A stretch of 64,000 nucleotides of DNA, from contig JAFLCB010000007.1 in the NCBI GenBank assembly GCA_017302795.1, positions 62,001-126,000 on the forward strand, in the 5' to 3' direction. Shown piece by piece: positions 1 to 64,000 of this stretch. The first letter of the stretch is position 1. Each line of letters opens with the position of its first letter. Origin of the DNA: Deltaproteobacteria bacterium. Lineage in GTDB: Bacteria; Bdellovibrionota; Bdellovibrionia; Bdellovibrionales; JAMPXM01. A program made the position numbers and the translations under genes. Under the pieces are notes generated by a model that saw only the letters and a program-made list of their open reading frames with translations, made no database searches and was not told the DNA's origin.

Positions 1-2
1 CG

Positions 3-1871
3 AGAGATCTCTACGCAAAATATCCAGCGGCATCTGAAATTGCGGCATGGGGTCCGCTGATGCCGTTGAATAAAGTCGACGACAAGAAGTTGTCTTGTTC
101 GGCAACGGTCAAAGACATTCAAACCAGGCTTCGTCGGCTTCAGCTTTTGGGTCAGATTGACCGAGCGCTGAAAGAGATTCGCGAACTTCGCAGCAAAGCT
201 GTGTTCGATGTGTGGACTTTGGATTCGTTCGAGATTGGCGCAATGCTGGCCCAAGGACAAAACGACGAAGCAATGAAACTTTTAATGCAGCACTCAGAAA
301 TGCATCGTGGTCGACCTCAGTTCTGGAACCTTTTTGGGCGAATCACGTCGCGCACTGGCGACTTCACTGCTTCCTCAGGAGCTTACTATAAAGCGTATGA
401 GCTTGCGCCAAGAGGGCGCGCTGCGAGTGACGCACTTTTTAATTCTGCCTTCGCAAGTTACCAAATGCAGGATTACGACGGAGCGGAAAAAACCTTTTCA
501 ATGCTTTCGACGAAATACGGCTCTGCGAAAATCGCTCGAGATGCTCGTTGGCATTTGGCGTGGATGAGTTATTTGCGCGGCGACTATGAAACTGCCCTCA
601 ATCGTTGGCAGTCCCTTTTAAAAGAGCGAACTCGTCGTCGTGCGACGCGCGGGGATTCGACATCGCCAGATCGCATTCAGTACTGGAGCGCGATGGCGAT
701 GCTTCGCCTTGGTAAAGAGACCGAAGCTGTGACCGTTCTTAGAAGTTTATTGAAAGACCCGTCCATTGATTACTATGCGGTTCTTGCTTGGTATCGGCTG
801 AAATCGATTCCATCGGTCAAATTGACAGATGCCGAGGCTCGAATCGGTTTTCGCCAAAATGTTTCTGAACAGATAATAAAAGAAACAATCGTTGCCGAGA
901 CATTGGCGTCAGAAGGCGATGTCGCGGATACTAGTGAATCAAGTGATGATGAAAATACCGATCCTACCGCCGAAAGCGCAGAAGAAAGTAGTGAAGCGGA
1001 TGCCACGGCTGCAGCGCCTGAAGCCGCTCCGGAAGCGGTACTTGTGGAGCCTGTCATTGAGTTAGGTGCGGTTCGAGATCCGGCACTTCAGCGCCGACTA
1101 GATCGAGTTCGACTATTGTACGCGATCGGCATGAATGAAGAAACGCGTTGGGAGCTACAAAACCTGGATTCGCAGGTCCGCCATCCGCAGGATCGCCGAG
1201 TCATGATGACAGAGCTTCATCGCATGGGGCGGTGGGACCGGTCGAGTACTCTTGGCGAGCTAGCCTTCAGCGGGCCTCGCCTGCGAGGCGGACTCGATGG
1301 GGCAAGAGACCTTTGGGAGTTTGCATATCCAAAGGCCTGGGTCGACTACGTCGTTCCATCGGCAAAATCGGCGGGAGTTGAAGAAGAGTTGGTCTGGAGC
1401 ATCATGCGGGCTGAAAGCCAATACAGGGCCGAGGCACGCAGCCCAGTGGGTGCCACCGGGCTGATGCAAATCATGCCTTTTACTGGTGAGAAAGTATCGT
1501 CTCAGCTTTTGGGTAAAGATCGTTTTCAGCCCACAGATCTGCAGGATCCCGAAGTCAATGTTCGTTTTGGCGCGCGGTACTTGCAACGATTGGTAGAAAA
1601 GTTTGGCGGAAGTCTTCCGCTGGTAGCGGCGGGATACAATGCAGGACCGCATCGAGTTCAAAACTGGTTGCGTGGATTTGGCGCTCTGCGCATGGACGAG
1701 TTCATCGAACATATTCCCTTTGTTGAAACCCGCAATTATGTCAAAAAGGTCTCACGGAATTACCAGATATATAGGCTGCTTTATCGCGACGACAGAGGCA
1801 GCTTGGGTTGGCTGGTGAAGCCAGTTGGAGTTACTCCGGATTCGGGACCAAACGCCCTCGAAGTCTGGTAG
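3..1871 (+). CDS. slt: Soluble-type lytic murein transglycosylase with TPR-like repeats, 5' end outside the window
   Basis: Periplasmic enzyme family that cleaves the MurNAc-GlcNAc bond of peptidoglycan to give 1,6-anhydroMurNAc ends. The N-terminal two thirds is helical and TPR-like. The C-terminal SLT domain shows the catalytic Glu (IMRAESQY, residue 452 counted from the ATG at 60), GLMQIMP and AAGYNAGP. An acidic Glu/Ser/Ala-rich insert (about residues 280-330) separates repeats from the catalytic part. The frame is open and coding-like from base 3 (RDLYAKYPAASEIAAWGP) ahead of the ATG at 60, and no signal peptide is visible, so the true start is probably left of the window. The family call is certain; the start is not. 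Confidence 0.93.
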   Translation, partial: RDLYAKYPAASEIAAWGPLMPLNKVDDKKLSCSATVKDIQTRLRRLQLLGQIDRALKEIRELRSKAVFDVWTLDSFEIGAMLAQGQNDEAMKLLMQHSEMHRGRPQFWNLFGRITSRTGDFTASSGAYYKAYELAPRGRAASDALFNSAFASYQMQDYDGAEKTFSMLSTKYGSAKIARDARWHLAWMSYLRGDYETALNRWQSLLKERTRRRATRGDSTSPDRIQYWSAMAMLRLGKETEAVTVLRSLLKDPSIDYYAVLAWYRLKSIPSVKLTDAEARIGFRQNVSEQIIKETIVAETLASEGDVADTSESSDDENTDPTAESAEESSEADATAAAPEAAPEAVLVEPVIELGAVRDPALQRRLDRVRLLYAIGMNEETRWELQNLDSQVRHPQDRRVMMTELHRMGRWDRSSTLGELAFSGPRLRGGLDGARDLWEFAYPKAWVDYVVPSAKSAGVEEELVWSIMRAESQYRAEARSPVGATGLMQIMPFTGEKVSSQLLGKDRFQPTDLQDPEVNVRFGARYLQRLVEKFGGSLPLVAAGYNAGPHRVQNWLRGFGALRMDEFIEHIPFVETRNYVKKVSRNYQIYRLLYRDDRGSLGWLVKPVGVTPDSGPNALEVW

Positions 1872-1930
1872 TTACAGCAATGATTTTTATTTGATTTAAG
1901 TTTTGTTTCGACTGCTTAGGAGGCTGGGCC

Positions 1931-3586
1931 GTGAAGGTATTTTCGACTTTAAGTTTGGTAGCGCTCAAGTTCATTATGCTCGGTGCCTTATTGGTGAGCT
2001 TGGCCACGGCCTGCACATCAAAGTCGAATTCCATGAAAGTGAAAACCGCTGACGGCCGAGATCTCGAGTTAAAGAGCGGAGAAACTCTTCGTATCAATAT
2101 TGGATCAGAACCTCCGACACTTGATTGGAATAAGGCGACAGATACCACTTCGTCGCACATCATCGGGAACGTGATGGAGGGTTTAGTTCAATACAATCTG
2201 GCAGACAAAGAGCTCGCTCTGATTCCGGGTCTTGCGTTGGAATGGAAATCTTTGGAAAAGGCGAGAGTGTGGACATTTAAATTGCGCCAAGGTGTCAAAT
2301 GGACAGACGGCGTAGAGTTTAAGGCCGAACAAATTGTGGATGGCTGGAAGCGGCTTCTAAGCAAAGAGACCGCAAGTGAGTATGCGTATTTTCTGTTCGC
2401 AATCAAAAATGCGAAGGCCTTCAACGAAGGAAAAGTTCCTTGGGAATCCGTGGGCGTGTCGGCAATGGGAACCGATGGATTGAAAGTCGAGCTGGAAAAG
2501 TCGATGGGTTACTTTCCACATTTGCTAACGCATGCATCAACGTATCCCGTCCGCACCGATCTCATTGCAAAATATGGAGATAAGTGGACGGATGCCGGGA
2601 AACTGGTCACTCTCGGCGCTTACAAGCTTGCGTTGTGGCAGCATGACAAAGAAATTTTGCTTGAAGCAAACGAGGGCTATTATGCAGGAGCGCCACTAAC
2701 CAAGTACGTACACGCGCAAATGATTATCGAACAAGCGACGGCCATCAATCTCTTCGATTCCCGTAAGCTTGATGCGGTCGACGGCTTGCCTTCGACGGAA
2801 CTTAAGACTCAGCGAAAGCGAAAAGAATATCGTTCCATTGGTGTTCTTCAACTTTACTATTATGGATTGAACGTCACGCGCCCGCCTATGAACAACGTTC
2901 ACGTACGCCGTGCTTTGGCTCACGCGATCGATCGTCAAAGTCTTGTTAAGCTTCTCGATGGTGGCGAAATTCCGATGACAGGCTGGGTACCATCCGGAAT
3001 GTTCGGCTACTTCGCCGATGTTGGTCTTGAGTTCAATTTGGAAAAGGCTAAAGCGGAGCTGGCTAAAGCCGGCTACGGTGAAGGCGGAAAAAAGCTTCCG
3101 AAGATCGAAATTCATTTTAATACTAACGAAAACCATCAGCGAATAGCAGAAGCGGTCCAGGCCCAGCTAAAGTCGAATCTAGGAATTGAGATCGAACTAA
3201 AGAATGAGGAATGGAAGACGTACCTCGCAAAAATGAAAACCGATCCTCCGCCAATGTTCCGCTTTGGCTGGTTGGCGGACTATCCAGATCCAGACAACTT
3301 TATGAATCTGATGACATCTTATAGCGACAATAACCGGACTCGGTGGTCAGATCCTCGCTATGACAAATTGATTGAGCAGGCGGCGGGCGAAACAGAGCCC
3401 GAAAAGCGCCGAGATCTGTATAGAAAAGCGAATCAGATTTTATTGGAAGAGGGTGTACCCGTTATTCCGGTTCTGACAAGCGTTGCGCATATTCTAGTTT
3501 CAGACCGTGTTGAGAATTTTCCGGTCAACGCTATGCGCCGATTCGAATACAAAGCAGTAAAATTAAATACGGGCGGAAAGAACTAA
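1931..3586 (+). CDS. oppA: Oligopeptide ABC transporter substrate-binding lipoprotein
   Basis: SBP_bac_5 family protein that captures peptides in the periplasm and hands them to the OppBC channel. It starts with GTG, 7 bases after a perfect AGGAGG (1918-1923). A lipoprotein signal ends at Cys28 (SLATAC). The family hallmarks are clear: RINIGSEPPTLDWNKATD near the N terminus, VRRALAHAIDR in the middle and WLADYPDPDNFMNLM near the C terminus. Length 551 aa is typical. It is the first gene of an operon with oppB, a small lipoprotein and oppC. No oppD/oppF ATPase genes follow, so ATPases must come from elsewhere. Confidence 0.93.
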   Translation: MKVFSTLSLVALKFIMLGALLVSLATACTSKSNSMKVKTADGRDLELKSGETLRINIGSEPPTLDWNKATDTTSSHIIGNVMEGLVQYNLADKELALIPGLALEWKSLEKARVWTFKLRQGVKWTDGVEFKAEQIVDGWKRLLSKETASEYAYFLFAIKNAKAFNEGKVPWESVGVSAMGTDGLKVELEKSMGYFPHLLTHASTYPVRTDLIAKYGDKWTDAGKLVTLGAYKLALWQHDKEILLEANEGYYAGAPLTKYVHAQMIIEQATAINLFDSRKLDAVDGLPSTELKTQRKRKEYRSIGVLQLYYYGLNVTRPPMNNVHVRRALAHAIDRQSLVKLLDGGEIPMTGWVPSGMFGYFADVGLEFNLEKAKAELAKAGYGEGGKKLPKIEIHFNTNENHQRIAEAVQAQLKSNLGIEIELKNEEWKTYLAKMKTDPPPMFRFGWLADYPDPDNFMNLMTSYSDNNRTRWSDPRYDKLIEQAAGETEPEKRRDLYRKANQILLEEGVPVIPVLTSVAHILVSDRVENFPVNAMRRFEYKAVKLNTGGKN

Positions 3587-3588
3587 TC

Positions 3589-4539
3589 GTGCGACCTGGC
3601 TGGACGATATTTTTCGCCAAACGTTTGCTAGAGGCGATGACGACGTTGTTTGTTATCGCGTCGATGACGTTTCTTTTGCTCCGCGTTTTGCCGGGTGGTC
3701 CATTTGATAGCGAAAAAGCCTTGCCGGAAGAAATCAAAGCCAGCATCGAGGCGCGGTACGGTCTTGATAAGCCGCTGCTTGAACAATACACCAGCTATTT
3801 GACGGGATTGATTCGAGGGGATTGGGGAGAGTCCTACAAGTATCTTGGCCGGTCGGTCACCGACATCATTCGAGAAACGTTGCCGGTGTCGGCTGAACTA
3901 GGACTTTATTCTCTCGTTTTAGCGTTGCTCATAGGAATTCCCCTAGGAGTTCTCGCAGCTGCGAAACACAATTCGCCGTTCGACACCGCGGCCATGCTGG
4001 TTGCGATTTCCGGCGTTGCCCTTCCAAGCTTCGTCGTCGGCCCGATTTTAGTGATGATATTTAGCTTTGGAATCCCGTTTGCATTTTTACACGGAACGCT
4101 TCCGCCGGCGCTCTGGGACGGGTGGGAGTACATGATACTTCCTATTGTGACCCTGGGGATCCGACCTGCTGCAATCTACGCTCGTATGACCCGCGGTACG
4201 GTTCTCGAGGCAATCAAGCAGGACTATGTCCGCACCGCTCGAGCCAAAGGGCTACCGGAATCAACGGTTTTATTTCGCCATGTTTTAAGAAATTCTCTGA
4301 TTCCAGTTTTGACGATTACCGGCCCTCTTTTTGCCGGCCTCTTGTCGGGGTCCTTTATTATAGAAGTGATTTTTGCGATACCCGGAATTGGTAAACACTT
4401 GGTATCGTCAGTCAGTAACCGAGACTATCCGCTGGTCATGGGCTTAACGCTTTTGTATTCAGCGCTGTTAGTGACTTCAAATCTAATCGTGGATATTTTG
4501 TACTCAGTTGCAGATCCGCGAATTCGAATGGAAAAGTAA
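3589..4539 (+). CDS. oppB: Oligopeptide ABC transporter permease OppB
   Basis: Inner-membrane permease of the peptide importer, about 6 membrane segments. The cytoplasmic EAA loop that docks the ATPase is well conserved (YVRTARAKGLPESTVLFRHV), and the N-terminal LLRVLPGGPFD is typical of OppB/DppB. It starts with GTG 2 bases after the oppA stop; the ribosome site lies in the end of oppA (GGCGGAAAG). The next gene begins 12 bases downstream. Length 316 aa is normal. Confidence 0.93.
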   Translation: MRPGWTIFFAKRLLEAMTTLFVIASMTFLLLRVLPGGPFDSEKALPEEIKASIEARYGLDKPLLEQYTSYLTGLIRGDWGESYKYLGRSVTDIIRETLPVSAELGLYSLVLALLIGIPLGVLAAAKHNSPFDTAAMLVAISGVALPSFVVGPILVMIFSFGIPFAFLHGTLPPALWDGWEYMILPIVTLGIRPAAIYARMTRGTVLEAIKQDYVRTARAKGLPESTVLFRHVLRNSLIPVLTITGPLFAGLLSGSFIIEVIFAIPGIGKHLVSSVSNRDYPLVMGLTLLYSALLVTSNLIVDILYSVADPRIRMEK

Positions 4540-4551
4540 AGGAAGTTTTAG

Positions 4552-5379
4552 ATGAGAAAATCCGGCAGCTTCGTTTTCTTAGGTTTGGTTTTGATTTTGT
4601 CACAAACGGGATGTGCATCGTATTTCACACGAAAAAACTGTGAAGCCACTAATTGGTTTGAATACGGCCAAAACGTCGCGATGTCAGGTAAGCGTCTTTC
4701 CGGCGACCAGTTCGTTGCCGAATGTCGCAAAGTCGAAGCCGAAATTCGCGAGGCGGATTTAGATCGTGGATTTAAGCAGGGAATGGCAAAGTACTGCCAA
4801 CCGCAGCAAGTCTTCGATCTTGGAAAGAGCGGCGGGTTCTTTTCACCGGAAATGTGTGATGGAGAAAATCCGCGCCTGCTTGAGCAGAAACATAAGGCAG
4901 GAGTTTTAGAGTACTGCAAAAAATCGAACGGTTATTCTGCTGGCGCCCAGGGAAAAGCCTACAATCGAATTTGCCCCAAAGATTTAGAGGCGGCGTTTCT
5001 TCCCGAGTTCAACCGGGGTCGAAAAAAGTACCTAGCCGTTTCGGTTATCGAGAACGAAAAGAAGATCAACGACATCGAGCGTGAAGTACTTAATCTCGAG
5101 CGCGATCGCAACATGAAGGCCATCGAAGCACAGCGCCTGCAGATTCCAACCGGAATGGCTGTTGAGCGCAAGTACGACCCCGCCACCGGTTCGGTTCGCG
5201 AGCAAGTGATTCAACAAGTGTCCGAGGACCAAAAGCGTGCCGCCGATGACATGCGCCACCGCATCCAAAGCCTCGATAATCAAATCAACAGCAAACGCCA
5301 AGAGCAAATGGGCATCCGAGAAAGAAATCGCCAGATTCAGCTCGAAATTGTTGCCCTAGATGAAAAGTCCGAGGGCTAA
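4552..5379 (+). CDS. DUF2799-type lipoprotein inside the opp operon
   Basis: Predicted lipoprotein with lipobox LSQTGC (Cys21). The first 170 residues resemble the DUF2799 family: repeated aromatic and Cys-containing blocks (NWFEYGQNVAMSG, GFKQGMAKYCQPQQ, AYNRICP). The last 100 residues are charged and heptad-like, with a predicted coiled coil around DIEREVLNLERDRN and IQSLDNQINSKRQ. It sits between oppB and oppC and its stop overlaps the oppC start (TAATG), so it is translated with the transporter. A role as an envelope partner of the importer is inference from position; the function of DUF2799 is not known to me. Confidence 0.8.
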   Translation: MRKSGSFVFLGLVLILSQTGCASYFTRKNCEATNWFEYGQNVAMSGKRLSGDQFVAECRKVEAEIREADLDRGFKQGMAKYCQPQQVFDLGKSGGFFSPEMCDGENPRLLEQKHKAGVLEYCKKSNGYSAGAQGKAYNRICPKDLEAAFLPEFNRGRKKYLAVSVIENEKKINDIEREVLNLERDRNMKAIEAQRLQIPTGMAVERKYDPATGSVREQVIQQVSEDQKRAADDMRHRIQSLDNQINSKRQEQMGIRERNRQIQLEIVALDEKSEG

Positions 5380-6248
5380 TGTTGACGCGAGTTCGTCAAT
5401 CGCGCGCTTATCGTCGTTTTGTTAAAAACAAAGCGGCGGTTGTGTCCGTTTTCTTTTTGATTTTCGTTGCGCTGATGGGTGCGTTTGCCGAGTTGGTGGC
5501 GCCTTTCTCTTTCGAAACACAAAACATTGATCGTGTGTTGGAATCACCCTCCACAGCACATTTTTTTGGCACGGACTCGTTAGGCCGCGATCTGTTTTCC
5601 CGAATTGTTTACGGGGCACGTATGTCAATGTCGGTTGGAATTCTGACGGCAATCGTGTCTGTAATTATTGGCGGTATCTATGGCGCGATTTCTGGCTGGG
5701 TCGGTGGCTGGATCGACACTCTCATGATGCGAGCGATTGATATCCTGGATGCAATTCCCTCGCTGGTGCTTTTGATCTTGGTTGGGATTGTTTTTACGTC
5801 CTACCAGCCATTTGAAAATCCCGAACTCCGAGCGCTAACGGGAATTCTTTTTGCGCTTTCCGTGGTGGGCTGGGTAAGTCTTGCGCGCCTCGTGCGAGGC
5901 CAGGTGCTGCAAGCAAGGGAGCTACTATTTGTGGAAGGCGCAGTCGCGATGGGTGCCTCTCCATCTAGAATCTTACTCCGCCATATTGCGCCTAATATTC
6001 TTGGTCCAGTGGTCGTGATGCTGACGTTTCAAATTCCTTCGAACATTTTGTTTGAATCTTTCTTAAGCTTTGTTGGTCTTGGACTTCAGCCGCCGTTTAG
6101 TTCCTGGGGTGTTCTTGCCAACGATGGATGGCGCGCGAAAAGTTCCCCGCATTTAATTATCTTCCCAGGGGCCGCGCTATTTTTGACTATGCTTGCATTC
6201 AATCTTTTCGGCGACGGCTTGCGCGACGCTCTTGACCCCAAATCCTAA
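5379..6248 (+). CDS. oppC: Oligopeptide ABC transporter permease OppC
   Basis: Second inner-membrane permease of the peptide importer. It has the OppC/DppC N-terminal membrane segment followed by the FGTDSLGRDLFSRIVYGAR motif, then 5 more membrane segments and the EAA loop (EGAVAMGASPSRILLRHIAP). The ATG overlaps the stop of the preceding lipoprotein by 1 base, so translation is coupled. Length 289 aa is normal for the family. Confidence 0.93.
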   Translation: MLTRVRQSRAYRRFVKNKAAVVSVFFLIFVALMGAFAELVAPFSFETQNIDRVLESPSTAHFFGTDSLGRDLFSRIVYGARMSMSVGILTAIVSVIIGGIYGAISGWVGGWIDTLMMRAIDILDAIPSLVLLILVGIVFTSYQPFENPELRALTGILFALSVVGWVSLARLVRGQVLQARELLFVEGAVAMGASPSRILLRHIAPNILGPVVVMLTFQIPSNILFESFLSFVGLGLQPPFSSWGVLANDGWRAKSSPHLIIFPGAALFLTMLAFNLFGDGLRDALDPKS

Positions 6249-6280
6249 CCCAAATGCTTGACCCGAGAACGAGGAGCACA

Positions 6281-7135
6281 GTGATCGAGAGTTCAGCTTT
6301 ATCAACGTCCTATTCGACCGATTGGGTTTCCGACATTGAAGGCGTATGGATGAAAGCGTTGCAGGAACTAAGTGGGAAAGAAAATCTTCGCTATTTGGAA
6401 ATTGGCGTCTTTGAGGGGAGGTCAGCCATTTGGTTTTTTCGGAATGTGCTGACGCACCCGACCTCCACAATGGTTGGAGTGGATGTCTTTGCCCATGGAA
6501 CCTGGGATCGATGCGTTGCGAATTTGACAAACGAAGGCGTTCTTGCGCGCACTCAACTGATATCGGGGCGGTCTCAAACAGTCCTAAAGCAAATGCCAGA
6601 CGCGGAGTTCGACATCGTGTACGTGGACGGTGACCATCGTTGCCGTCATGTCTATCAGGACATTTCACTTTCCTGGGATGTTCTAAAAGTCGGTGGCTTT
6701 ATGATTTTGGATGATTACAAGCTGCGTGAACAAGTCTTCCCGTTGGACTGCCGCCCGCAAGCTGCCATCGACAGCTTTTTGACATGTTTCTTTAGCGAAA
6801 TTGATGTCTATCACTTTTGTAATCGGCAATTGATCATCAAAAAAAAGGCGGTTCCGCCTTACGATTTTTTTGTCACTCAATTCGGTAATTACCAAGTTGA
6901 GTGGGGCCAGACCGCTCAAACGTTAACGGTGAAAAATGTTGTCACTTCAGCGATTGTAGACTTAAGCCAACTCGAGCAAGAGACTTTGAAGACAGTTCTA
7001 CTTTCAAAATCACTCGACTGCTACTATCCCGATACTTCGATCGTCGCGCCAGATGCGCTCAAATCACTTGAAGCGAAACTAAACCATAAACTTGGAAAAG
7101 AAATATTGGTTCCATCGGGTTTACAGTCAATCTAG
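6281..7135 (+). CDS. Class I SAM-dependent methyltransferase (Methyltransf_24 type)
   Basis: Rossmann-fold methyltransferase. The SAM-binding motif is YLEIGVFEGRSAIWFF; the strand-4 acid region reads DIVYVDGDHRCRHVYQD and motif VI is LKVGGFMILDDY. Substrate is not predictable; this class often acts on sugars or secondary metabolites. I chose GTG 6281 because GAGGAG lies at 6271-6276; an in-frame ATG at 6254 has no visible ribosome site. It lies 32 bases downstream of oppC in the same direction and overlaps the convergent gene at 7127 by 9 bases. Confidence 0.8.
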   Translation: MIESSALSTSYSTDWVSDIEGVWMKALQELSGKENLRYLEIGVFEGRSAIWFFRNVLTHPTSTMVGVDVFAHGTWDRCVANLTNEGVLARTQLISGRSQTVLKQMPDAEFDIVYVDGDHRCRHVYQDISLSWDVLKVGGFMILDDYKLREQVFPLDCRPQAAIDSFLTCFFSEIDVYHFCNRQLIIKKKAVPPYDFFVTQFGNYQVEWGQTAQTLTVKNVVTSAIVDLSQLEQETLKTVLLSKSLDCYYPDTSIVAPDALKSLEAKLNHKLGKEILVPSGLQSI

Positions 7136-8290
7136 CGATTCGAGGATTTCCGTTTCGCCTCGTTCAACTTCTCGATCAACTTCCTTCGATTCGTTTTTTC
7201 GAATTTTCGAAAGCTTTCCTTTGTTCATCGGAAGCCTTGGGTCGTGTCGGGATTCTAGCCACTCGACGAAATCTTTAATGGTTCGAAGCCCTTTCACCGT
7301 TTCAAGGTCTTTCGCGGTCATACCCGCAAAGAGACTTGGAATTTTCACCTCTACGACAGTCTGATCTTTTAAGTACGATTCAAACTGCTTTCCGTCTTGC
7401 AATCGGACCAGGCGAATTCGGTCGTCCATAGTGAATTGAATTTCGATCGGTACTGCTTGGTCCACAACGAAAAGCTTCACTGCGAAACTACGTCGACGAT
7501 ACATCGTCTTAGCGAAAAGCCCGGTGCGTTTTCGCGGGCTTGTATAAACCGAGTCGAAAAACTGTACCATAAGGTCGAATTTTTCTTGTGTCATCAATGG
7601 CTTGCCGCCTGGAGAACTAGGCACAAGGTTCAACGACGCCAGACGTGCGACGATTTGGTCGCGATAGGTAAGGTACTGATCGTCGACTAAGAATTTCTGG
7701 TCTGTTTTGAATCCTAGTGCTCGGACTTTTATGACCTTCTTGTCCTGGTTAGGATGTTGGATTTTAACTTCAATCCAAACTTTATCAGGAATTTGCGAAG
7801 TGTTTTTCACTCTCTTGAGATCTAAATCCGCAGTATCAGTCGTCAGGTACTCCCGGAAGCGGATTTTGACTCGTCGTTCATCACCTTCATAGTTGCGATA
7901 ACGCATTTTCGCGACGTAGTCCGTCGACGTGACGTTCTCGGTCCCAGCTGGGGCAATGTCTCTTGACTTCATTGCACGGCCAAAAACCTCGTTCATTTGG
8001 GCAACGCGAAAATCGACGAGGCTTGTTTGTACGGTGAATTTTGATTCTTCACGATCCGCAAACGGCCCACCCTCTCGCATCGCCACTTCGACTAAGCGAA
8101 GCGTCGAAAGGCTCATCCGGTCCATCGGTTTTGGTGTAAAAAACGCGCCTTCACACTGGGCGGCAAGACCGGCCACAGCATGCTGGGGACAGAGGACGAG
8201 AAGTGTGGCGCAAAACAGCCAGGTTCCAAGAAGCGCAATCGCCTCTCGGAACAAACTGCTTTGGTTCTTCGGTAACTTTCGTCCTGGCAT
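7127..8290 (-). CDS. Exported VTC-domain-like protein
   Basis: An N-terminal hydrophobic segment (residues about 15-42, ending AVAG) predicts export or anchoring. The rest resembles the VTC/triphosphate-tunnel fold: alternating basic and acidic strand signatures (VKIRFREY, KVWIEVKIQ, KVIKVRALG, MYRRRSFAVK, IEIQFTMDDRIR, VVEVKIPS), like the tunnel of VTC polyphosphate polymerases. The fold assignment is my pattern reading and is moderate; enzymatic activity is unproven. It is the last gene of a three-gene minus-strand cluster with a DUF2252-like protein (25 bases upstream) and a membrane protein. The C-terminal tail is highly charged and probably disordered. Confidence 0.6.
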   Translation of the reverse strand: MPGRKLPKNQSSLFREAIALLGTWLFCATLLVLCPQHAVAGLAAQCEGAFFTPKPMDRMSLSTLRLVEVAMREGGPFADREESKFTVQTSLVDFRVAQMNEVFGRAMKSRDIAPAGTENVTSTDYVAKMRYRNYEGDERRVKIRFREYLTTDTADLDLKRVKNTSQIPDKVWIEVKIQHPNQDKKVIKVRALGFKTDQKFLVDDQYLTYRDQIVARLASLNLVPSSPGGKPLMTQEKFDLMVQFFDSVYTSPRKRTGLFAKTMYRRRSFAVKLFVVDQAVPIEIQFTMDDRIRLVRLQDGKQFESYLKDQTVVEVKIPSLFAGMTAKDLETVKGLRTIKDFVEWLESRHDPRLPMNKGKLSKIRKNESKEVDREVERGETEILESLD

Positions 8291-8315
8291 GTGATTGGCG
8301 GTTTCCTGTTGGCTG

Positions 8316-9491
8316 CTAGTTTGTGGCTGAGCTTGTAAAAGCTTTGGAAATCGCTATTGATTCTGCGATTAAAAAATCCATTTGAGATAGCACAGTCTCC
8401 CGATAACCGACCGTGGCGTTTTCGCGATGAAATTTTCCTAGGAACCAGGCCAGATACTCGCCGTGCGTTTGAACGAGCGCCGGTGACGCGCTTTCCACAC
8501 CAATATCTTTATAAAGTCCCGGCGACTTCGATCGCGCGAGGAAATGCTGATTGTTAATGTAGATCACCGCTTGGCGACCGAGAAACGATTGCTCGATTGG
8601 AAGATCAAGAAAGCGCGCATCATACTCGACAAACGCTTCAAGATCGGATTCTAAATTTTGTTTAAGGGAGTCGCCGGCAGCTGTGCAGGAAAGCTCTTTG
8701 TATTCGATGATCCCTTCGACTCCAATGGGCTGAAGTTTTCCGTCATTACCTACGACTTGATTTTTTCCGTAAAACAAATACCGAGTCATTCCTGCTGAAG
8801 AGCCCTTCGAGTTTTGATCGGTCCAGGCCTCAACTTCGGAAAGATTCTGGATCACTTTCATGTTCCGCAATGCGGCTAACATATCCTGTTCTTCTTTCGA
8901 GATTTTAGTCATCGCAAGTTGGACACCTTTAATTCGCTGCTTTGAAACGTACTTTCGCTCTGCTTTTTTGTATTCATCTGGCGTCATTCGAAGCAGCGCT
9001 TCAAGTTCCGCTGGGATCGCGGCAGGCTTGCCATTTAAACCATCCGAATACTTAGCAATGATCCTTTTCAGATCGAGACCCTGTTTTTTCAACGACTGAA
9101 GATAGCTAATGTATTTAAGCAGATCCCCAAGAAGATAGTTGTGACCGGCTTCATCGAGATCATTAAAAGTTAATTGAATGGGATTTGTTTTCGAGCGGGT
9201 ATTTAGAAATACGTCGACGTTTTCCAAGTGAGGATCACCAACGACATAGCCTTTCGCTTGAAGTTCTGCCGGATAGCCCTTGATCTTTGATTCTGCCGTT
9301 CGCCAGTACTCGGAAACAAAAGTTTTGATTTTCGATTTCTTCTTTTTTACTTTTCCAAGTTCTTGGGGCGAGTTGCACTCAAGATCGGGGACGCGGGCGA
9401 TTGCTAGGCCCCCGACAAAAAACTCTGCGATCACCAATGTGGTGATTGCCAACTTGATCGAATTTGAGAGCAGACTTTTTAGGGATTTCAT
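8316..9491 (-). CDS. Exported DUF2252 (kinase-like) protein
   Basis: DUF2252 proteins have a protein-kinase/aminoglycoside-phosphotransferase-like active site. Here the catalytic-loop signature is GDPHLENVDVF and the metal-binding segment is TFNDLDEAG, followed by GDLLKYISYLQS, all in the first 150 residues. The N terminus has a signal-peptide-like stretch (LAITTLVIAEFFVGGLAIA), unexpected for an ATP-dependent enzyme because the periplasm lacks ATP. The ATG shares 4 bases (ATGA) with the upstream membrane-protein gene, so the two are coupled. Whether it phosphorylates anything, or uses another donor, is unknown. Confidence 0.75.
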   Translation of the reverse strand: MKSLKSLLSNSIKLAITTLVIAEFFVGGLAIARVPDLECNSPQELGKVKKKKSKIKTFVSEYWRTAESKIKGYPAELQAKGYVVGDPHLENVDVFLNTRSKTNPIQLTFNDLDEAGHNYLLGDLLKYISYLQSLKKQGLDLKRIIAKYSDGLNGKPAAIPAELEALLRMTPDEYKKAERKYVSKQRIKGVQLAMTKISKEEQDMLAALRNMKVIQNLSEVEAWTDQNSKGSSAGMTRYLFYGKNQVVGNDGKLQPIGVEGIIEYKELSCTAAGDSLKQNLESDLEAFVEYDARFLDLPIEQSFLGRQAVIYINNQHFLARSKSPGLYKDIGVESASPALVQTHGEYLAWFLGKFHRENATVGYRETVLSQMDFLIAESIAISKAFTSSATN

Positions 9492-10663
9492 TGCTTTAAC
9501 TCCGAACGGCTAAAGACCAAAAAGTCTCCGCGGCTTTCGACAAACTTAATAAGGGGCTGATATCTTGCGGGATCAACTTCCACTGCTGTGATGTCGACGC
9601 GGTTAGTGCCGTTAAATCTCGACATATAAAGCAACGTTACATTTTTTCCTTGGTCCTTGTCGAAAGTGTGCTGAATCCAAACCGACTGAGTCTTTGTAAC
9701 GTCAAACCGAGCGCTTGAATCCAGATTCAATCCCTGCTTTTTGGTCAGCTCGCGGGATTTTGCGCCGGTTGGATCTATCACATGCAGAACTTCATCTCGC
9801 AGAGTTGAAATTTGGAATCGAATTGGCTCTGGAACGCCGCTAGCGGCTGCGAACTCGTTCAAGGCTTTTTCGGTTTCAAATGGATCTGGGTTCGCCCACA
9901 TTTCGCGAACCGAGGCTACGATTCCATCGGGGAGAATCATATAGCCAACAACAAGTATGATGGGTGCCGAGACCAAGGCAACCCACCGTTTGAAGATCCC
10001 TTTCACATGATACTCAATCATTTTCGCTTTTACGTAACGGTGAAGCATCATCGCGCGAAGTTTAAGGTAGCCGTTGGACTCGGCAATTTTCCGCATTTTA
10101 TTTTTTTCAATTAGGTTCAGTTGGAATTTCGCACTCTCCACTTTGATCAGCGCGTCCATGTTGATTGTCGCGGGAATTGCCGTCTGAATATCGTATTTCG
10201 CCAACTCAGGAAAAGCGGTCAGATCGAGGAAAACGCGGTTGTTGATTTTGCCTTCAACGGTCAACGGATTATTTGAAATCCCGATGGCTTTACCGAATGG
10301 TGGAATCAGTTTTAGGCCTGATAAATTGAACTGTGGGTTAACTCGATAGTCTCCAGTGTAAGTCGCCTCGACGGAATACTTTCCAACTAGGGGGAACCCT
10401 AAAGTGAAGGATCCTGTGTCGGTCGGACCGCCGCGGTCGAAATCTTTTACAGAAAAAGTCTTTTGTCGGTTTGCACCGATCATGGCGATGAACTCTAGCA
10501 GTGCGGATTTAGGATCGCTGCTAAGTTCGCGCTCCTTAAAGCGAAGCTGTCCTCCGGGTTGTTGTTCAACGGGAAGAGTTTTCTCCAAATCGGAGAGTTC
10601 TTTGGGAGCAAGCGAAATTCGATCGAGGAGAGTTTTATTACTCGTCACTGTTGAAACAAACAT
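9488..10663 (-). CDS. Unrecognised membrane protein, first gene of the VTC/DUF2252 cluster
   Basis: I do not recognise a family. It has 391 residues, no clear signal peptide, and one strong membrane segment at about residues 228-250 (WVALVSAPIILVVGYMI). The N-terminal part contains strand-rich sequence (GKYSVEATYTGDYRVNP, NRVFLDLTAFPEL); the C-terminal part is soluble and ends in a strand-rich domain (SVWIQHTF, VTLLYMSRF). It overlaps the DUF2252 gene by 4 bases, which argues for a shared task. The frame is closed by a stop just upstream, so the ATG at 10663 is the only standard start. Confidence 0.7.
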   Translation of the reverse strand: MFVSTVTSNKTLLDRISLAPKELSDLEKTLPVEQQPGGQLRFKERELSSDPKSALLEFIAMIGANRQKTFSVKDFDRGGPTDTGSFTLGFPLVGKYSVEATYTGDYRVNPQFNLSGLKLIPPFGKAIGISNNPLTVEGKINNRVFLDLTAFPELAKYDIQTAIPATINMDALIKVESAKFQLNLIEKNKMRKIAESNGYLKLRAMMLHRYVKAKMIEYHVKGIFKRWVALVSAPIILVVGYMILPDGIVASVREMWANPDPFETEKALNEFAAASGVPEPIRFQISTLRDEVLHVIDPTGAKSRELTKKQGLNLDSSARFDVTKTQSVWIQHTFDKDQGKNVTLLYMSRFNGTNRVDITAVEVDPARYQPLIKFVESRGDFLVFSRSELKQ

Positions 10664-10912
10664 GAGTTCGCAATCGTTGGCCCTTGCAAATGAAGGTGAC
10701 TAAAATTGGCCCAAGAGCCCTATAGCTAAAAAGATAAGGGCTAAAGAAAGACCGCGAATCTGACATATTACGGTGATCTGTTTCATAGATCTGAAGACTC
10801 ATCGCAAGGTCCGGACCAGGACATCGCCTACAGAAACACAAGCTAAGTATTTAAACGCATCACTCGCGAGTGCAAAAAACACTCGACAGTGGGCCCAAAT
10901 TTGACCGCAAGC

Positions 10913-11632
10913 CTAGTCGGCAAACCAACAATGAGGACGTTTCGGAGGCTGTGTGCCAAGTGCCGATTCGGCACCTATTCTGAACGTGTCTAGTCGACAT
11001 TGAAGGGAGGGATAAGCAAGTGTCAGGGTATTCTCGGGCGTTTCCGGAGCGCTTACATTTAGTTCCGGCAGAGGAAGGGTTTTATCAAAATGAAACTGGG
11101 CAAAGAGGGCGAACTCAAGCCCCGCTTTGACGATTCGATCGCGGGTCTCAACCGGATTCAAGCCGCGTCCGCGGTAAAGACTCGGCAGGCAAACAGTAGC
11201 TGCCCACCAATCACTTTGTCCTTCAGTGGATGACCAGTGCTCTTCACCTGGTTCGTTGAAGCTAGGAAAGATCTGCCGAGGCGTTCCTCCAAGCAGGTGG
11301 CCAAACTCATGGCAGAGAATCGCTTCGAGCGCGGGGATTGTCATTTTATCAGCGCGAACAAGACCGCCCCAAAGCATGATCTGGAAGATCTTGTCATCAG
11401 TAAGGACAGAGCCAGCGCCAAGCCACGGTTTGTTCCAATGGAAATCCCATTGAAATCCAGACGAAGCGCTTTGAGTCTTGTCGCGCAGGAGAGTTTCGAT
11501 TTCGCTCATTAAAAGAACGGTTTCCAAAACTGTGATTCCCGATTTCGACTGATCTTCAGGGTACGAGATGACCTCCGAGCGGGCCACGCTCAATCCGCTA
11601 AACAAAATGAGGAGAGCAATAAGGAGTTTCAG
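10913..11632 (-). CDS. Secreted zinc metallopeptidase (HExxH), probable CTG start
   Basis: The active-site helix reads AILCHEFGHLLGG, giving two zinc His and the catalytic Glu. EGQSDWWAATVCLPS follows about 30 residues later and supplies acidic residues that could complete the site. The first ordinary start in frame is TTG 11605, in the middle of a hydrophobic run. Starting instead at CTG 11632 gives MKLLIALLILFSGLSVARS, a textbook signal peptide, and this CTG overlaps the TGA of the upstream DUF457 gene as CTGA. I therefore propose the CTG. Substrate is unknown; it probably acts in the periplasm or outside the cell. Confidence 0.75.
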   Translation of the reverse strand: MKLLIALLILFSGLSVARSEVISYPEDQSKSGITVLETVLLMSEIETLLRDKTQSASSGFQWDFHWNKPWLGAGSVLTDDKIFQIMLWGGLVRADKMTIPALEAILCHEFGHLLGGTPRQIFPSFNEPGEEHWSSTEGQSDWWAATVCLPSLYRGRGLNPVETRDRIVKAGLEFALFAQFHFDKTLPLPELNVSAPETPENTLTLAYPSLQCRLDTFRIGAESALGTQPPKRPHCWFAD

Positions 11633-12729
11633 TCTAAATCTCGACCTAAAAGCATTTTTCCAAACACCTTAAATTTTCTATCCGTCACATCGCGAAACGT
11701 AACGTACTCGACATGTGCGTCTGAGTTTTCGTGATCGAATCGGATTCCCCACAACGGATCGGTTTCCTGCGGCAAAAGCGAATATCGAATATCGCCGACG
11801 ACCATTCGTCCTTCTTCCTCGTGCTGGGGCACTCTTGCCAGCCAATCGTCAGAGAACCACGCAAAGCGTTTCAAATCCGCTTCCAGCGTCGACTCTGGTT
11901 GGGATTCGGATTTCGATTTTGATTTCGAAAATGTTCCAATGTCAAACTTCTCGAGCCCGTCAGCTGCGCTCGATTCGTAAACACGGGTCGAAAAGGGTCC
12001 GACAAAAATCGCATCGGAAAAATAACGACCATTGTATTCATAAATCGATTTCCAAAGGAAGAGTTGAAAAATGGTGGGTTTAACTTCCCGGCGATCAGCC
12101 GCGTGACCACGGTGTTTTAGCAATCCAGCCTGCACATGATCCGCTCGTTCTCGTTGAAAAACACCGAATACCAAGTAGGCAATGCCGATCGCCAGCGCAA
12201 TTCTCGCGGGACGAACGCTTTTCCATCGGTAGGCTAGGACCACACCGACCAACCAAGTCAGCGATGGAACTGGGTCGATGATTCCAACATTATTCCAAGC
12301 CACACGAAGATTTGAAAAAGGCCAGAGCAGCTGCGTCCCGTATGATGTGCAAGCGTCTAGCAAACCGTGGCTGGCTAAACCAAGAGTGGAAAAGAAAATC
12401 CAATCAAAGAGCGAATACCCATTTCCAAATCGAGAGGTGGCTGTATTTCCGGATTTGGTTTCCGAGCGGCGAGACCAAGCGCCAAGTGTAAAGTAAAGAA
12501 ACGCTCCAACAAATGCGCCGCCAAAGGGAATGAAGAAAAGCGAATGGGTGAAGTGCCGGTGAAACTGGATAGCCAAAAGAGGATCTGAGGAAGATCGAAT
12601 AAGGACATCAAGATCGGGCGCCATGCCGCCGATGATGCCAGCAACCAAAGCTAAGGGCATTTTGGTTGCAGCTTTTGAATGCGACTGCGAAAAACTCGCA
12701 CCTATGACGGCCTGACTTAGAGGATCCAT
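11629..12729 (-). CDS. Membrane-bound metal-dependent hydrolase, YdjM/DUF457 family
   Basis: The N terminus is typical: MDPLSQAVIGASFSQ, GGMAPDLDVLIR and HRHFTHSLFFIPFGG, where the Asp and His cluster are the presumed metal ligands. Four to five membrane segments follow, then a soluble C-terminal part of about 150 residues that is longer than in many relatives, with a Ser/Glu/Lys-rich linker (SKSKSKSESQPES). YdjM relatives in E. coli are LexA-regulated membrane proteins of unclear substrate. It lies 3 bases after ychF on the same strand and is coupled to the downstream metallopeptidase. Confidence 0.85.
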   Translation of the reverse strand: MDPLSQAVIGASFSQSHSKAATKMPLALVAGIIGGMAPDLDVLIRSSSDPLLAIQFHRHFTHSLFFIPFGGAFVGAFLYFTLGAWSRRSETKSGNTATSRFGNGYSLFDWIFFSTLGLASHGLLDACTSYGTQLLWPFSNLRVAWNNVGIIDPVPSLTWLVGVVLAYRWKSVRPARIALAIGIAYLVFGVFQRERADHVQAGLLKHRGHAADRREVKPTIFQLFLWKSIYEYNGRYFSDAIFVGPFSTRVYESSAADGLEKFDIGTFSKSKSKSESQPESTLEADLKRFAWFSDDWLARVPQHEEEGRMVVGDIRYSLLPQETDPLWGIRFDHENSDAHVEYVTFRDVTDRKFKVFGKMLLGRDLD

Positions 12730-12732
12730 GCA

Positions 12733-13827
12733 CTATACGTTGAAACGGAAGAACAAGATGTCGCCATCTTTCACTTCATAATCTTTGCCTTCAAGACGAT
12801 ATTTTCCTGCCTCTTTCACCGCAGGTTCGGACTTGAGATTGAACAAATCCTCGCAGTGGTAGGTTTCGGCACGAATAAATCCTTTTTCGAAATCCGTGTG
12901 AATAACGCCAGCTGCTTGGGGCGCCTTCATTCCTTTTCGGATCGTCCAAGCACGAACCTCTTTTTCACCAGCGGTGAAGTAGGTGTAGAGACCGAGTAGT
13001 CCATATGCTTGCCGAATTAGCCGATTAAGTCCTGGTTCGCTTGCGCCAAGAGAGGAGAGAAATTCCGCCCGCTCTGCGAGTGGGAGCTGAGAGATTTCGG
13101 CTTCCATAGCGGAGCACACAAGAATGGAATTGTTGCCCTCTGATTTTGCGTGTTCTTCAACTTGCTTCGACCACGCATTTCCGCCCGCAGCAAAGTCCTG
13201 TTCGTTAACGTTACAAACATAGAGGACAGGTTTCATTGTTAAAAGATGGAGATCTTTAACAAGCGGAAGTTCCGCGTCCTCCAAAACAGTGGCTCGCGCA
13301 GCGCGACCAGAGTTTAAAACGTCCGCCACTTTTTTAAATGCGTCGAACTCGGCTTTCGCTTTTTTATCTGACTTCGCGAGTTTTTCCACTTTTTGAATTC
13401 GCTTTTCGACCGAATCCAAATCCGCAAGCATGAGTTCTGTGTTGATAACGCCAATGTCGCGCAGTGGATCGACACTGCCCGAGACGTGAATAATATTTGG
13501 ATCGTCAAAGCAGCGAACCACATGAGTGATCGCATCCGTAGCACGGATGTGGCCAAGGAATTGGTTACCAAGGCCTTCGCCTTTCGAAGCACCAGCAACG
13601 AGGCCAGCGATATCAACAAATTCCATCGAGGTTGGAATCAGCGATTTTGGTTTAATGAGTTCGCTTATTTTTGCTAAACGCTCGTCTGGCACGGCAACCA
13701 CGCCCACGTTGGGATCAATCGTGCAAAACGGGTAGTTTGCGGCCTCGGCCTTGTTCGATGTCAAAGCATTGAAAAGAGTCGATTTGCCTACGTTCGGTAG
13801 TCCCACGATCCCAACTTGTAAACTCAT
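12733..13827 (-). CDS. ychF: Ribosome-binding ATPase YchF
   Basis: Obg-family P-loop NTPase that binds the ribosome and prefers ATP. It begins [23 protein letters not shown] (P-loop residues 8-16), then [14 protein letters not shown], the G3 motif [10 protein letters not shown], and the altered G4 motif NVNE characteristic of YchF. The C-terminal TGS domain is present ([21 protein letters not shown]). Length 364 aa is normal. The start overlaps the pth stop by 4 bases, the ychF-pth pairing common in Proteobacteria. Confidence 0.97.
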
Positions 13828-14423
13828 ACTTTCGACTCCTTCGTTTCCAGCAGCGGGCCACGTGTGTAGGTCGTTGCTGTTTTCTGATATCCATTTAGAA
13901 CAAAACTTTCGATCGCGTCACCAGCTGTATCCAAGAACTCTGGCAAAACTTGAACTTCTTCTGTGAAAAATCCTGAAAGCACCCAGTTCGCGATATCCCA
14001 ACGTGCATCTGGTGGCTTACCCACACCCAGTTTTAATCTCGTGTAGTCTTGGGTCGCCAACTTTTCGTTGAGGCTTTTCAGGCCATTGTGGCCGCCAGGA
14101 CCTCGATTGCGTTGAACCTTGATTGCTCCATAGCCGATATCGAGTTCATCATGGACCACCAGTAGGTGGTCGAGATCGATCTTGTAGAAATCCATGATCG
14201 ACCGAACAGAATCGCCGCTGAGGTTCATGAAGGTTTGCGGTTTCGCGAAAACCGTGTCGTGACCATCAATCTTCACACGGGCAACAAGTGCTTTGTGCTG
14301 ATCTTTCCATGTGGGTTGGCCGCCAGCTGATTCGAAATAGCGATCCAGCGCCATGAAGCCGATGTTGTGACGGGTAAGCAGATACTTTGCTCCCGGATTT
14401 CCTAATCCCACAATCAGAAACAC
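13824..14423 (-). CDS. pth: Peptidyl-tRNA hydrolase
   Basis: Recycles peptidyl-tRNA released from stalled ribosomes. The core motifs are all present: FLIVGLGNPGAKYLLTRHNIGF with catalytic His, KPQTFMNLSG, HDELDI and RNRGPGGHNGLKSL. I chose GTG 14423 because GGAG stands 6 bases ahead and the product (199 aa) matches the family length; the frame is open further upstream into Gln/Arg-rich low-complexity sequence, which is the other-frame reading of the rplY repeats and not part of Pth. A terminator lies between this gene and rplY, so pth may rely on read-through or its own promoter. Confidence 0.96.
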   Translation of the reverse strand: MFLIVGLGNPGAKYLLTRHNIGFMALDRYFESAGGQPTWKDQHKALVARVKIDGHDTVFAKPQTFMNLSGDSVRSIMDFYKIDLDHLLVVHDELDIGYGAIKVQRNRGPGGHNGLKSLNEKLATQDYTRLKLGVGKPPDARWDIANWVLSGFFTEEVQVLPEFLDTAGDAIESFVLNGYQKTATTYTRGPLLETKESKV

Positions 14424-14460
14424 TTGGTTCTCCAAATTTCTTTTACGAGAAAATTTCTGA

Positions 14461-14495
14461 AAAAAAAAGACCGCCAAAATCAGGCGGTCTTTTTT
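14461..14495 (-). terminator. Rho-independent terminator after rplY
   Basis: Perfect 7-bp stem GACCGCC (14469-14475) / GGCGGTC (14483-14489) with a 7-base loop, an A tract before and a T tract after, so it can work on both strands. On the minus strand it follows the rplY stop by 22 bases and precedes pth. Confidence 0.9.
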
Positions 14496-14517
14496 CCGAT
14501 CTGAAAAAGTAAATGAA

Positions 14518-15210
14518 TTACTTCTTCGCCGCCGCAGCCGCTGGAGCTGCTTTTCCTGCCGCCGCAGCCGCTGGAGCTGCTTTTCCTGCTGCCGCAGCCG
14601 CTGGAGCTGCTTCCGCCGCCGCCGCAACTGGAGCTGCCGCTTCTTCCTTTGGTACAACGCAAGTTGCGAGCGTCAAAGTCGACTGCGACATAAACTTTAC
14701 GCCTGCTGGTGCCTTAAGATCCGAAACGTGAAGAGCATCACCGACGTTCATTCCTGAAACATCGACGACGATTTCTTCTGGGATCTCGCTAGGCTTACAT
14801 TCGACATCAACCTCACGAACGATGAGTTCAAGAACACCGCCATCCGAGAGTCCAAGTGGCTTACCTTCGAAGCGGAGGCCGATACTGACGACAACATTTG
14901 AAGACATGTCGAGTGCATAGAAATCGACGTGGACTGGGCGACGCGTAACCGGGTGAACCTGAATGTCGCGAAGAAGAACGACGACTTTGTCGAGACCCGA
15001 AACGTCAGTTTTCAACGTGAAGAGTGTGGATTCGAATTTGCGACCGTGAAACTTCTTGATCAGCTTTTCTTCCGCCAAAACATTCACGGGCTTTGTTTTT
15101 GGACCGTAGACTACACCAGGAACTTTTCCTTCGGTTCGGCTTGTGCGTGAAGCGTGTTTACCGATTTCGCGTGTAGAGACGGGGATTTCTTGACGTGGTC
15201 CGACTGCCAT
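14518..15210 (-). CDS. rplY: 50S ribosomal protein L25, Ctc form with Ala-rich tail
   Basis: Long Ctc-type L25: N-terminal 5S rRNA-binding domain (EGKVPGVVYGPKTKPVNV, VHPVTRRPVHVDFYAL) followed by the C-terminal beta domain (FEGKPLGLSDGGVLE, CKPSEIPEEIVVDVSGM). The last 45 residues are an alanine-rich extension made of near-identical 10-residue units (AGKAAPAAAA) encoded by 30-bp tandem repeats. The ATG at 15210 has AAAGGA 8 bases upstream; an upstream in-frame TTG (15216) is less likely. It follows prs on the same strand, with a hairpin in the leader. Confidence 0.95.
   Translation of the reverse strand: MAVGPRQEIPVSTREIGKHASRTSRTEGKVPGVVYGPKTKPVNVLAEEKLIKKFHGRKFESTLFTLKTDVSGLDKVVVLLRDIQVHPVTRRPVHVDFYALDMSSNVVVSIGLRFEGKPLGLSDGGVLELIVREVDVECKPSEIPEEIVVDVSGMNVGDALHVSDLKAPAGVKFMSQSTLTLATCVVPKEEAAAPVAAAAEAAPAAAAAGKAAPAAAAAGKAAPAAAAAKK
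14531..14620 (-). repeat. Three 30-bp tandem repeats coding the L25 tail
   Basis: Units at 14531-14560, 14561-14590 and 14591-14620. The first two differ at a single base and the third diverges only in its last 8 bases. They keep the reading frame and add 10 residues (Ala, Pro, Gly, Lys) per copy. Near-identity at synonymous sites suggests recent expansion or ongoing slippage. Confidence 0.9.
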
Positions 15211-15237
15211 TTTCAATTCCTTTCAGGAGCGTTTCCC

Positions 15238-15270
15238 AGCGGTCCAAGTTCAAATCTTGGTGATACCGCT
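15238..15270 (-). promoter_or_regulatory. Hairpin in the rplY leader
   Basis: Inverted repeat AGCGGT/ACCGCT (15238-15243 and 15265-15270) enclosing CCAAG/CTTGG (15244-15248 and 15256-15260), with a 4-base bulge and a 7-base loop, 11 bp in total. It ends 27 bases upstream of the rplY start and has no T tract, so it is not a simple terminator of prs. A control element for rplY is inference. On the plus strand the inner part imitates a tRNA T-arm, but no tRNA can be built around it. Confidence 0.55.
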
Positions 15271-15358
15271 TTGTCCGCCTAACCTGCGTTGTGTTTGGGC
15301 ACTAGGAATTCCCACGAAATCACTTATAAATCAACAAGATGAATCAAGCGTTAACAGA

Positions 15359-16303
15359 CTAATCGAAAAGGGAACTTACCGAGGCATTGCCGTAGATCCG
15401 ACTGATCGCTTCTGCGACGACGGGGGCGACAGAAATAACCTCAATTTTTCCGCAGGCTTGAGCCTTTTCCGAAAGCGGAATCGTGTCCGTTACAAGGACT
15501 TTTGTGATGCCGCTCTCGGTGAGTCGGGAAATCGCAGGTCCCGAGAGCACAGCGTGGCTAGCCACCGCGTAAACTTGGCGAGCTCCATTTTTAAGCAAGC
15601 TCTCAACCGCTTGAGTGAGGGTCCCGGCCGTGTCGATCATGTCATCTACGATGATGGCCGTCTTGTCTTTTACCTCTCCAATGAGGTGAAGGGCTTTCGC
15701 CTCATTGGGTCCTGATCGTCGTTTATCGATGATGGCCAGTGAGGCTTCAATTCGCTTTGCAAAGGCGCGGGTTCGTTCGACACCGCCTGCATCCGGAGAA
15801 ACCGCTACAAATTCCTCACCAACACCGTGCTTTTCCCGAAACGCACGCGCCAGGGTAGGGATCGCAAACAAGTGGTCGACAGGAACGTTGAAGAAGCCTT
15901 GAATTTGAGCCGCATGCAAATCGACGCAGACTACACGTGTTGCGCCCGCTGAGGTAAGAAGGTCCGCGATACATTTCGCAGAAATTGGAGCGCGCGGCGC
16001 TACTTTGCGATCCTGTCGAGCATACCCGTAGTAGGGAAGAACAGCCGTGATTTGCCGAGCAGAGGCACGTTTCAGTGCATCGATCATCAAGAAGAGTTCC
16101 ATGTAGTTTTCATTCACGGGCGGGCAAGTGCTTTGAATGACAAAGACACTATCTCCACGGACCGATTCATGAATTTCAACTTGGATTTCACCGTCGGCAA
16201 AGCGCTTGATCTCGCAATAACCTAATTGGACGCCGGCGCTGGCAACGACTTTTTCAGCAAAAGGTCGGTTCGCGTTTCCGGTGAATATCTTTAGTCCAGG
16301 CAT
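15359..16303 (-). CDS. prs: Ribose-phosphate pyrophosphokinase
   Basis: Makes PRPP from ribose 5-phosphate and ATP for nucleotide, His and Trp synthesis. Family signatures: LKIFTGNANRPFAEKV at the N terminus, YYGYARQDRK, VVCVDLHAAQIQGFF and the PRPP-binding loop AIIVDDMIDTAGTL. Length 314 aa is normal. I chose ATG 16303, preceded by GAAGGGAAG, over the TTG 18 bases upstream. The gene heads the prs-rplY-pth-ychF block on the minus strand. Confidence 0.97.
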   Translation of the reverse strand: MPGLKIFTGNANRPFAEKVVASAGVQLGYCEIKRFADGEIQVEIHESVRGDSVFVIQSTCPPVNENYMELFLMIDALKRASARQITAVLPYYGYARQDRKVAPRAPISAKCIADLLTSAGATRVVCVDLHAAQIQGFFNVPVDHLFAIPTLARAFREKHGVGEEFVAVSPDAGGVERTRAFAKRIEASLAIIDKRRSGPNEAKALHLIGEVKDKTAIIVDDMIDTAGTLTQAVESLLKNGARQVYAVASHAVLSGPAISRLTESGITKVLVTDTIPLSEKAQACGKIEVISVAPVVAEAISRIYGNASVSSLFD

Positions 16304-16401
16304 TGGCTTCCCTTCGGTCAATACGGGAAATTTCTGTTTCCACAGGTCTTAACGGACCGATTTGGGAATGTCGAGGAGAACTGAAATTTAGTCGACTTGT
16401 C

Positions 16402-17010
16402 CTAGAGCTTTTGATGTAAAAGTTCGAGCAGTTTTTCCACGGCACGGGCCCGGTGCGAGACTTTATTCTTAAATGCGAGTCCTAGCTCCGCGAGGGTTTT
16501 GTTTTCACCCTCAGGTACAAACACACTGTCGTACCCGAATCCTGTTTTTCCGGCTTCTGCTTTTGCAATGGTGCCATTTAACTGACCAGCAAAAACAAAC
16601 TCCTCCGCCTCGGGCGAAAAAACGACCATCTGGCATAAGAATGCGGCATTGCGGTTGGTAAGCTGCTTGAGGCCCATGATTTTTAGAAGCTTCGCCCGAT
16701 TTTCGAAGTCACTTGCCTTCGGGCCTGCATAACGAGCGGAGTGAACTCCAGGAAGGCCACCCATTCCTTCAACGGCGAGTCCCGAGTCTTCTGCGACAAT
16801 CCATTTGCCCGGGTTCATCGCTTTCAAGGACCGAGCTTTTATTCTGGCGTTATCTAGAAAAGTACCTCCAGTTTCTTCCGGAGGATAGTAAGTGTCGAGA
16901 TCATCCAGTGTCTTGAGTTTAATTTTTCCCTCTTTGACAAGTCCGTCGAGACACATTTCAAACTCAAGTAATTTTCCGCGGTTAGTGGTCGCGATCCAAA
17001 GCTCCTGCAT
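16402..17010 (-). CDS. rdgB: dITP/XTP (non-canonical purine NTP) pyrophosphatase
   Basis: HAM1/RdgB family housecleaning enzyme that hydrolyses dITP, XTP and related nucleotides. It starts ELWIATTNRGKLLEFEM, has the substrate-site motif AEDSGLAVEGMGGLPGVHSARY, and ends with KTGFGYDSVFVPEG and KVSHRARAV. Length 202 aa is typical. It lies 1 base downstream of rph, the common rph-rdgB pair. Confidence 0.96.
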   Translation of the reverse strand: MQELWIATTNRGKLLEFEMCLDGLVKEGKIKLKTLDDLDTYYPPEETGGTFLDNARIKARSLKAMNPGKWIVAEDSGLAVEGMGGLPGVHSARYAGPKASDFENRAKLLKIMGLKQLTNRNAAFLCQMVVFSPEAEEFVFAGQLNGTIAKAEAGKTGFGYDSVFVPEGENKTLAELGLAFKNKVSHRARAVEKLLELLHQKL

Positions 17011-17011
17011 A

Positions 17012-17767
17012 TTAAAACCCCAACTTCAGTGGAGCATACGCCGAGACAACGTCCGCTTGAGCTTGAAATAGTTGGCGGCAACCATTTGCCGCCATCGTTA
17101 GTGCTAGATCAAGTTCCGCCTTCGAAAAAGGCACCGCTTCTGCCGTGCCTTGAATTTCGACGTATCGCCCATCGGCCGTCATCACGACATTCATATCTGT
17201 GCCAATCGAAACGTCTTCGTCGTAGTTTAGATCTAGCAAAGGATTGCCTTCTTTTATGCCTACACTGATCGCTGAAACATACTGCGAAATAGGATTTGCG
17301 GTCGGAGGAATCAGACCCGCGAGTTTCATTTTCGCTATGGCGAGAGTTAACGCAACGAATCCACCGGTAATGGCAGCAGTTCGTGTTCCGCCGTCAGCTT
17401 GCAATACATCGCAGTCAACCGTGATTGATTTTTCGCCCAGCAATTTTAAATCCACACTCGCGCGGAGAGAGCGCGCGATCAATCGTGAAATTTCTTGGCT
17501 TCGTCCAGAATTATTGGCCTTGTCGCGTGAAATGCGAGTGTGTGTCGAGCGAGGTAACATACCGTATTCGGCAGTGACCCAACCTTTGCCGCCACCTTGA
17601 AGCCATTTCGGGACTGATGTTTCTGCGGAGGCCGTGCAAAGGACTCGTGTCTCACCGAACTCGACAAGGGCAGATCCCTCCGCGTGTTTAGTAAATCCAG
17701 GGGTTATTTTAATTTTACGAAGTTGGCCGGCAGGCCGGCCATCTGGGCGACTTAGATTTTGCGTCAT
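17012..17767 (-). CDS. rph: Ribonuclease PH
   Basis: Phosphorolytic 3'-5' exoribonuclease that trims tRNA and other RNA ends. It opens with [19 protein letters not shown], contains [29 protein letters not shown] and the active-site stretch [20 protein letters not shown]. Length 251 aa is close to the family norm. It begins the rph-rdgB pair, 10 bases downstream of the amidase gene's stop. Confidence 0.97.
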
Positions 17768-17777
17768 GAGCGGAACA

Positions 17778-18725
17778 TTACGGGGCGGGCTGGGGCACCG
17801 TCAAGTCAGTCAAGCTGGACAAGTTCGACACGTTCGTCCATTTCTGGATTCCAGATGCTAGCGACTCGGAGAGAGCGATTTGATACGTTTCCTGTGTCAG
17901 CCGCGCCCCTTCTCGCTTGTGACTGAGAAAGCCTACCTCGACTAGAACTGACGGCATGGCGACATGTGAGACTAAAAAGAAAGGCGCTTGCCGAATGGCT
18001 CTTCCTGAGGATTTGCTCACGCCAGCTAAGGGGGCCGCCTTATTCCATTCGTTGTTCAGCTGAATGGCGAGTTCGCTTGAAAATTTGACGCGAGCACTGC
18101 GGTCAAGATCTTCAAGAATACTTTTCACGTCGTGGCGGACTCGGGGATTTTCAATGTTGACCGCAGGAAGTCGTGACGCTTCCGCCACGCGAAGCCCAGC
18201 TTGTGCCACACGATCAGTGGTCAGATCGGTCGAGAGAGATTCGCCGTGTTGATGTCCATTGGAATCGCTGCCGCGATTGTTTTCGCGGTTAGCTAAAAAA
18301 AGAGCCTCCTCATCGGCCGGCACTTGATTCTGAAAATAGAACTCCTTTCCGTAGGCTCGAGTATCTGTCGAAGAGTTTAAATGGATACTCACGAAAAGAT
18401 CTGCTTTCGCGCGATTTGCGATCAGCGCTCGATTTTCTAAGGACACCCATTCGTCTTTTTCTCGGGTGTAGATAACTTTGAGTCCGGCTTTTTTAAGGCG
18501 ATCGCCGACGAGCTTTGTGATTCTCAGCGCGATTTCACTTTCTATTGCACCGCCGTTACTGGCTCCAGTATCGTGACCGCCGTGGCCTGGATCGAGGACC
18601 ACCAACCGCTGGGTTTTTGAAGATCCTAGAAGTGGATTGTCCCCAATCGCGTTGTTCGCCATGGCGGTGGCGGCGAAGTGGCATAACAATGCGGCGGTTA
18701 TCGAAATAAACGTGGGAACATTCAT
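17778..18725 (-). CDS. N-acetylmuramoyl-L-alanine amidase (Amidase_3)
   Basis: Zinc amidase that cuts the stem peptide from MurNAc in the periplasm. The signal peptide is at residues 1-23 ([12 protein letters not shown]). Zinc and catalytic motifs of the AmiC type are seen in order: [33 protein letters not shown] and [15 protein letters not shown]. No AMIN or SPOR domain is present, so septal targeting is not evident. It shares the strand with rph-rdgB and starts 62 bases downstream of a strong terminator, so its promoter should lie in 18726-18790. Confidence 0.93.
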
Positions 18726-18787
18726 CTCTCAATTATCTTTTGTTCTCGAGTTTAGCGCTACGGGCCTTGGTCTTAACTTCGACGGGC

Positions 18788-18830
18788 AAAAAAAAAGCGG
18801 CCTGGCTTTAGGGGGGGGTGCCAGACCGCT
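18788..18830 (-). terminator. Strong rho-independent terminator on the minus strand
   Basis: Stem AGCGGTCTGGC / GCCAGGCCGCT (10 of 11 positions paired) closing a C-rich loop, followed by nine T on the minus strand (18788-18796 read in reverse). No recognised gene lies between it and the end of the HNH gene 290 bases upstream. Confidence 0.85.
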
Positions 18831-18949
18831 CAAAGGGGGTGCCTTACCTTAGAGCAACAGCGGGACCAGCCGGGCAGTCGCGCGGTGCCAACCGTTAAGA
18901 TATTGAAATTCTTTGCGACTGAGTTATCGAGTCGCATTATTTACGTCTC
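18788..18949 (-). ncRNA. Candidate small RNA ending at the 18788 terminator
   Basis: The gap 18726-19118 has no convincing coding frame. On the minus strand a possible promoter (TTGGCG at 18984-18979, 17-base spacer, TACACA at 18961-18956) would give a transcript of about 160 bases ending at the terminator. It would contain a 7-bp hairpin TGCGACT/AGTCGCA (18914-18936). I could not match it to 6S, SRP, RNase P or tmRNA signatures. It could instead be the untranslated end of an HNH transcript. Confidence 0.3.
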
Positions 18950-19118
18950 GGGAAGTGTGTACAAACTTTAGTCGGTGTCGCCAATCGCCGTCTCTCCAGC
19001 CGGGGGCTCAAAATTTTCCAGCCGAGGTCTCCGTGGGTCTCCGTTTAAACGGCGGGTGGGTTTACCTAGTCCTACGAACTCTCAGGATCAAGTGTTCAAC
19101 TGCGTTTGGATCGGATCC

Positions 19119-20267
19119 TCAACTTCCGCCGGCGGAAGTGGCCCGGTCTAGAAGGAGTGGGATGGCAGGCAGTGGATGTGGCGCACTCACGAGCGGCGAG
19201 ATCGTGGGCCGAAATGGCTGCATCTTGCTTCGGCCGAAAATATCAGTCGTCAAAAGTCGGTGATGGGCGCGACAAAGGAGCCGCAAATTATTCGGTTCGT
19301 CACTTCCACCATGCGCCCGTGGCTTAACATGATCAAACTCGAGCGTGTGTTTCGAAAAGCACCGGCTGCCATTCGCTGTGCGAAATTCGCACCTAGATTC
19401 AGCTCGAACCCAAACCAGACGTTTAGTTGCTAAAGGCAGCGATTTCATTTCAGGTGCCTTCTGGTGTAGTTCATTTTTCGATTCGCCTAATCGCTCGCGC
19501 GCTACCGAATCACTTCCTCGTTTGCGTTCCGCCGAATCACTTCCGCCGGCGGAAGTAAACTTCTTTAAATTTGCCCCTTCCAATTTTAAACGGGTCTCGT
19601 CTTTAAACGATGGCTTTCGATTTCCTAAAAGCGGTGCTTCTCCACGTTGACGTTTCTTTCTGGCAGATTCGGCGCGCACAAGACGCAAGATCAGTTCTTT
19701 TGCAGTCTGCGGTTGGCTGGATAGTCTTCGCAGTTCGTCGATGGATTGCATTTCATCTTCTGTGAGTTCCAAAACGATTCGAGCGCCGCCATTGTTCAAG
19801 GGCTGTTCAGTGCTTTCGAATTTCATCGGCGCTAAATCAAACTTCTCAATCAGCCCCAATTCGGCTTTTCTTCTTGAAAGGTCTTCAACAGCCGCAAGGA
19901 CCGTGCGTCGTTCGTCGATCGAGACCTTGCGATTTTCACGTTTCGCATTTTGTTTGAGCGATGATTCTGTCATAGCCAAAACGCTTAACGATAGTTTGCC
20001 GGTCTCAATTTTCTCTTCGAGCTCTGGCAATTCGCGAAGGGCTCGCATCGCGACAATTCGCCGCTGTGCTGCCGATTCGGAATATTTCAAGTGGTCGACG
20101 CAATAGGAAAAGAGACTTGAGAATCCCAGGCGCGCAAAGAGTTCGCGTCGTTCCACTTCGCGCAAGAGATGAAGCACTTCGACCGTTAAACGTCGCTCTT
20201 CACGAACTGCGAGGCTTAGCTTTTCGGCCAACGCATCATTTGAAATTTTGCAAAGTTCTATTTTCAT
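19119..20267 (-). CDS. DUF222-type HNH endonuclease-like protein carrying palindromic inserts
   Basis: The N-terminal helical part (VLHLLREVERRELFARLG, YSESAAQRRIVAMRAL) is the DUF222-like domain found in multicopy HNH genes. The C-terminal HNH nuclease motif reads LEFDHVKPRAHGGSD then NLRLLCRAHHRL. ATG 20267 is preceded by AGGAGG 6 bases upstream; an in-frame upstream ATG (20312) lacks one. Two copies of an 18-bp palindrome lie inside: one codes TSAGGS in the linker, the other codes TSAGGS followed directly by the stop. DNA target is unknown. The C terminus may have been replaced by the second palindrome. Confidence 0.85.
   Translation of the reverse strand: MKIELCKISNDALAEKLSLAVREERRLTVEVLHLLREVERRELFARLGFSSLFSYCVDHLKYSESAAQRRIVAMRALRELPELEEKIETGKLSLSVLAMTESSLKQNAKRENRKVSIDERRTVLAAVEDLSRRKAELGLIEKFDLAPMKFESTEQPLNNGGARIVLELTEDEMQSIDELRRLSSQPQTAKELILRLVRAESARKKRQRGEAPLLGNRKPSFKDETRLKLEGANLKKFTSAGGSDSAERKRGSDSVARERLGESKNELHQKAPEMKSLPLATKRLVWVRAESRCEFRTANGSRCFSKHTLEFDHVKPRAHGGSDEPNNLRLLCRAHHRLLTTDIFGRSKMQPFRPTISPLVSAPHPLPAIPLLLDRATSAGGS
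19122..19139. repeat. 18-bp palindrome, copy 1 (end of the HNH gene)
   Basis: ACTTCCGCCGGCGGAAGT, perfect self-complement. Read on the minus strand it encodes the last residues TSAGGS, and the TGA stop follows immediately. Confidence 0.9.
19539..19556. repeat. 18-bp palindrome, copy 2 (inside the HNH gene)
   Basis: Identical to copy 1 over all 18 bases and read in the same phase (TSAGGS), in the low-complexity linker between the DUF222 and HNH parts. Confidence 0.9.
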
Positions 20268-20742
20268 TTGTCCTCCTGGTGTTTCGAAGACGAGGATATC
20301 ATCGGTTTTCAAAATTGGTTTTTTCGCACTAGGACCGGTTTTAAGCGCATTTGAGTTTTGAATTCGCGGTGGGCCTTGGTTTTAAAACTGCGCCTTAGGA
20401 GCCATGCGGTGAGCGCGCTGAGCAAGGCTTTAGGTGTGACTCTGAGCCTTTGAAATCGAGGGCGATGATGTTGCGCGAAAACGTGGTCAAGAAAAATCAG
20501 TTTTGCCGGTTTTCGATTTAAGATCTTAAATCTTTCCCGCAAGTCGCTCATGATCAATTGCATTGCATTTTGGTATCCACGCTCATGTAAAAAGACACCT
20601 CCGCCGGCGGAAGTGCGAACTTTCAATATGCTGGGTAACGCTGATCCCTGTCGATCACGGCAAAAAGATCCGGCGCCAGCAAAGCCTTTTGACATGCAAC
20701 AAAACTAGACACGGTTTACGTGCTAGATCATATTTCATGGGC
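20268..20742. other. Intergenic stretch without a recognised gene
   Basis: Upstream of the HNH gene. A 129-codon minus-strand frame (20309-20695) exists but has no recognisable family and a basic, low-quality composition. Visible structure: the 18-bp palindrome GATTTAAGATCTTAAATC at 20515-20532 and the third copy of the HNH-associated palindrome. It may hold remnants of a lost gene. Confidence 0.5.
20597..20614. repeat. 18-bp palindrome, copy 3 (one mismatch)
   Basis: ACCTCCGCCGGCGGAAGT, one base different from copies 1 and 2, located between the HNH gene and the next gene. Confidence 0.85.
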
Positions 20743-20919
20743 ATGAAGAAACTTATACCCATCGTGATTTTAGCGACTCCTGCCATGATCCTGTTTTTGA
20801 GTATGAAACTGGGCATCCATTTCATCGTTTCGAATGCTGCTGACTTCCGCGGAAGTGACGATGCCTTTTGTTCAGGATCTCGTCACAAATCCAAGAATGT
20901 GAATTTGCTCGGACGTTAA
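20743..20919 (+). CDS. Possible small membrane protein (weak)
   Basis: 58 residues: MKKLIPIVILATPAMILF begins a clear membrane or signal segment, followed by a polar tail. There is no good ribosome site and the 3' end overlaps the convergent gene at 20872 by 48 bases. A shortened relative of the palindrome lies within it (20843-20856). It may be a relic or a chance frame. Confidence 0.22.
   Translation: MKKLIPIVILATPAMILFLSMKLGIHFIVSNAADFRGSDDAFCSGSRHKSKNVNLLGR
20843..20856. repeat. 14-bp shortened palindrome, copy 4
   Basis: ACTTCCGCGGAAGT: same arms as copies 1-3 with a shorter centre, 229 bases from copy 3. Confidence 0.6.
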
Positions 20920-21696
20920 AATCCACGGGCAAATGGTGCGAGGGCGTCCAAGCCAGTAGGTAACGTGATCGGTCCAAACCAAGGGCGCCGGCAGATCGCT
21001 GAGCTGGCCAAAAAACTGATCAGAAAGTCGGCCTATCAGCTCCTGAACGGTGCGAGGACTGTATTCCGATTCAGGCAGATGAAGGTCGAGCTCCGCAATT
21101 TCGCGGGCAGTGCTGGCTGAAAGAGCCGGTACCGTCACCGAGTACAGATCGTGCAGACTTGCAGTTGAAAAGCGCCTAGTCGCTTCAAGCAATAGGGAGC
21201 GAGCTTCCGCTTCTGTCCGCAGATAATCCTTTTCATGAAAGGCCATTTGTCCTAGGCAGCCAAAAAACAGAACCCCGGTCGTCTGTGGATCATAATTTTT
21301 TAGAAACATGGAAAACTCATCGGTTTCGCGACTGAAGTAGGGGAGAAGGTCGCTCCGATGAATCCAATCCATGCGCCTCGGTCTTGTCCGATCAGCACCT
21401 GCCCAACCAGGAAAACGCAGTTTGAAAATCCATTTCGCAAGTCGGTCAGGTTCAATCACGACTACCTGCTGGATTTCAGACCAGATGTTGTCATCAATCA
21501 GATAGGCAGCGCTGGGGCCCACCAGAATCAACGTCTTAAAGCTATGCGACTCGACCCAGTCGCGAACCCAGCTGGACACACGGCGCCGAGTCGGGTTCCA
21601 TGAACCATCTGGGTTGAAGCATTTAATCAGGCTTCGCGCCGCGCGTGCGTGGTAGACGAGTCCGCCAGAGGCCGTTATCATAAATCTCCAATTCAT
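20872..21696 (-). CDS. Hypothetical protein with a methyltransferase-like Rossmann segment
   Basis: 274 residues, no signal peptide. A Rossmann-like stretch (FKTLILVGPSAAYLIDD, then QQVVVIEPDRLAKWIF) resembles SAM- or nucleotide-binding motif I and the acidic end of strand 2. Further family assignment is not possible by eye. It is divergent from greB with only 23 bases between the two start codons, so each promoter must lie partly inside the other gene. An unrecognised methyltransferase is the best guess. Confidence 0.7.
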   Translation of the reverse strand: MNWRFMITASGGLVYHARAARSLIKCFNPDGSWNPTRRRVSSWVRDWVESHSFKTLILVGPSAAYLIDDNIWSEIQQVVVIEPDRLAKWIFKLRFPGWAGADRTRPRRMDWIHRSDLLPYFSRETDEFSMFLKNYDPQTTGVLFFGCLGQMAFHEKDYLRTEAEARSLLLEATRRFSTASLHDLYSVTVPALSASTAREIAELDLHLPESEYSPRTVQELIGRLSDQFFGQLSDLPAPLVWTDHVTYWLGRPRTICPWILTSEQIHILGFVTRS

Positions 21697-21719
21697 TCAC
21701 CATCTCGCGGGTAAGAGTT

Positions 21720-22301
21720 ATGAGCAAGGCATTCGTCAAAGAAGATCAAGATCAGGAAGAAGACTTAGAAACGCCTGATGATGGCGACCTAGACTCCAAT
21801 GACGAGCCAAAGTTTCATAGCAAGAAAAACTACATTACCGACCGCGGCTTCGAGCGGCTGCGAGCCGAGCTTCACGAGCTTTTATATAGTGAGCGGCCGA
21901 AACTAGTAGAGGTGGTTGCGTGGGCGGCGAGCAATGGAGATCGGTCCGAAAATGCGGACTACACTTATGGAAAAAAAAGGCTGCGCGAGATTGATCGTCG
22001 CATTCGATTTCTTCAGCGACGAATGGATATTGCTGAGATCGTCGTGCCGGAAAACCAAAAAGGTGATCGCGTGCTTTTTGGTGCAACGGTGACGGTCCTC
22101 GATGAAGCCGACGCGCAAAGAATATATAAAGTTGTGGGCATCGACGAAACCGACGCCAAAGTTGGAAAAATCAGTTGGATTTCGCCGATAGGAAAAGCGT
22201 TGCTACAGGCAAAAGTGGGCGAGGCCGTTTTACTTCAAACACCAAAGGGCGAAGAAGAGCTCGAAATTTTGAAAGTTGAGTTTAAAAAAATTGAAGAGTG
22301 A
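21720..22301 (+). CDS. greB: Transcription elongation factor GreB
   Basis: Rescues backtracked RNA polymerase by stimulating transcript cleavage. The coiled-coil domain ends in the functional acidic tip (SNGDRSENADYTYGKK) and the C-terminal domain (GDRVLFGATVTVLDE, ISWISPIGKALLQAKVGE) is of the Gre type. The tip and the RRIRFLQRRMD helix favour GreB over GreA. A charged 35-residue N-terminal extension precedes the usual start (NYITDRGFERL). AAGAG is positioned before the ATG. The MBL gene follows at once. Confidence 0.93.
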   Translation: MSKAFVKEDQDQEEDLETPDDGDLDSNDEPKFHSKKNYITDRGFERLRAELHELLYSERPKLVEVVAWAASNGDRSENADYTYGKKRLREIDRRIRFLQRRMDIAEIVVPENQKGDRVLFGATVTVLDEADAQRIYKVVGIDETDAKVGKISWISPIGKALLQAKVGEAVLLQTPKGEEELEILKVEFKKIEE

Positions 22302-22305
22302 ACAT

Positions 22306-23343
22306 TTGAATATTGAAGAAAATCAATTCGGCGTTCGTCTGTGGGGAACCCGAGGTTCGATTCCAGCTCCCAAAACTCCGGAGATGCTCTATGCGCGACT
22401 TCGCGATACCTTGATTGGATTTGTAAATCAGCATCCGACAGTTCCGGCGGGGCGAGCAGACAAATTCGTTGATGAGTATTTAGGTGGTCTTCCGAAGTGG
22501 CACACTTCGGGTTTTGGCGGAGACACATCTTGCGTAGAGGTAGTGGGAGCCCGTGAACCGGTCATCATCGACGCGGGTTCTGGACTTCGTCGACTGGGTG
22601 AAAAATTGATGGCGGGCGCATGCGGAAAGGGCCAAGGAATTGTGCATCTTTTATTTACGCACTTCCATTGGGACCATGTTATAGGGCTGCCGTTTTTTAC
22701 GCCGGTTTTCATTCCCGGAAACGAAATTCATATTTATGCTGTCCAGCCAGATTTAGAAGAGTGTGTTCAGCAGGTTTTTAAAAAGCCGTTTTTTCCGGTG
22801 CCGTTTGCCGAGCTGGGCGCGAAGATAGTTTTTCACCGGCTGGAGCCGAGAAAGCCTTTTCAACTTTCTTCGCTGACCATTACTCCCTATATGCTTGATC
22901 ATCCCGACCCGTGCTGGGGGTATCGAATTGATGCAAGTACCGTTGCGGGCAAAAAATCATATGCTCACTGCGTAGACAGCGAGGCGACTAGGGTGCTCCC
23001 CATCGACCTTGGCGAGGACGTGGCTCTCTATCGCGACGCGGATCTCTGCTACTTCGACGCGCAATACACGTTGCACGAGTTTTTAAATCATATGAACTGG
23101 GGTCACTCGACGGCTCCCATTGGTTTAGAGATGGCTCTTCGCGAAGGAGTTCGAAAAATTTTGTTCGCCCACCATGACCCAGCGGCGAGTGATCTTAAAA
23201 TTTCCGATGCGGAACGCCAAACCGGTGAATTCTTTGCTTCTTACCAATTAGCGGCGCAAAAAGGCGGACGGAGTTTACCACCTCTCGAGTGGTCATTTGC
23301 GCGCGATGGAGAATATTTTGCGCTCGGAACTTTAATTCGGTGA
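22306..23343 (+). CDS. MBL-fold metallohydrolase
   Basis: Metallo-beta-lactamase fold hydrolase. Metal-binding motif LLFTHFHWDHVIGLPFF, further His in YMLDHPDPCWGY and MNWGHSTAPIG, and a C-terminal FAHHDP. The N terminus VRLWGTRGSIPAP is typical of the phosphodiesterase-like subgroup (PhnP/RNase Z-like). TTG 22306 has GAAGAG 7 bases ahead and lies just after the greB stop; an earlier in-frame TTG (22276) would overlap greB. Substrate unknown. Confidence 0.85.
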   Translation: MNIEENQFGVRLWGTRGSIPAPKTPEMLYARLRDTLIGFVNQHPTVPAGRADKFVDEYLGGLPKWHTSGFGGDTSCVEVVGAREPVIIDAGSGLRRLGEKLMAGACGKGQGIVHLLFTHFHWDHVIGLPFFTPVFIPGNEIHIYAVQPDLEECVQQVFKKPFFPVPFAELGAKIVFHRLEPRKPFQLSSLTITPYMLDHPDPCWGYRIDASTVAGKKSYAHCVDSEATRVLPIDLGEDVALYRDADLCYFDAQYTLHEFLNHMNWGHSTAPIGLEMALREGVRKILFAHHDPAASDLKISDAERQTGEFFASYQLAAQKGGRSLPPLEWSFARDGEYFALGTLIR

Positions 23344-23357
23344 AAGTGAGCTAGTTC

Positions 23358-25202
23358 ATGCTGAAGACGTTTTTTAAAACGATGTTTTCGTCTCTCCTCG
23401 GAATTCTTGCAGCGGTGTTAATCGCGTTCGTCCTAATTCCCTTGCTGATCGTCGGAATCGCGGGGTCGGCAAATTGGTCCAAGCGCGAAATCTTGCACCC
23501 AAAATCAGTTTTGCACGTTCTGTTAGACGGCGAAATTATCGACAGTGCGCCAACCGTCGATTGGATGTTTGAAGACGGACGCACAAAGACAAGACTGCAA
23601 AAGTTGATCAAGGCGATCCGATTGGCACGCGATGACTCGCGGATTGTTGGAGTCGTAGTCGATATTAGAAACCCTTCGATTGGCTGGGCGTCTGCGACTG
23701 CGATTCGGCGGGAACTCGTAGCGTTCAAAGAAGCAAAGAAATTTTCCTTCACTTATGCCGACCGGTTGAATGAACTGGGGTTTTACATTGCGAGCGGAAC
23801 CGATCGAACCGTAATGCAGCCACACGGTGACATCGAGTTAGATGGACTTGCATCTGAAGTTCCGTTCATGAAGGGACTTTTCGCGAAGCTCGAAGTGAAG
23901 CCTACCATTTTCAGGGTAGGAAAGTTTAAAGCGGCAGTTGAGCCTTTTATTTTAGATAAGATGAGTGATGAAAATCGCGAGCAAACTCGAGTTCTGGTTG
24001 ACGATTTGTGGTCAGAAGTTCGCGCCTCGATTGCCGGATCGGCGAAGGTTTCAGTGGAAGAGCTTGATGGCTGGATGTCCAATTTGGAACTTAGGTCCGT
24101 CGAAGATGCAAAACGAGTGCGACTCATTTCGGATCTGATGTTCACTGATGAATTTGATACTCTGGTTCGTGGAGCTGCGGGATGGACGGCGGACGAAGAG
24201 TTAAAGTATGTGACCGCTTCGCGAATGGCGGCCGAGGCGCCGAGTGCCAAAGGTGGCGAGAAACGAAAAATCGCGCTTGTCATCGCCGAAGGCGAAATTG
24301 TTAAAGGCGAGGGCGGCCGGGGACAAATTGGCGATGATACATTCATGAGTGCCCTTTATGAGATTGACCAGGATCCCGATGTTGCGGCGGTCGTCTTGCG
24401 CGTCAACAGTCCCGGTGGCGACGCCCTTGCCAGTGATATTCTATGGCGCCAGCTGACTGTTCTTGATGAAAAGCGTCCGGTCGTTGCGTCGATGGGTGAT
24501 ATCGCCGCATCAGGAGGCTATTATATGGCCGTCGGTGCGAGGCATATTGTGACAGAGCCCACTACGATCACGGGTTCAATCGGTGTGTTCGGCTTGTTGT
24601 TCAATGCCGAGAGCTTGTTTAAAAACAAACTGGGCGTCTTGTTTGATCGTGTCTCGACACATCGGCATTCTGATTATGGTGGGATGACTCGTTCGCTCGA
24701 TCCGAAAGAGTCGGCGTCGATTCAGTCGTCGGTAGAAAAAACCTATCGTCGATTCATCGATGTCGTGGCGCAAAGCCGTGGTTTCGAAAAAATTGAGGAC
24801 GTCGAAGCGCTGGCAGAGGGCCGCGTTTGGTCCGGCACTCGCGCAATTCAAATTGGGTTGGCAGATGAAGTCGGTGGTCTCGATCGTGCTCTTGCAAAGG
24901 CCGCAGAATTTGCGGGTCTCGGGGACGCATACGAAATTGAAATTTTCCCGAAACCAGTGGACCATCTTGAGAAATTTTTTGAAACATTGGCGGACGGCAG
25001 TGAAACAGGAAAAATTTTCGGTTTTTGGCAGGCCCCTGCAGTGCGGGGATTTTTGCAAAACGTGCTAGGCGTCGGGGGCGATTTCGAAGAAACGCGATTT
25101 AAAAGTCTTCACTCCGCAGCTGGCGTTTTAGAACATGCCGCAAGATCAAATAAGCCAGCAACTTTAGCCCGAGAAAATTTGTCCCCGCTCGCAATCCAAT
25201 AA
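23358..25202 (+). CDS. sppA: Signal peptide peptidase SppA, long (67K) form
   Basis: Membrane-bound serine protease that degrades cleaved signal peptides in the periplasm. One N-terminal membrane anchor (LGILAAVLIAFVLIPLLIVGI), then two tandem ClpP-like domains as in E. coli SppA. Catalytic Ser385 is in DIAASGGYYMA and the general base is Lys191 in FKAAVEPF. VVLRVNSPGGDALASD is the usual subunit-interface motif. Length 614 aa agrees with the long form. It starts 14 bases after the MBL gene. Confidence 0.95.
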   Translation: MLKTFFKTMFSSLLGILAAVLIAFVLIPLLIVGIAGSANWSKREILHPKSVLHVLLDGEIIDSAPTVDWMFEDGRTKTRLQKLIKAIRLARDDSRIVGVVVDIRNPSIGWASATAIRRELVAFKEAKKFSFTYADRLNELGFYIASGTDRTVMQPHGDIELDGLASEVPFMKGLFAKLEVKPTIFRVGKFKAAVEPFILDKMSDENREQTRVLVDDLWSEVRASIAGSAKVSVEELDGWMSNLELRSVEDAKRVRLISDLMFTDEFDTLVRGAAGWTADEELKYVTASRMAAEAPSAKGGEKRKIALVIAEGEIVKGEGGRGQIGDDTFMSALYEIDQDPDVAAVVLRVNSPGGDALASDILWRQLTVLDEKRPVVASMGDIAASGGYYMAVGARHIVTEPTTITGSIGVFGLLFNAESLFKNKLGVLFDRVSTHRHSDYGGMTRSLDPKESASIQSSVEKTYRRFIDVVAQSRGFEKIEDVEALAEGRVWSGTRAIQIGLADEVGGLDRALAKAAEFAGLGDAYEIEIFPKPVDHLEKFFETLADGSETGKIFGFWQAPAVRGFLQNVLGVGGDFEETRFKSLHSAAGVLEHAARSNKPATLARENLSPLAIQ

Positions 25203-25440
25203 AAACTTCGACACTCCGTGGGTTTTCACTCACGTTGTGCCCAGCAGTTTGACAGCGAAGTTACAGAAAACTGACAACGAAGTTGCCTCGTGACGCGTTT
25301 ATTTACTCGTCGTTGGTCAAGTTTGATGCGTCTCAGACTGACTCGCTAAAATCGTCATTTCTGAACCTTTCAGCCTAAAGCCCATTTCTTGCGACCCCGA
25401 AAAGACTAATGTCGAGGATTATTGAACGTTGGGGGCAGGC

Positions 25441-26478
25441 ATGAATCAAAATCGAGATGACCACGGGAAAACGGTGGATGAGGCAGCTGAGGGGCTGACG
25501 CGTGCACCGCTAATCAAACGGTTTGGGTTTCTTTTGTTAACAGGCGCAGTGTCCACATCACTCTTTTATACAAACTGCGATGGCGGTTTTAAATACGATC
25601 CCAACAGCGGTCAGCTTTCAAGCTTGGGCGGTGATGGATCCCAACCCAGTGGTGACTTAAAAGTTACGACCTTTAGTCCGGCAGGAATGGTTGTTCCGGA
25701 AGGCCAATCGTTTGAAGGCGGCGTCGAATATCGTCTTGTTGCAACTGCAACGGGGATTCAAACTGCCAGTCTCGCATGGCAGCTGACTGAAAATACTGGC
25801 AATTGTGTGATGAGAAACGGTTCGGGACCCGAAACCCGTTATCTTCAGTGCGATCGTTCGGGACGCGTGTCGGTTCAGACTTCCGCGAGTTTTCCTGATG
25901 GTCGCCAAGCAGTTGCATCTGTACCGCGAACGACAGCGGATTTAATCGCCGACTCTTGTGGCCCAAGCACAGATGATCGAGTGGTATTTCGAATTCCTGC
26001 AGCCACTGGCACAAGTCCATGGAACTCTTCAACTTCGCCGGTACTTGCATTTGTTGGTCAGACAGTCCGTATTTGTAACAACGATTCTCGAGGACATCGT
26101 CTTCATACGGGTGGGAATCCTTGTGCGCATCAAAATAACACGATGATGAACGGACAATTTTATGATTGCTCGATCAACAGCACTGCCGGGGCAAATGCCG
26201 CGACCGGAATTGTTGGTGGGACATATGACCATGACATCGGCACCAATGCTGCGTTTTATGTTCGGGTTTTAAGTGGGCAAGCGCTGTACGCAGACGCCGC
26301 GCAGTCGACGACGGCGCAGTCATGTGCAAGCTGTCACAACGGAATAGCCAATTCAACAAAGCGTGGACGAAACTTTGGACAGATCAAAGCGGCCATTGCT
26401 TCTGTTCCGCAAATGGCAGGGTTTCAAACACAGTTAACAGACGACGAGATTCGCGCGATTGCATATGCGCTTCGGTAA
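25441..26478 (+). CDS. Cupredoxin-like and cytochrome c lipoprotein, paralog A
   Basis: Exported protein (hydrophobic run RFGFLLLTGAVSTSLF ending YTNCDGG, Cys probably lipidated) with an N-terminal Ig-like region, a central cupredoxin-like region (FVGQTVRICNNDSRGHRLHT) and a C-terminal single-haem cytochrome c segment with CASCH (26323-26337) and a distal Met. Potential copper ligands are HRLH, CAHQ and YDHDIG. The adjacent gene is a clear paralog. I chose ATG 25441; an in-frame TTG lies 12 bases upstream. A role in periplasmic electron transfer is inference. Confidence 0.72.
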   Translation: MNQNRDDHGKTVDEAAEGLTRAPLIKRFGFLLLTGAVSTSLFYTNCDGGFKYDPNSGQLSSLGGDGSQPSGDLKVTTFSPAGMVVPEGQSFEGGVEYRLVATATGIQTASLAWQLTENTGNCVMRNGSGPETRYLQCDRSGRVSVQTSASFPDGRQAVASVPRTTADLIADSCGPSTDDRVVFRIPAATGTSPWNSSTSPVLAFVGQTVRICNNDSRGHRLHTGGNPCAHQNNTMMNGQFYDCSINSTAGANAATGIVGGTYDHDIGTNAAFYVRVLSGQALYADAAQSTTAQSCASCHNGIANSTKRGRNFGQIKAAIASVPQMAGFQTQLTDDEIRAIAYALR

Positions 26479-26577
26479 AGTGTTTCAATTTGGTGCAGCC
26501 GGTGTTTTTTCGAAATACGTTTCGCAAATTTGTGGGATCCTAGTGTCAGTGGGGGACGAGAGTCCTAGGGGGCGAAA

Positions 26578-27585
26578 GTGAATAATGCAGGACGGGGTCG
26601 CAAAACTCTGCGGTCGTTGCGCTTAGGCGCACCATTCTTTATTTTGGCCACGATTCTTGTGATGTCTTTTCAAAACTGCGATGGCGGTTTTCACTACGAT
26701 CCAAATTCGGGCGAACTTAACAGTTTGGGTGGCGGCGGGGTCGGCGATGAAGCCTTCAAGCTTACAACTAGAAATTCCTTTAACATCGTGGTTCCAGAGG
26801 GACAGTCGTTTGAGGGCGGTCTAGAATATAAAGTTGAAGCAACCGGTACGTCGCTGGCTGGAGCAACTTTAATGTGGGCGATGCCGAGTAACACCGGTAA
26901 TTGTGTTTTGAAGTCTGGAACTTCTCCGACAGTACGATTCGTTCAGTGTGATCGCGCAGGCTCAGTTCGCGTCCAAGCGACTGCGATTTTAGCAGACGGA
27001 TCGACAAGTATTCTGACTACCGAACGAACCACGGGCGCCGTGCTCGTTGATCTGTGTGGCGCCTCAAGCTCAACTCGCACCAACTTCCGAATCGCTCCAG
27101 GCACGGGCGCTAACCCGTGGAACACGGCGGTTTCGCCAGTGGTGGTTTTTGTCGGACAAACGCTTCGGGTTTGTAATGATGACTCGGTGAACCACCAATT
27201 GACCACTGGCGGAGCGGGTTGCGCCAATCAGGCGGCACCGATGGCAAACGGTCAGATCTTTGATTGCGTAATTGCAAACCGCAATAACATCAACGCTACC
27301 ACCGGCAACTTCAACGGTTTCTTCGATACAATTGCGGGCACCAATGCAGCCTTTTATGTAAGGCCGTTTGATGGTGGTGCGTTGTATGCAGACGTAACTA
27401 AAACCACTTCTGGTACTCAGTCTTGCGCAAGCTGCCACGGTGGTCTCGCCGGATCGGCAAAGCGAGGTTCTTCATTTACCTCAATTAAAAACGCGATAAC
27501 GTCCAATCGCGGCAATATGGGAACACTTTATACCGGGCAAATTACCGACGATGAGCTTCGCGCGATTGCGTTTTCTCTTCGGTAA
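26578..27585 (+). CDS. Cupredoxin-like and cytochrome c lipoprotein, paralog B
   Basis: Aligns with paralog A along its length: FQNCDGGFHYDPNSGELNSL, VPEGQSFEGGLEYKV, FVGQTLRVCNDDSVNHQLTT, GTNAAFYV, and CASCH followed by a C-terminal helix with a Met. In the cupredoxin region the extra His of A are gone (HRLH to HQLT, CAHQ to CANQ, YDHDIG to FDTIAG), so copper binding looks weakened while haem binding is kept. Start GTG 26578 after AGGGGG. A terminator follows 40 bases after the stop. Confidence 0.72.
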   Translation: MNNAGRGRKTLRSLRLGAPFFILATILVMSFQNCDGGFHYDPNSGELNSLGGGGVGDEAFKLTTRNSFNIVVPEGQSFEGGLEYKVEATGTSLAGATLMWAMPSNTGNCVLKSGTSPTVRFVQCDRAGSVRVQATAILADGSTSILTTERTTGAVLVDLCGASSSTRTNFRIAPGTGANPWNTAVSPVVVFVGQTLRVCNDDSVNHQLTTGGAGCANQAAPMANGQIFDCVIANRNNINATTGNFNGFFDTIAGTNAAFYVRPFDGGALYADVTKTTSGTQSCASCHGGLAGSAKRGSSFTSIKNAITSNRGNMGTLYTGQITDDELRAIAFSLR

Positions 27586-27625
27586 TCCATGGTTTCTTTA
27601 TCAAGTAGTTCTCGGCGCACAGTGT

Positions 27626-27654
27626 AAGCCACGAATCTTTTGATCGTGGCTTTT
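27626..27654 (+). terminator. Rho-independent terminator after the cupredoxin-haem pair
   Basis: Stem AAGCCACGA / TCGTGGCTT (27626-27634 and 27644-27652), 9-base loop, then T-rich sequence. It closes the transcript of the two lipoprotein genes and argues that the next gene starts after it. Confidence 0.85.
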
Positions 27655-27687
27655 GATTTTGGGGAAATAGTTCGAGACCATCTTGTG

Positions 27688-28263
27688 ATGAATTTAAAGC
27701 ACGCTTTACAGTCTAACCAGACCAACATCCGGAAATTTGTAATCGCTTTCAGTCTGATCGCATTTGTCGCCGCATTTTTTGGCGACCTTGATGACAGCGA
27801 AGCACGTCGGAAGCGTCGCAGTCGGGTAAAGCGTCAAAAAGTGATAAATGAAAAAAATCTGTTCGAGAGAATCGGCGGGAAAGACCCACTTGGCATGGCC
27901 GTCGACGAGTGGATCCGACTAGCGCTGGCTGACACGAGCCTCGCTACGATCCTTCAGCCTCTTGCAGAAAAGCCGGCGGAGCTAGCAAAAACGCGCAAGC
28001 GCCTGCAAGACGAACTCTGTGAATTGGTCGACGGCCCATGCCCCCAGCAGAGCGAAAGTGAGTGGGTCTCAGTTCGCACCAAGCTCAAGCTGGATGAAAC
28101 AAACACGGTCGCTTTCACGTCGCTGCTCTCGGATGCAATGTTAGCGAAAGGTTTTGGCGAGCGAGAACGAAACGAGCTTCTGGGGCGCCTTGGCACGGTT
28201 GAGCCTCTCGCTGTCAGTGAGGCAACTGGACCAGCCTCAGAACGCCGAGGCGGTAATCGGTAA
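27688..28263 (+). CDS. Membrane-anchored truncated-haemoglobin-like protein without proximal His
   Basis: One N-terminal membrane or signal segment (FVIAFSLIAFVAAFFG), a basic linker (RRKRRSRVKRQK), then a domain resembling group I truncated globins: NLFERIGGKDPLGMAVDEWI, ELCELVDGPCP and KGFGERERNELLGRLG. Where globins of this group have the proximal haem His (AHK), this protein has VRT (Arg130). Haem binding is therefore doubtful. I chose ATG 27688 because an earlier ATG (27640) lies inside the terminator. Translation is coupled to the next gene (TAATG). Confidence 0.68.
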   Translation: MNLKHALQSNQTNIRKFVIAFSLIAFVAAFFGDLDDSEARRKRRSRVKRQKVINEKNLFERIGGKDPLGMAVDEWIRLALADTSLATILQPLAEKPAELAKTRKRLQDELCELVDGPCPQQSESEWVSVRTKLKLDETNTVAFTSLLSDAMLAKGFGERERNELLGRLGTVEPLAVSEATGPASERRGGNR

Positions 28264-28925
28264 TGGTCACATCCAGCTTTCTTTTTTTTCTGGGGGCGTA
28301 TTCCGTAGCATTTTCAGAGGCGACCGCGAGCACGCCTAGTCCCCGGGCCAAAGAGATTATAGCGTTTTCGGAATCTCCTAGGAAGGGCTCGTCGGATCCC
28401 GTCATGGCCGAAATTACAAATATCGGCCGTCAAATTTCGCGGCTTCAAAAGCAGATCGCCGATTTGAATCGGTCGTCTTTCGATTCCAGTGAGCGATCGC
28501 AAAAGATTTTTTTGCAAGTTGCTGAGCTTCGTTTTTCGGGTGCGAGCAGAGTGGTGAAGCAGGCAGAACTTGAATTAGAGGCCACGCGCCTTGAGGCTGA
28601 AGCGCTGGCGCTCGACAAGAAAATTCGCGACAGCCAATCCAAATCGCTTCAAAATTTGCGCTCTGAGATGGCAGAAAAGGCAGCCGCACTGCGCTTGAGG
28701 TCAACTCAGGCGCGCGGTCAATCGAGTGCAATTGCAGTCGCGAATTCGGAAGCACAGTTGAAGATAGATCGCCTGTTCGGTGATGCCCATCAAGAAGGGA
28801 TCTCGGCAGCAAAAGGGCGCCTTCAAGTTGTCGAAATCGAGAGGAAGATTTATCTTCTTGAACAAAAAATGCACGACTTGAGCAACCCGTCCCAGTCCGC
28901 ACCTGGTAGTCAGAAAGTTCGGTAG
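28263..28925 (+). CDS. Exported coiled-coil protein of unknown function
   Basis: No recognised family. A signal peptide is likely (LFFLGAYSVAFSEATAS). Most of the mature part is a long helical coiled coil (NIGRQISRLQKQIADLN, AELELEATRLEAEALALD, VVEIERKIYLLEQKM). It begins 1 base inside the globin-like gene's stop and ends 1 base before the thioesterase, so the three form an operon. The coiled coil could scaffold the globin-like partner; this is inference. Confidence 0.7.
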   Translation: MVTSSFLFFLGAYSVAFSEATASTPSPRAKEIIAFSESPRKGSSDPVMAEITNIGRQISRLQKQIADLNRSSFDSSERSQKIFLQVAELRFSGASRVVKQAELELEATRLEAEALALDKKIRDSQSKSLQNLRSEMAEKAAALRLRSTQARGQSSAIAVANSEAQLKIDRLFGDAHQEGISAAKGRLQVVEIERKIYLLEQKMHDLSNPSQSAPGSQKVR

Positions 28926-28926
28926 G

Positions 28927-29337
28927 ATGAAGTTTGAATACGAAGTTTTAATCCGCGAATCTCACATCGATAGTTTCGGCCACGTTAACAATGCCCAGTA
29001 TCTAAGTCTTTTTGAGGAGGCTCGCTGGGAGATAATTACGCCCAGAGGTTTCAGCGTTGGTGAAATTCAAGCTAGAGGCCTAGGACCTGTCGTGCTTGAA
29101 GTAAACCTTCGCTTTTCAAAAGAGATTCAGCTGAGACAGAAAATTCGAATTCGTTCCGAAGTGATTGTTGGACCAAACGCAATGCGATCGAAAACTTCGA
29201 AAATGATCCAAATTATGGTGAATGAAAAAGATGAGAATTGTTGTACAGGGGAATTCACCTTTGCGCTTTTCGATTTGCGTGCGCGCAGAATAGTTCCGCC
29301 GACAGCGGAATGGTTGAACGCGATAGGCGTTACTTGA
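28927..29337 (+). CDS. Acyl-CoA thioesterase, YbgC/4HBT hotdog family
   Basis: Hotdog-fold thioesterase. The active-site segment SHIDSFGHVNNAQYLSLFEEARWE matches the family HxDxxGHxNNxxY pattern, with Asp as the probable catalytic residue; VVLEVNLRFSKEIQL is the second strand signature. Length 136 aa is standard. It is the last gene of the globin-like/coiled-coil operon. Substrate is probably an acyl-CoA but cannot be fixed. Confidence 0.9.
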   Translation: MKFEYEVLIRESHIDSFGHVNNAQYLSLFEEARWEIITPRGFSVGEIQARGLGPVVLEVNLRFSKEIQLRQKIRIRSEVIVGPNAMRSKTSKMIQIMVNEKDENCCTGEFTFALFDLRARRIVPPTAEWLNAIGVT

Positions 29338-29460
29338 AGATGAGTTTAGCCACAGTGAAATTATCTGTGATAATCTGTTTTTGGAATTAACCTCCGGTCG
29401 CCTATGGCGAATTCGTTGTTTCAGCTGTTGGGGTAACCCAAATGCCTATAAATTCGGCAC

Positions 29461-29529
29461 ATACCCCGACCATGTAATATTCATATGGCGCATAACAAGT
29501 TCCCGAACCTGAATTGGTCGTGGGGGTAT
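29461..29529. repeat. Inverted repeat in the 29338-29550 gap
   Basis: Arms ATACCCCGACCA (29461-29472) and TGGTCGTGGGGGTAT (29515-29529) pair nearly throughout and are separated by 42 bases. It lies just upstream of the gene at 29551. Function unknown; no T tract follows. Confidence 0.45.
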
Positions 29530-29550
29530 AACCGCGTTACTACTTAGCTC

Positions 29551-30075
29551 ATGAAAAACGCTCCACTTTCTAAAAATGCCCTCTCGATAGTCTTCTCGCT
29601 TCTGACGGCAATGGTTCTTCTGGTTTTGCCGTTTGGTGCGATCGCGCACGCCGATCGAGTTGATAGCGAGTCGCGGCGGTGGGTAGAAACTGTTCGCAAA
29701 GCGGTTCGCGCAGACGAAGTAGTTTTTGAGGCGGTTGATCCTGTTTCTAACCTTGTTGCTCCCCATGCCCGCATTCGCCTCGAGGAAATCAGCTTCGATC
29801 AAGCACAAATCTGGGCTGATACTATTCTCGAAGGTGAGTATTTGGCAGAGTCTGAAGTGCGACTTGATTCGATCGAAATTGCAAGGTCCGGAGAACTGTT
29901 TTTAGGCTACCGCATCACTTATTCTTCGGTTGCTTATGAAACCATGGATTGTGATTCTGATCGCCAGCTTGAATCCTGCATCGCGGGACGCATTGTAGAA
30001 AGCACTTTCGTATCACCAAATCTTCAATCCTGGATTCGTGATGATCGTCATCTGGCAGAGTTTTTTGCCAATTAA
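29551..30075 (+). CDS. Hypothetical exported protein
   Basis: 174 residues with a signal peptide (VFSLLTAMVLLVLPFGAIAHA). The mature part is acidic with repeated strand-like stretches (ARIRLEEISFDQAQIW, ELFLGYRITYSSVAYE) and two Cys (DCDSDRQLESC) that could form a disulfide. I see no family. It is followed 51 bases later by the alkB-like gene on the same strand. Confidence 0.7.
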   Translation: MKNAPLSKNALSIVFSLLTAMVLLVLPFGAIAHADRVDSESRRWVETVRKAVRADEVVFEAVDPVSNLVAPHARIRLEEISFDQAQIWADTILEGEYLAESEVRLDSIEIARSGELFLGYRITYSSVAYETMDCDSDRQLESCIAGRIVESTFVSPNLQSWIRDDRHLAEFFAN

Positions 30076-30126
30076 CTGATTATTTCTGGACCGATCTCGA
30101 CGAAATTGCGCTAAGTTTAAGCCGCT

Positions 30127-31182
30127 ATGACGGCGGTTTTTCCATTTTTCCTCCTTCTTGTGTTTCCAGTCGCGGCGGCTGTTTCGCTTTATCTTGGCGG
30201 ACTTTGGCTTTTGCTCGCGCCTGCATTGGCTTTTGTCCTGATGCCCGCCATCGACTTTCTAATGGATCGCGTGAAGCGGCCTGAGGCTATTCGCCTCGCT
30301 GTAAGCCCCAGCGGTGAAGTGCTCGCCGCTGCGCTACTGCATGGCTACGTCGTCCTACAGCTTTTACTTCTCGGACTTGGAATCATCCGCGTTCCTGACC
30401 TGTTAGAACAGCGTGGATGGTTAGAAGTGTTTGGACTTGTATTAACCTTTGGAATCATGACGGGCGGTATTGGAATCACGATTGCACATGAGCTGGTGCA
30501 TCGGCGAGAGAGCTTTTCGTACTGGAGTGGCGTGATGCTACTTTGCTCCGTGTTTTACGGCCACTTTGCGATCGAGCATGTCCTTGGCCATCATTCTCAT
30601 GTTGGCACGCGGCAAGATCCGGCGACGGCTCGGCGGGGCGAGAATGTATGGTTCTTCGCTGTCCGCTCAGTTTTCATGGGCGTTTTATCTGCAAACGCTA
30701 TTGAAAAACTTCGTTTAAGCAGATTGGGCAAAGCGTGGGGTTCGAGTTCAAATCGGATTTTTAAAGTCTGGGCGATCAGTTTGCTCTTTGCCACCTTCGC
30801 AGGATCTGTTGGCGGGTGGATGGGACTTTTGTTTTTTGTCCTTCAGGCGGTTGTCGCAGTTTTGCTTCTTGAGTTCATCAACTACGTAGAACATTATGGT
30901 TTAGAAAGAAAAATTCTTGAGAACGGGAAGCCAGAACCTGTTCAACTTTGGCATAGCTGGGATTCTTCCTCCAGGTTGAGCGGATGGATTTTGATTCATC
31001 TTTCGCGACATGCAGACCACCACAAGTATCCTGCTCGACCATTTACGAAGTTAGAAGGATCAAAAAGCAGTCCACATTTGCCTGCAAGTTACCCAGCGTG
31101 TGTTCTGCTTGCGACCGTGCCGCCACTTTGGTACCGAGTGATGAATCGCCGAATAGATAATTTTGAAGGAAGCCGATCATGA
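30127..31182 (+). CDS. alkB: AlkB-type integral-membrane alkane hydroxylase / fatty acid desaturase family
   Basis: Membrane di-iron oxygenase. All histidine boxes of AlkB are in order: HELVHRRES, EHVLGHHSHVGT with DPATAR just after, INYVEHYGLERK, and LSRHADHHKYPARPF followed by LPASY. About 6 membrane segments. Length 351 aa is slightly short for AlkB (about 400). The natural substrate could be a fatty acyl chain or alkane. No rubredoxin gene is nearby. The stop overlaps the dihydroorotase start by 4 bases (ATGA). Confidence 0.9.
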   Translation: MTAVFPFFLLLVFPVAAAVSLYLGGLWLLLAPALAFVLMPAIDFLMDRVKRPEAIRLAVSPSGEVLAAALLHGYVVLQLLLLGLGIIRVPDLLEQRGWLEVFGLVLTFGIMTGGIGITIAHELVHRRESFSYWSGVMLLCSVFYGHFAIEHVLGHHSHVGTRQDPATARRGENVWFFAVRSVFMGVLSANAIEKLRLSRLGKAWGSSSNRIFKVWAISLLFATFAGSVGGWMGLLFFVLQAVVAVLLLEFINYVEHYGLERKILENGKPEPVQLWHSWDSSSRLSGWILIHLSRHADHHKYPARPFTKLEGSKSSPHLPASYPACVLLATVPPLWYRVMNRRIDNFEGSRS

Positions 31183-32486
31183 CCAATTGGAAAAAAAATC
31201 CGCACTCAAGTACTCCGATCACGTTACAAGATATTGATGTTTGGACGGCTGACCGAATTCGCAAGAGCTGCGATATCACGATTACCGACGGGTTCGTAAC
31301 GGATATTCGTCCCACTGCAAGTCAAGGTCGTCGCAAGCGAAGAATTGCAATTATGCCTTCCGCAGTCGACACTCAGGTGCATTTGCGGACTCCTGGCCAA
31401 TGGACAAAGGAGACACCCGAAACTGGTCTGCATGCAGCTCTGAAAGGCGGAGTCGGATCACTTTTAACGATGCCAAACACAAAGCCAGTTCTCGACTCAG
31501 TCGATGCGTTGATGCTGGCGAAAGCTCAGATCGCGGCAGCCGAACTTCGCTATGGAATTCGCGTGATGTATTCGGTCGCAGGAACAATCGGGCAAAACGG
31601 CAAAGTGGTCGCGCCAATTGAAGAGTTAGTAGCAAACGGAGCGGCAGCCGTGACCGACGATGGAAAAGGGATTTCGGACGATCAGGTTCAACTTCTGGTT
31701 TTTGAGGCGGCCGCACGATCCGGCGCACCGTTCATGCAGCACGCGGAAACCCTCGGCGCTGAGGGGCCGCTAGCAGATGGCCCAGTTCCTCGAGCTCTTG
31801 GTCTTAAGCCTTACGGCTCACACCACGAAACAGACATGGTTGCGAGAGATATTAAGCTTCTCGAGAAAGTTCCCACGGCCAGATACCATTTACTTCATAC
31901 ATCCGCGGCAAAATCTTTACCACTCGTGTTGGCGGCCAAAGAAAAAGGACTCCGAGTCACTGCGGAGGTTTCTCCTCATCATCTGTATTTTTCGAGTAGC
32001 GAAATTGATGCACAAAACAAGTCCTTTAAAATGAACCCACCGATACGCTCATCGTACGACCGTGAGGCGCTGATCGATGCGCTTCGCGACGGGTTGATTG
32101 ATTGGGTTGCAACGGACCATGCTCCTCATGAGGCAGAGACGAAACAAAAGCCGTTTAGCGAAGCTTCGTTTGGAACTCTAGGCTTAGAAACTATGGTGCC
32201 GGTAGTTTTAGATCTTGTTGCAAAAGGTCGTTTGTCGGCAACGCGAGCTGTTCAAGTTCTATCATCAGCACCTGCTAAATTTCTTGGTATTGATTCTGAA
32301 TTTGGATTTATAAAAATCGGCTCTCCAGCGCGACTGACAATAGTCGCACCCGACGAATCATGGACGGTGCACGCGTCCGAGCATGTGAGCCTATCGAAGA
32401 ATACATGCTTTGACGGCATCCGGTTAACAGGTAAGGTGTTGGGACAAATTAATCGATCGGGCACTTGGTTGGCCGAGGACATTTAA
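31179..32486 (+). CDS. pyrC: Dihydroorotase, class I type
   Basis: Amidohydrolase of pyrimidine synthesis. Core motifs are clear: SAVDTQVHLRTPGQWTKE, MPNTKPVLDS, TDDGKGISDDQ, APFMQHAETLGAEGP, HLLHTSAAKS and WVATDHAPHEAETK. The first metal-site box reads QVH (Gln66, His68) instead of the classic HVH; the other ligands are present. I recall a QVH subtype in Bacteroidetes-like dihydroorotases, so it may still be active. Translation is coupled to alkB, an unusual partner. Confidence 0.9.
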   Translation: MTNWKKNPHSSTPITLQDIDVWTADRIRKSCDITITDGFVTDIRPTASQGRRKRRIAIMPSAVDTQVHLRTPGQWTKETPETGLHAALKGGVGSLLTMPNTKPVLDSVDALMLAKAQIAAAELRYGIRVMYSVAGTIGQNGKVVAPIEELVANGAAAVTDDGKGISDDQVQLLVFEAAARSGAPFMQHAETLGAEGPLADGPVPRALGLKPYGSHHETDMVARDIKLLEKVPTARYHLLHTSAAKSLPLVLAAKEKGLRVTAEVSPHHLYFSSSEIDAQNKSFKMNPPIRSSYDREALIDALRDGLIDWVATDHAPHEAETKQKPFSEASFGTLGLETMVPVVLDLVAKGRLSATRAVQVLSSAPAKFLGIDSEFGFIKIGSPARLTIVAPDESWTVHASEHVSLSKNTCFDGIRLTGKVLGQINRSGTWLAEDI

Positions 32487-32507
32487 CTTTCAATTGGGAG
32501 ATTTACT

Positions 32508-32981
32508 GTGGCTGAAAAATCGAAGGGCCAAAGCGGAAAAAACGAAAAAAATGGAATGGACACGAAGAAAGTTATCGATGCACTCAACACGATTCTTGAA
32601 TTTGAGTTGGCCGGTGTTGTCCGATACACCCACTATTCGCTGATGGTATATGGCCACAATCGCATTCCTATCGTCAGCTGGTTGCGAGAGCAAGCGGCCG
32701 AATCTTTGGCTCACGCTGCACAGGCCGGGGAAAACATCACGACTCTGAACGGCCATCCGTCGCTTAAGATTTCCAACCTTCTAGAGACCCATAAGCATGC
32801 TATTGGCGATATTCTTAAAGAGAGTCTCGATCATGAGCAGGTTCAGCTGGGAAATTATAAAGCGCTGTTAACTCTTGTAGAGGGGCACTCGGTTTTTCTT
32901 GAGGAGTATGCGCGCCAAATGATTTACGATGAAGAGTTGCACGTAGCTGAAGTCCAAAAGATGCTGCGCAAGCCAGAGTAG
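32508..32981 (+). CDS. Bacterioferritin / ferritin-like di-iron protein
   Basis: Four-helix ferritin-like protein, 157 aa. Di-iron ligands are seen as LEFELAGVVRYTHYSL, AAESLAHAAQ, SLDHEQVQLGNY and YDEELHVAEV. A basic, Lys/Gly/Asn-rich tail of 20 residues precedes the helices, as in DNA-binding Dps relatives, so Bfr versus Dps-like is not settled. GTG start with GGGAG 9 bases ahead. It lies 21 bases after pyrC. Confidence 0.88.
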   Translation: MAEKSKGQSGKNEKNGMDTKKVIDALNTILEFELAGVVRYTHYSLMVYGHNRIPIVSWLREQAAESLAHAAQAGENITTLNGHPSLKISNLLETHKHAIGDILKESLDHEQVQLGNYKALLTLVEGHSVFLEEYARQMIYDEELHVAEVQKMLRKPE

Positions 32982-33051
32982 GTGACCATTTGCGGCGCTT
33001 GGCGCAGATCCAACGCTTCGAAATGTCGCTGAGTAAAGCTCTAGGGACAGT

Positions 33052-33162
33052 TTGATTAGTCGTGAACATCTTCGTTTGTTTAAACTCTACGAGGCGGCAT
33101 CTTATATCCGCGCTGTTCTTGATTCGCGCGACACGGATCTCGCGGTACAGTTAGCCAAATAG
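33052..33162 (+). CDS. Possible 36-residue small protein
   Basis: TTG start, AGGGA 4 bases upstream, ordinary composition: MISREHLRLFKLYEAASYIR followed by AVLDSRDTDLAVQLAK. It looks like an amphipathic helical pair and fills the gap between bacterioferritin and the convergent GH5 gene. Too short to judge by eye. Confidence 0.35.
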   Translation: MISREHLRLFKLYEAASYIRAVLDSRDTDLAVQLAK

Positions 33163-33165
33163 TAT

Positions 33166-34179
33166 TTACTTTGCGGATTCCGCTCGCAGCCAATCTTTAA
33201 AAAAATGTCCGGCTTCGTTTGGAATGAAGTCGGGTTTGTTCTCTAGTAGTGCCGGTTCCCAGCTATGTGAAAAGTTCCAGGCGAAAAACGAAAGATTTCT
33301 TCGATCTGCGTAGGTCCGAATTTCAAGCTCCCAGTCGCGAAACCCTCGGTGATGGTCGCGTCCGAAAAATCCGGTGTTTGCAAAGCCGAGCTCCGTCAAT
33401 AATACCGGAAAGAGATCTGCGGTTTTTCCAAGTGCTCTATCCCAGGTTTTTGCTTGGCTATGATGCGGATAGGGGTGACTGGCGTAGGCTACGTTAGAAT
33501 CGCCGATGGGACGGTCCGCAACAAATTCTAGATCATAACCGAAGTGTAGGCCACTGACGATGACGAGAGTATGCGGGGAGTTTGGTCGAATGATTTGGCG
33601 AATGAGATTTTCCGACCAAATCGAATGAGCAGTCCAGTCTGCCAGCGATCCGAAGGCAGTTTCTTTTGTTGCCTCATTAAAGATTTCGAACGCGATAAGC
33701 CTTGGGTGTGATCCGAAACGTAAGGAGACCATCTCCCAAAACGATTCGATTTCATCTTGATCGGTTTTATAGAGATTCGTGAATGGGGCCTCGTCAAAAT
33801 CAAAAAAGCTGTTGCTTCCGCCTTCTGCAGGCATCCCGATCGAATGAAAATCGACGATGACATCGAGGTCCAAAGCATCTGCTGCAATTAAGATCCAGTT
33901 GAGCTCTGAAACAACGTGTTCGAGGCCTAGGATCCAGTCACCCTGGCCGGCATGACGGATCGTGACAGGATGAAACGGAATGCGAACAGCATTTGCGCCC
34001 CAAGCTTTGGCTTGCTCAAGCACGCCAGGCCCGTGTGGCAAAAGCCTAGGCCCTGGGGCCAATCTCTGCCAGATAGGGTCTTGGAGGCAAAGCCCACGCA
34101 GTCTGACCGTAGCTCCAGCCGTTCCATAAGGTTCGGAATTTCGTCTTGTCAGTTGATTTCCAACTGCCTGAATTTTCAT
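33166..34179 (-). CDS. Glycoside hydrolase family 5 (cellulase-like)
   Basis: TIM-barrel glycosidase. ANAVRIPFHPVTIRH and LDVIVDFHSIG are the strand-3/4 signatures; the acid/base Glu is in FEIFNEATKE and the nucleophile Glu in VLLTELGFANTG; SHPYPHH and FFAWNFSHSWEP complete the site. I chose ATG 34179; the frame runs on upstream (to 34317) with a poor segment that overlaps the divergent promoter zone. With this start no signal peptide is present, so the enzyme may be cytoplasmic or leave by another route. Confidence 0.85.
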   Translation of the reverse strand: MKIQAVGNQLTRRNSEPYGTAGATVRLRGLCLQDPIWQRLAPGPRLLPHGPGVLEQAKAWGANAVRIPFHPVTIRHAGQGDWILGLEHVVSELNWILIAADALDLDVIVDFHSIGMPAEGGSNSFFDFDEAPFTNLYKTDQDEIESFWEMVSLRFGSHPRLIAFEIFNEATKETAFGSLADWTAHSIWSENLIRQIIRPNSPHTLVIVSGLHFGYDLEFVADRPIGDSNVAYASHPYPHHSQAKTWDRALGKTADLFPVLLTELGFANTGFFGRDHHRGFRDWELEIRTYADRRNLSFFAWNFSHSWEPALLENKPDFIPNEAGHFFKDWLRAESAK

Positions 34180-34304
34180 AGAGTTAGTTTTGAAAAGCAC
34201 AGCCCACCCGTCAAGGAAACCGAACAGTGCTTTTGGAAAAAAGATCAGTCTGATGCCGCATTGCTCGGCCTTATGGTAGCTCATTGAATGCCGGGGGGAT
34301 TTTA

Positions 34305-35846
34305 ATGCGCCAATCACTAGCTTTTCTCATCTTGGGTGTGACTTCGTGTGTATTCATCAACGGCTGCGGTCCGCTAGGTATCGAAAGTTACCGGAGTCAA
34401 GTTTCCGAGCGTCCCTCGATCGCTCCAAGCCCGGCTTCGAATCAAGTGGCAGTCACTGATTTAAATGGCCACCCCGTGCCGGGCGCCGAAGTTCTTTTCG
34501 GTCAATCAGCTGGTATTCCATTTTCTGCTAATATCGGAAAGACTGATTCCCTCGGTTTAGCATCATGGCCAAGCGGTTGGAAACAAGAACTCCCGATTAC
34601 GATTCAAGCACCAGGCTTTGTGAGGGCGACCTTTCTTTCAAGGACCCCAGGACCGCACACGTTTCCATTACGACCTGCTCGTTCGGTAGCTGGAATCAGT
34701 TTAGCCGGGAAGACGACAGGCTTTGGTCGGCTCGTTTCAAATGGAGTTCTGGATGTCAGTTTGGTTTTTGCCGCGATCCCGCGTGCAACTCTTGGTTCTC
34801 TCGAGCTGACAGCGTTGATAGGTAACGGTGTTGATACAGTATCGGTTTACGGGCAAGAGCTAGAACTACCAAACAATCTCAGTGTGCCAGCGCAAACCGA
34901 GACTTACTTCGGGATCATTCCTGTGTCGCTGGATAAACTTAAATATCAGATTTCAGTACCTGCTGCGGGAACTTACCGTTTGGCCGCCGTGCGGGCGCAA
35001 TTTGATTTTAAGAAAACAGTGGATGATTTGCGCGCCGGCAGTTCGTTTTTTGATATCATCAATCGTTTTCAGTTTCGAAGCTACGCGACACGCGATCTAA
35101 ATTTGACACTGCCAAAACAGACTGCGGATCTACCCTCTGACGAAATTAAACTTCAGCCGAAGCTTGCAGTGATGGCACAAGGTTTACCGTCTGGATACAC
35201 GATGCTAGCGACGGCAGCCATCGAAAGCCAAGGCCTTTGTGTTGTGACAGACGTGAAGCGACTTTTGGAAAATGAGAAGCGAAATCTTATGATTCCAGAT
35301 ATTTCGCAAGTTCATCTCGGGTCAGGGGTGCTTTTGAGGTCGATTAAGAAATATCAGCCGAGCCGAACCGACTTTTCAGGTTCGGACTTCGAAGAAGTAT
35401 CTTCAAATATTGCTACATTTGGTGTCGGAGGATTTCAGAGCCAAGTTGATTCCTCGTTTTATCCTCTTCTCAAGCCGATCGTGACGACAGGACGCTCACT
35501 TGTTTTTTCGCCGCCTGGCAGTTTGCTTGGTAATGCGGTTGGTGGAGAACGTGGATTTGTCGAAGAGCAAACCAACGTCACATTGTCGAAAGTCACGCTC
35601 GTGTCGAGTGGAACGCTTTGGTTGGTGGATAAAACTCCTATTTGGGATTTTTATGGACCTGGGCAAATTGGTCGCATCGATATTCCCACATTGGATTCTG
35701 AGCCTTGGGTCCAACCGGGTCGTTACAGGTGGGAGCTATTGTATTCTGGTCGCCAGTCTGGCCCAACGACTTTGCCTCTTGGTCCGAGTTGGAATGCAAG
35801 CGGCAGTCACTTTGTAAAGACGGCTAGCGACTTTCAGGTACCTTAA
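34305..35846 (+). CDS. Lipoprotein with carboxypeptidase-regulatory-like domain
   Basis: Lipobox FINGC (Cys at residue 21). An N-terminal domain of about 90 residues looks like a CarboxypepD_reg/Ig fold (VAVTDLNGHPVPGAEVLFG, TDSLGLASWPSGW). The remaining 380 residues are beta-rich without a recognised family. ATG 34305 has a GGGGGG ribosome site at 34292-34297; an earlier ATG at 34284 lies before the signal. The 3' end overlaps the convergent gene by 4 bases. Confidence 0.75.
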   Translation: MRQSLAFLILGVTSCVFINGCGPLGIESYRSQVSERPSIAPSPASNQVAVTDLNGHPVPGAEVLFGQSAGIPFSANIGKTDSLGLASWPSGWKQELPITIQAPGFVRATFLSRTPGPHTFPLRPARSVAGISLAGKTTGFGRLVSNGVLDVSLVFAAIPRATLGSLELTALIGNGVDTVSVYGQELELPNNLSVPAQTETYFGIIPVSLDKLKYQISVPAAGTYRLAAVRAQFDFKKTVDDLRAGSSFFDIINRFQFRSYATRDLNLTLPKQTADLPSDEIKLQPKLAVMAQGLPSGYTMLATAAIESQGLCVVTDVKRLLENEKRNLMIPDISQVHLGSGVLLRSIKKYQPSRTDFSGSDFEEVSSNIATFGVGGFQSQVDSSFYPLLKPIVTTGRSLVFSPPGSLLGNAVGGERGFVEEQTNVTLSKVTLVSSGTLWLVDKTPIWDFYGPGQIGRIDIPTLDSEPWVQPGRYRWELLYSGRQSGPTTLPLGPSWNASGSHFVKTASDFQVP

Positions 35847-36241
35847 AGCGGTGTTGGGTCGATGCCTTTTTTGAGGGAAGCGTCGCACGCATCTTTTGAT
35901 TCGTAAGCGAATAGCTTTTCACCTGACTTCAATCGACACATGACATGATCGTCTTCTGGTTCACAGTGAAGTAGGCGTCCGTATTTGCGAACTTCTTTAC
36001 TGGTCAACTTGATGCATTCTTTTAGTATTGGCGCCTTCGCCTCTGCATGCGGAGAAGTGCCATTAGAAGTTCCAAATACAAAGTAAAATGAATTTCTTAG
36101 ATCTTTCAATTGTACATCAAGGCCGGAAGCCTGTGAGAAGGAACCACATAGAGCCAGGACGGTAGCCGACGTAACCACGAGCCCCGTGGCCTGCCGTATC
36201 CATTGATGGCCGCAAATTATCCATCCGAATTTTCTCATCAT
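35843..36241 (-). CDS. Hypothetical exported small protein
   Basis: 132 residues with a signal-like N terminus (TGLVVTSATVLALCGSFSQASG). The mature part has four Cys (LKECIKLTS, LLHCEPE, HVMCRLKSG, KDACDAS), likely two disulfides, in an otherwise polar chain. I recognise no family. Convergent with the lipoprotein gene. Confidence 0.65.
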   Translation of the reverse strand: MMRKFGWIICGHQWIRQATGLVVTSATVLALCGSFSQASGLDVQLKDLRNSFYFVFGTSNGTSPHAEAKAPILKECIKLTSKEVRKYGRLLHCEPEDDHVMCRLKSGEKLFAYESKDACDASLKKGIDPTPL

Positions 36242-36317
36242 TCAGTGAAGAGGTTAACAAGGAAATCGGGTATCGTCTCGGATCGAAAATCTCAAATGGA
36301 AAATTTAGGCAGGAACT

Positions 36318-36339
36318 GGACCGGACTTCAGCCCGGTCC
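36318..36339. other. GC-rich hairpin between two minus-strand genes
   Basis: GGACCGG (36318-36324) / CCGGTCC (36333-36339), 8-base loop. A-rich sequence follows on the plus strand and no T tract follows on the minus strand, so a terminator role after the esterase gene is doubtful. Confidence 0.4.
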
Positions 36340-36361
36340 AAAAAATTTAAGTCCGCAGGTC

Positions 36362-37468
36362 CTACTTAACGCCGATGGCAGTCATCAGCGTTCTGACGGC
36401 CTGCATTTGCGCGCCCGTTTTTGTAGTGTAGTTGGCGCCTGAAAAGCCGAACCAATCCCAGCAACCGTAGGGATTGCCAGTTCCCTTTGCTGACTGCGGA
36501 TATAAGACGACCATGCTGTTTGTTTCCGCCCACTCATTGTAGCCAGCGTTTTCGACGAATTGCTTTTGAATAAAGTCCGGATTCATCTGGCAACCATGGA
36601 GGGCCACGTGAAGACCGCATTTTGCGCTCGCCGTTCGGCAAGCTTTTGGAATGTAGGCCGCGCCCCAACCGTACATTCGAGAAGTCGCGGGCAGAAGTTT
36701 GGACTGATCAAAATAAATGAGGTTACTTAGATCTTGCGCTCCACGAGCTGTCATCGCGCGACTTGCCGGTTCGATCGCAGCCAAAACTTTTCCTGCTACA
36801 TCATCGTTACACTTTAGTAACCAAGGACTTCCCATCATCGAACATTGGTTACCGTAACCCAAGGTTGGGAATCCGTGTGCTGCGTCTGGATTAGTGAGCC
36901 TCGTAATTGAAGGTTTGGAAACCAGCGCTTCGTAGAATTCAACCAGCTTGTCGCTTGCGACCGGTTTGATGACGAGGTCTTTAGGACTCGAAAATACAGC
37001 GACGCGATCGTTCGCTATATTATTGAGATCATCGATCTCACCAGCCAGCGCACGCGCCTTGGCAATTTCAACGTGATCTTTAGCAACTATATTTTGTGGA
37101 CCGCTCATGCAGACATTTTGACTGCGGCCCACATCGCCTTTGGAGCATTCGTAAATGCCGCCAGCGAGACTTGCGGCACCATTGAATACGCTTGAATAGG
37201 CAACGTGAAGTTGAACGGCCATAAAGCCGCCGGAGGAAACTCCAGAAACAGTAATGCGAGACGGATCCAAATCTAATTTGGGGAGTTCTTCGATGGTCGC
37301 AGCCGCTGGCCTCATTGGCCAACCGGGGAATGGAAACGGGAAATTAAAAGTAGACGTCGTCGCGTGAGCGAGCGAGCCACCTGCTAATGTGACAACTAAC
37401 GCTAGCGCAGCGACCAAACTCGAAACAGTCCGGCCGTAAGTATTTGGATTTTGTGAAGTGTCGTACAT
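36362..37468 (-). CDS. Exported PHB-depolymerase-like esterase
   Basis: Alpha/beta hydrolase with signal peptide (VAALALVVTLAGGSLAHA). The lipase box is VSGVSSGGFMAVQLH (Ser in GVSSGG). Other family marks: ASLAGGIYECSKG, HVALHGCQMN (oxyanion region) and NPYGCWDWFG; these match short-chain PHA depolymerases that lack a substrate-binding domain. ATG 37468 is preceded by GGAG; an in-frame TTG upstream is rejected. It may digest storage polymer released from other cells, by inference. Confidence 0.8.
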   Translation of the reverse strand: MYDTSQNPNTYGRTVSSLVAALALVVTLAGGSLAHATTSTFNFPFPFPGWPMRPAAATIEELPKLDLDPSRITVSGVSSGGFMAVQLHVAYSSVFNGAASLAGGIYECSKGDVGRSQNVCMSGPQNIVAKDHVEIAKARALAGEIDDLNNIANDRVAVFSSPKDLVIKPVASDKLVEFYEALVSKPSITRLTNPDAAHGFPTLGYGNQCSMMGSPWLLKCNDDVAGKVLAAIEPASRAMTARGAQDLSNLIYFDQSKLLPATSRMYGWGAAYIPKACRTASAKCGLHVALHGCQMNPDFIQKQFVENAGYNEWAETNSMVVLYPQSAKGTGNPYGCWDWFGFSGANYTTKTGAQMQAVRTLMTAIGVK

Positions 37469-37578
37469 AAGTTTGCTCCAATTCGTCAGTGACAACTAAC
37501 AGCAACTTAGTTCTTCGCGACCGTCTCTGACTTGTCAATTTAGTTTGTTTTTGAATCTGTGAAGTATAAGCTCTTGAT

Positions 37579-37977
37579 ATGAGCAAAAATGCGATTCAAA
37601 AAGTGACTCTTGGATGCAGGTTGTTTTTAGGTTTAGTTTTTTTCGTGTTTGGCCTGAACGGTTTTTTAAACTTCATTCCTGTGCCGCCGGAAATGCCTGA
37701 AAAAGCGATGAAGATGATGCAGGCGTTCATGGAGTCGGGATATTTCATGCAAGTTGTAAAGGGCACTGAAGTCATTGGTGGTTTGATGCTTTTGACTGGC
37801 AGGTTTGCGCCGCTCGGTTTGATCATTCTTGCACCCGTCACCGTGCAAATCTTCTTATTCCATGCGTTCACGACGCCAGGTCTGCAGAATTTGATTATGC
37901 CTTTATTCATGATCATGCTGCACCTAGGTGCCGCTCATCTTTATCGGGATCGCTTCATTCCGCTTCTGAAACCTTAA
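37579..37977 (+). CDS. DoxX-family membrane protein
   Basis: 132 residues, four membrane segments (RLFLGLVFFVFGLNGFLNF, VIGGLMLLTGRFAPLGLIIL, VTVQIFLFHAF, LIMPLFMIMLHLGA). The arrangement and the LNGFLNF, GRFAP motifs fit DoxX/DoxD-like proteins, often linked to redox stress. Substrate unknown. Divergent from the esterase gene. Confidence 0.85.
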   Translation: MSKNAIQKVTLGCRLFLGLVFFVFGLNGFLNFIPVPPEMPEKAMKMMQAFMESGYFMQVVKGTEVIGGLMLLTGRFAPLGLIILAPVTVQIFLFHAFTTPGLQNLIMPLFMIMLHLGAAHLYRDRFIPLLKP

Positions 37978-38055
37978 CTGATCTAAAACGGAATCTTAAC
38001 TGGCCCTCGTCGGCTGTCGTGAGTTGCGATTGATGTGTGCAAGGAGGCGCATTCA

Positions 38056-39021
38056 ATGGTTAATCAACAGACCTATTCTTTCCGATCGATTCGTTCATGG
38101 GGAACCGTCACTGTGACACTCGCTGTCGCATTTGGTTTTGGTTTAGCGTGTTCCACGTCCAGCCAGATTGCGGTAGCAGAAGACAAACTGCCAGGAGCAC
38201 AAATCCAAGTAGGCTCGTCACTTTCGTCGACGAGGCTAAGCCTGTTGGGAGATTCAGGACGATGGAATGCCTCAACAAAAAAGTTAAAAGAATCAATGGA
38301 ACGGGTAGGAGTAAAGAGCCTCGTCATGCCGGGAGACAATCTTTATAGCGGAACTTACGATGCCGCTTGGGGTCCTTGGTTTAAGTCCGGGTTTGATTTC
38401 CCGGTTGTTGCGATCGGCAATCACAACGATGGATATCAAAAGGAAATTCAGTTTTTTTCGATGCCAGGCGAAATCTATGCGAAAACGATTAATGGATTTT
38501 TGAAATTCATTGTTCTAAATTCTGACAATCGAAACAACATCGACACTCAAATGGACTTCCTAACGAAGGAACTCGCTGCCGCTACCGAGCCTTTTGTATT
38601 CGTTGTTTATCATCATCCAACGTACACTCTGACGAGGGACCATACTTGGCCTGAGCGTCGTGAATTTCACGAGGCAATAAGGCCGGTACTTGCGAAACAT
38701 CGACAGAAAATTACAGCGGTCGTGTTAGGCCACGATCATATTGCTTCTATGGGCCACTTTGGTGATCTTCCCTACATTTTGAGTGGTGCCGGTCAAAATC
38801 TTCGTCGCGGAGCCCCGGTCGACAACGTGCAGGTTGGCGTGCGAGTGAAATCTGAGTGGCTTAAGGCGGAAGAAGAAATTTGGATTGAACTAGAGGCCTC
38901 TGCCCAAAGCCCCGTCGTTCAATTGAAGGCCATACGTGCAGAAGACGACCAAGTCTTGTGTACGGCTCAAATGGCTACAGGTCAGCAAGCGGGATTCGCC
39001 GCCGATTGCTATGCTCGGTAA
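38056..39021 (+). CDS. Exported metallophosphoesterase, purple-acid-phosphatase-like
   Basis: Dinuclear-metal phosphatase fold. Ligand motifs in order: LLGDSGRWN, MPGDNLYSGTYDA, VAIGNHNDGY, VVYHHPTYTL and VVLGHDHIA. This follows the type 5 acid phosphatase layout. The N terminus is hydrophobic (VTLAVAFGFGLACST) and ends at a Cys, so it may be a lipoprotein. ATG 38056 is 8 bases after a strong AAGGAGG, supporting this start over a GTG at 38035. Confidence 0.85.
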   Translation: MVNQQTYSFRSIRSWGTVTVTLAVAFGFGLACSTSSQIAVAEDKLPGAQIQVGSSLSSTRLSLLGDSGRWNASTKKLKESMERVGVKSLVMPGDNLYSGTYDAAWGPWFKSGFDFPVVAIGNHNDGYQKEIQFFSMPGEIYAKTINGFLKFIVLNSDNRNNIDTQMDFLTKELAAATEPFVFVVYHHPTYTLTRDHTWPERREFHEAIRPVLAKHRQKITAVVLGHDHIASMGHFGDLPYILSGAGQNLRRGAPVDNVQVGVRVKSEWLKAEEEIWIELEASAQSPVVQLKAIRAEDDQVLCTAQMATGQQAGFAADCYAR

Positions 39022-39027
39022 AAAAAA

Positions 39028-39969
39028 TTAAAGGACAGAGAACACTCCGGAAACATTCAAGGTCGTCATGTCAAGTGACGGCCTTGTGACAAAACCTTGT
39101 AGGTAAGGAGCGAAATAGATATCGCGAGTCACTGCGTAGCCGAGGCCGAGCCTCAACGTCACAGTTCTGTTCCAAAGGGTAGTGTTGTCGAAGGCTTCTC
39201 GTGGGTTGTAAAGCGAAAAACCAGCCGATCCGTTGAGGTTCAGCTTATCGGTGAAATTGTACTTCAAGCCTGGATACCAAGAAAACGCATACTGGGACGC
39301 GCGGCCATCACCACCATTTTTCGGCGAACCTGGTCGATGGGCGCGTGTGAAAATCCAGTAGTTGATGGTCGTATCAAATGAAATCGCAAGTTTTGTGTCT
39401 GCGATCCCATAGACAAGCGAATTGTCCCAGGACACTCCGCCGATTTGTCCGATCGCTGTGTAATTCGGAACCGTGGAAACGGTAAGTCCAGGAGAGTTGC
39501 GCATCTGCAGTTTTCCGAACCGATTTGAAAAATCGTAGCTCATGAAGGGATTACTAACATCCGTTCGATCCCAACCGTGGAACGGCTTTACAAGCGAAAT
39601 TCCAGTTCCGGCGCTGATCGTGCTGTCTGGAGAAAGGCGGTAGCGTAAAGAAACGGAACCCTTCATCGCTTGAGAATAGTTACCGACCGATCCATCCGGA
39701 TTCGGTTGTTCGGGTGCTGAAAGATCGCCAAGCGTCGGACCAAAATACGAAACGCTTGCTCGGATGCTCAGTCTCGAAAGCGAACCGGCGTCTGCTCTAA
39801 GTTTTGCGTCCGTAAGAGTGTTGCTTTCCTCGAACTTCTTAAGGCCGAGAACACTTTCCTGCGAGCCTGTAGTGGTGGCACTTGTGCTGCCACTAGCAAC
39901 GGTTGAAGCCTCCGACGCTGAAACTGAAAGTGATAAATAAAGAAGAGAAATACGCAAAATCTTTGACAT
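39028..39969 (-). CDS. Outer-membrane beta-barrel-like protein
   Basis: Signal peptide (ILRISLLYLSLSVSASEA) and a mature part rich in alternating polar/hydrophobic strands (RLSIRASVSYFGPTL, KGSVSLRYRLSPDSTIS, LGYAVTRDIYFAPYLQGF). The pattern suggests an outer-membrane barrel of about 10-12 strands; no family is recognised. ATG 39969 follows GGGGAG. The C terminus ends with Leu and not the usual Phe. Convergent with the phosphatase gene (6 bases apart). Confidence 0.65.
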   Translation of the reverse strand: MSKILRISLLYLSLSVSASEASTVASGSTSATTTGSQESVLGLKKFEESNTLTDAKLRADAGSLSRLSIRASVSYFGPTLGDLSAPEQPNPDGSVGNYSQAMKGSVSLRYRLSPDSTISAGTGISLVKPFHGWDRTDVSNPFMSYDFSNRFGKLQMRNSPGLTVSTVPNYTAIGQIGGVSWDNSLVYGIADTKLAISFDTTINYWIFTRAHRPGSPKNGGDGRASQYAFSWYPGLKYNFTDKLNLNGSAGFSLYNPREAFDNTTLWNRTVTLRLGLGYAVTRDIYFAPYLQGFVTRPSLDMTTLNVSGVFSVL

Positions 39970-40149
39970 GACGGCTCCCCGGATTCGGCATCTAGCCTTG
40001 AAGCTCCGGAGGACTAGTCGGGCGCACAAGGGCTCGCAAGGGCTTCGCGGGCTTGCCACGGCACATCAAAGTTGATCTGACATTGGCACGACCTAGTTGG
40101 CTCTCAGCAGGATTGAACAGATAAATTAATCAGAGCACCAATGCTTGCA

Positions 40150-40905
40150 TTATCGCCGAAACCCAGGTGCCAAAAATGGCCAATAGAGATCAGATGGAAA
40201 CTCGCCATCCACCATCTTAACACGAAGCCCTTCGAGATCTGTCGAATCGTGAAAGGTCACAAACCCCTTGGGCAGAGATGAAATCAAGGCCATCGGCGTC
40301 TGCTCGTCGCCTTCGCCCATTATGAGAACTGCCGCTGCCGCCATTGCGTCCACAAGGTTAACTTTCGTTAGCTGAAGTGTGCGACCAAACAAATCCGGTT
40401 GGCCGATTCGATCTTTCAGTCCATTGAAGCCCCAATGCGACAAAGAAACTCCCGTCGTGCCAAGCCGAAGCGGCGACGTGCGCGAATCGGTGATGATAAT
40501 TCCAAAGGAATCCAACTGAAAATGCTCTGTCACGGAATCCCACAATCGGTGAGCACTTGCAGTTGGGTTCTCTGGAAGGCAAATGAAGTCATCAGTTTCT
40601 GAGTTCGACTCGTCAATTCCTGCAGATGCCAAAAAAAGATTTTCTTTTACAGTCAGTCGCGAACCATAACCAATCTCACCGAGATCTCGATCTGCCTCGC
40701 GACGAATGAGCTCGGTTTTTGTGACGTCTTGTCGGCGCACAATTTGATTCTCACAAACGCTGACAATCTTGGAGGTTACAGCGAGTACTTTTCCGTTAAG
40801 ACTTTGCGAAAGTCCGCGTTGGTCCTCGCTAAGTGCCGAGCAAATGACAGCCGATAGGCTGTCCCCCTGTCGGACTATGGGTGTTCGAATGCTGGAGATC
40901 TGCAC
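40150..40905 (-). CDS. F420-0:gamma-glutamyl ligase-like (CofE-domain) protein
   Basis: CofE-type fold: GKVLAVTSKIVSVCENQIV, FGIIITDSRTSPLRLGTTGVS and MAAAAVLIMGEGDEQTP match the ligase family that adds Glu to F420-0. GTG 40905 follows AAGGA by 7 bases and gives the usual N terminus (QISSIRTPIVRQGD); an ATG at 40971 is less likely. F420 genes are not seen nearby and this organism may not make F420, so the acceptor may differ. Confidence 0.75.
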   Translation of the reverse strand: MQISSIRTPIVRQGDSLSAVICSALSEDQRGLSQSLNGKVLAVTSKIVSVCENQIVRRQDVTKTELIRREADRDLGEIGYGSRLTVKENLFLASAGIDESNSETDDFICLPENPTASAHRLWDSVTEHFQLDSFGIIITDSRTSPLRLGTTGVSLSHWGFNGLKDRIGQPDLFGRTLQLTKVNLVDAMAAAAVLIMGEGDEQTPMALISSLPKGFVTFHDSTDLEGLRVKMVDGEFPSDLYWPFLAPGFRR

Positions 40906-40989
40906 GATGTCGGTCCTTTTTTGGCTCTTGCGTTGTCGTCTAAAAACCCTCAGTGTTATAATGTCATGCATACACGAATCAGTCGGGTA

Positions 40990-41898
40990 ATGAAAATCAA
41001 TCTCTTCATAATGGCGCTGCTTATGGGGTCGGCGATTGCGTTCGGTGCTGACGAAGTCAGTCAGGTCGCGGTGGCAACGAGTTCAGTTAAGTCCGAAGGG
41101 CTTCCTGTTGTGATTGTCGATAAGGCGAAATACGAGCTACACTTGGCCAATTACAAAAATGGCCTAGAAATTTTTAAGACTTTTAAAGTAACGATAGGTA
41201 AGAATTCCGGCGATAAGCAAATAGAAGGTGATCAGAAGACTCCGGAGGGTATTTATCGTTTCTCGGCAAAGTATGGCCGGCAAAATTTGAAACCCAAATT
41301 TGGTGCGATGGCATTTTACATCGACTATCCGAATGCGTTTGATCGTCGCGAAAAAAAGACGGGGTTTGATATCATGTTGCATTCGACAGATGACCCCGAT
41401 CGGCTTGCGCGCCCTCAAGACTCGGATGGATGTGTGGTGGTGGATGACGCTCGTATCAAAGAAATTTCAGAATATATCCAGACGCCGATTACGACCGTCA
41501 TCATTTACGACCAGCTAAAGCCCGAGCACTTGGCGACAGAGACCAGCGGTGATTTGAAATCTGCATTCGAGAGCTGGCTAAAGGCGTGGTCTGGGAAAGA
41601 CATTGACTCCTACATTGGGTCATATTCCAAGGACTTTACCTTCGAGGCTCTGAATCGCGAGCAGTACAAGCTCTACAAGGATTCCCTCAATCGGAAGTAT
41701 GAAACGATTGACGTGAAAGCCACGAATCGCCGCTTCTTTCGCCATCCGAAGTACGAGTTGGTCACATTCAATCAAGAGTATTCGTCGACTTTTAAGGGTG
41801 GCCGTAAGGCATTCGTCGCACGCGGACAAAAAAGGATCTACTTTGTTCGGGAAGACGGCCGACTAAAGATTCTGTCGGAAGAATTTTCGCGGCAATAG
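40990..41898 (+). CDS. L,D-transpeptidase (YkuD) with C-terminal NTF2-like domain
   Basis: Signal peptide (FIMALLMGSAIAFGA), then a YkuD catalytic domain (LPVVIVDKAKYELHLAN, QKTPEGIYRF, FDIMLHSTD) whose nucleophile motif reads RPQDSDGCVVV. The common motif is SHGC; here Asp replaces His, as other SxGC enzymes (YafK/DpaA-like) also do. The C-terminal 110 residues (FESWLKAWSGKDIDSYIGSY) form an NTF2-like domain as in Csd6/YafK-type enzymes. Role: peptidoglycan cross-link or peptide trimming in the periplasm. Confidence 0.85.
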   Translation: MKINLFIMALLMGSAIAFGADEVSQVAVATSSVKSEGLPVVIVDKAKYELHLANYKNGLEIFKTFKVTIGKNSGDKQIEGDQKTPEGIYRFSAKYGRQNLKPKFGAMAFYIDYPNAFDRREKKTGFDIMLHSTDDPDRLARPQDSDGCVVVDDARIKEISEYIQTPITTVIIYDQLKPEHLATETSGDLKSAFESWLKAWSGKDIDSYIGSYSKDFTFEALNREQYKLYKDSLNRKYETIDVKATNRRFFRHPKYELVTFNQEYSSTFKGGRKAFVARGQKRIYFVREDGRLKILSEEFSRQ

Positions 41899-41903
41899 AT
41901 GGC

Positions 41904-42233
41904 TCATTCAATCGTAAGGGCATCGAAAAACTTCGATGCCCTTTCACTCTCAAAGAAAGCTTGCAAGCCTTTTTCGATAACAGCTTGGATTTGGCCAGCG
42001 GCTCGGAACATTTGAATTTCCTTAAGGCGCTCACGAGCAGCCGTTTTTCCCATGTCATCTGCGCAAACGGCTGCAAGGGCATCTGTCACACGTTCGAATA
42101 TGTAGCTGGAAACTTTTTTGTTTTCACAAATCCATGTGGATGTTTGCAGCTGAAATGACTTTACCCGGCGCAAAGCTTCAATTCCAAGTGCATCATTTTT
42201 CAGGGCTTGAATGGCGGTTCCAACTTCTTTCAT
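41904..42233 (-). CDS. Hypothetical small helical protein
   Basis: 109 residues, no signal and no known family; predicted mostly helical (AIQALKNDALGIEALRRV, RERLKEIQMFRAAG). No ribosome site is evident before ATG 42233, and the end lies 6 bases from the convergent transpeptidase gene. The frame follows the stop of a decayed gene, so it may once have been translated with it. Confidence 0.5.
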   Translation of the reverse strand: MKEVGTAIQALKNDALGIEALRRVKSFQLQTSTWICENKKVSSYIFERVTDALAAVCADDMGKTAARERLKEIQMFRAAGQIQAVIEKGLQAFFESERASKFFDALTIE

Positions 42234-42254
42234 CGCGCGGCGGATATGATTATT

Positions 42255-42730
42255 TTAAAGTCCGTCTTGAGGGAAAGCGTCCCAGTCAATCTGCAGCGGG
42301 ATTTCAACCTTGAAACCGGCCCAATCCTCAATCGCTTCGTATTGAGCCGTGTGAGAGGCTCCTCATTTACCGGACGCGCAGCTCGTCCAAATGAAAGTTC
42401 ATGACGCCATTTCATCGGCTCGTGAACCTTCATCGACATAATCTGGTAGCTGTCGATTTAGGAAATTTCGCGCACTTCTGCGGGCGGTAGATCTTTTGTT
42501 GAGTCAAAAGTCTGCATGGCGAAAAGATAGCGATTATTTACGAAAAGCATTTTGAACGGAGTGCCGCGGATCACAGCGCCACTCACAAGCAGAAGATCGA
42601 CAACTGGCGAATCGGCGCCCAGGATGTCATGCGTGCAAGGGTAGAATAAAGATGTGATTCGGCTATCGAACCAAGTCTGGACTAAGCTCGAGAGAAACGG
42701 GCTGCGCCTCTTGAGCGGCGTGGTCCTGTG
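42255..42730 (-). pseudogene. Decayed gene with an in-frame stop and a frameshift
   Basis: Reading the minus strand gives a long coding-like stretch without a start codon (TWFDSRITSLFYPCTHD, LLLVSGAVIRGTPFKM, LFVNNRYLFAMQTFDSTKD), then a TAA after PPAEVREIS, continuing in the same frame as IDSYQIMSMKVHEPMKWRHE. The frame then shifts, and a different frame reads SHTAQYEAIEDWAGFKV, EIPLQIDWDAFPQDGL and a stop at 42255. The original family is not recognised. Sequencing or assembly error cannot be excluded. Confidence 0.55.
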
Positions 42731-42745
42731 TCAGGCGACCACGCC
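42717..42745. other. Nine-bp perfect GC-rich hairpin downstream of the CBS gene
   Basis: GGCGTGGTC (42717-42725) / GACCACGCC (42737-42745) around an 11-base loop. No T tract follows on either strand, so it is more likely an RNA-stabilising end or a protein site than a simple terminator. It lies 24 bases after the CBS gene's stop. Confidence 0.5.
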
Positions 42746-42768
42746 CCGTCTGCATTTTAAAACGGCGC

Positions 42769-43176
42769 TTAGTTTTTTAAGCGTGTCTCCATCAGATGGT
42801 CCATTGCTTTAAGTGCGTCTACCCATGTGAAGATCCCGACGAGCTTGTGATTGTCGACAATCAGTGCGCAGCCATATTTGTGGGCGGCCATTTCGGAACA
42901 AACTTGATTCAGCGGCGTTTCTGGCTTCGTGATGTAAGGTTCCGGCGTGTACGCTTCTTCGACCGTGACCTTTCCTGGATCTACATCGCGAAAGCTTTCC
43001 ACCAAGTGTACGTCGCGATCAGAGAGAATTCCTACTAAACGCCCTCCTGACAAAACCGGCAGATGTCTGACGCGGTACTCAGACATCATTGCCTCCGCTT
43101 TCGACAATGGTTGATCGGCGCCGATGGTGTGCGGCATCACGGTCATATACTTTTGGACGGTTGGAATCGACTTCAT
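42769..43176 (-). CDS. Two-CBS-domain protein
   Basis: Small stand-alone pair of CBS domains (VQKYMTVMPHTIGADQPL, RVRHLPVLSGGRLVGILSDRD; then VEEAYTPEPYITKPETPL, YGCALIVDNHKLVGIFTW). Such proteins bind adenosyl nucleotides and regulate partners. GAGGGAT stands ahead of the ATG. It has no obvious partner next to it. Confidence 0.9.
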   Translation of the reverse strand: MKSIPTVQKYMTVMPHTIGADQPLSKAEAMMSEYRVRHLPVLSGGRLVGILSDRDVHLVESFRDVDPGKVTVEEAYTPEPYITKPETPLNQVCSEMAAHKYGCALIVDNHKLVGIFTWVDALKAMDHLMETRLKN

Positions 43177-43416
43177 AATTTTTATCCCTCACTAAGTAAG
43201 TTTGCTAAACCGGTCTTTCAGAATCAGCGGTACAAAGACTATGCCGCTCTTAAAGGTTGCAGGTCGAATTAAAACGCCAGTGGGCAAGTGTGAAATGCAA
43301 CGCGACCGCGCAATATGGGACCAGAAGTCACCTTGGGATTTATCGGGACGGGACAAAGCGCCCCATCACAGCAGCGAAGGCCAGAGGAGAAGGCCAGAGG
43401 GGAAGGTGAGACGGCG

Positions 43417-44223
43417 CTAGAGATTTCGAGTGAACGGTGAAAGCAGCGATTCAAGAAGATCATCGGGCTTTCTAGATGCAGGGACATCCGTATCGTCAGT
43501 CGACACGCCGACGACTTTTTGTGGATCGCTCTCAAGCGGTTTCAACGACCGATGAACGAGATCCCAGATTGAAAACACTGTTCCATAGCACGAGTTGGTA
43601 AAGTCCTTTGTGGGCAGGTGGTGAACCCAGTGACGTCTTGGTGTGATGAGTAAAGCTCCCAGCTTCGATTCGATGTGAATAGGAATCTTCAAGTTCGAGT
43701 GATGAAAAATCGCTGCGCTGGTCACCAGTACTTCAAAAAACAACACAGCTTCGATCGAAAAGCCGATGGCGAGGATGCAGCTGGCGCGGAAAAGGCCAGA
43801 AAGAACGATTTCAAAAAAGTGAAAACGCAAGGCAGTTGACGCATCCATCTCGTGATCCAAGTGATGAGGTTGATGAAACCGCCAGAGGAAAGGCACAACA
43901 TGGTTGAGGCGATGCCATAGGTAGATCAGGTAGTCCAAAATAATCACTTCGATGCAAATACGAAAAGCAAATGGCCAGGCATCAGAACTCAAGACTGGTA
44001 AAAGACCGAGTTTATTCTCGGAACTTGTGCGAGCGGCCGACAGCACGATGATCACGGAGGTAAAGCGGGCTACCACTGCGCTAGTCGCTGCCATGACAAG
44101 ATTTTGAAAGAGGCGTTTGATTTTTGATTTTGAATTCCGGCGCAACGGAAACGCATTCTCCAGAATTATGCAGACGGTAAACACCGCAGCTAGAATGTAA
44201 AGCTTTTGCTTGAATGATTCCAC
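43417..44223 (-). CDS. Sterol desaturase / fatty acid hydroxylase superfamily protein
   Basis: Membrane di-iron enzyme. Histidine boxes: LYLWHRLNHVVPFLW (HxxxH), RFHQPHHLDHEMD, IFHHSNLKIP and HWVHHLPTKDFTNSCYG. About 4-5 membrane segments. GTG 44223 with GGAAGC ahead. The substrate is a lipid of some kind; this family also contains ornithine-lipid and ether-lipid enzymes. The 43177-43416 gap downstream holds only a short purine-rich direct repeat (around 43377-43410). Confidence 0.88.
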   Translation of the reverse strand: MESFKQKLYILAAVFTVCIILENAFPLRRNSKSKIKRLFQNLVMAATSAVVARFTSVIIVLSAARTSSENKLGLLPVLSSDAWPFAFRICIEVIILDYLIYLWHRLNHVVPFLWRFHQPHHLDHEMDASTALRFHFFEIVLSGLFRASCILAIGFSIEAVLFFEVLVTSAAIFHHSNLKIPIHIESKLGALLITPRRHWVHHLPTKDFTNSCYGTVFSIWDLVHRSLKPLESDPQKVVGVSTDDTDVPASRKPDDLLESLLSPFTRNL

Positions 44224-44358
44224 TTCTGCTTCCTTCGACTCTCAGCTGTCTCAATTTGAAACATCAATGTTCAGAAGTCGAGAAAGATCCGCGACAAAGG
44301 GCTAGCAGGGCAAAAGAACGCGAAGGGGTAGACCGATACTTGTAAGGGAGATTACGCA

Positions 44359-45510
44359 ATGAGTAGGCCGCTGACGAAACAAGAAATATTGATAGGCCGA
44401 GTGCGGCGCGCTGCCTTGCCGCTGGCGTTTCTATTTGGATTTCTGGCAAGTTGGATTGCGCTAGATCCACTAGGCAGTGGCGCTGTAAAAGAGGAACAAG
44501 ATATCCAGCGCAGTCTGGTATCGGTGTCGAACCAAGAGCATTTGGAATCAATTGCATCGACAGAGGCCGCCACTCCGGATTTAAATTCCCCTGAAACCTC
44601 CGCCGAGACCGGGTCTTTGCAAACCGTGTCTGACGAAGGCTCTGCGCCTTCGACAGCGTCAGAGGCCGGAGTGCCGGAGGGCGATGCTGAGTATGTGGCA
44701 CTACCCGGTGCTGCCGGGTATCCCGAGCAAGCGGCGCAGGGGTTGATTGGTCGGCTTGCGCCTAAGCGAAACGAAAGACGACTGCCCGCAAATTCGGAGG
44801 CGGCTGATTCAGTGGAGAATCTACGATTCGACACGAACGTTGAGCTTTGGAATGGCAAAGCTCAACTGCTACCCAACCCGATGTTTATCGAGCAGCTTGC
44901 AAACAAACGGGCGCGGGACGTGCGAGGTGGCGGCTGGATGGTCATCGATTCGGCGAAAGGTGAAATCCAAAGCGTCGAGCTTTTCAAGGCGTCATCGAAG
45001 AAGTACACTTCAAGGCAGGTGATCGAGGCAAAAACAGTCCTCTCCCAGGGCGGACGTGTTTTGAATACAGTGAATACGGGATTTCCGATTGTTCGTGGAA
45101 TTCCAGAAGTCGTCCAAGGCCGCTACGAAGTCGCAGAAACACCGCAATGCCTAGTACGTTACGCGATCGTGATGACGGACGAAGTCTGTACTGTTCAGAG
45201 GCCCCGAGGGGCGGGTGATTCTTTTCGGTTTCGGTTTGAAGGTCCGCTTGTTGGTCCGGATAGCGATGACTCTGAATTCAAGTTTACGACAGTCTACATT
45301 GAATCACCTGCTGGTCAGTGGACAGAGATCGGAAGCTTCAACGAAAGCTTCACCCCAATTGGTGATCCAAATCGTGACGGAGTACCAGATTTTTACTTAG
45401 AGAGCGTGACAGAGTCGAATGAAAGTGGTCGACATGACCTTTTGATTTCTAATCAGCTTGGTGACATTATTCAATACACCGTATATTCCGCGCGTTTTCT
45501 CGGCCGATGA
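44359..45510 (+). CDS. Membrane-anchored protein with an EF-hand-like calcium loop
   Basis: 383 residues: one membrane segment (LPLAFLFGFLASWIALD), a long Ser/Glu/Ala-rich linker, and a beta-rich outer domain. Near the C terminus DPNRDGVPDFYLE (from Asp336) fits the calcium loop pattern D-x-N-x-D-G-x-x-D with Glu at the end. GGGAG precedes the ATG. Its TGA overlaps the ATG of the next, frameshifted gene (ATGA). I see no named family. Confidence 0.72.
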   Translation: MSRPLTKQEILIGRVRRAALPLAFLFGFLASWIALDPLGSGAVKEEQDIQRSLVSVSNQEHLESIASTEAATPDLNSPETSAETGSLQTVSDEGSAPSTASEAGVPEGDAEYVALPGAAGYPEQAAQGLIGRLAPKRNERRLPANSEAADSVENLRFDTNVELWNGKAQLLPNPMFIEQLANKRARDVRGGGWMVIDSAKGEIQSVELFKASSKKYTSRQVIEAKTVLSQGGRVLNTVNTGFPIVRGIPEVVQGRYEVAETPQCLVRYAIVMTDEVCTVQRPRGAGDSFRFRFEGPLVGPDSDDSEFKFTTVYIESPAGQWTEIGSFNESFTPIGDPNRDGVPDFYLESVTESNESGRHDLLISNQLGDIIQYTVYSARFLGR

Positions 45511-45772
45511 AAACAAAGTTAGCCTACCTAAAATTCGGTGGGCCACGGCTCAGAGCTCGCGGGTCAATCTTGGTAGTAGCGTTACTTGTTTTTTCTCCAT
45601 AGTTGTTTTCGCGAGACCTGTGGCGAGAATTCCTGAATCGGTTCTGCCGTTTCCGGACCGGGCCGTTCAACTAAGTGGAATGCCCGCTACTTTTCAAACA
45701 GCTGTCCTTCCGAAATGGGAGATCGGCCAGAGAATTCCGCTTGCCTCCGAAAACGAAGAAACGAAGGGGTGA
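45507..45772 (+). pseudogene. Small exported protein gene with a frameshift at a T6 run
   Basis: ATG 45507 overlaps the upstream stop (ATGA) and begins MKTKLAYLKFGGPRLRARG and SILVVALLVF, a signal-peptide-like start. The frame then hits TAG. Shifting one base at T6 (45589-45594) restores SIVVFARPVARIPESVLPFP and runs to a stop at 45770-45772 (GQRIPLASENEETKG). The intact product would be about 88 residues. It may be a broken gene, a slippage gene or a sequence error. Confidence 0.5.
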
Positions 45773-45899
45773 CTTTTCGTTTTGCATTCGGCAGATGACT
45801 TCCTTATTCGCTCCGAGGATTGACCGCAGCGCGCCCGAGCATGTCGTTGCCCTGCAATCGGGTGGACATGTCGGGGCACTTTTCAACCCAGAATACCGA

Positions 45900-46889
45900 T
45901 CAGGGTTTGGCCGCGGACGAAGCCTCGGCGTTTTTCCTTCGGTCAACGATCCAAGAAACGACCATTGATCCGCCGATCAAAGTCGCGATGATGCCAAGTG
46001 ACCAGCCAATTGGAAATTTGCCGCCGAAAGCCTCATTGAGGTAGGCCATCTTGAGGCCAACGAAAACCAGGACAGCAGCTAACCCGTACTTGATGTAGGC
46101 AAATCGGTCCATCGATCCTGCTAACATGAAAAACATTGATCGAAGACCAAGAATCGCGAAAATGTTGGACGTGAAAACGATCATCGGTTCTTTGGTCAGC
46201 GCGAAGATGGCTGGCACCGAATCGATCGCAAAGATAATGTCCGAGAGTTCTAAAAAAATAAGCGCAATGAACAGTGGTGTTACAAAACGCTTGCCGTCTT
46301 TTACGAAAAAGAAGCGATCGCCCTCAATTTTCGGGTGAACCGGGAACAATTTCTTCAGCCACCTAATCAAAAAGTTCTTTTCGAGATCAGTTTCTTCTGT
46401 GCCGGCAAAACACATTTTAAATCCAGTCAGAATCAAAACGCCGCCGAAGAAAATGACGACCCATTCGTACTGCATCAACACGGACCCAAGTGCGATGAAG
46501 ATCGCTCGGAACAAGAGCGCACCAAGAATGCCCCAGAACAAAATTCGATGCTGATAGATTTTTGGGATGGCGAAATAATTGAACACGACCGCAAAGATGA
46601 AGATGTTGTCGATCGCCAAGGTTTTCTCAACGACGAAGCCGGTCAGAAATTCAAGCGCAACCGTTTTTCCTACGGCCGGCGAAAACTTGTCCGCTGCGTA
46701 GAAGTAAAGTAAACTGTTAAAAAGCATCGCTAGCGAAATCCAAGCGACTGTCCAGCCTGCGGCCTCCTTAAACCCCACCTCATGGGCCTTGCGGTGGAAG
46801 ACGCCAAGGTCAAGAGCGAGCATAGCCAGTACAAAAGCGACGAAGCCGGCGTAAAACCACCAATATTCCGCGAACGTGAACAAAATCAT
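45900..46889 (-). CDS. TerC-family integral membrane protein
   Basis: 329 residues, about 8-9 membrane segments, with the TerC signatures EKTLAIDNIFIFAVVFNYF and LELSDIIFAIDSVPAIF, including conserved acidic residues within the membrane. Relatives (Alx, TerC) are linked to metal, often manganese, export and to tellurite resistance. The leader contains a hairpin that covers the ribosome site. Confidence 0.93.
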   Translation of the reverse strand: MILFTFAEYWWFYAGFVAFVLAMLALDLGVFHRKAHEVGFKEAAGWTVAWISLAMLFNSLLYFYAADKFSPAVGKTVALEFLTGFVVEKTLAIDNIFIFAVVFNYFAIPKIYQHRILFWGILGALLFRAIFIALGSVLMQYEWVVIFFGGVLILTGFKMCFAGTEETDLEKNFLIRWLKKLFPVHPKIEGDRFFFVKDGKRFVTPLFIALIFLELSDIIFAIDSVPAIFALTKEPMIVFTSNIFAILGLRSMFFMLAGSMDRFAYIKYGLAAVLVFVGLKMAYLNEAFGGKFPIGWSLGIIATLIGGSMVVSWIVDRRKNAEASSAAKP

Positions 46890-46892
46890 GAG

Positions 46893-46917
46893 GGGGATCT
46901 CCTGTCAGAAGTTCCCC
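46893..46917 (-). promoter_or_regulatory. Hairpin covering the terC ribosome-binding site
   Basis: On the minus strand GGGGAACTTC (46917-46908) can pair with GGAGATCCCC (46902-46893); the AGGAG site (46903-46899, 9 bases before the ATG) is inside the stem. It could act as a translational switch or RNA thermometer. It does not match the known manganese riboswitch of other TerC genes by eye. Confidence 0.45.
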
Positions 46918-47069
46918 GATAATGGACCCTGGCGTTGATTCGTTCAAGTCGTAAAATCGTTTCGAATACTTTGTTTAAAGCGAATCAAAAAACCATCAAA
47001 AAAGTTGCACCTGATCGTGCTTCCCTAGGTTGAAGAATTGGTCACTCCTGCCGCGGTACTGAAAAACGA

Positions 47070-47435
47070 TTAGAGCAGTTTGTTCCACTCAGTTTCGTCA
47101 AACCCCACTGTTCCGGATTTCTCTGTGAGAATAAAGGGGCGTTTTATGAGCTTTCCGTTTTCGCTTAAAAGCTTGAGTGCTTCTGCCTCGGTCATCCCGC
47201 CTTTTAACTTCTCTGATATTTTCATTTCTCGATACAGGACGCCAGAGGTGTTGAAGAGTTTTTTAAAATCGCTCCCGCGCTTCTTGAGGTAACCGACCAT
47301 CTGCCGGAGCTCCTCGAGGCTTGGAGGTGACTCGACGATCGGGATCGCATTGAACTCAGTTTTTCGTTCGTTGAGGAAGCGAAGTGCTTTTTTGCAGGTG
47401 CTACAGCCATTGTACTCATAGATTTTTATGCCCAT
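47070..47435 (-). CDS. ArsC/Spx-family thioredoxin-fold protein
   Basis: 121 residues. Active-site motif NGCSTCKKALRFLNE (CxxC with basic neighbours), then PPSLEELRQMVG, SGVLYREM and the family Arg-Pro end motif LIKRPFIL. Family members are arsenate reductases or Spx-like RNA polymerase regulators; the CSTC pair favours a redox or Spx/YffB-like role. It lies 180 bases upstream of terC on the same strand. Confidence 0.87.
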   Translation of the reverse strand: MGIKIYEYNGCSTCKKALRFLNERKTEFNAIPIVESPPSLEELRQMVGYLKKRGSDFKKLFNTSGVLYREMKISEKLKGGMTEAEALKLLSENGKLIKRPFILTEKSGTVGFDETEWNKLL

Positions 47436-47555
47436 GACGCTATCTAGCGCCGGATTTCCGCTGCCGCAAGGGCTTGTCGGCCCGTGGCGAGGTAATTGGG
47501 GCTTGTTTCTGCCTGGATTTCGCGCTGGTATATTCTTACACCACGGAGGCGTGTA

Positions 47556-48575
47556 ATGATGAGAGCAGTATTCAGCGCAGCGCTAGCAGTGATGACGGTA
47601 CTTAGTTTGATCACCGCGTGTTCGCCAGAATCGCCGAAACTTGTTCCCCTGCCAGAGGCAAAGCCCGAGCGGGTTCGCGATACCTCTGGAATCAAGGTTT
47701 CCTTCAATCGCTCAGTCGATATTTTGTTCGTGATCGATGATTCGGGTTCTATGTCGGGACATCAATTTAACCTGGCAAAAAACATCGGACTCTTCACTGC
47801 AGGGATCAACGCCAATCAAGTCCTCGATTATCACATTGGTGTTTTGACGTCGAACATGGACTCGCCGCCTTGGCGCCCGGCTCCGGGTTACGGATGGAAA
47901 GGTGAGCTGAATGGAACGACCAAGTTCATCACCAAGAAAACCCCCAACGCTTCGCGCGAATTAGAAAGTAATTTGAAACCAGGTATTGACGGTTCCGGCA
48001 CGGAAGTCTTTTTCACTCCTGTTCAGGCAGCGCTTACTCCGCCGCTTGTTTCAGGGGCAAATGCAGGATTTTATCGACCCGACTCGTATCTCGCGCTGAT
48101 TTTTTTGACTGACGCAGACGATCAGTCGAGCTTAACGGCGTCCGACTTTTACAAGTTTCTTTTGAATCTCAAAAAAGGCGACGCCAATAAGATCATATCT
48201 TACGGCGTCCACATTCCATCGAATGTTACGACTTGCGCTCGCTCGGGCGAGCCTCAGCCCGCAAAGTTGGAGGAGTTTTTCAAACTCACCGCGGCGACAA
48301 CGTTGGGTCTTTGTGATGCGGACTTCGGTGTGAAACTCGCTGAGTTAGGTGCGGATCTTGTTCGCCGGGTCAGTTCGATTCTTTATCTGTCTCGGCCTGC
48401 CCAGCCGCACACAATCAAGGTGACCTTTGGCTCACAGACAATTCCCAATCACCCGGATAAAGGTTGGATTTTTGACCCAAGTCGAAACGCGATCCTTTTT
48501 GCTGAAGAAATCGAACTCCTTCCAGAGCCCAGTGGCACTGAAATTGAGGTCGATTTCATAGCCGCCCAGTACTAG
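47556..48575 (+). CDS. vWA-domain lipoprotein
   Basis: Lipoprotein (VLSLITACSPES, Cys about residue 21). The von Willebrand A domain has the metal-site motif FVIDDSGSMSGHQF and the later ALIFLTDADDQSS. This points to metal-dependent binding of a partner in the envelope. The C-terminal part is strand-rich. The ATG follows GGAGG by 6 bases. Confidence 0.85.
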   Translation: MMRAVFSAALAVMTVLSLITACSPESPKLVPLPEAKPERVRDTSGIKVSFNRSVDILFVIDDSGSMSGHQFNLAKNIGLFTAGINANQVLDYHIGVLTSNMDSPPWRPAPGYGWKGELNGTTKFITKKTPNASRELESNLKPGIDGSGTEVFFTPVQAALTPPLVSGANAGFYRPDSYLALIFLTDADDQSSLTASDFYKFLLNLKKGDANKIISYGVHIPSNVTTCARSGEPQPAKLEEFFKLTAATTLGLCDADFGVKLAELGADLVRRVSSILYLSRPAQPHTIKVTFGSQTIPNHPDKGWIFDPSRNAILFAEEIELLPEPSGTEIEVDFIAAQY

Positions 48576-48693
48576 TCCAGCGGTACCTTCGAAGTAACTC
48601 GTTTCCGGGAATATTAAAGTTTGATGATCGATGTCCACGTGGCTTAGGTGTCGAATTGAGACTTCCGATTAGTACGGTGGGGGTTTTAATTTC

Positions 48694-49854
48694 GTGAGCA
48701 GTATACTGTCTCAACACTTCAACGAATTTCTTGATTCAAAGATTCTTGTTGTCGATGACGACTTGGATGTTGGTGCGACGATCTGTGATCTGATGCAAAT
48801 GAACGGCTACAAGGTTTCCTATGCCGCGTCGGCCACTGCGGCGTTAGATTACTTAAAAGAAAACGACGCTGATCTTGTCATCTCGGATGTTCGAATGCCT
48901 GGTACCGACGGGTTTGAGTTTTGTCGACTAGCGCGAACATTTTGGGGAAACGAATTCGTGCCGATTATTCTGCTGACTGGAAATGAAGCTGAGTTTGAAA
49001 TGGTAAAGGGACTTGATTCAGGTGCTGATGACTTCATTATTAAGCCGCCCCATCCGCCAGAGTTATTTGCAAAAATTCGAGCGCTGCTCCGCCTAAGATC
49101 TCTTCAGCTAAAAAACAAAGAACAGGCCGAACTTCTTTCTAAATGGAACCGAGATCTAGAAGGGCGAGTTCAAAACCAGGTCGACGAGCTCCAGCGTTTG
49201 GAAAGATTTAAACGCTACTTCTCTCCACAAGTAGCCGAACTGATCGTGGGCGACGATTTTGAAGCACGAATCGGAACTCATCGGCGAGAAATCACATCTC
49301 TGTTTATTGATCTTCGCGGCTTTACTGCATTTGCGGAAACCGCGTCGCCCGATGAAGTTATGCGAGTCCTCAACGAATATTATGCGGTCGTCGGTGGAAT
49401 AGCGATGTCTCACCATGCATCAGTGGGAAGCCTGACGGGCGACGGAATGATGTTTTTCTTTAATGATCCGGTTGAGATTCCCAATCATCGACTCGAGGCG
49501 GTACGCGTAGCTGTTGAAATTCGAGGTAAGGTCCGCGAGCTAACGACAAAATGGAAAGCTCTCGGCTATCGGTTGGGCTTCGGGATTGGCCTGGCAGAGG
49601 GACCGGCCACTATCGGTGGTCTAGGTTTCAATGCTTTCTGGACCTACACAGTCGTGGGATCGACGGTTAATTTAGCTGCGCGGCTATGCGCCGAAGCGCG
49701 CGACGGCGAAATTTTAGTTTCCGACCGATTTCGATCGTCCTTGCATGGCTGCGTTCAAGTAGAACCTTGTGGAACTCGATCCTTCAAGGGATTTTCAGAC
49801 GGCATAGTGGTTTTCAATATCATAGAGGTCATCACCCGTCCCAACGCCGCATAA
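48694..49854 (+). CDS. Response regulator with class III adenylate/guanylate cyclase domain
   Basis: The N-terminal receiver domain (ILVVDDDLDVG, phospho-acceptor Asp65 in LVISDVRMPG, Lys in FIIKPPHP) is followed by a coiled coil and a class III cyclase. Metal-binding Asp206 is in SLFIDLRGFTAF and Asp250 in LTGDGMMFFF; TYTVVGSTVNLAARLC completes the site. The product is probably cAMP or cGMP controlled by a histidine kinase, none of which is adjacent. GTG start. Confidence 0.93.
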   Translation: MSSILSQHFNEFLDSKILVVDDDLDVGATICDLMQMNGYKVSYAASATAALDYLKENDADLVISDVRMPGTDGFEFCRLARTFWGNEFVPIILLTGNEAEFEMVKGLDSGADDFIIKPPHPPELFAKIRALLRLRSLQLKNKEQAELLSKWNRDLEGRVQNQVDELQRLERFKRYFSPQVAELIVGDDFEARIGTHRREITSLFIDLRGFTAFAETASPDEVMRVLNEYYAVVGGIAMSHHASVGSLTGDGMMFFFNDPVEIPNHRLEAVRVAVEIRGKVRELTTKWKALGYRLGFGIGLAEGPATIGGLGFNAFWTYTVVGSTVNLAARLCAEARDGEILVSDRFRSSLHGCVQVEPCGTRSFKGFSDGIVVFNIIEVITRPNAA

Positions 49855-49928
49855 AAAAAATACTCGAACTGTTAACCGAATCGACACTCCCCAACGTCTA
49901 CCTAGCGGGCTATTGGGGGGAAACAACT

Positions 49929-51833
49929 GTGGATCTAAATAGAATCGGGACTGCTGCGCTACTGGCTTTTTATTTTTTGCTCTCGGCTTGCTCGCCATTT
50001 GATTCGAACGTCGAGAAGATGGACCTTTCATCGGATCACGCAAATGGTCGCGCCGCTGATTATATTGTTGTTTTGGATGAGCCAGCATTTCCGAGTGCAG
50101 TGAACGCGAACAGCATAAAAATGAGAACGGATGAAGAGTCGGTGGTTACTGTGATGGGTGCAATAGCAATGACCCACGATTTAGAATCACCTTCTGTCGT
50201 CTTCAGTCGCGTCTTGCGCGGTGGCGTGTACCGCATGACGCTTGGTCAAGCAGAGCAAATGCGAAAGGACTCGCGCGTTAAGTACGTTGAACTTGATCGT
50301 CGCATGTCGATCTCCGCGACCCAGGCGCAGGCCCCATGGGGGCTTGACCGAATTGATCAAGAGAATTTGCCGCTTGATCGAAGTTATCGTTCGCCCGATG
50401 GCGGCGCGAGTGTGAACGCCTATGTCATTGATACGGGAATTAACATTGGGAACACCGACTTTCTGGGACGCGCGGTACACGGCTTTGATTTCGTCGATAA
50501 CGATGCGGATGCATCCGACTGCAACGGTCATGGAACCCATGTCGCGGGCAGCATTGGCGCTGCGACCTATGGAGTCGCCAAGTCAGCAAAACTTATTGGT
50601 GTGCGAGTTCTCGATTGCCAAGGGTCCGGATCTATTTCGGGCGTGATCGCCGGCATCGAGTGGGTAACCGTCAATCACACGAAACCTGCGGTAGCGAACA
50701 TGAGTCTTGGCGGCGGGGCCTCGCAAGCAATCGACGACGCCGTTCGCGCATCTATCGAAGCGGGCGTGACCTATGTCGTTGCAGCCGGAAATGAAAATCG
50801 CGATGCTTGTCTTGGTTCGCCTGCGCGCGTCCCCGGCGCAATAACAGTTGGAAGTACGACAAAACAAGATGCCCGTTCTTCTTTTTCAAACTTTGGAACT
50901 TGCGTGGATATTTTTGCGCCAGGCTCCGACATATTGTCGACATGGCACACTTCCGCAACGGCAACGCAAACGATCAGCGGCACATCGATGGCGGCGCCCC
51001 ATGTTGCAGGTGCGGTGGCACTCTTTTTAGCTGCAAACCCTTTGGCCGCACCAGCACAGGTTGCTGGCCGGTTGTTAACTGAATCACGAAGTGGGAAAAT
51101 TTCGAATGCCGGCGTTGGTTCCCCCAATCGTCTATTGTCGACAAGTTTCCTCTTTGGCTCACCGCCGCCTGTTGATCCGGGCGAGGGAGAAGAACCCGGA
51201 GTCGTGGAACTTCAAAGCGGAATTACGGTCACGGGGCTGAGTAGTAAAAAAGGGGAGGAGAAGGTTTTTATCATCCGAGTGCCCGCTGGAACAACGGCAC
51301 TACAAATTCAAGTCAGTGGTGGTAGTGGTGACATGGATCTCTACACCAAGACTGGATCAAAACCCACATCAACCGATTACGATTGTCGTCCGTATTCCAA
51401 CGGCAATTCTGAAATGTGCGGTTACTCCGCGGCACAAATTCCAGTTGCAGGTGGCAAGATCTACGTTCGCATATATGGCTATTCTGATTTTTCCGGAGTT
51501 CAGGTTCAGGCCATATTAAAAAATGGTGCTACCTCTGCGCCATGTTTTAACTGCGAATTGAAAACCGAAACCTTGCTTGCTAGCGGCGCGAGATCAGAAC
51601 CATGGGGAGAGTTTTCTTCCTCTGGCAAAGTGTCGCTCTGGCTTGAAGGACCCGCCGGGACCGACTTTGATCTTTACCTGTTTAAACGAAACGGCACCCA
51701 GTGGACGCAAGTGGCGAGCTCGGCGAAAAGTGCGTCGCAAGAGGCGATTGCCTACGACGGGACCACGGGCACCTTCAAGGTAGAAGTGCGGTCTTATAAT
51801 GGAACGGGACCATTTAAAGTGTGGAACCAGTAG
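49929..51833 (+). CDS. Exported subtilisin-like serine protease lipoprotein with two PPC domains
   Basis: Lipobox LLSACSPF, an inhibitor I9-type propeptide ([21 protein letters not shown]), then the S8 catalytic domain: Asp168 (YVIDTGIN), His201 ([10 protein letters not shown]) and Ser353 ([10 protein letters not shown]). Two C-terminal PPC-type beta domains follow (one containing [15 protein letters not shown], the second [14 protein letters not shown]). GTG 49929 has GGGGGG ahead; the open frame upstream overlaps the cyclase. Probably surface-anchored and proteolytic. Confidence 0.92.
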
Positions 51834-51959
51834 CAGGTAGCAAGAAAACGCCCAGATCAGGATGATTGTTTCGGTTTGAAACAGACCATCACTATAAGTT
51901 TACACAGTATGAGCAAATGCAAATCTCGATCGGTGTGATCTACGCGTTAGACCAAAGGT

Positions 51960-52454
51960 ATGGAAAATCATACTTTTAGGTTGGCGGTTGTTGGTGGGAT
52001 GAGCTGGTTCGTTTCAAGCATGCTGATCAATTTTGGTTTGATAAGCACGGCTAAGGCAGACCCCGCCTGGAAGGCGCGGGAAAAAATAACCATAACGGTA
52101 ACAAATTTTTATTCCCAATATATAGCTAAAGCGAAACGCCCTCGGGACCAGCAGTCTGTTTTAAAGGCGAACCTCACGCCAGATTTCTTTAGCGGTTTTC
52201 AGGACCTCGTTGAGGGAATGGACGCAGATCCGATCGTGCGATCAGAGCATTGGGGAGCGGACTATCGACACAAGATCCGTGTCTACAACGTTTCTCTTGT
52301 AGGCGAAGATTCGGCTCGTGCGGATGTTCGCTTGGGTGAAATCCCTCAGGGAGTGAAGAGTCCGTCGGGACCAGTGACTCTTCGTTTAACTTTGAAGAAA
52401 AGTGGCAATCGTTGGCGAATCGCATCGGTCGAACGAGGGTTCGATAATCCGTAG
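51960..52454 (+). CDS. DUF3828-like exported protein
   Basis: Signal peptide (WFVSSMLINFGLISTAKA). The 130-residue mature part resembles DUF3828 or NTF2-like proteins: TVTNFYSQYIAKA, LTPDFFSGFQDLV and a C-terminal strand pair TLRLTLKKSGNRWRIAS. Moderate call, by eye only. Function unknown. Confidence 0.6.
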   Translation: MENHTFRLAVVGGMSWFVSSMLINFGLISTAKADPAWKAREKITITVTNFYSQYIAKAKRPRDQQSVLKANLTPDFFSGFQDLVEGMDADPIVRSEHWGADYRHKIRVYNVSLVGEDSARADVRLGEIPQGVKSPSGPVTLRLTLKKSGNRWRIASVERGFDNP

Positions 52455-52631
52455 TTCGCTAGGCTTGTCGGTAGGACCGAACTTTGGTACACGCCTTCTA
52501 ATTCCGTTGCCATTCGCGCAACATCATCCATTGTGACTTTGTTATCTAGCTGCCCGGTTGCATGGATTTCCATGGACGCATTGCTGGTCTTCAGTCGAGA
52601 TGAATCATTGGCAGTTTCGAGCCAGAATAGT

Positions 52632-53570
52632 GTGGTGAAACGATTTTTAAAACTCGCGGCTGTATTCGCCGCGGTATTCGTCCAACAAGCGGTTTTGTCC
52701 GTTCCAACCGCTATTGCGAAAAGTCCGGCAAGCGAAGTAGCGCCATTGCCTCTGAACTCATTCCTTGAAAGAAAGCTGCGTCGGGAAAAATTCAAACCCG
52801 CGTTTATTCGACAAATGCTACGTGCATACGAGCCAAGAGATTTTCATTCTGTATTGGAGTTGAACGTCCTTCTGTACCTTCGAAAATCCGATTATCATGG
52901 TCCGCAAGTTTCTGACGAGGCGGTAACTGAAGTGCGCGACTTTCAACAAGCGCAAGCTAAGTGGCTTCGTCTAGCTGAATCACGGTACGGCGTCGATCAA
53001 AACGCAGTCGCCAGTCTTCTTTGGATTGAATCCCGACTAGGGAAAAATGTAGGAAATTTCCACGTTCCGAGCGTCTATCTCCATTTAATTCAGGCGCCAC
53101 GTGTCTCCGTTCAAAACTATCTTCTTTCCAGGACCGAGAAGTTCACGGATTCAGTTTCGGAAGCGGACCAAAAGGAAATTGTCGCCAGAACTCACAAGAA
53201 AGCAAAATGGGCGCTTGACGAGCTACGGGCGCTTCAAAAAGTTCACGCTTGGAAATGGAAAGTAGACGAAGATCTTCGCGGCTCATTCTCGGGTGCTTTT
53301 GGTATCCCGCAGTTTTTACCTTCGAGCTATGTGCGCTGGGCAAGATCGCGCAAAAAATCAACCCAGCCCGTGCTCAGTCGGCCTGAGGATGCTATCTTTA
53401 GCGTAGGCTTTTATCTTATGGACCATGGTTGGAAGAAATCCAGTCGCGAAGCCCAGCTAGCAGCGCTTTACAAATACAATAATAGTCACGACTATGCGGC
53501 TGCGATCCTTTCGTTAGCTGATCGGGTCAAAGAAGAAGCCGAGCTAAAGGAAAGTAAACAAACAAGATGA
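52632..53570 (+). CDS. MltB-like lytic murein transglycosylase (SLT_2)
   Basis: Exported by a signal peptide (LKLAAVFAAVFVQQAVLSVP). The SLT_2 domain has the catalytic Glu in ASLLWIESRLGKN and the SGAFGIPQFLPSSYVRW motif. It cleaves peptidoglycan glycan strands. The start is uncertain: GTG 52632 gives a good signal peptide but no clear ribosome site; the frame is open to an upstream ATG (52572). It overlaps the pirin gene by 4 bases (ATGA). Confidence 0.87.
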   Translation: MVKRFLKLAAVFAAVFVQQAVLSVPTAIAKSPASEVAPLPLNSFLERKLRREKFKPAFIRQMLRAYEPRDFHSVLELNVLLYLRKSDYHGPQVSDEAVTEVRDFQQAQAKWLRLAESRYGVDQNAVASLLWIESRLGKNVGNFHVPSVYLHLIQAPRVSVQNYLLSRTEKFTDSVSEADQKEIVARTHKKAKWALDELRALQKVHAWKWKVDEDLRGSFSGAFGIPQFLPSSYVRWARSRKKSTQPVLSRPEDAIFSVGFYLMDHGWKKSSREAQLAALYKYNNSHDYAAAILSLADRVKEEAELKESKQTR

Positions 53571-54574
53571 TCATCAAAGAATACTCAATCGATTTTCAAT
53601 GGCCGACCCGCGAGCCTTTTTTGTTTTGTGTACATCACTTGGATCGATATCCAAATGGAGAAGCGGACTTCGCTCCAGATCGCAGACACTTAAAGGGGCG
53701 ACAGATTGGGCAAGACTTCGTCGAAAAAGACGGTTTTCGAATGTACCACGGCGAATCGGTTCCGGGATTCCCGGTGCATCCTCATCGCGGTTTTGAAACC
53801 ATAACGGTGGTTCGGCGTGGCTACGTCGACCACGCTGATTCACTTGGTGCAGCCGGGCGGTATGGAGAAGGAGATGTGCAGTGGATGACCGCTGGCGCTG
53901 GAGTTCAGCATTCAGAGATGTTTCCACTTTTAAAGCAAGATCAGGGCAACACGGTCGAACTGTTCCAGATCTGGCTGAATTTGCCGCGTAAAAGCAAAAT
54001 GGGCTCACCTCATTTTACTATGTTTTGGAACGAAAAAATCCCTCGGGTAAAGGTTGATCAGTCTCGTGTAGAAGTCGAGGTTATAGCCGGCAGTTTCTGT
54101 GAAGTTCAAGCGCTTGGGCCGCCGCCCGATAGCTGGGCATCGGATCCGACAAATGAAGTTCGCGTTTTGATTGTAAAAGTTCTGCCGGGTGGCAAGTTTA
54201 TTCTGCCGAAGGCGATCGGGAATACGTCTCGAATGCTTTACTTCTACGAGGGAAATTCGGCAGTCGTGCAAGGCGCGGCCGTCAACGTGCAGACGGCGTT
54301 TGAAATAAATAGCAGCGATGAACTTGCGATTTCCATAGCTGCCGACGCGCAATCCGCCGCTTTTTTACTGCTTGAAGCAAAGCCGATTGGTGAACCAACC
54401 ATACAATACGGACCGTTTGTGATGAACTCTAAAGAGGAGATCGCGCAGACAATTGACGAATTCCGTAAAACTGAGTTTGGTGGTTGGACTTGGCCCTCGG
54501 CTTATCCTGTTCATGGGCCGGGGTTGAGGCGATTTGCGAAGTATCCTGGAGGAAAAATTGAAACGCCGACTTAG
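53567..54574 (+). CDS. Pirin-family cupin protein
   Basis: Bicupin. Metal ligands lie in FPVHPHRGFETITVV and VQWMTAGAGVQHSEMF; NTVELFQIWLNLPRK follows. Family members are quercetinase-like or transcription cofactors. Length 335 aa is a little longer than most. Translation is coupled to the transglycosylase gene. Confidence 0.92.
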   Translation: MIIKEYSIDFQWPTREPFLFCVHHLDRYPNGEADFAPDRRHLKGRQIGQDFVEKDGFRMYHGESVPGFPVHPHRGFETITVVRRGYVDHADSLGAAGRYGEGDVQWMTAGAGVQHSEMFPLLKQDQGNTVELFQIWLNLPRKSKMGSPHFTMFWNEKIPRVKVDQSRVEVEVIAGSFCEVQALGPPPDSWASDPTNEVRVLIVKVLPGGKFILPKAIGNTSRMLYFYEGNSAVVQGAAVNVQTAFEINSSDELAISIAADAQSAAFLLLEAKPIGEPTIQYGPFVMNSKEEIAQTIDEFRKTEFGGWTWPSAYPVHGPGLRRFAKYPGGKIETPT

Positions 54575-54671
54575 AGTCAATGCTCGTGAATCAACAATTC
54601 TATAAAGTTCCGATGAGCAACAAAGTTATTCGTTGTCGTTGAACTGAACCTAGCCTAATACTCGGCCGCAT

Positions 54672-55166
54672 ATGACAATAGACAACGTCGTTCAGAACCC
54701 ATTCGCTGTAATTACAATTATCGCAGCGCCCGCGATTCTAACTAATGCATCAAGCATCCTAACTCTCAGCACAAGCACGCGCCTCATGCGGTGTTTGGAT
54801 CGAATCAATACCCTAACGGGTCATCTCGATCGGCACGAGATTTCTAAAGAGCTGCGGGCGGTCTACCTCGAGCAGGCAGAGCTCTCACACCGGCAGGCTC
54901 GGCAGTTTTTGGGCGCATTGCGCTGGATCTATGTCGCACTTGCGGCATTCGCGATCGCAAGCTTTCTTGCATTGATGGGTGCTTCGACGGTGACGTTGTT
55001 GCCTGAAAAAGTTATTGAAGCTTTGGGCGCACTAAGTTTGGTCGCTGGCGGCGTGGGCGCATTGGGCTTTCTCTGGTCAAGTATCAATTTGATTTCCGCT
55101 AGCCGAATTACTGTCCAAATTCTTCAAACGGACAACGAGATTTTAAAAGCTCTCCATCGTAAATAA
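54672..55166 (+). CDS. DUF2721 membrane protein
   Basis: 164 residues, two to three membrane segments (AVITIIAAPAILTNASSI, WIYVALAAFAIASFLALM, LSLVAGGVGALGFLWS) with a helical charged loop (RCLDRINTLTGHLDRHE) between. This matches the DUF2721 layout. Function unknown. Convergent with the YfiR-like gene. Confidence 0.82.
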   Translation: MTIDNVVQNPFAVITIIAAPAILTNASSILTLSTSTRLMRCLDRINTLTGHLDRHEISKELRAVYLEQAELSHRQARQFLGALRWIYVALAAFAIASFLALMGASTVTLLPEKVIEALGALSLVAGGVGALGFLWSSINLISASRITVQILQTDNEILKALHRK

Positions 55167-55171
55167 AATAG

Positions 55172-55693
55172 TTAATCGACCTTCTTAGCTAGTCGCAGAA
55201 GCTGTGAACTAATTTTGAGATCGCGCATTTCAAGATTCGTTCGATCAACGGAAAATCGAAGTTTTCCAGATTCAGAAAATAAAAGTATGGATGCTCCTCG
55301 ACGGTAGTGCGTCTCGTATGGAGAGATCACTAAAAGTTTCCGCTGCTCGATGCTCTTTACGAGAAGCTCAAAACCGGACGGTCGCAGTTTTTCAGCGAAG
55401 ATTACATCAACCTCTGTGGGAACTAACTCTCCAGAGATTGCAATGGCGCGAATAGCTCGGTCCGGATTTTTTCGCTCAGAAAGGAGTTTCTCAAAACTCT
55501 TAAGCATCACATCGTTTTCCCAAACGCCTATTAAAATCTCTTGTCCGGTGCCATTTGGCCAAGTGATATAGGAAAGAAATTGGTAGACATAGGCCGCTCG
55601 TAGGTCTTCCTCTGGGCGAGGGCTGAGAGCATGCACCATTGTTTTTGCTGAGAAAATAAAAAAAATAAGAAGCGAGCATAGACTTAGTTTCAT
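55172..55693 (-). CDS. YfiR-family periplasmic protein
   Basis: DUF4154/YfiR-like: signal peptide, then RAAYVYQFLSYITWPNG, LIGVWENDVML and GASILLFSESGKLRFSVDR. YfiR proteins repress membrane signalling enzymes in the periplasm. ATG 55693 overlaps the stop of the TonB-dependent receptor (TGATG). With the receptor and the divergent kinase it forms a probable signalling unit. Confidence 0.9.
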   Translation of the reverse strand: MKLSLCSLLIFFIFSAKTMVHALSPRPEEDLRAAYVYQFLSYITWPNGTGQEILIGVWENDVMLKSFEKLLSERKNPDRAIRAIAISGELVPTEVDVIFAEKLRPSGFELLVKSIEQRKLLVISPYETHYRRGASILLFSESGKLRFSVDRTNLEMRDLKISSQLLRLAKKVD

Positions 55694-57732
55694 CAAAAAC
55701 TCATCACATACTCAGTGCCAACTGCCCATTCGCGCGATGGTCCTGGGATTGGACCTAACGTAGAGGTTTCTCCTTTATATGGAAGAATATAGGTTTTCTC
55801 TTGGTTCAAGAGATTTGAAATCGAAACTTTGACTGAAAACCCCGTAATTTTTTCGAATTCGTACTTCGCATTGAGCCCAAGTATCAGTGTCGGTTCGAAA
55901 TCGCGAATTTCAGAAACTGCACTTGAATTGTTCCATGCCCAACCTTGACGTACGCCCTCCCATGCGGCGTTCAATGAGATTTTTAAAGCATCGAGAGTCG
56001 ACTGTACGTACCCTGTGGCACGCAGGGTGGGGAAGGCCAAGAGGTGATTCTCATTGTTGCTAGCATATTGCGTGATGTTGTTCATTCCTGCGCTTGTCGC
56101 ATAGGCTAAGCTGGTAGATGCTCGAAAATTTGTTGAGTGCCACTGATATGTGAGCTCCGCTCCATTGGCTCCGGTTCTGTCAAAGTTCCGATACTGATCG
56201 CCAACTTGGTTTCCAGTTGCGACGTTTGTATAAACAATCGGGCTAGAAATCAAAATTGAGAACAAGTTCAAACTTAAAAGTGAGTTCGAATTAATGATCT
56301 CGCTCAACTCAACTTCATAAGTTTGAGTTCGCTCTGGTGAAATACTCGTATTCAAACTCAATGTTTCCGCGGCAGGGCTGCGGTAGGCTGCTGACGCCAT
56401 TAATTTGTACGTCGTCGCACCGAGGGTTCGGGTGTATGCCAGGCGCGGCACCGTAGAACTAGGGACTCGCGACGGAATCTCGTGACGAACACCGAAAACA
56501 AAAGATGTTTCGTCGTCCTGCCAGTTGTATTCGCTATAAAATGAAGTCCAATTTTGAGATAGTTCCAGGGTGGGATTAGAATTGCCTGAAAACCTATTGC
56601 TGTCCTCGCCGATGTCGCTAAGGACTGTGCCTTTGTCGTCGCGGTATTTCACGCCATAGCTTAAGCTATGTACTGTATTCGAATAGGAACCATCTACGGC
56701 GGTATCTATCCTTTGGTAGGATTTGTCATAGAAGGCGCCGCTTGCAAACGTGCTCGGATCTGGAGAATTCCAAGGCGTTTGTTGGTTGAAGTTGCCGCTG
56801 ACTTTGAGACTATGTGAATCGAAACTAAAACTGCGCTGAAGGCCGAATTGAAATTGGCGATGCCTTGCCGAAATGGCCGGAATAGCCGGTGTTCCATAGT
56901 TTGCGACTTGTTTCGTTTCGATTTCCTCAAAGGCAAGCTTCGCATTCCAATCTTGCCATCGAACATGCGCGATTGAGCCTCTGGGGGCAAACAATGCGGC
57001 GTCTTTCAAATCTGCGGATTCACCAACAAGTGAATTGTACTCTTTGTCTGAAACAGTAGACAGGATTCCGTATGCGAGAATTCCAGTCTCAACCGATGAT
57101 CCAGATTCTGGCAGGAAGCGGGAAGAGCGCAGCCCGAGAGCCGCCGTTCCTCGGGAGGCATTGGCGCGCGGCATCCCACCAGCAGCTACGTCAAATCTCA
57201 ATCCTGTTTCGCCATTCATTGCCACTGTAGTGATAGAAATTACTGCAAGCTCCGCGTTGCCACCGTGAACAACGGATCCAGGGCCGCGTATGATTTCGAT
57301 TTTCTCTATGAGGCTAAGCGGAAATCGATCACCGATAATAAAAGTGCTGTAGGCGAGTTCGTTGTATTCAAAGCCGTCAATCAAAACCAAGACTTTCCCC
57401 TCATGTCCCCAGATACCGCGAAAACCTAATCCCAATGTTTGCGCAAGATCAGCGCCGATATGAAATCCCGGCACTAGAGAAATGAATTCCTGAAGAGTTG
57501 TTGCGCCCGACGCTTGAATCGCGGGGCGGTCGAAGACTGAGATCACGCCCGGGGCCCGTCGAATCGAAGAAGCGACAGGTGTTGCGACTTTGATTTCTGT
57601 ATTCATGAGCTCTTCAAGACTTTCGGTCTGAAGGTTTGCTTTGGCCATCGGCACAAATAGTAGAACCAGGTAAAATGAGTGAAGTAAGCCAGACCGGACC
57701 ATGGTCTGGGTCGTAGGGCGGGAGAAAAACAT
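55693..57732 (-). CDS. TonB-dependent outer membrane receptor
   Basis: 679 residues. Signal peptide (FYLVLLFVPMAKA), plug domain (SIRRAPGVISVFDRP, GATTLQEFISLVPGF, IEIIRGPGSVVHGGNAELAV), then a long barrel with repeated strands to the C terminus (GTEYVMSF, ending in Phe). ATG 57732 follows GGGAAG; the open frame upstream is a chance extension. Ligand unknown; no siderophore genes nearby. Confidence 0.92.
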   Translation of the reverse strand: MFFSRPTTQTMVRSGLLHSFYLVLLFVPMAKANLQTESLEELMNTEIKVATPVASSIRRAPGVISVFDRPAIQASGATTLQEFISLVPGFHIGADLAQTLGLGFRGIWGHEGKVLVLIDGFEYNELAYSTFIIGDRFPLSLIEKIEIIRGPGSVVHGGNAELAVISITTVAMNGETGLRFDVAAGGMPRANASRGTAALGLRSSRFLPESGSSVETGILAYGILSTVSDKEYNSLVGESADLKDAALFAPRGSIAHVRWQDWNAKLAFEEIETKQVANYGTPAIPAISARHRQFQFGLQRSFSFDSHSLKVSGNFNQQTPWNSPDPSTFASGAFYDKSYQRIDTAVDGSYSNTVHSLSYGVKYRDDKGTVLSDIGEDSNRFSGNSNPTLELSQNWTSFYSEYNWQDDETSFVFGVRHEIPSRVPSSTVPRLAYTRTLGATTYKLMASAAYRSPAAETLSLNTSISPERTQTYEVELSEIINSNSLLSLNLFSILISSPIVYTNVATGNQVGDQYRNFDRTGANGAELTYQWHSTNFRASTSLAYATSAGMNNITQYASNNENHLLAFPTLRATGYVQSTLDALKISLNAAWEGVRQGWAWNNSSAVSEIRDFEPTLILGLNAKYEFEKITGFSVKVSISNLLNQEKTYILPYKGETSTLGPIPGPSREWAVGTEYVMSF

Positions 57733-57890
57733 CGCACTTCCCTTTCTCTGTGAAGAGAAACCAAGCCTAGATTCGGATTTTGACTTACGGCAAGGAAGGC
57801 GGCGAAGCGTGACGCTGGTTGACGAGAGTTCCCTACGAAATTGCGGACAAAATCCGATAAGTAGTTGTCCCAAAATCAGAGGATATTTCA

Positions 57891-59537
57891 TTGAGGTTTT
57901 CGCGTCGAGATCCGAATCAAAACGGCCCAGAAGTTTCAGGAACGCCGGTCGTACCGTTTGAAACTCTTTTGCTACAGACAATTCGGTGGCCGTTGATTTC
58001 AGCTCTGTTTTTAGCGGCAGTGCTGATGATCGGGTTCATGGCAAAATCCGAGCTGCAGAGTTTAGAGATGCGAATCCGGTCTGAGGCGAAGATCGTAAAG
58101 TTTAACGCCGTCGCGGCTATTGAGTTCGGTGACGACGAACATTTAGGACGCCTAGTTCAATCTTTGGTAAGTGGTGAAGAAGGAAGCTTGGCTGGAATCC
58201 GAAAGATTGATGAAGATTGGATTTTTCAATCCGTCGGCGAACTTCCTGCTCCGTGGACACAGTCAAACTGGCGCGCCTCTTTTTTTGATGGTGAAAAAGC
58301 CGATGCCCAAAAAGACGGGCTCGGGCCCGATTTTGAAACTTTGCTCTCGTTTCGAGCGATTGCGTTTCGATCCTATATTCGTTCCGGCGATGGGAAGATC
58401 ATCGGTGAGATATACATTGCAACGTCGACCGCACATTTTATGTCAAAGCTCTTACAGATTTTGATTTTAATCGGATTCTGCTTCATCGTTTCGACTACGT
58501 TTGCAGTGTTTATGACGCGTTGGAATTCGCGTGCACTTGTTGAAAGTATTAAAGACTTTGTCGCCGTTGTACGCCGAGTTTCAGTTGTTGAAAATTTAAA
58601 ATTGCGAGTGCGGCCGCTGAAACCTCACGATAAACAACCGCTGATTCAGGAATTCGAAAATCTAGCGGTCGAATTTGATCGAATGATTGAGCGAATTGAA
58701 TTCAAAGACGAGTTTCTTGAATTGTTGAATCGTAATCTAGAATCTAAAGTGCGAGAGCGCACTCGCGAACTTGAAGGCAGTCGGATGCGTGCGACCGAAA
58801 GCGCTAGGCTTGCTTCGCTTGGGGAAATGGCCAGCGGTATTGCCCACGAAATCAATAATCCACTTGCGATAATCAAAGCAAGCGCCGAACAACTTTTGGT
58901 GAATAGTCAGAATCAGGAACTATCATCCGCAAGCATCAAAAAGTCAGCTGAACGTATTAGTCGAGTTGCTGATCGGATCGCAAAAATTATTATGGGACTC
59001 AGGACATTCGCTCGTGAAGGTAAGTCAGATCCCTTTGCAGTTGTTTCTATCGAAGCTGTAGTGAATGAAACCTTGGAGTTCTGTTTAAGTCGCTTTAAGA
59101 GTAATGGGATTGAGATCATCATAAATCCGATTTCAGCCGAACTCGTCGTGCATGGACGAAGCGTTCAGATGTCGCAAGTTCTTCTAAATTTACTAAACAA
59201 TGCTTACGACGCACTTGGTTCTTCGGAAGTCCTTTCACCTCGCATCGAAGTCTTAGGTCGAAAGATTGGCGATTTCGTCGAAATACACGTCGTCGATAAT
59301 GGGGTCGGAATACCCGAAGAAATTCGGACCCGGATCATGCAGCCCTTTTTTACGACGAAAGAGGTCGGAAAAGGAACTGGATTGGGACTAAGTATCTCAC
59401 GATCAATTATGGAAGACCATCGCGGCGAGCTTTTGTTAGCGCAAGATCCACTTCCGACGAGATTTATTATGCGATTTCCTCACGCCCAGTCGCAGCTTGC
59501 GCCCGCCCTGGGGTCAATCGAACAAGACGCCGCATAA
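57891..59537 (+). CDS. Sensor histidine kinase
   Basis: Two membrane segments (WPLISALFLAAVLMIGFMA and LLQILILIGFCFIVST) flank a periplasmic sensor domain of about 130 residues; then a HAMP-like linker, the HisKA box (GEMASGIAHEINNPLA, His319) and a GHKL ATPase (VLLNLLNNAYDAL, VDNGVGIPEE, GTGLGLSISRS). TTG 57891 with GAGG ahead. No adjacent response regulator. It diverges from the YfiR/receptor operon, so the sensor domain may be the YfiR target. Confidence 0.92.
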   Translation: MRFSRRDPNQNGPEVSGTPVVPFETLLLQTIRWPLISALFLAAVLMIGFMAKSELQSLEMRIRSEAKIVKFNAVAAIEFGDDEHLGRLVQSLVSGEEGSLAGIRKIDEDWIFQSVGELPAPWTQSNWRASFFDGEKADAQKDGLGPDFETLLSFRAIAFRSYIRSGDGKIIGEIYIATSTAHFMSKLLQILILIGFCFIVSTTFAVFMTRWNSRALVESIKDFVAVVRRVSVVENLKLRVRPLKPHDKQPLIQEFENLAVEFDRMIERIEFKDEFLELLNRNLESKVRERTRELEGSRMRATESARLASLGEMASGIAHEINNPLAIIKASAEQLLVNSQNQELSSASIKKSAERISRVADRIAKIIMGLRTFAREGKSDPFAVVSIEAVVNETLEFCLSRFKSNGIEIIINPISAELVVHGRSVQMSQVLLNLLNNAYDALGSSEVLSPRIEVLGRKIGDFVEIHVVDNGVGIPEEIRTRIMQPFFTTKEVGKGTGLGLSISRSIMEDHRGELLLAQDPLPTRFIMRFPHAQSQLAPALGSIEQDAA

Positions 59538-59580
59538 AACCGATTGTTTTGTCGTGTAGGTCGCGCTTGAATCTCTTCTT

Positions 59581-60357
59581 ATGAAGAAGAAATGGGTATG
59601 GATCGTCGTCATTGCAGCAGTTTTCGCAGCGGGTTTTTGGGGAATTCGTCGGCGCAACGCTGCGAAATCAGAGACGCTCGAAGCTGTTGTTGAAGGGCCA
59701 ATTATTGAGGCCGTCTACGCAATCGGAAAAATTGAGGCTGTAAGAAGATTTCAGGCTAAGGCAGGTGTGCCGAGCGGAATATCAAAGCTTCCAGTTCGTG
59801 AAGGAATGAACGTTCAGAGATTTGATGCTTTGGTGCATTTTGTTGAAGGCACGGTGATACGTGCTCCATTTTCTGGAATCGTTTCACGAGTGAATTATAA
59901 AGTGGGCGAATCTGTCTTTTCTGGCAACGTAGTTGTCGAAGTTATTGACCCATCAGAATTTGAAGTCCGGGTGGTTCTTGATCAAAGAGCTGCGATGCGC
60001 GTAAAACGAGGACAAATTGGCAAGATGAGCTTTGACGGCTTGCGAGACAAAGCTTTTGAAGCAGAAGTACGCGCAGTTTACTCGAGTGATTCGCAATTTA
60101 CGGTATTGCTGGTTCCACGGACACTCCCTGCCGAGGTGTTGGAAGGAATGACGGCAGATATTTCTATTGAAGTGAACAGGAAGGCGAGCGGTAGGACAGT
60201 TCCGATTGCGGCCCTACAAAACGGTTCCATAATTCGCGTGCGCTCAGGCAAGCGTGAAACGGTCGCAATTCAGGCGGGGATCGTCAATGCCGAACGGGTG
60301 GAAGTTCTAGCCGGCGACATTGCCATTGACGACCAAGTTGTCGTCAAAGCGAAGTAG
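59581..60357 (+). CDS. MacA/HlyD-like periplasmic adaptor protein
   Basis: 258 residues: N-terminal anchor (WVWIVVIAAVFAAGFWGI), split lipoyl/beta-barrel domains (VYAIGKIEAV, VIRAPFSGIVSRV, KVGESVFSGNVV, VPIAALQNGSIIRV). It is short because the helical hairpin is missing. It precedes an ABC permease by 2 bases and an ATPase, forming a MacAB-like export unit. No outer-membrane channel gene is present. Confidence 0.87.
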   Translation: MKKKWVWIVVIAAVFAAGFWGIRRRNAAKSETLEAVVEGPIIEAVYAIGKIEAVRRFQAKAGVPSGISKLPVREGMNVQRFDALVHFVEGTVIRAPFSGIVSRVNYKVGESVFSGNVVVEVIDPSEFEVRVVLDQRAAMRVKRGQIGKMSFDGLRDKAFEAEVRAVYSSDSQFTVLLVPRTLPAEVLEGMTADISIEVNRKASGRTVPIAALQNGSIIRVRSGKRETVAIQAGIVNAERVEVLAGDIAIDDQVVVKAK

Positions 60358-60359
60358 CG

Positions 60360-61616
60360 ATGTTCTTCCTTGCAATCCGCCATCTTGTATCAAGAAAAAA
60401 ACAAACGGTTCTTACGCTTCTGGGCATTGTTTTCGGTTCGATGGCGTTCGTCGCAATTTCGGGGTTCATGCTGGGCTTCCAATACTTCCTACTTGATCAG
60501 CTGATTAACAACGACGCTCACATTCGTGTGAGTGCGAGGGAAGATCGAATTGATCAGTCGGTTGCGATGCGGGATCTTTATGGACAATCGTCAGCGGCGC
60601 TTGTTGCATGGGTCACAGAGCTATCGGGCACTCGCAGCAATCCGAAAATAGAAAACCCCAGAGGTTGGGCTGAAATTTTGGGCCACGATCCAAGGGTTGA
60701 GGCCTATTCACCGCAATTTTCCAGTCAGGTTTTGTTTAGCCTCGGTGCCATTTCTGCTAACGGAAGATTGATCGGTTCCGAGCCTGACATGCAGGTCAAA
60801 GTCACGAATATCGAAAACTATGTTTTAACTGGAAAATTCACCGATATCGCGACCGGTGGAAACAGATTGCTCGTCGGGACTGGACTTCTTAAAAAACTTG
60901 GTTCCACCGATGGCTCCACCATTTTTGTTTCAAATGGTCGCAATCGTGCCACGCCTTTTAAAATCATAGGAACTTTCGAGACAGGTAATCGGCAACTGGA
61001 CGACTCAACGGCGTTTGCTGCCTTGATTGACGTACAGCGCCTGTCTGGACAACAAGACGAGATAAATAACATCGCTGTTCGGCTTTGGGATTTCAATCGC
61101 GCCCGCGATGTTGCCCATGACTGGCAAGCAGTTTCCGTTGACAAAGTAGAAAGCTGGGACGAGATAAACGCGGCCTTTTTAAATGTGTTTCAAATTCAAG
61201 ATGCGACGAGATATTTGATGATCGCAGTCATCTTGTTGGTTGCGGGGTTTGGAATCTACAACATTCTGAACGTTGTTGTTTCGCAGAAGAAAAAGGAAAT
61301 CGCCATCCTTAGATCGATTGGTTACGAGCAAGGCGACATACTGAAACTATTTTTTCTTCAAGGAATCATTTTGGGAGTCGTTGGATCGGCCCTCGGCTTG
61401 GCTCTTGGATATTTAGCCTGCCTAGCACTTGAGCTTGTTCGCTTCGGTGGTGGGCCCATGGGTGGCGGAACCTTTATGAAAGTCAGTTTTGACCCAATGA
61501 TATATGTGCGCGCTTTTCTGTTTGGGTCACTGTCCTCTGCATTTGCGAGTCTCATGCCGGCGCGGGCTGCTGGCAAGCTAACTCCAATTGATATTATCCG
61601 ATCGGGGGCCGAGTAA
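60360..61616 (+). CDS. ABC transporter permease, LolCE/MacB type
   Basis: Four membrane segments with a large periplasmic domain between the first and second, and the FtsX-like core at the C terminus (ILNVVVSQKKKEIAILRSIG, LFFLQGIILGVVGSALGL, ASLMPARAAGKLTPIDIIRSG). This topology fits permeases that extract lipoproteins or export substrates. Its stop overlaps the ATPase ATG (TAATG). Confidence 0.92.
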   Translation: MFFLAIRHLVSRKKQTVLTLLGIVFGSMAFVAISGFMLGFQYFLLDQLINNDAHIRVSAREDRIDQSVAMRDLYGQSSAALVAWVTELSGTRSNPKIENPRGWAEILGHDPRVEAYSPQFSSQVLFSLGAISANGRLIGSEPDMQVKVTNIENYVLTGKFTDIATGGNRLLVGTGLLKKLGSTDGSTIFVSNGRNRATPFKIIGTFETGNRQLDDSTAFAALIDVQRLSGQQDEINNIAVRLWDFNRARDVAHDWQAVSVDKVESWDEINAAFLNVFQIQDATRYLMIAVILLVAGFGIYNILNVVVSQKKKEIAILRSIGYEQGDILKLFFLQGIILGVVGSALGLALGYLACLALELVRFGGGPMGGGTFMKVSFDPMIYVRAFLFGSLSSAFASLMPARAAGKLTPIDIIRSGAE

Positions 61617-62284
61617 TGGCGCTCCAGGCGATTCAGGTTTCGAAATCTTTTGGCGAGCCACCGACAAAAGTGCTTCATGAGTTGGATTTTCTGATTGAAG
61701 AGGGAGAATTTGTCGCACTTACCGGTAGATCCGGTTCAGGAAAGTCCACTTTGCTTTATTTACTTGGCGCCTTAGATTTTCCCACGTCGGGAAAGATTTT
61801 AATCGACAACAAAGATATCTCCGAAATTTCAAGCGAAGCACTTCACGAGCTTCGAAACAGATCGGTTGGTTTCGTTTTTCAATTTCACTATCTACTTCCG
61901 GAACTCACGGCGATAGAGAATGTTTTGATGCCTTCAAGAAAAGCGGCGACCAAGGGAGTTGCGATAGAGGAATTTGTCGAACGTGCCCATGGTTTGATGG
62001 ACGAGTTTGGATTGTCCGACAAAAAAGATCGGTTGCCGAGGCAGCTGTCGGGCGGCGAACAGCAAAGAGTCGCGATCGCTCGGGCGCTGGCGATGCGTCC
62101 GCGGTACTTGTTTGCTGATGAGCCCACTGGATCTCTCGATACGGTGAACGGTGATATCGTTATGAGCTTGTTTGAAAAAACAAATCGAGAAGACAAGACC
62201 ACGGTAATTCTTGTGACCCATGATCCCGGCTTTGCGGCTCGTGCAACGAGGCAGATCAAGCTGGTGGACGGAAAGATGGCCTAA
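61616..62284 (+). CDS. ABC transporter ATPase, LolD/MacB type
   Basis: 222 residues. Walker A GRSGSGKST, signature LSGGEQQRVAIARAL, Walker B RYLFADEPTGSLDT and the switch His in ILVTHDPGFA. Length and the Q-loop sequence (VGFVFQFHYLLPELTA) fit the LolD/MacB/FtsE group. It powers the adjacent permease with the MacA-like adaptor. Confidence 0.95.
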   Translation: MALQAIQVSKSFGEPPTKVLHELDFLIEEGEFVALTGRSGSGKSTLLYLLGALDFPTSGKILIDNKDISEISSEALHELRNRSVGFVFQFHYLLPELTAIENVLMPSRKAATKGVAIEEFVERAHGLMDEFGLSDKKDRLPRQLSGGEQQRVAIARALAMRPRYLFADEPTGSLDTVNGDIVMSLFEKTNREDKTTVILVTHDPGFAARATRQIKLVDGKMA

Positions 62285-62354
62285 CTGGACCTCGGACCAG
62301 GTGCGCCGATCGTGTCTGTTTGTTGTCTTTCAAATAGTCTGCAACGCTTTAGTT

Positions 62355-62708
62355 ATGAAGCCTCATCCATGTCAAACTTGTGGAGCCTGTTGTGCCGCCT
62401 TTCGGGTCGGCTTCTATTGGCGAGAGGCCGAGTCGGCTGAACATTCCTCAGCCGTACCGTCAGGAATGTGGAGCGAAGGAAATCAGTTTCAACGTTCAAT
62501 GAAAGGTACAGAGGAAAAACATCATCCGAAGTGCGTCGCCCTAAAGGGAGTCGTAGGGAAATTTTCTGAGTGCTCGATCTACGAAAACCGTTCGTCGACT
62601 TGTCGAAACTTCGAAGCGTCATACAAAGATGGCACCGCTCGCCCTCGTTGTGACGAAGCACGGGCGAAACATGGACTTCGTCCACTCACCAAACAAGATT
62701 GGCGTTAG
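62355..62708 (+). CDS. YkgJ-family cysteine cluster protein
   Basis: The CxxCxxCC motif (HPCQTCGACCAAFRVGF) begins the protein and CSIYENRSSTCRNF supplies further Cys, a likely zinc or iron-sulfur site. 117 residues. ATG 62355 opens at the motif; the open frame upstream is not coding-like. Function unknown. Confidence 0.85.
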   Translation: MKPHPCQTCGACCAAFRVGFYWREAESAEHSSAVPSGMWSEGNQFQRSMKGTEEKHHPKCVALKGVVGKFSECSIYENRSSTCRNFEASYKDGTARPRCDEARAKHGLRPLTKQDWR

Positions 62709-62715
62709 GCAAGCG

Positions 62716-63306
62716 CTAGAGGTTTAACCACGAAACGAGCTCTGGATAGCGTTGAAAGCAGAAGACGGCACCGGCAGTCGGAAAATCCACGTTTGCCGGA
62801 TCTGGCAGAAACAGCGCGGTTGGTGCACCGGCAGAGAGTCCAGCTTGGAGATCATAAAGATAGTCGCCGACAAAAAGTAAACTTGAAGTGGTGATAGAAA
62901 AATGTTTTGCAATGAGATGCAAACCATCGGGCTTTGGTTTTGGTTCCGCATCGTTCCGTGTCAACACCAAATCACAAGTAAGGCCGTGCATTTTCAACGT
63001 CTGCATGGCTGTCGCGCGCGAGTTTCGAGTAAAAATGGAAAAAGGAATCTCTCGGTGGTTTAAGAACGAAAGTGTTTCAGGAACGCCTTCAATGATTTTC
63101 GACTTCTCTGCTCCTGCAACCTCAAACTGGTGAACAATTTCATGTCCCCAAACTCTTTTGCTCTCTGGCCAAGTGTCGATGACTTCAAGAATAGGATCTT
63201 CGGGAGCTAAGCCGAGAGTGCGTCGAAGTTCAGTGAAGTCGATTTTTGAATCAACAAGAGTTCCGTCTAGGTCGAATGCGATCGCCTGAACACTGCCTTT
63301 TGCCAT
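62716..63306 (-). CDS. HAD-superfamily phosphatase (Gph-like)
   Basis: Haloacid dehalogenase hydrolase: motif I AIAFDLDGTLVDSK, motif II FSIFTRNSR, Lys region AEPKPKPDGL and motif IV LFVGDYLYDLQAG. Helical cap after motif I. Relatives dephosphorylate phosphoglycolate or pyrimidine nucleotides. ATG 63306 chosen; an in-frame TTG (63348) lies upstream. Convergent with the YkgJ gene. Confidence 0.88.
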   Translation of the reverse strand: MAKGSVQAIAFDLDGTLVDSKIDFTELRRTLGLAPEDPILEVIDTWPESKRVWGHEIVHQFEVAGAEKSKIIEGVPETLSFLNHREIPFSIFTRNSRATAMQTLKMHGLTCDLVLTRNDAEPKPKPDGLHLIAKHFSITTSSLLFVGDYLYDLQAGLSAGAPTALFLPDPANVDFPTAGAVFCFQRYPELVSWLNL

Positions 63307-63365
63307 TGGCAGCAGTTCATACTTCCTCTTGGCAGACGTCAATGCCAACTGGCATCATTCCGAAT

Positions 63366-64000
63366 ATGAGTTTAGCTTTCACTTTGAAATGGGTACCTGC
63401 ATTCAGTCTTTTTCTCGTACTTCTGTTTGTGGCATTTAAGAAGTACACCGTGGGAATTTACCACCCGCAGGAGCAGGCGATCGCGATCGCCCTCGTCACC
63501 TTGGCTATCGTCTTTTACTTGTCGATGGGCTTGATTTGGCTTGTCCGTAAAGTCGTCCCGATCGATGGCTGGGGCCTGAACGGACTCCCGTATATAGCCG
63601 GGATTCTGACGGCGCTCATGACTCTGGTTTTACCTTCTGGATCTTTGTTCAACTTTAAGTTTGGTGACTTACTTCGTTTCCCAGCAATGACTGTCTTACT
63701 GTTGCCGGATAGAATTGTATCCAGTCCGGGAGAGCGTGGATACCGGGCGCGCCTAGTTGAGCGCAAAAGAATCGCCGAGATTTTAAGAAACGAAACCGAC
63801 GCGGTTGTTGCTGTTCTAAAAGAAAAGCCGCTGAAGTTGATCGACATGACGCCTGGAACATCAGAGATTTCTTTGGTAGCGACGGCTATAGAAAACGATA
63901 AATTGGATATTGCCAAACATTGGATCGAACGTGGCGCGAAGATCGACGACGAAAGTCACGTGCTGGCGGCTGCCGCAGCAAAGGGCGACGTTGATGTGAT
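63366..64000 (+). CDS. Membrane protein with ankyrin-like repeats, 3' end outside the window
   Basis: Three N-terminal membrane segments (FSLFLVLLFVAF, AIALVTLAIVFYLSMGLIWL, LPYIAGILTALMTLVLP), then a basic linker and the start of ankyrin-type repeats (ISLVATAIENDKLDIAKHWI, ERGAKIDDESHVLAAAAAKG). The frame is open to the last base. ATG 63366 starts 59 bases from the divergent HAD gene start. Partner unknown. Confidence 0.8.
   Translation, partial: MSLAFTLKWVPAFSLFLVLLFVAFKKYTVGIYHPQEQAIAIALVTLAIVFYLSMGLIWLVRKVVPIDGWGLNGLPYIAGILTALMTLVLPSGSLFNFKFGDLLRFPAMTVLLLPDRIVSSPGERGYRARLVERKRIAEILRNETDAVVAVLKEKPLKLIDMTPGTSEISLVATAIENDKLDIAKHWIERGAKIDDESHVLAAAAAKGDVDV

Follow-up and report, generated by a model that had tools for sequence, protein, structure and literature searches.

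VTC-type enzymes are understood as cytosolic and ATP-using, and ATP is thought to be scarce outside the cell membrane; what, then, might be done by a VTC-like protein and a kinase-like protein that are encoded side by side and both carry predicted export signals? How exported bacterial kinase-fold proteins come by a phosphate donor is, to our knowledge, an open question. In the window (the whole stretch of DNA analyzed, 64,000 nucleotides) such a pair is encoded together with a third partner, here called MEM:

7127-8290, minus strand: TTMx, VTC-like triphosphate-tunnel protein, predicted exported, 387 aa
8316-9491, minus strand: DUF2252-like kinase-clan protein, predicted exported, 391 aa
9488-10663, minus strand: MEM, 391 aa if read from the ATG at 10663, one hydrophobic segment

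The MEM and DUF2252-like genes share 4 bases (9488-9491), and a gap of 25 bases lies between the DUF2252-like and TTMx genes, confirming the coordinates and spacing given in a preliminary description of this DNA. A congeneric genome holds all three genes in unchanged order, at 57-64% identity to the window copies, and comparison with it gives pN values of 0.25-0.28 for the three genes, against pS values of 0.75-0.85 that are saturated. Because of the shared order, the identity and the low pN relative to pS, the three open reading frames are judged from their sequences to be genuine genes, beyond chance open reading frames. Searches against RNA families, PADLOC defence models and NCBIfam gave no relevant match, promoter and terminator scans gave no signal clearly exceeding chance, neither DUF4956 nor CotH was found among the scanned window neighbours, and no canonical VTC was found in the window's genome.

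The features of TTMx that bear on its assignment are as follows:

8141-8155, minus strand: C-x2-AF motif (CEGAF), directly past the signal peptide
8039-8053, minus strand: RxExK (R80, E82, K84), tunnel strand 1, matching VTC RxExK and Vtc4 RxxxK
7916-7963, minus strand: RD-x7-N-x-T-x-T-x-Y, signature of the exported clade, in 0 of 13 canonical VTCs
7847-7867, minus strand: KxRxRxY, with R144 and R146 equivalent to Vtc4 R264 and R266
7763-7771, minus strand: ExK (E174, K176), VTC-type and not polyphosphatase-type by the criterion of PMC4641920
7493-7501, minus strand: YxR, with R266 aligned to the arginine of Vtc4 YNR
7424-7438, minus strand: QxTxD, with Gln 285 at a position that is Arg in all canonical VTCs
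7343-7351, minus strand: ExK (E314, K316), with E314 equivalent to the metal-binding E426 of Vtc4

TTMx begins with a hydrophobic leader, and signal-peptide-like leaders are also found in most of its relatives (heuristic scan and hydropathy). It has no match to Pfam VTC (PF09359, gathering cut-off 23), and relatives score 18.9, 22.0 and 22.4 bits, all under the cut-off. A search of PDB sequences with the window VTC profile gave a chance match only; a structural route was therefore needed, and the kinship of TTMx with VTC comes from profile-profile and structure comparison. The former (hhalign) gives Prob 95.5 and E 1.5e-8 against canonical VTC, with controls below 1%; in the latter, the AlphaFold model (pLDDT 80, pTM 0.72) has VTC structures as its top five Foldseek matches in PDB (E 3e-8 to 6e-7), followed by ygiF and TTM3. 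Profile match, model and structure matches show TTMx to be a real triphosphate-tunnel protein, as had been proposed from its strand pattern.

The label "VTC-like" holds in part: the fold lies nearest to VTC structures, but TTMx escapes the Pfam family and is evidently noncanonical, a member of a separate exported clade that is marked by an RD...TxTxY motif of its own and by an invariant Gln. The aligned Vtc4 tunnel residues are kept except for the Arg replaced by Gln 285 (the equivalent of catalytic K458 is placed without certainty), a change fixed in 18 of the 18 exported clade members. The Vtc4 Arg at this position we take to be R373; no literature on that residue was found. With this substitution TTMx may not polymerize, or may just bind. 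The four-glutamate acidic patch that serves as a criterion for TTM tripolyphosphatases (PMC4641920) is incomplete, R80, K176 and K316 occupying three of the positions and E82 alone being acidic; the pairing of K176 with AtTTM3 Glu-90 is our own reading.

The DUF2252-like protein has a hydrophobic leader of the signal-peptide type, so that the signal-like N termini described earlier were found in both proteins, and it contains the two motifs first noticed together with two others:

9207-9239, minus strand: GDPHLENVDVF, catalytic-loop-like; G85, D86 and H88 invariant in 13 relatives
9144-9170, minus strand: TFNDLDEAG, putative DFG-like metal-binding motif; D111 and G116 invariant
8781-8804, minus strand: GSSAGMTR, glycine-rich-loop-like, C-terminal to the catalytic loop (flipped lobes)
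8697-8705, minus strand: EYK, invariant E263-x-K265, candidate nucleotide-binding lysine

Alignment with relatives shows the kinase motifs to be complete and in flipped-lobe order; the N- and C-lobes of DUF2252 are flipped (PMC9758233). Judged by these motifs, the kinase-like site appears intact, as had been supposed. Assignment to DUF2252 (PF10009) is sound for the same-position ortholog in L031, which at 28.9 bits clears the gathering cut-off of 22.3, but the match of the window copy is weak (14.0 bits, E 0.026). Pfam DUF2252 is matched by 12 of the 13 relatives (E <= 1), and APH by 3.

MEM had been described as a membrane protein, and it does have a single hydrophobic segment (residues about 222-253), but its reading frame also runs upstream to an ATG at 10786, across an in-frame stop codon:

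10664-10786, minus strand: MEM leader, predicted signal peptide in frame with MEM, from ATG 10786; MKQITVICQIRGLSLALIFLAIGLLGQF*SPSFARANDCEL
10700-10702, minus strand: in-frame TAG, within the region that is signal peptide in relatives
10658-10672, minus strand: C-x2-MF motif (CELMF), directly past the MEM signal peptide

The leader is uninterrupted in relatives, which have both the signal peptide and the hydrophobic segment, and a profile search flags "1 TAG" in the window copy only. The AlphaFold model (pLDDT 73, pTM 0.52) shows a long helix, and a fold search against PDB gave no significant match (best E 0.026) and no recognized enzyme fold.

The order MEM-DUF2252-TTMx recurs in two lineages, comprising two genomes of one family (f1) and one of another (Pseudobdellovibrio); the conserved three-gene neighbourhood that the preliminary description had asked for is present in these genomes. 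MEM is found beside or fused to exported tunnel proteins across Bdellovibrionota: with TTMx in G101, with a long TTM in G053, G091 and G098, and as a MEM-like domain fused to TTMx in G130 and G131 (Prob 77, E 2e-5). TTMx lacks partner genes in G081, G095 and G008, and also in G127, where it lies at a contig end; therefore no partner is obligatory. A scan of genome contigs added three further records only, all already-known relatives.

Exported tunnel proteins of Bdellovibrionota often, not always, adjoin exported phosphotransferase-like proteins, namely DUF2252, FAM20x, CotH-like (by motif) and PPDK_N. FAM20x is a previously undescribed family with the motifs QDRxGNxH and KDNDCG, for which searches of Pfam, NCBIfam and PDB sequences gave no match and which does not match the CotH-like set; the CotH-like neighbours have no Pfam match, and both groups are putatively kinase-like, by motif. 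FAM20x was rejected as a Pfam-recognizable kinase, as the Pfam search was empty. A helical exported family encoded next to MEM in several Pseudobdellovibrio-group genomes (HLX) resembled CHAD by eye before profile comparison, and was rejected as a CHAD polyphosphate-binding domain (hhalign Prob 0.3, Pfam negative). A Bdellovibrio-type operon has the order FAM20x-DUF4956-HlyD-like-exported protein-VTC, and DUF4956-VTC-CotH cassettes are also found within the same bacterial order.

The reading that we favour, tentatively and somewhat short of calling it probable, is that the triad is an extracytoplasmic or envelope phosphoryl-transfer module, perhaps polyphosphate-based, and a variant of the DUF4956-VTC-CotH cassette. 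Export signals of TTMx and the DUF2252-like protein, tunnel fold, kinase motifs and gene order were computed, as were the proximity or fusion of MEM to tunnel proteins and the frequent company of other phosphotransferase-like proteins; from these we infer catalysis, polyphosphate as ligand or donor, direct contact among the three proteins and a target in the envelope. TTMx, an exported tunnel whose phosphate-binding ring appears still to be of the polymerase type, would most likely bind or process tri- or polyphosphate in the periplasm; the DUF2252-like kinase would act on or with the phosphate handled by TTMx, modifying an envelope molecule; and MEM, whose relatives are exported and which has a single hydrophobic segment, would probably anchor the pair at the membrane. 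The wider context, in which VTC-type proteins occur together with phosphotransferase-like partners that are exported, speaks for the extracytoplasmic phosphate-transfer system earlier suggested for this locus, the polyphosphate part of which is conjectural. Relatives keep swapping the kinase part, a hint that phosphate is moved outside the cell membrane by a system not yet described. Solitary TTMx genes, the invariant Arg-to-Gln change in the tunnel and the stop codon in the window MEM leader are observations that point against a module.

The tunnel protein could instead be a hydrolase of extracellular polyphosphate or NTPs that scavenges phosphate, for example from lysed prey, with the kinase-like partner salvaging or sensing the products. 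Most TTM proteins outside VTC are phosphatases (PMC8233210), export fits scavenging, and G350 has an exported metallophosphatase close to TTMx; however, the tripolyphosphatase acidic patch is incomplete, positions 80, 176 and 316 being Arg, Lys and Lys as in VTC, and recurring kinase-like partners are unexpected under simple hydrolysis. We regard this explanation as unlikely. A similarly low probability is assigned to the proteins being pseudo-enzymes, the tunnel serving as a receptor or scaffold for polyphosphate or phosphoproteins, the kinase fold sensing a ligand, and the two jointly controlling an envelope process. The Arg-to-Gln change in all 18 exported members and the long helix of MEM, with no recognized enzyme fold, suit this explanation, and Vtc2 and Vtc3 offer a precedent as TTM domains without catalysis, but catalysis is favoured by the invariance of the metal-binding Glu, of all the remaining aligned tunnel residues and of the kinase motifs (G85, D86, H88, D111, E263, K265).

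Secretion of the pair into a prey or neighbouring cell, whose ATP would then be used, removes the problem of a periplasm without ATP and suits a lineage akin to the predators Bdellovibrio and Pseudobdellovibrio. The preliminary description had raised such action on or inside another cell, for which no supporting evidence was found: among the scanned window neighbours no secretion system or effector signal was recognized, and both the signal peptide with hydrophobic segment of MEM relatives and a paralogous cluster that sits between murD and ftsW, inside the peptidoglycan gene cluster, suit the producer's own envelope. We consider it improbable. That the three are ordinary envelope genes of unrelated function, neighbours by chance, is already disfavoured and strikes us as very improbable; the triad occurs in just 3 of the 141 genomes of the order, its components lying apart elsewhere, but its order recurs in two families despite only 0-2 DUF2252-like genes per genome (rough chance 2e-7), MEM and TTM genes adjoin with short overlaps or are fused, and several of these unrelated families have in common an unusual motif, C-x2-LF, that follows the signal peptide.

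The recurring sets of exported VTC-type tunnel and kinase-like protein (DUF2252, FAM20x, CotH-like, PPDK_N) open to testing the idea that the envelope has a phosphate donor other than ATP. A bolder form of this idea, that kinase-fold phosphotransferases of Bdellovibrionota work outside the cytoplasmic membrane on polyphosphate handled by exported VTC-type proteins, giving ATP-free periplasmic phosphorylation, is in our view unlikely.

Compared with VTC (PF09359, yeast Vtc4), TTMx shares the tunnel fold and the aligned ring motifs RxExK, RxRxY, ExK, KxR, YxR, TxD and ExK. Unlike the cytoplasmic VTC catalytic domain it carries a signal-peptide-like leader, and it also differs in lying below Pfam detection, in the Gln that replaces Arg in the RxTxD strand, in the additional RD...TxTxY motif, and in that no SPX or VTC1-type domain is seen. 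With the CYTH-type TTM phosphatases (ygiF, AtTTM3) it shares the tunnel fold but not most of the glutamate patch. The DUF2252-like protein resembles DUF2252 (PF10009) in having the GDxHxxN and DLD motifs first, followed by the glycine-rich loop and ExK, whereas its predicted export and, for the window copy, a score under the Pfam cut-off set it apart. The DUF4956-VTC-CotH cassette, exemplified by SIR_1592-1594 of the Streptococcus intermedius pel operon (PMC12345266), likewise combines genes for a VTC-type protein, a membrane protein and a kinase-fold protein that is exported; in the window, however, the VTC-type protein is itself predicted to be exported, MEM stands in place of DUF4956, with no kinship detected between them, and DUF2252 stands in place of CotH.

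The cassette in the window is real and unusual, its fold, motifs, export and linkage having been shown computationally. Three open reading frames lie exactly where the preliminary description had placed them, and its junctions also hold, with a 4-base overlap between MEM and the DUF2252-like gene and a 25-base gap from the latter to the VTC-like gene:

7127-8290, minus strand, VTC-like protein (TTMx), an exported triphosphate-tunnel (TTM) protein
8316-9491, minus strand, DUF2252-like protein, exported, of the kinase clan
9488-10663, minus strand, MEM, the membrane-linked third partner

At its 3' end the VTC-like gene runs 9 bases into a convergent methyltransferase gene. Comparison with the congeneric genome G002 (57-64% protein identity across the three genes) shows purifying selection on all three (pN 0.25-0.28, pS saturated). 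The DUF2252-like and VTC-like proteins begin with hydrophobic leaders, in keeping with the signal-like N terminus and signal segment noticed in them earlier. The MEM leader is in frame but interrupted by TAG at window 10700-10702; it is uninterrupted in relatives, and in a profile search of 141 genomes the internal stop occurs in this copy only. The TAG reflects a recent loss of export or else an error of sequencing or assembly; the adjoining DUF2252-like gene ends with TAG as an ordinary stop. Nearby, two adjoining frames at window 10913-12729 (YdjM-like and metallopeptidase-like) correspond to one 613-aa frame in G002 (L014:13786-15627), which suggests a second disruption, a split or a sequence error near the cassette. 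MEM has one hydrophobic segment in addition to the leader, and its topology is uncertain; AlphaFold predicts a beta-rich N-terminal region, a long helix and a beta C-terminal region, a fold with no match among PDB structures, and family searches (Pfam, NCBIfam) assigned no family.

The window VTC-like protein has no Pfam VTC match, and more distant exported relatives score 22.0 and 22.4, just below the cut-off of 23. Eight proteins of the order, including the window's, align with invariant RxExK, KxRxRxY, ExK, KxR, YxR, QxTxD and ExK, and a profile built from these eight matches 13 aligned canonical (PF09359-type) VTCs of the same order (Prob 95.5, E 1.5e-8; two unrelated control alignments, each <1%). 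In a PDB search with the AlphaFold model (pLDDT 80, pTM 0.72), similarity is greatest to VTC structures, the first five matches, then to ygiF and TTM3; profile and model together uphold the kinship to VTC behind the proposed triphosphate tunnel. Against yeast Vtc4 all aligned tunnel residues are conserved except the RxTxD-strand Arg, which is Gln in 18/18 exported proteins examined and Arg in 13/13 canonical VTCs. An RD...[ND]xTxTxY motif is likewise found in all 18 and in none of the 13, counting as variants RN for RD (one protein) and F for N/D (two proteins). Positions 80, 176 and 316 are Arg, Lys and Lys, so that by the acidic-patch criterion separating TTM tripolyphosphatases from polymerases (Martinez et al., PMC4641920) the tunnel is predicted to be of polymerase, not tripolyphosphatase, type. 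On this evidence the protein is assigned to an exported VTC-like TTM clade and not labelled a VTC polymerase.

The second protein is a divergent DUF2252 relative; that family belongs to the kinase clan and has its N- and C-lobes flipped (PMC9758233). PF10009 is matched by 12 of 13 aligned relatives and APH by 3. None of the 13 varies at G85, D86 and H88 (GDPH), D111 and G116 (NDLDEAG), R237 or E263-x-K265, and the kinase-like site noticed earlier therefore looks intact, judged from its motifs.

The three-gene order recurs in Pseudobdellovibrio sp., of a different family, which is unlikely by chance (~2e-7, a rough estimate) because DUF2252-like genes number just 0-2 per genome. The complete triad is rare (3/141 genomes), and its parts recombine in others. 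FAM20x, a previously undescribed exported family with putative kinase-like motifs, is among the partners.

Arrangements of cassette parts in the compared genomes
MEM-DUF2252-TTMx: G097 (Pseudobdellovibrio sp.), L031:3621-6953
MEM and TTMx, no DUF2252: G101
MEM and long exported TTM (a family akin to TTMx by profile; Prob 76, E 2e-5): G053, G091, G098
MEM, FAM20x and DUF2252: own genome, G002, G001
MEM and FAM20x: G058
TTMx fused to a MEM-like domain (Prob 77, E 2e-5, two sequences only): G130, G131
TTMx without recognised partner: G081, G095, G008, and G127, there at a contig end
MEM with neither a TTM nor a kinase-like gene beside it: G045, G020, G093, G082

In the own genome a paralogous DUF2252-MEM-FAM20x triad with 4-base overlaps (contig C3, L015:5275-9358) lies in a peptidoglycan cluster between murD and ftsW, as it does in G002 (L048).

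A C-x2-[LFMAS]F motif directly follows the signal peptide, itself called by a simple heuristic of our own, in 6/10 TTMx, 7/12 MEM and 4/4 proteins of the helical family HLX, in long TTMs and in each of the three G053 operon members. Among signal-bearing frames in 400 kb each, the background is 0/119 in the own genome and 2/131 in G020. Of these two, one lies within a signal peptide and the second turned out to be another long exported TTM. The motif is common to non-homologous exported families (TTMx, MEM, HLX, long TTM, also L155:5150-6802) and near-absent from other exported frames sampled; our guess is a shared anchoring or docking signal. HLX, exported and all-helical with a DELHDVRKNLRD motif, adjoins MEM (L050, L051, L052, L054, L166); profile comparison ruled out CHAD.

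As to ligand, catalysis and target, we infer a module in which the exported tunnel protein would bind tri- or polyphosphate, its kinase-fold partner would pass phosphate to an envelope target, and MEM would keep both at the membrane; such an envelope phosphate-transfer system is given slightly less than an even chance. The cell's own envelope may be a more natural target than prey, because murD and ftsW flank the own genome's paralogous cluster.

In more distant Bdellovibrionota, exported TTMx have beside or near them putative CotH-like proteins, recognised by motif (G344, G350, G199), a metallophosphatase (G350) and PPDK_N ATP-binding proteins (G131, G200; 2-9 PPDK_N matches per genome), all of them exported. 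Exported PPDK_N (pyruvate phosphate dikinase ATP-binding) adjoins exported VTC-like proteins in two families (L120:5503-7857, L122:6756-8321). Adjoining FAM20x, an exported protein carries HCWNGWHASG (L051:864-1637, L054:615-1334), which appears to resemble a tyrosine-phosphatase loop without the arginine.

The order's canonical VTC genes offer a parallel to the exported cassette: they occur in DUF4956-VTC-CotH cassettes and, by gene coordinates, immediately next to FAM20x in 12 genomes of g20, a Bdellovibrio-type genus. A G057 operon (L168:4194-10220) runs FAM20x-DUF4956-HlyD-like-exported protein-canonical VTC and may link polyphosphate synthesis with trans-envelope transport; in G008 a DUF2252 lipoprotein gene overlaps a canonical VTC gene. 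In Streptococcus intermedius the comparable trio SIR_1592-1594 adjoins Pel genes, and deletion of two of the three alters aggregation and Pel level (PMC12345266). The window cassette is best filed as a variant of this VTC-membrane protein-kinase type.
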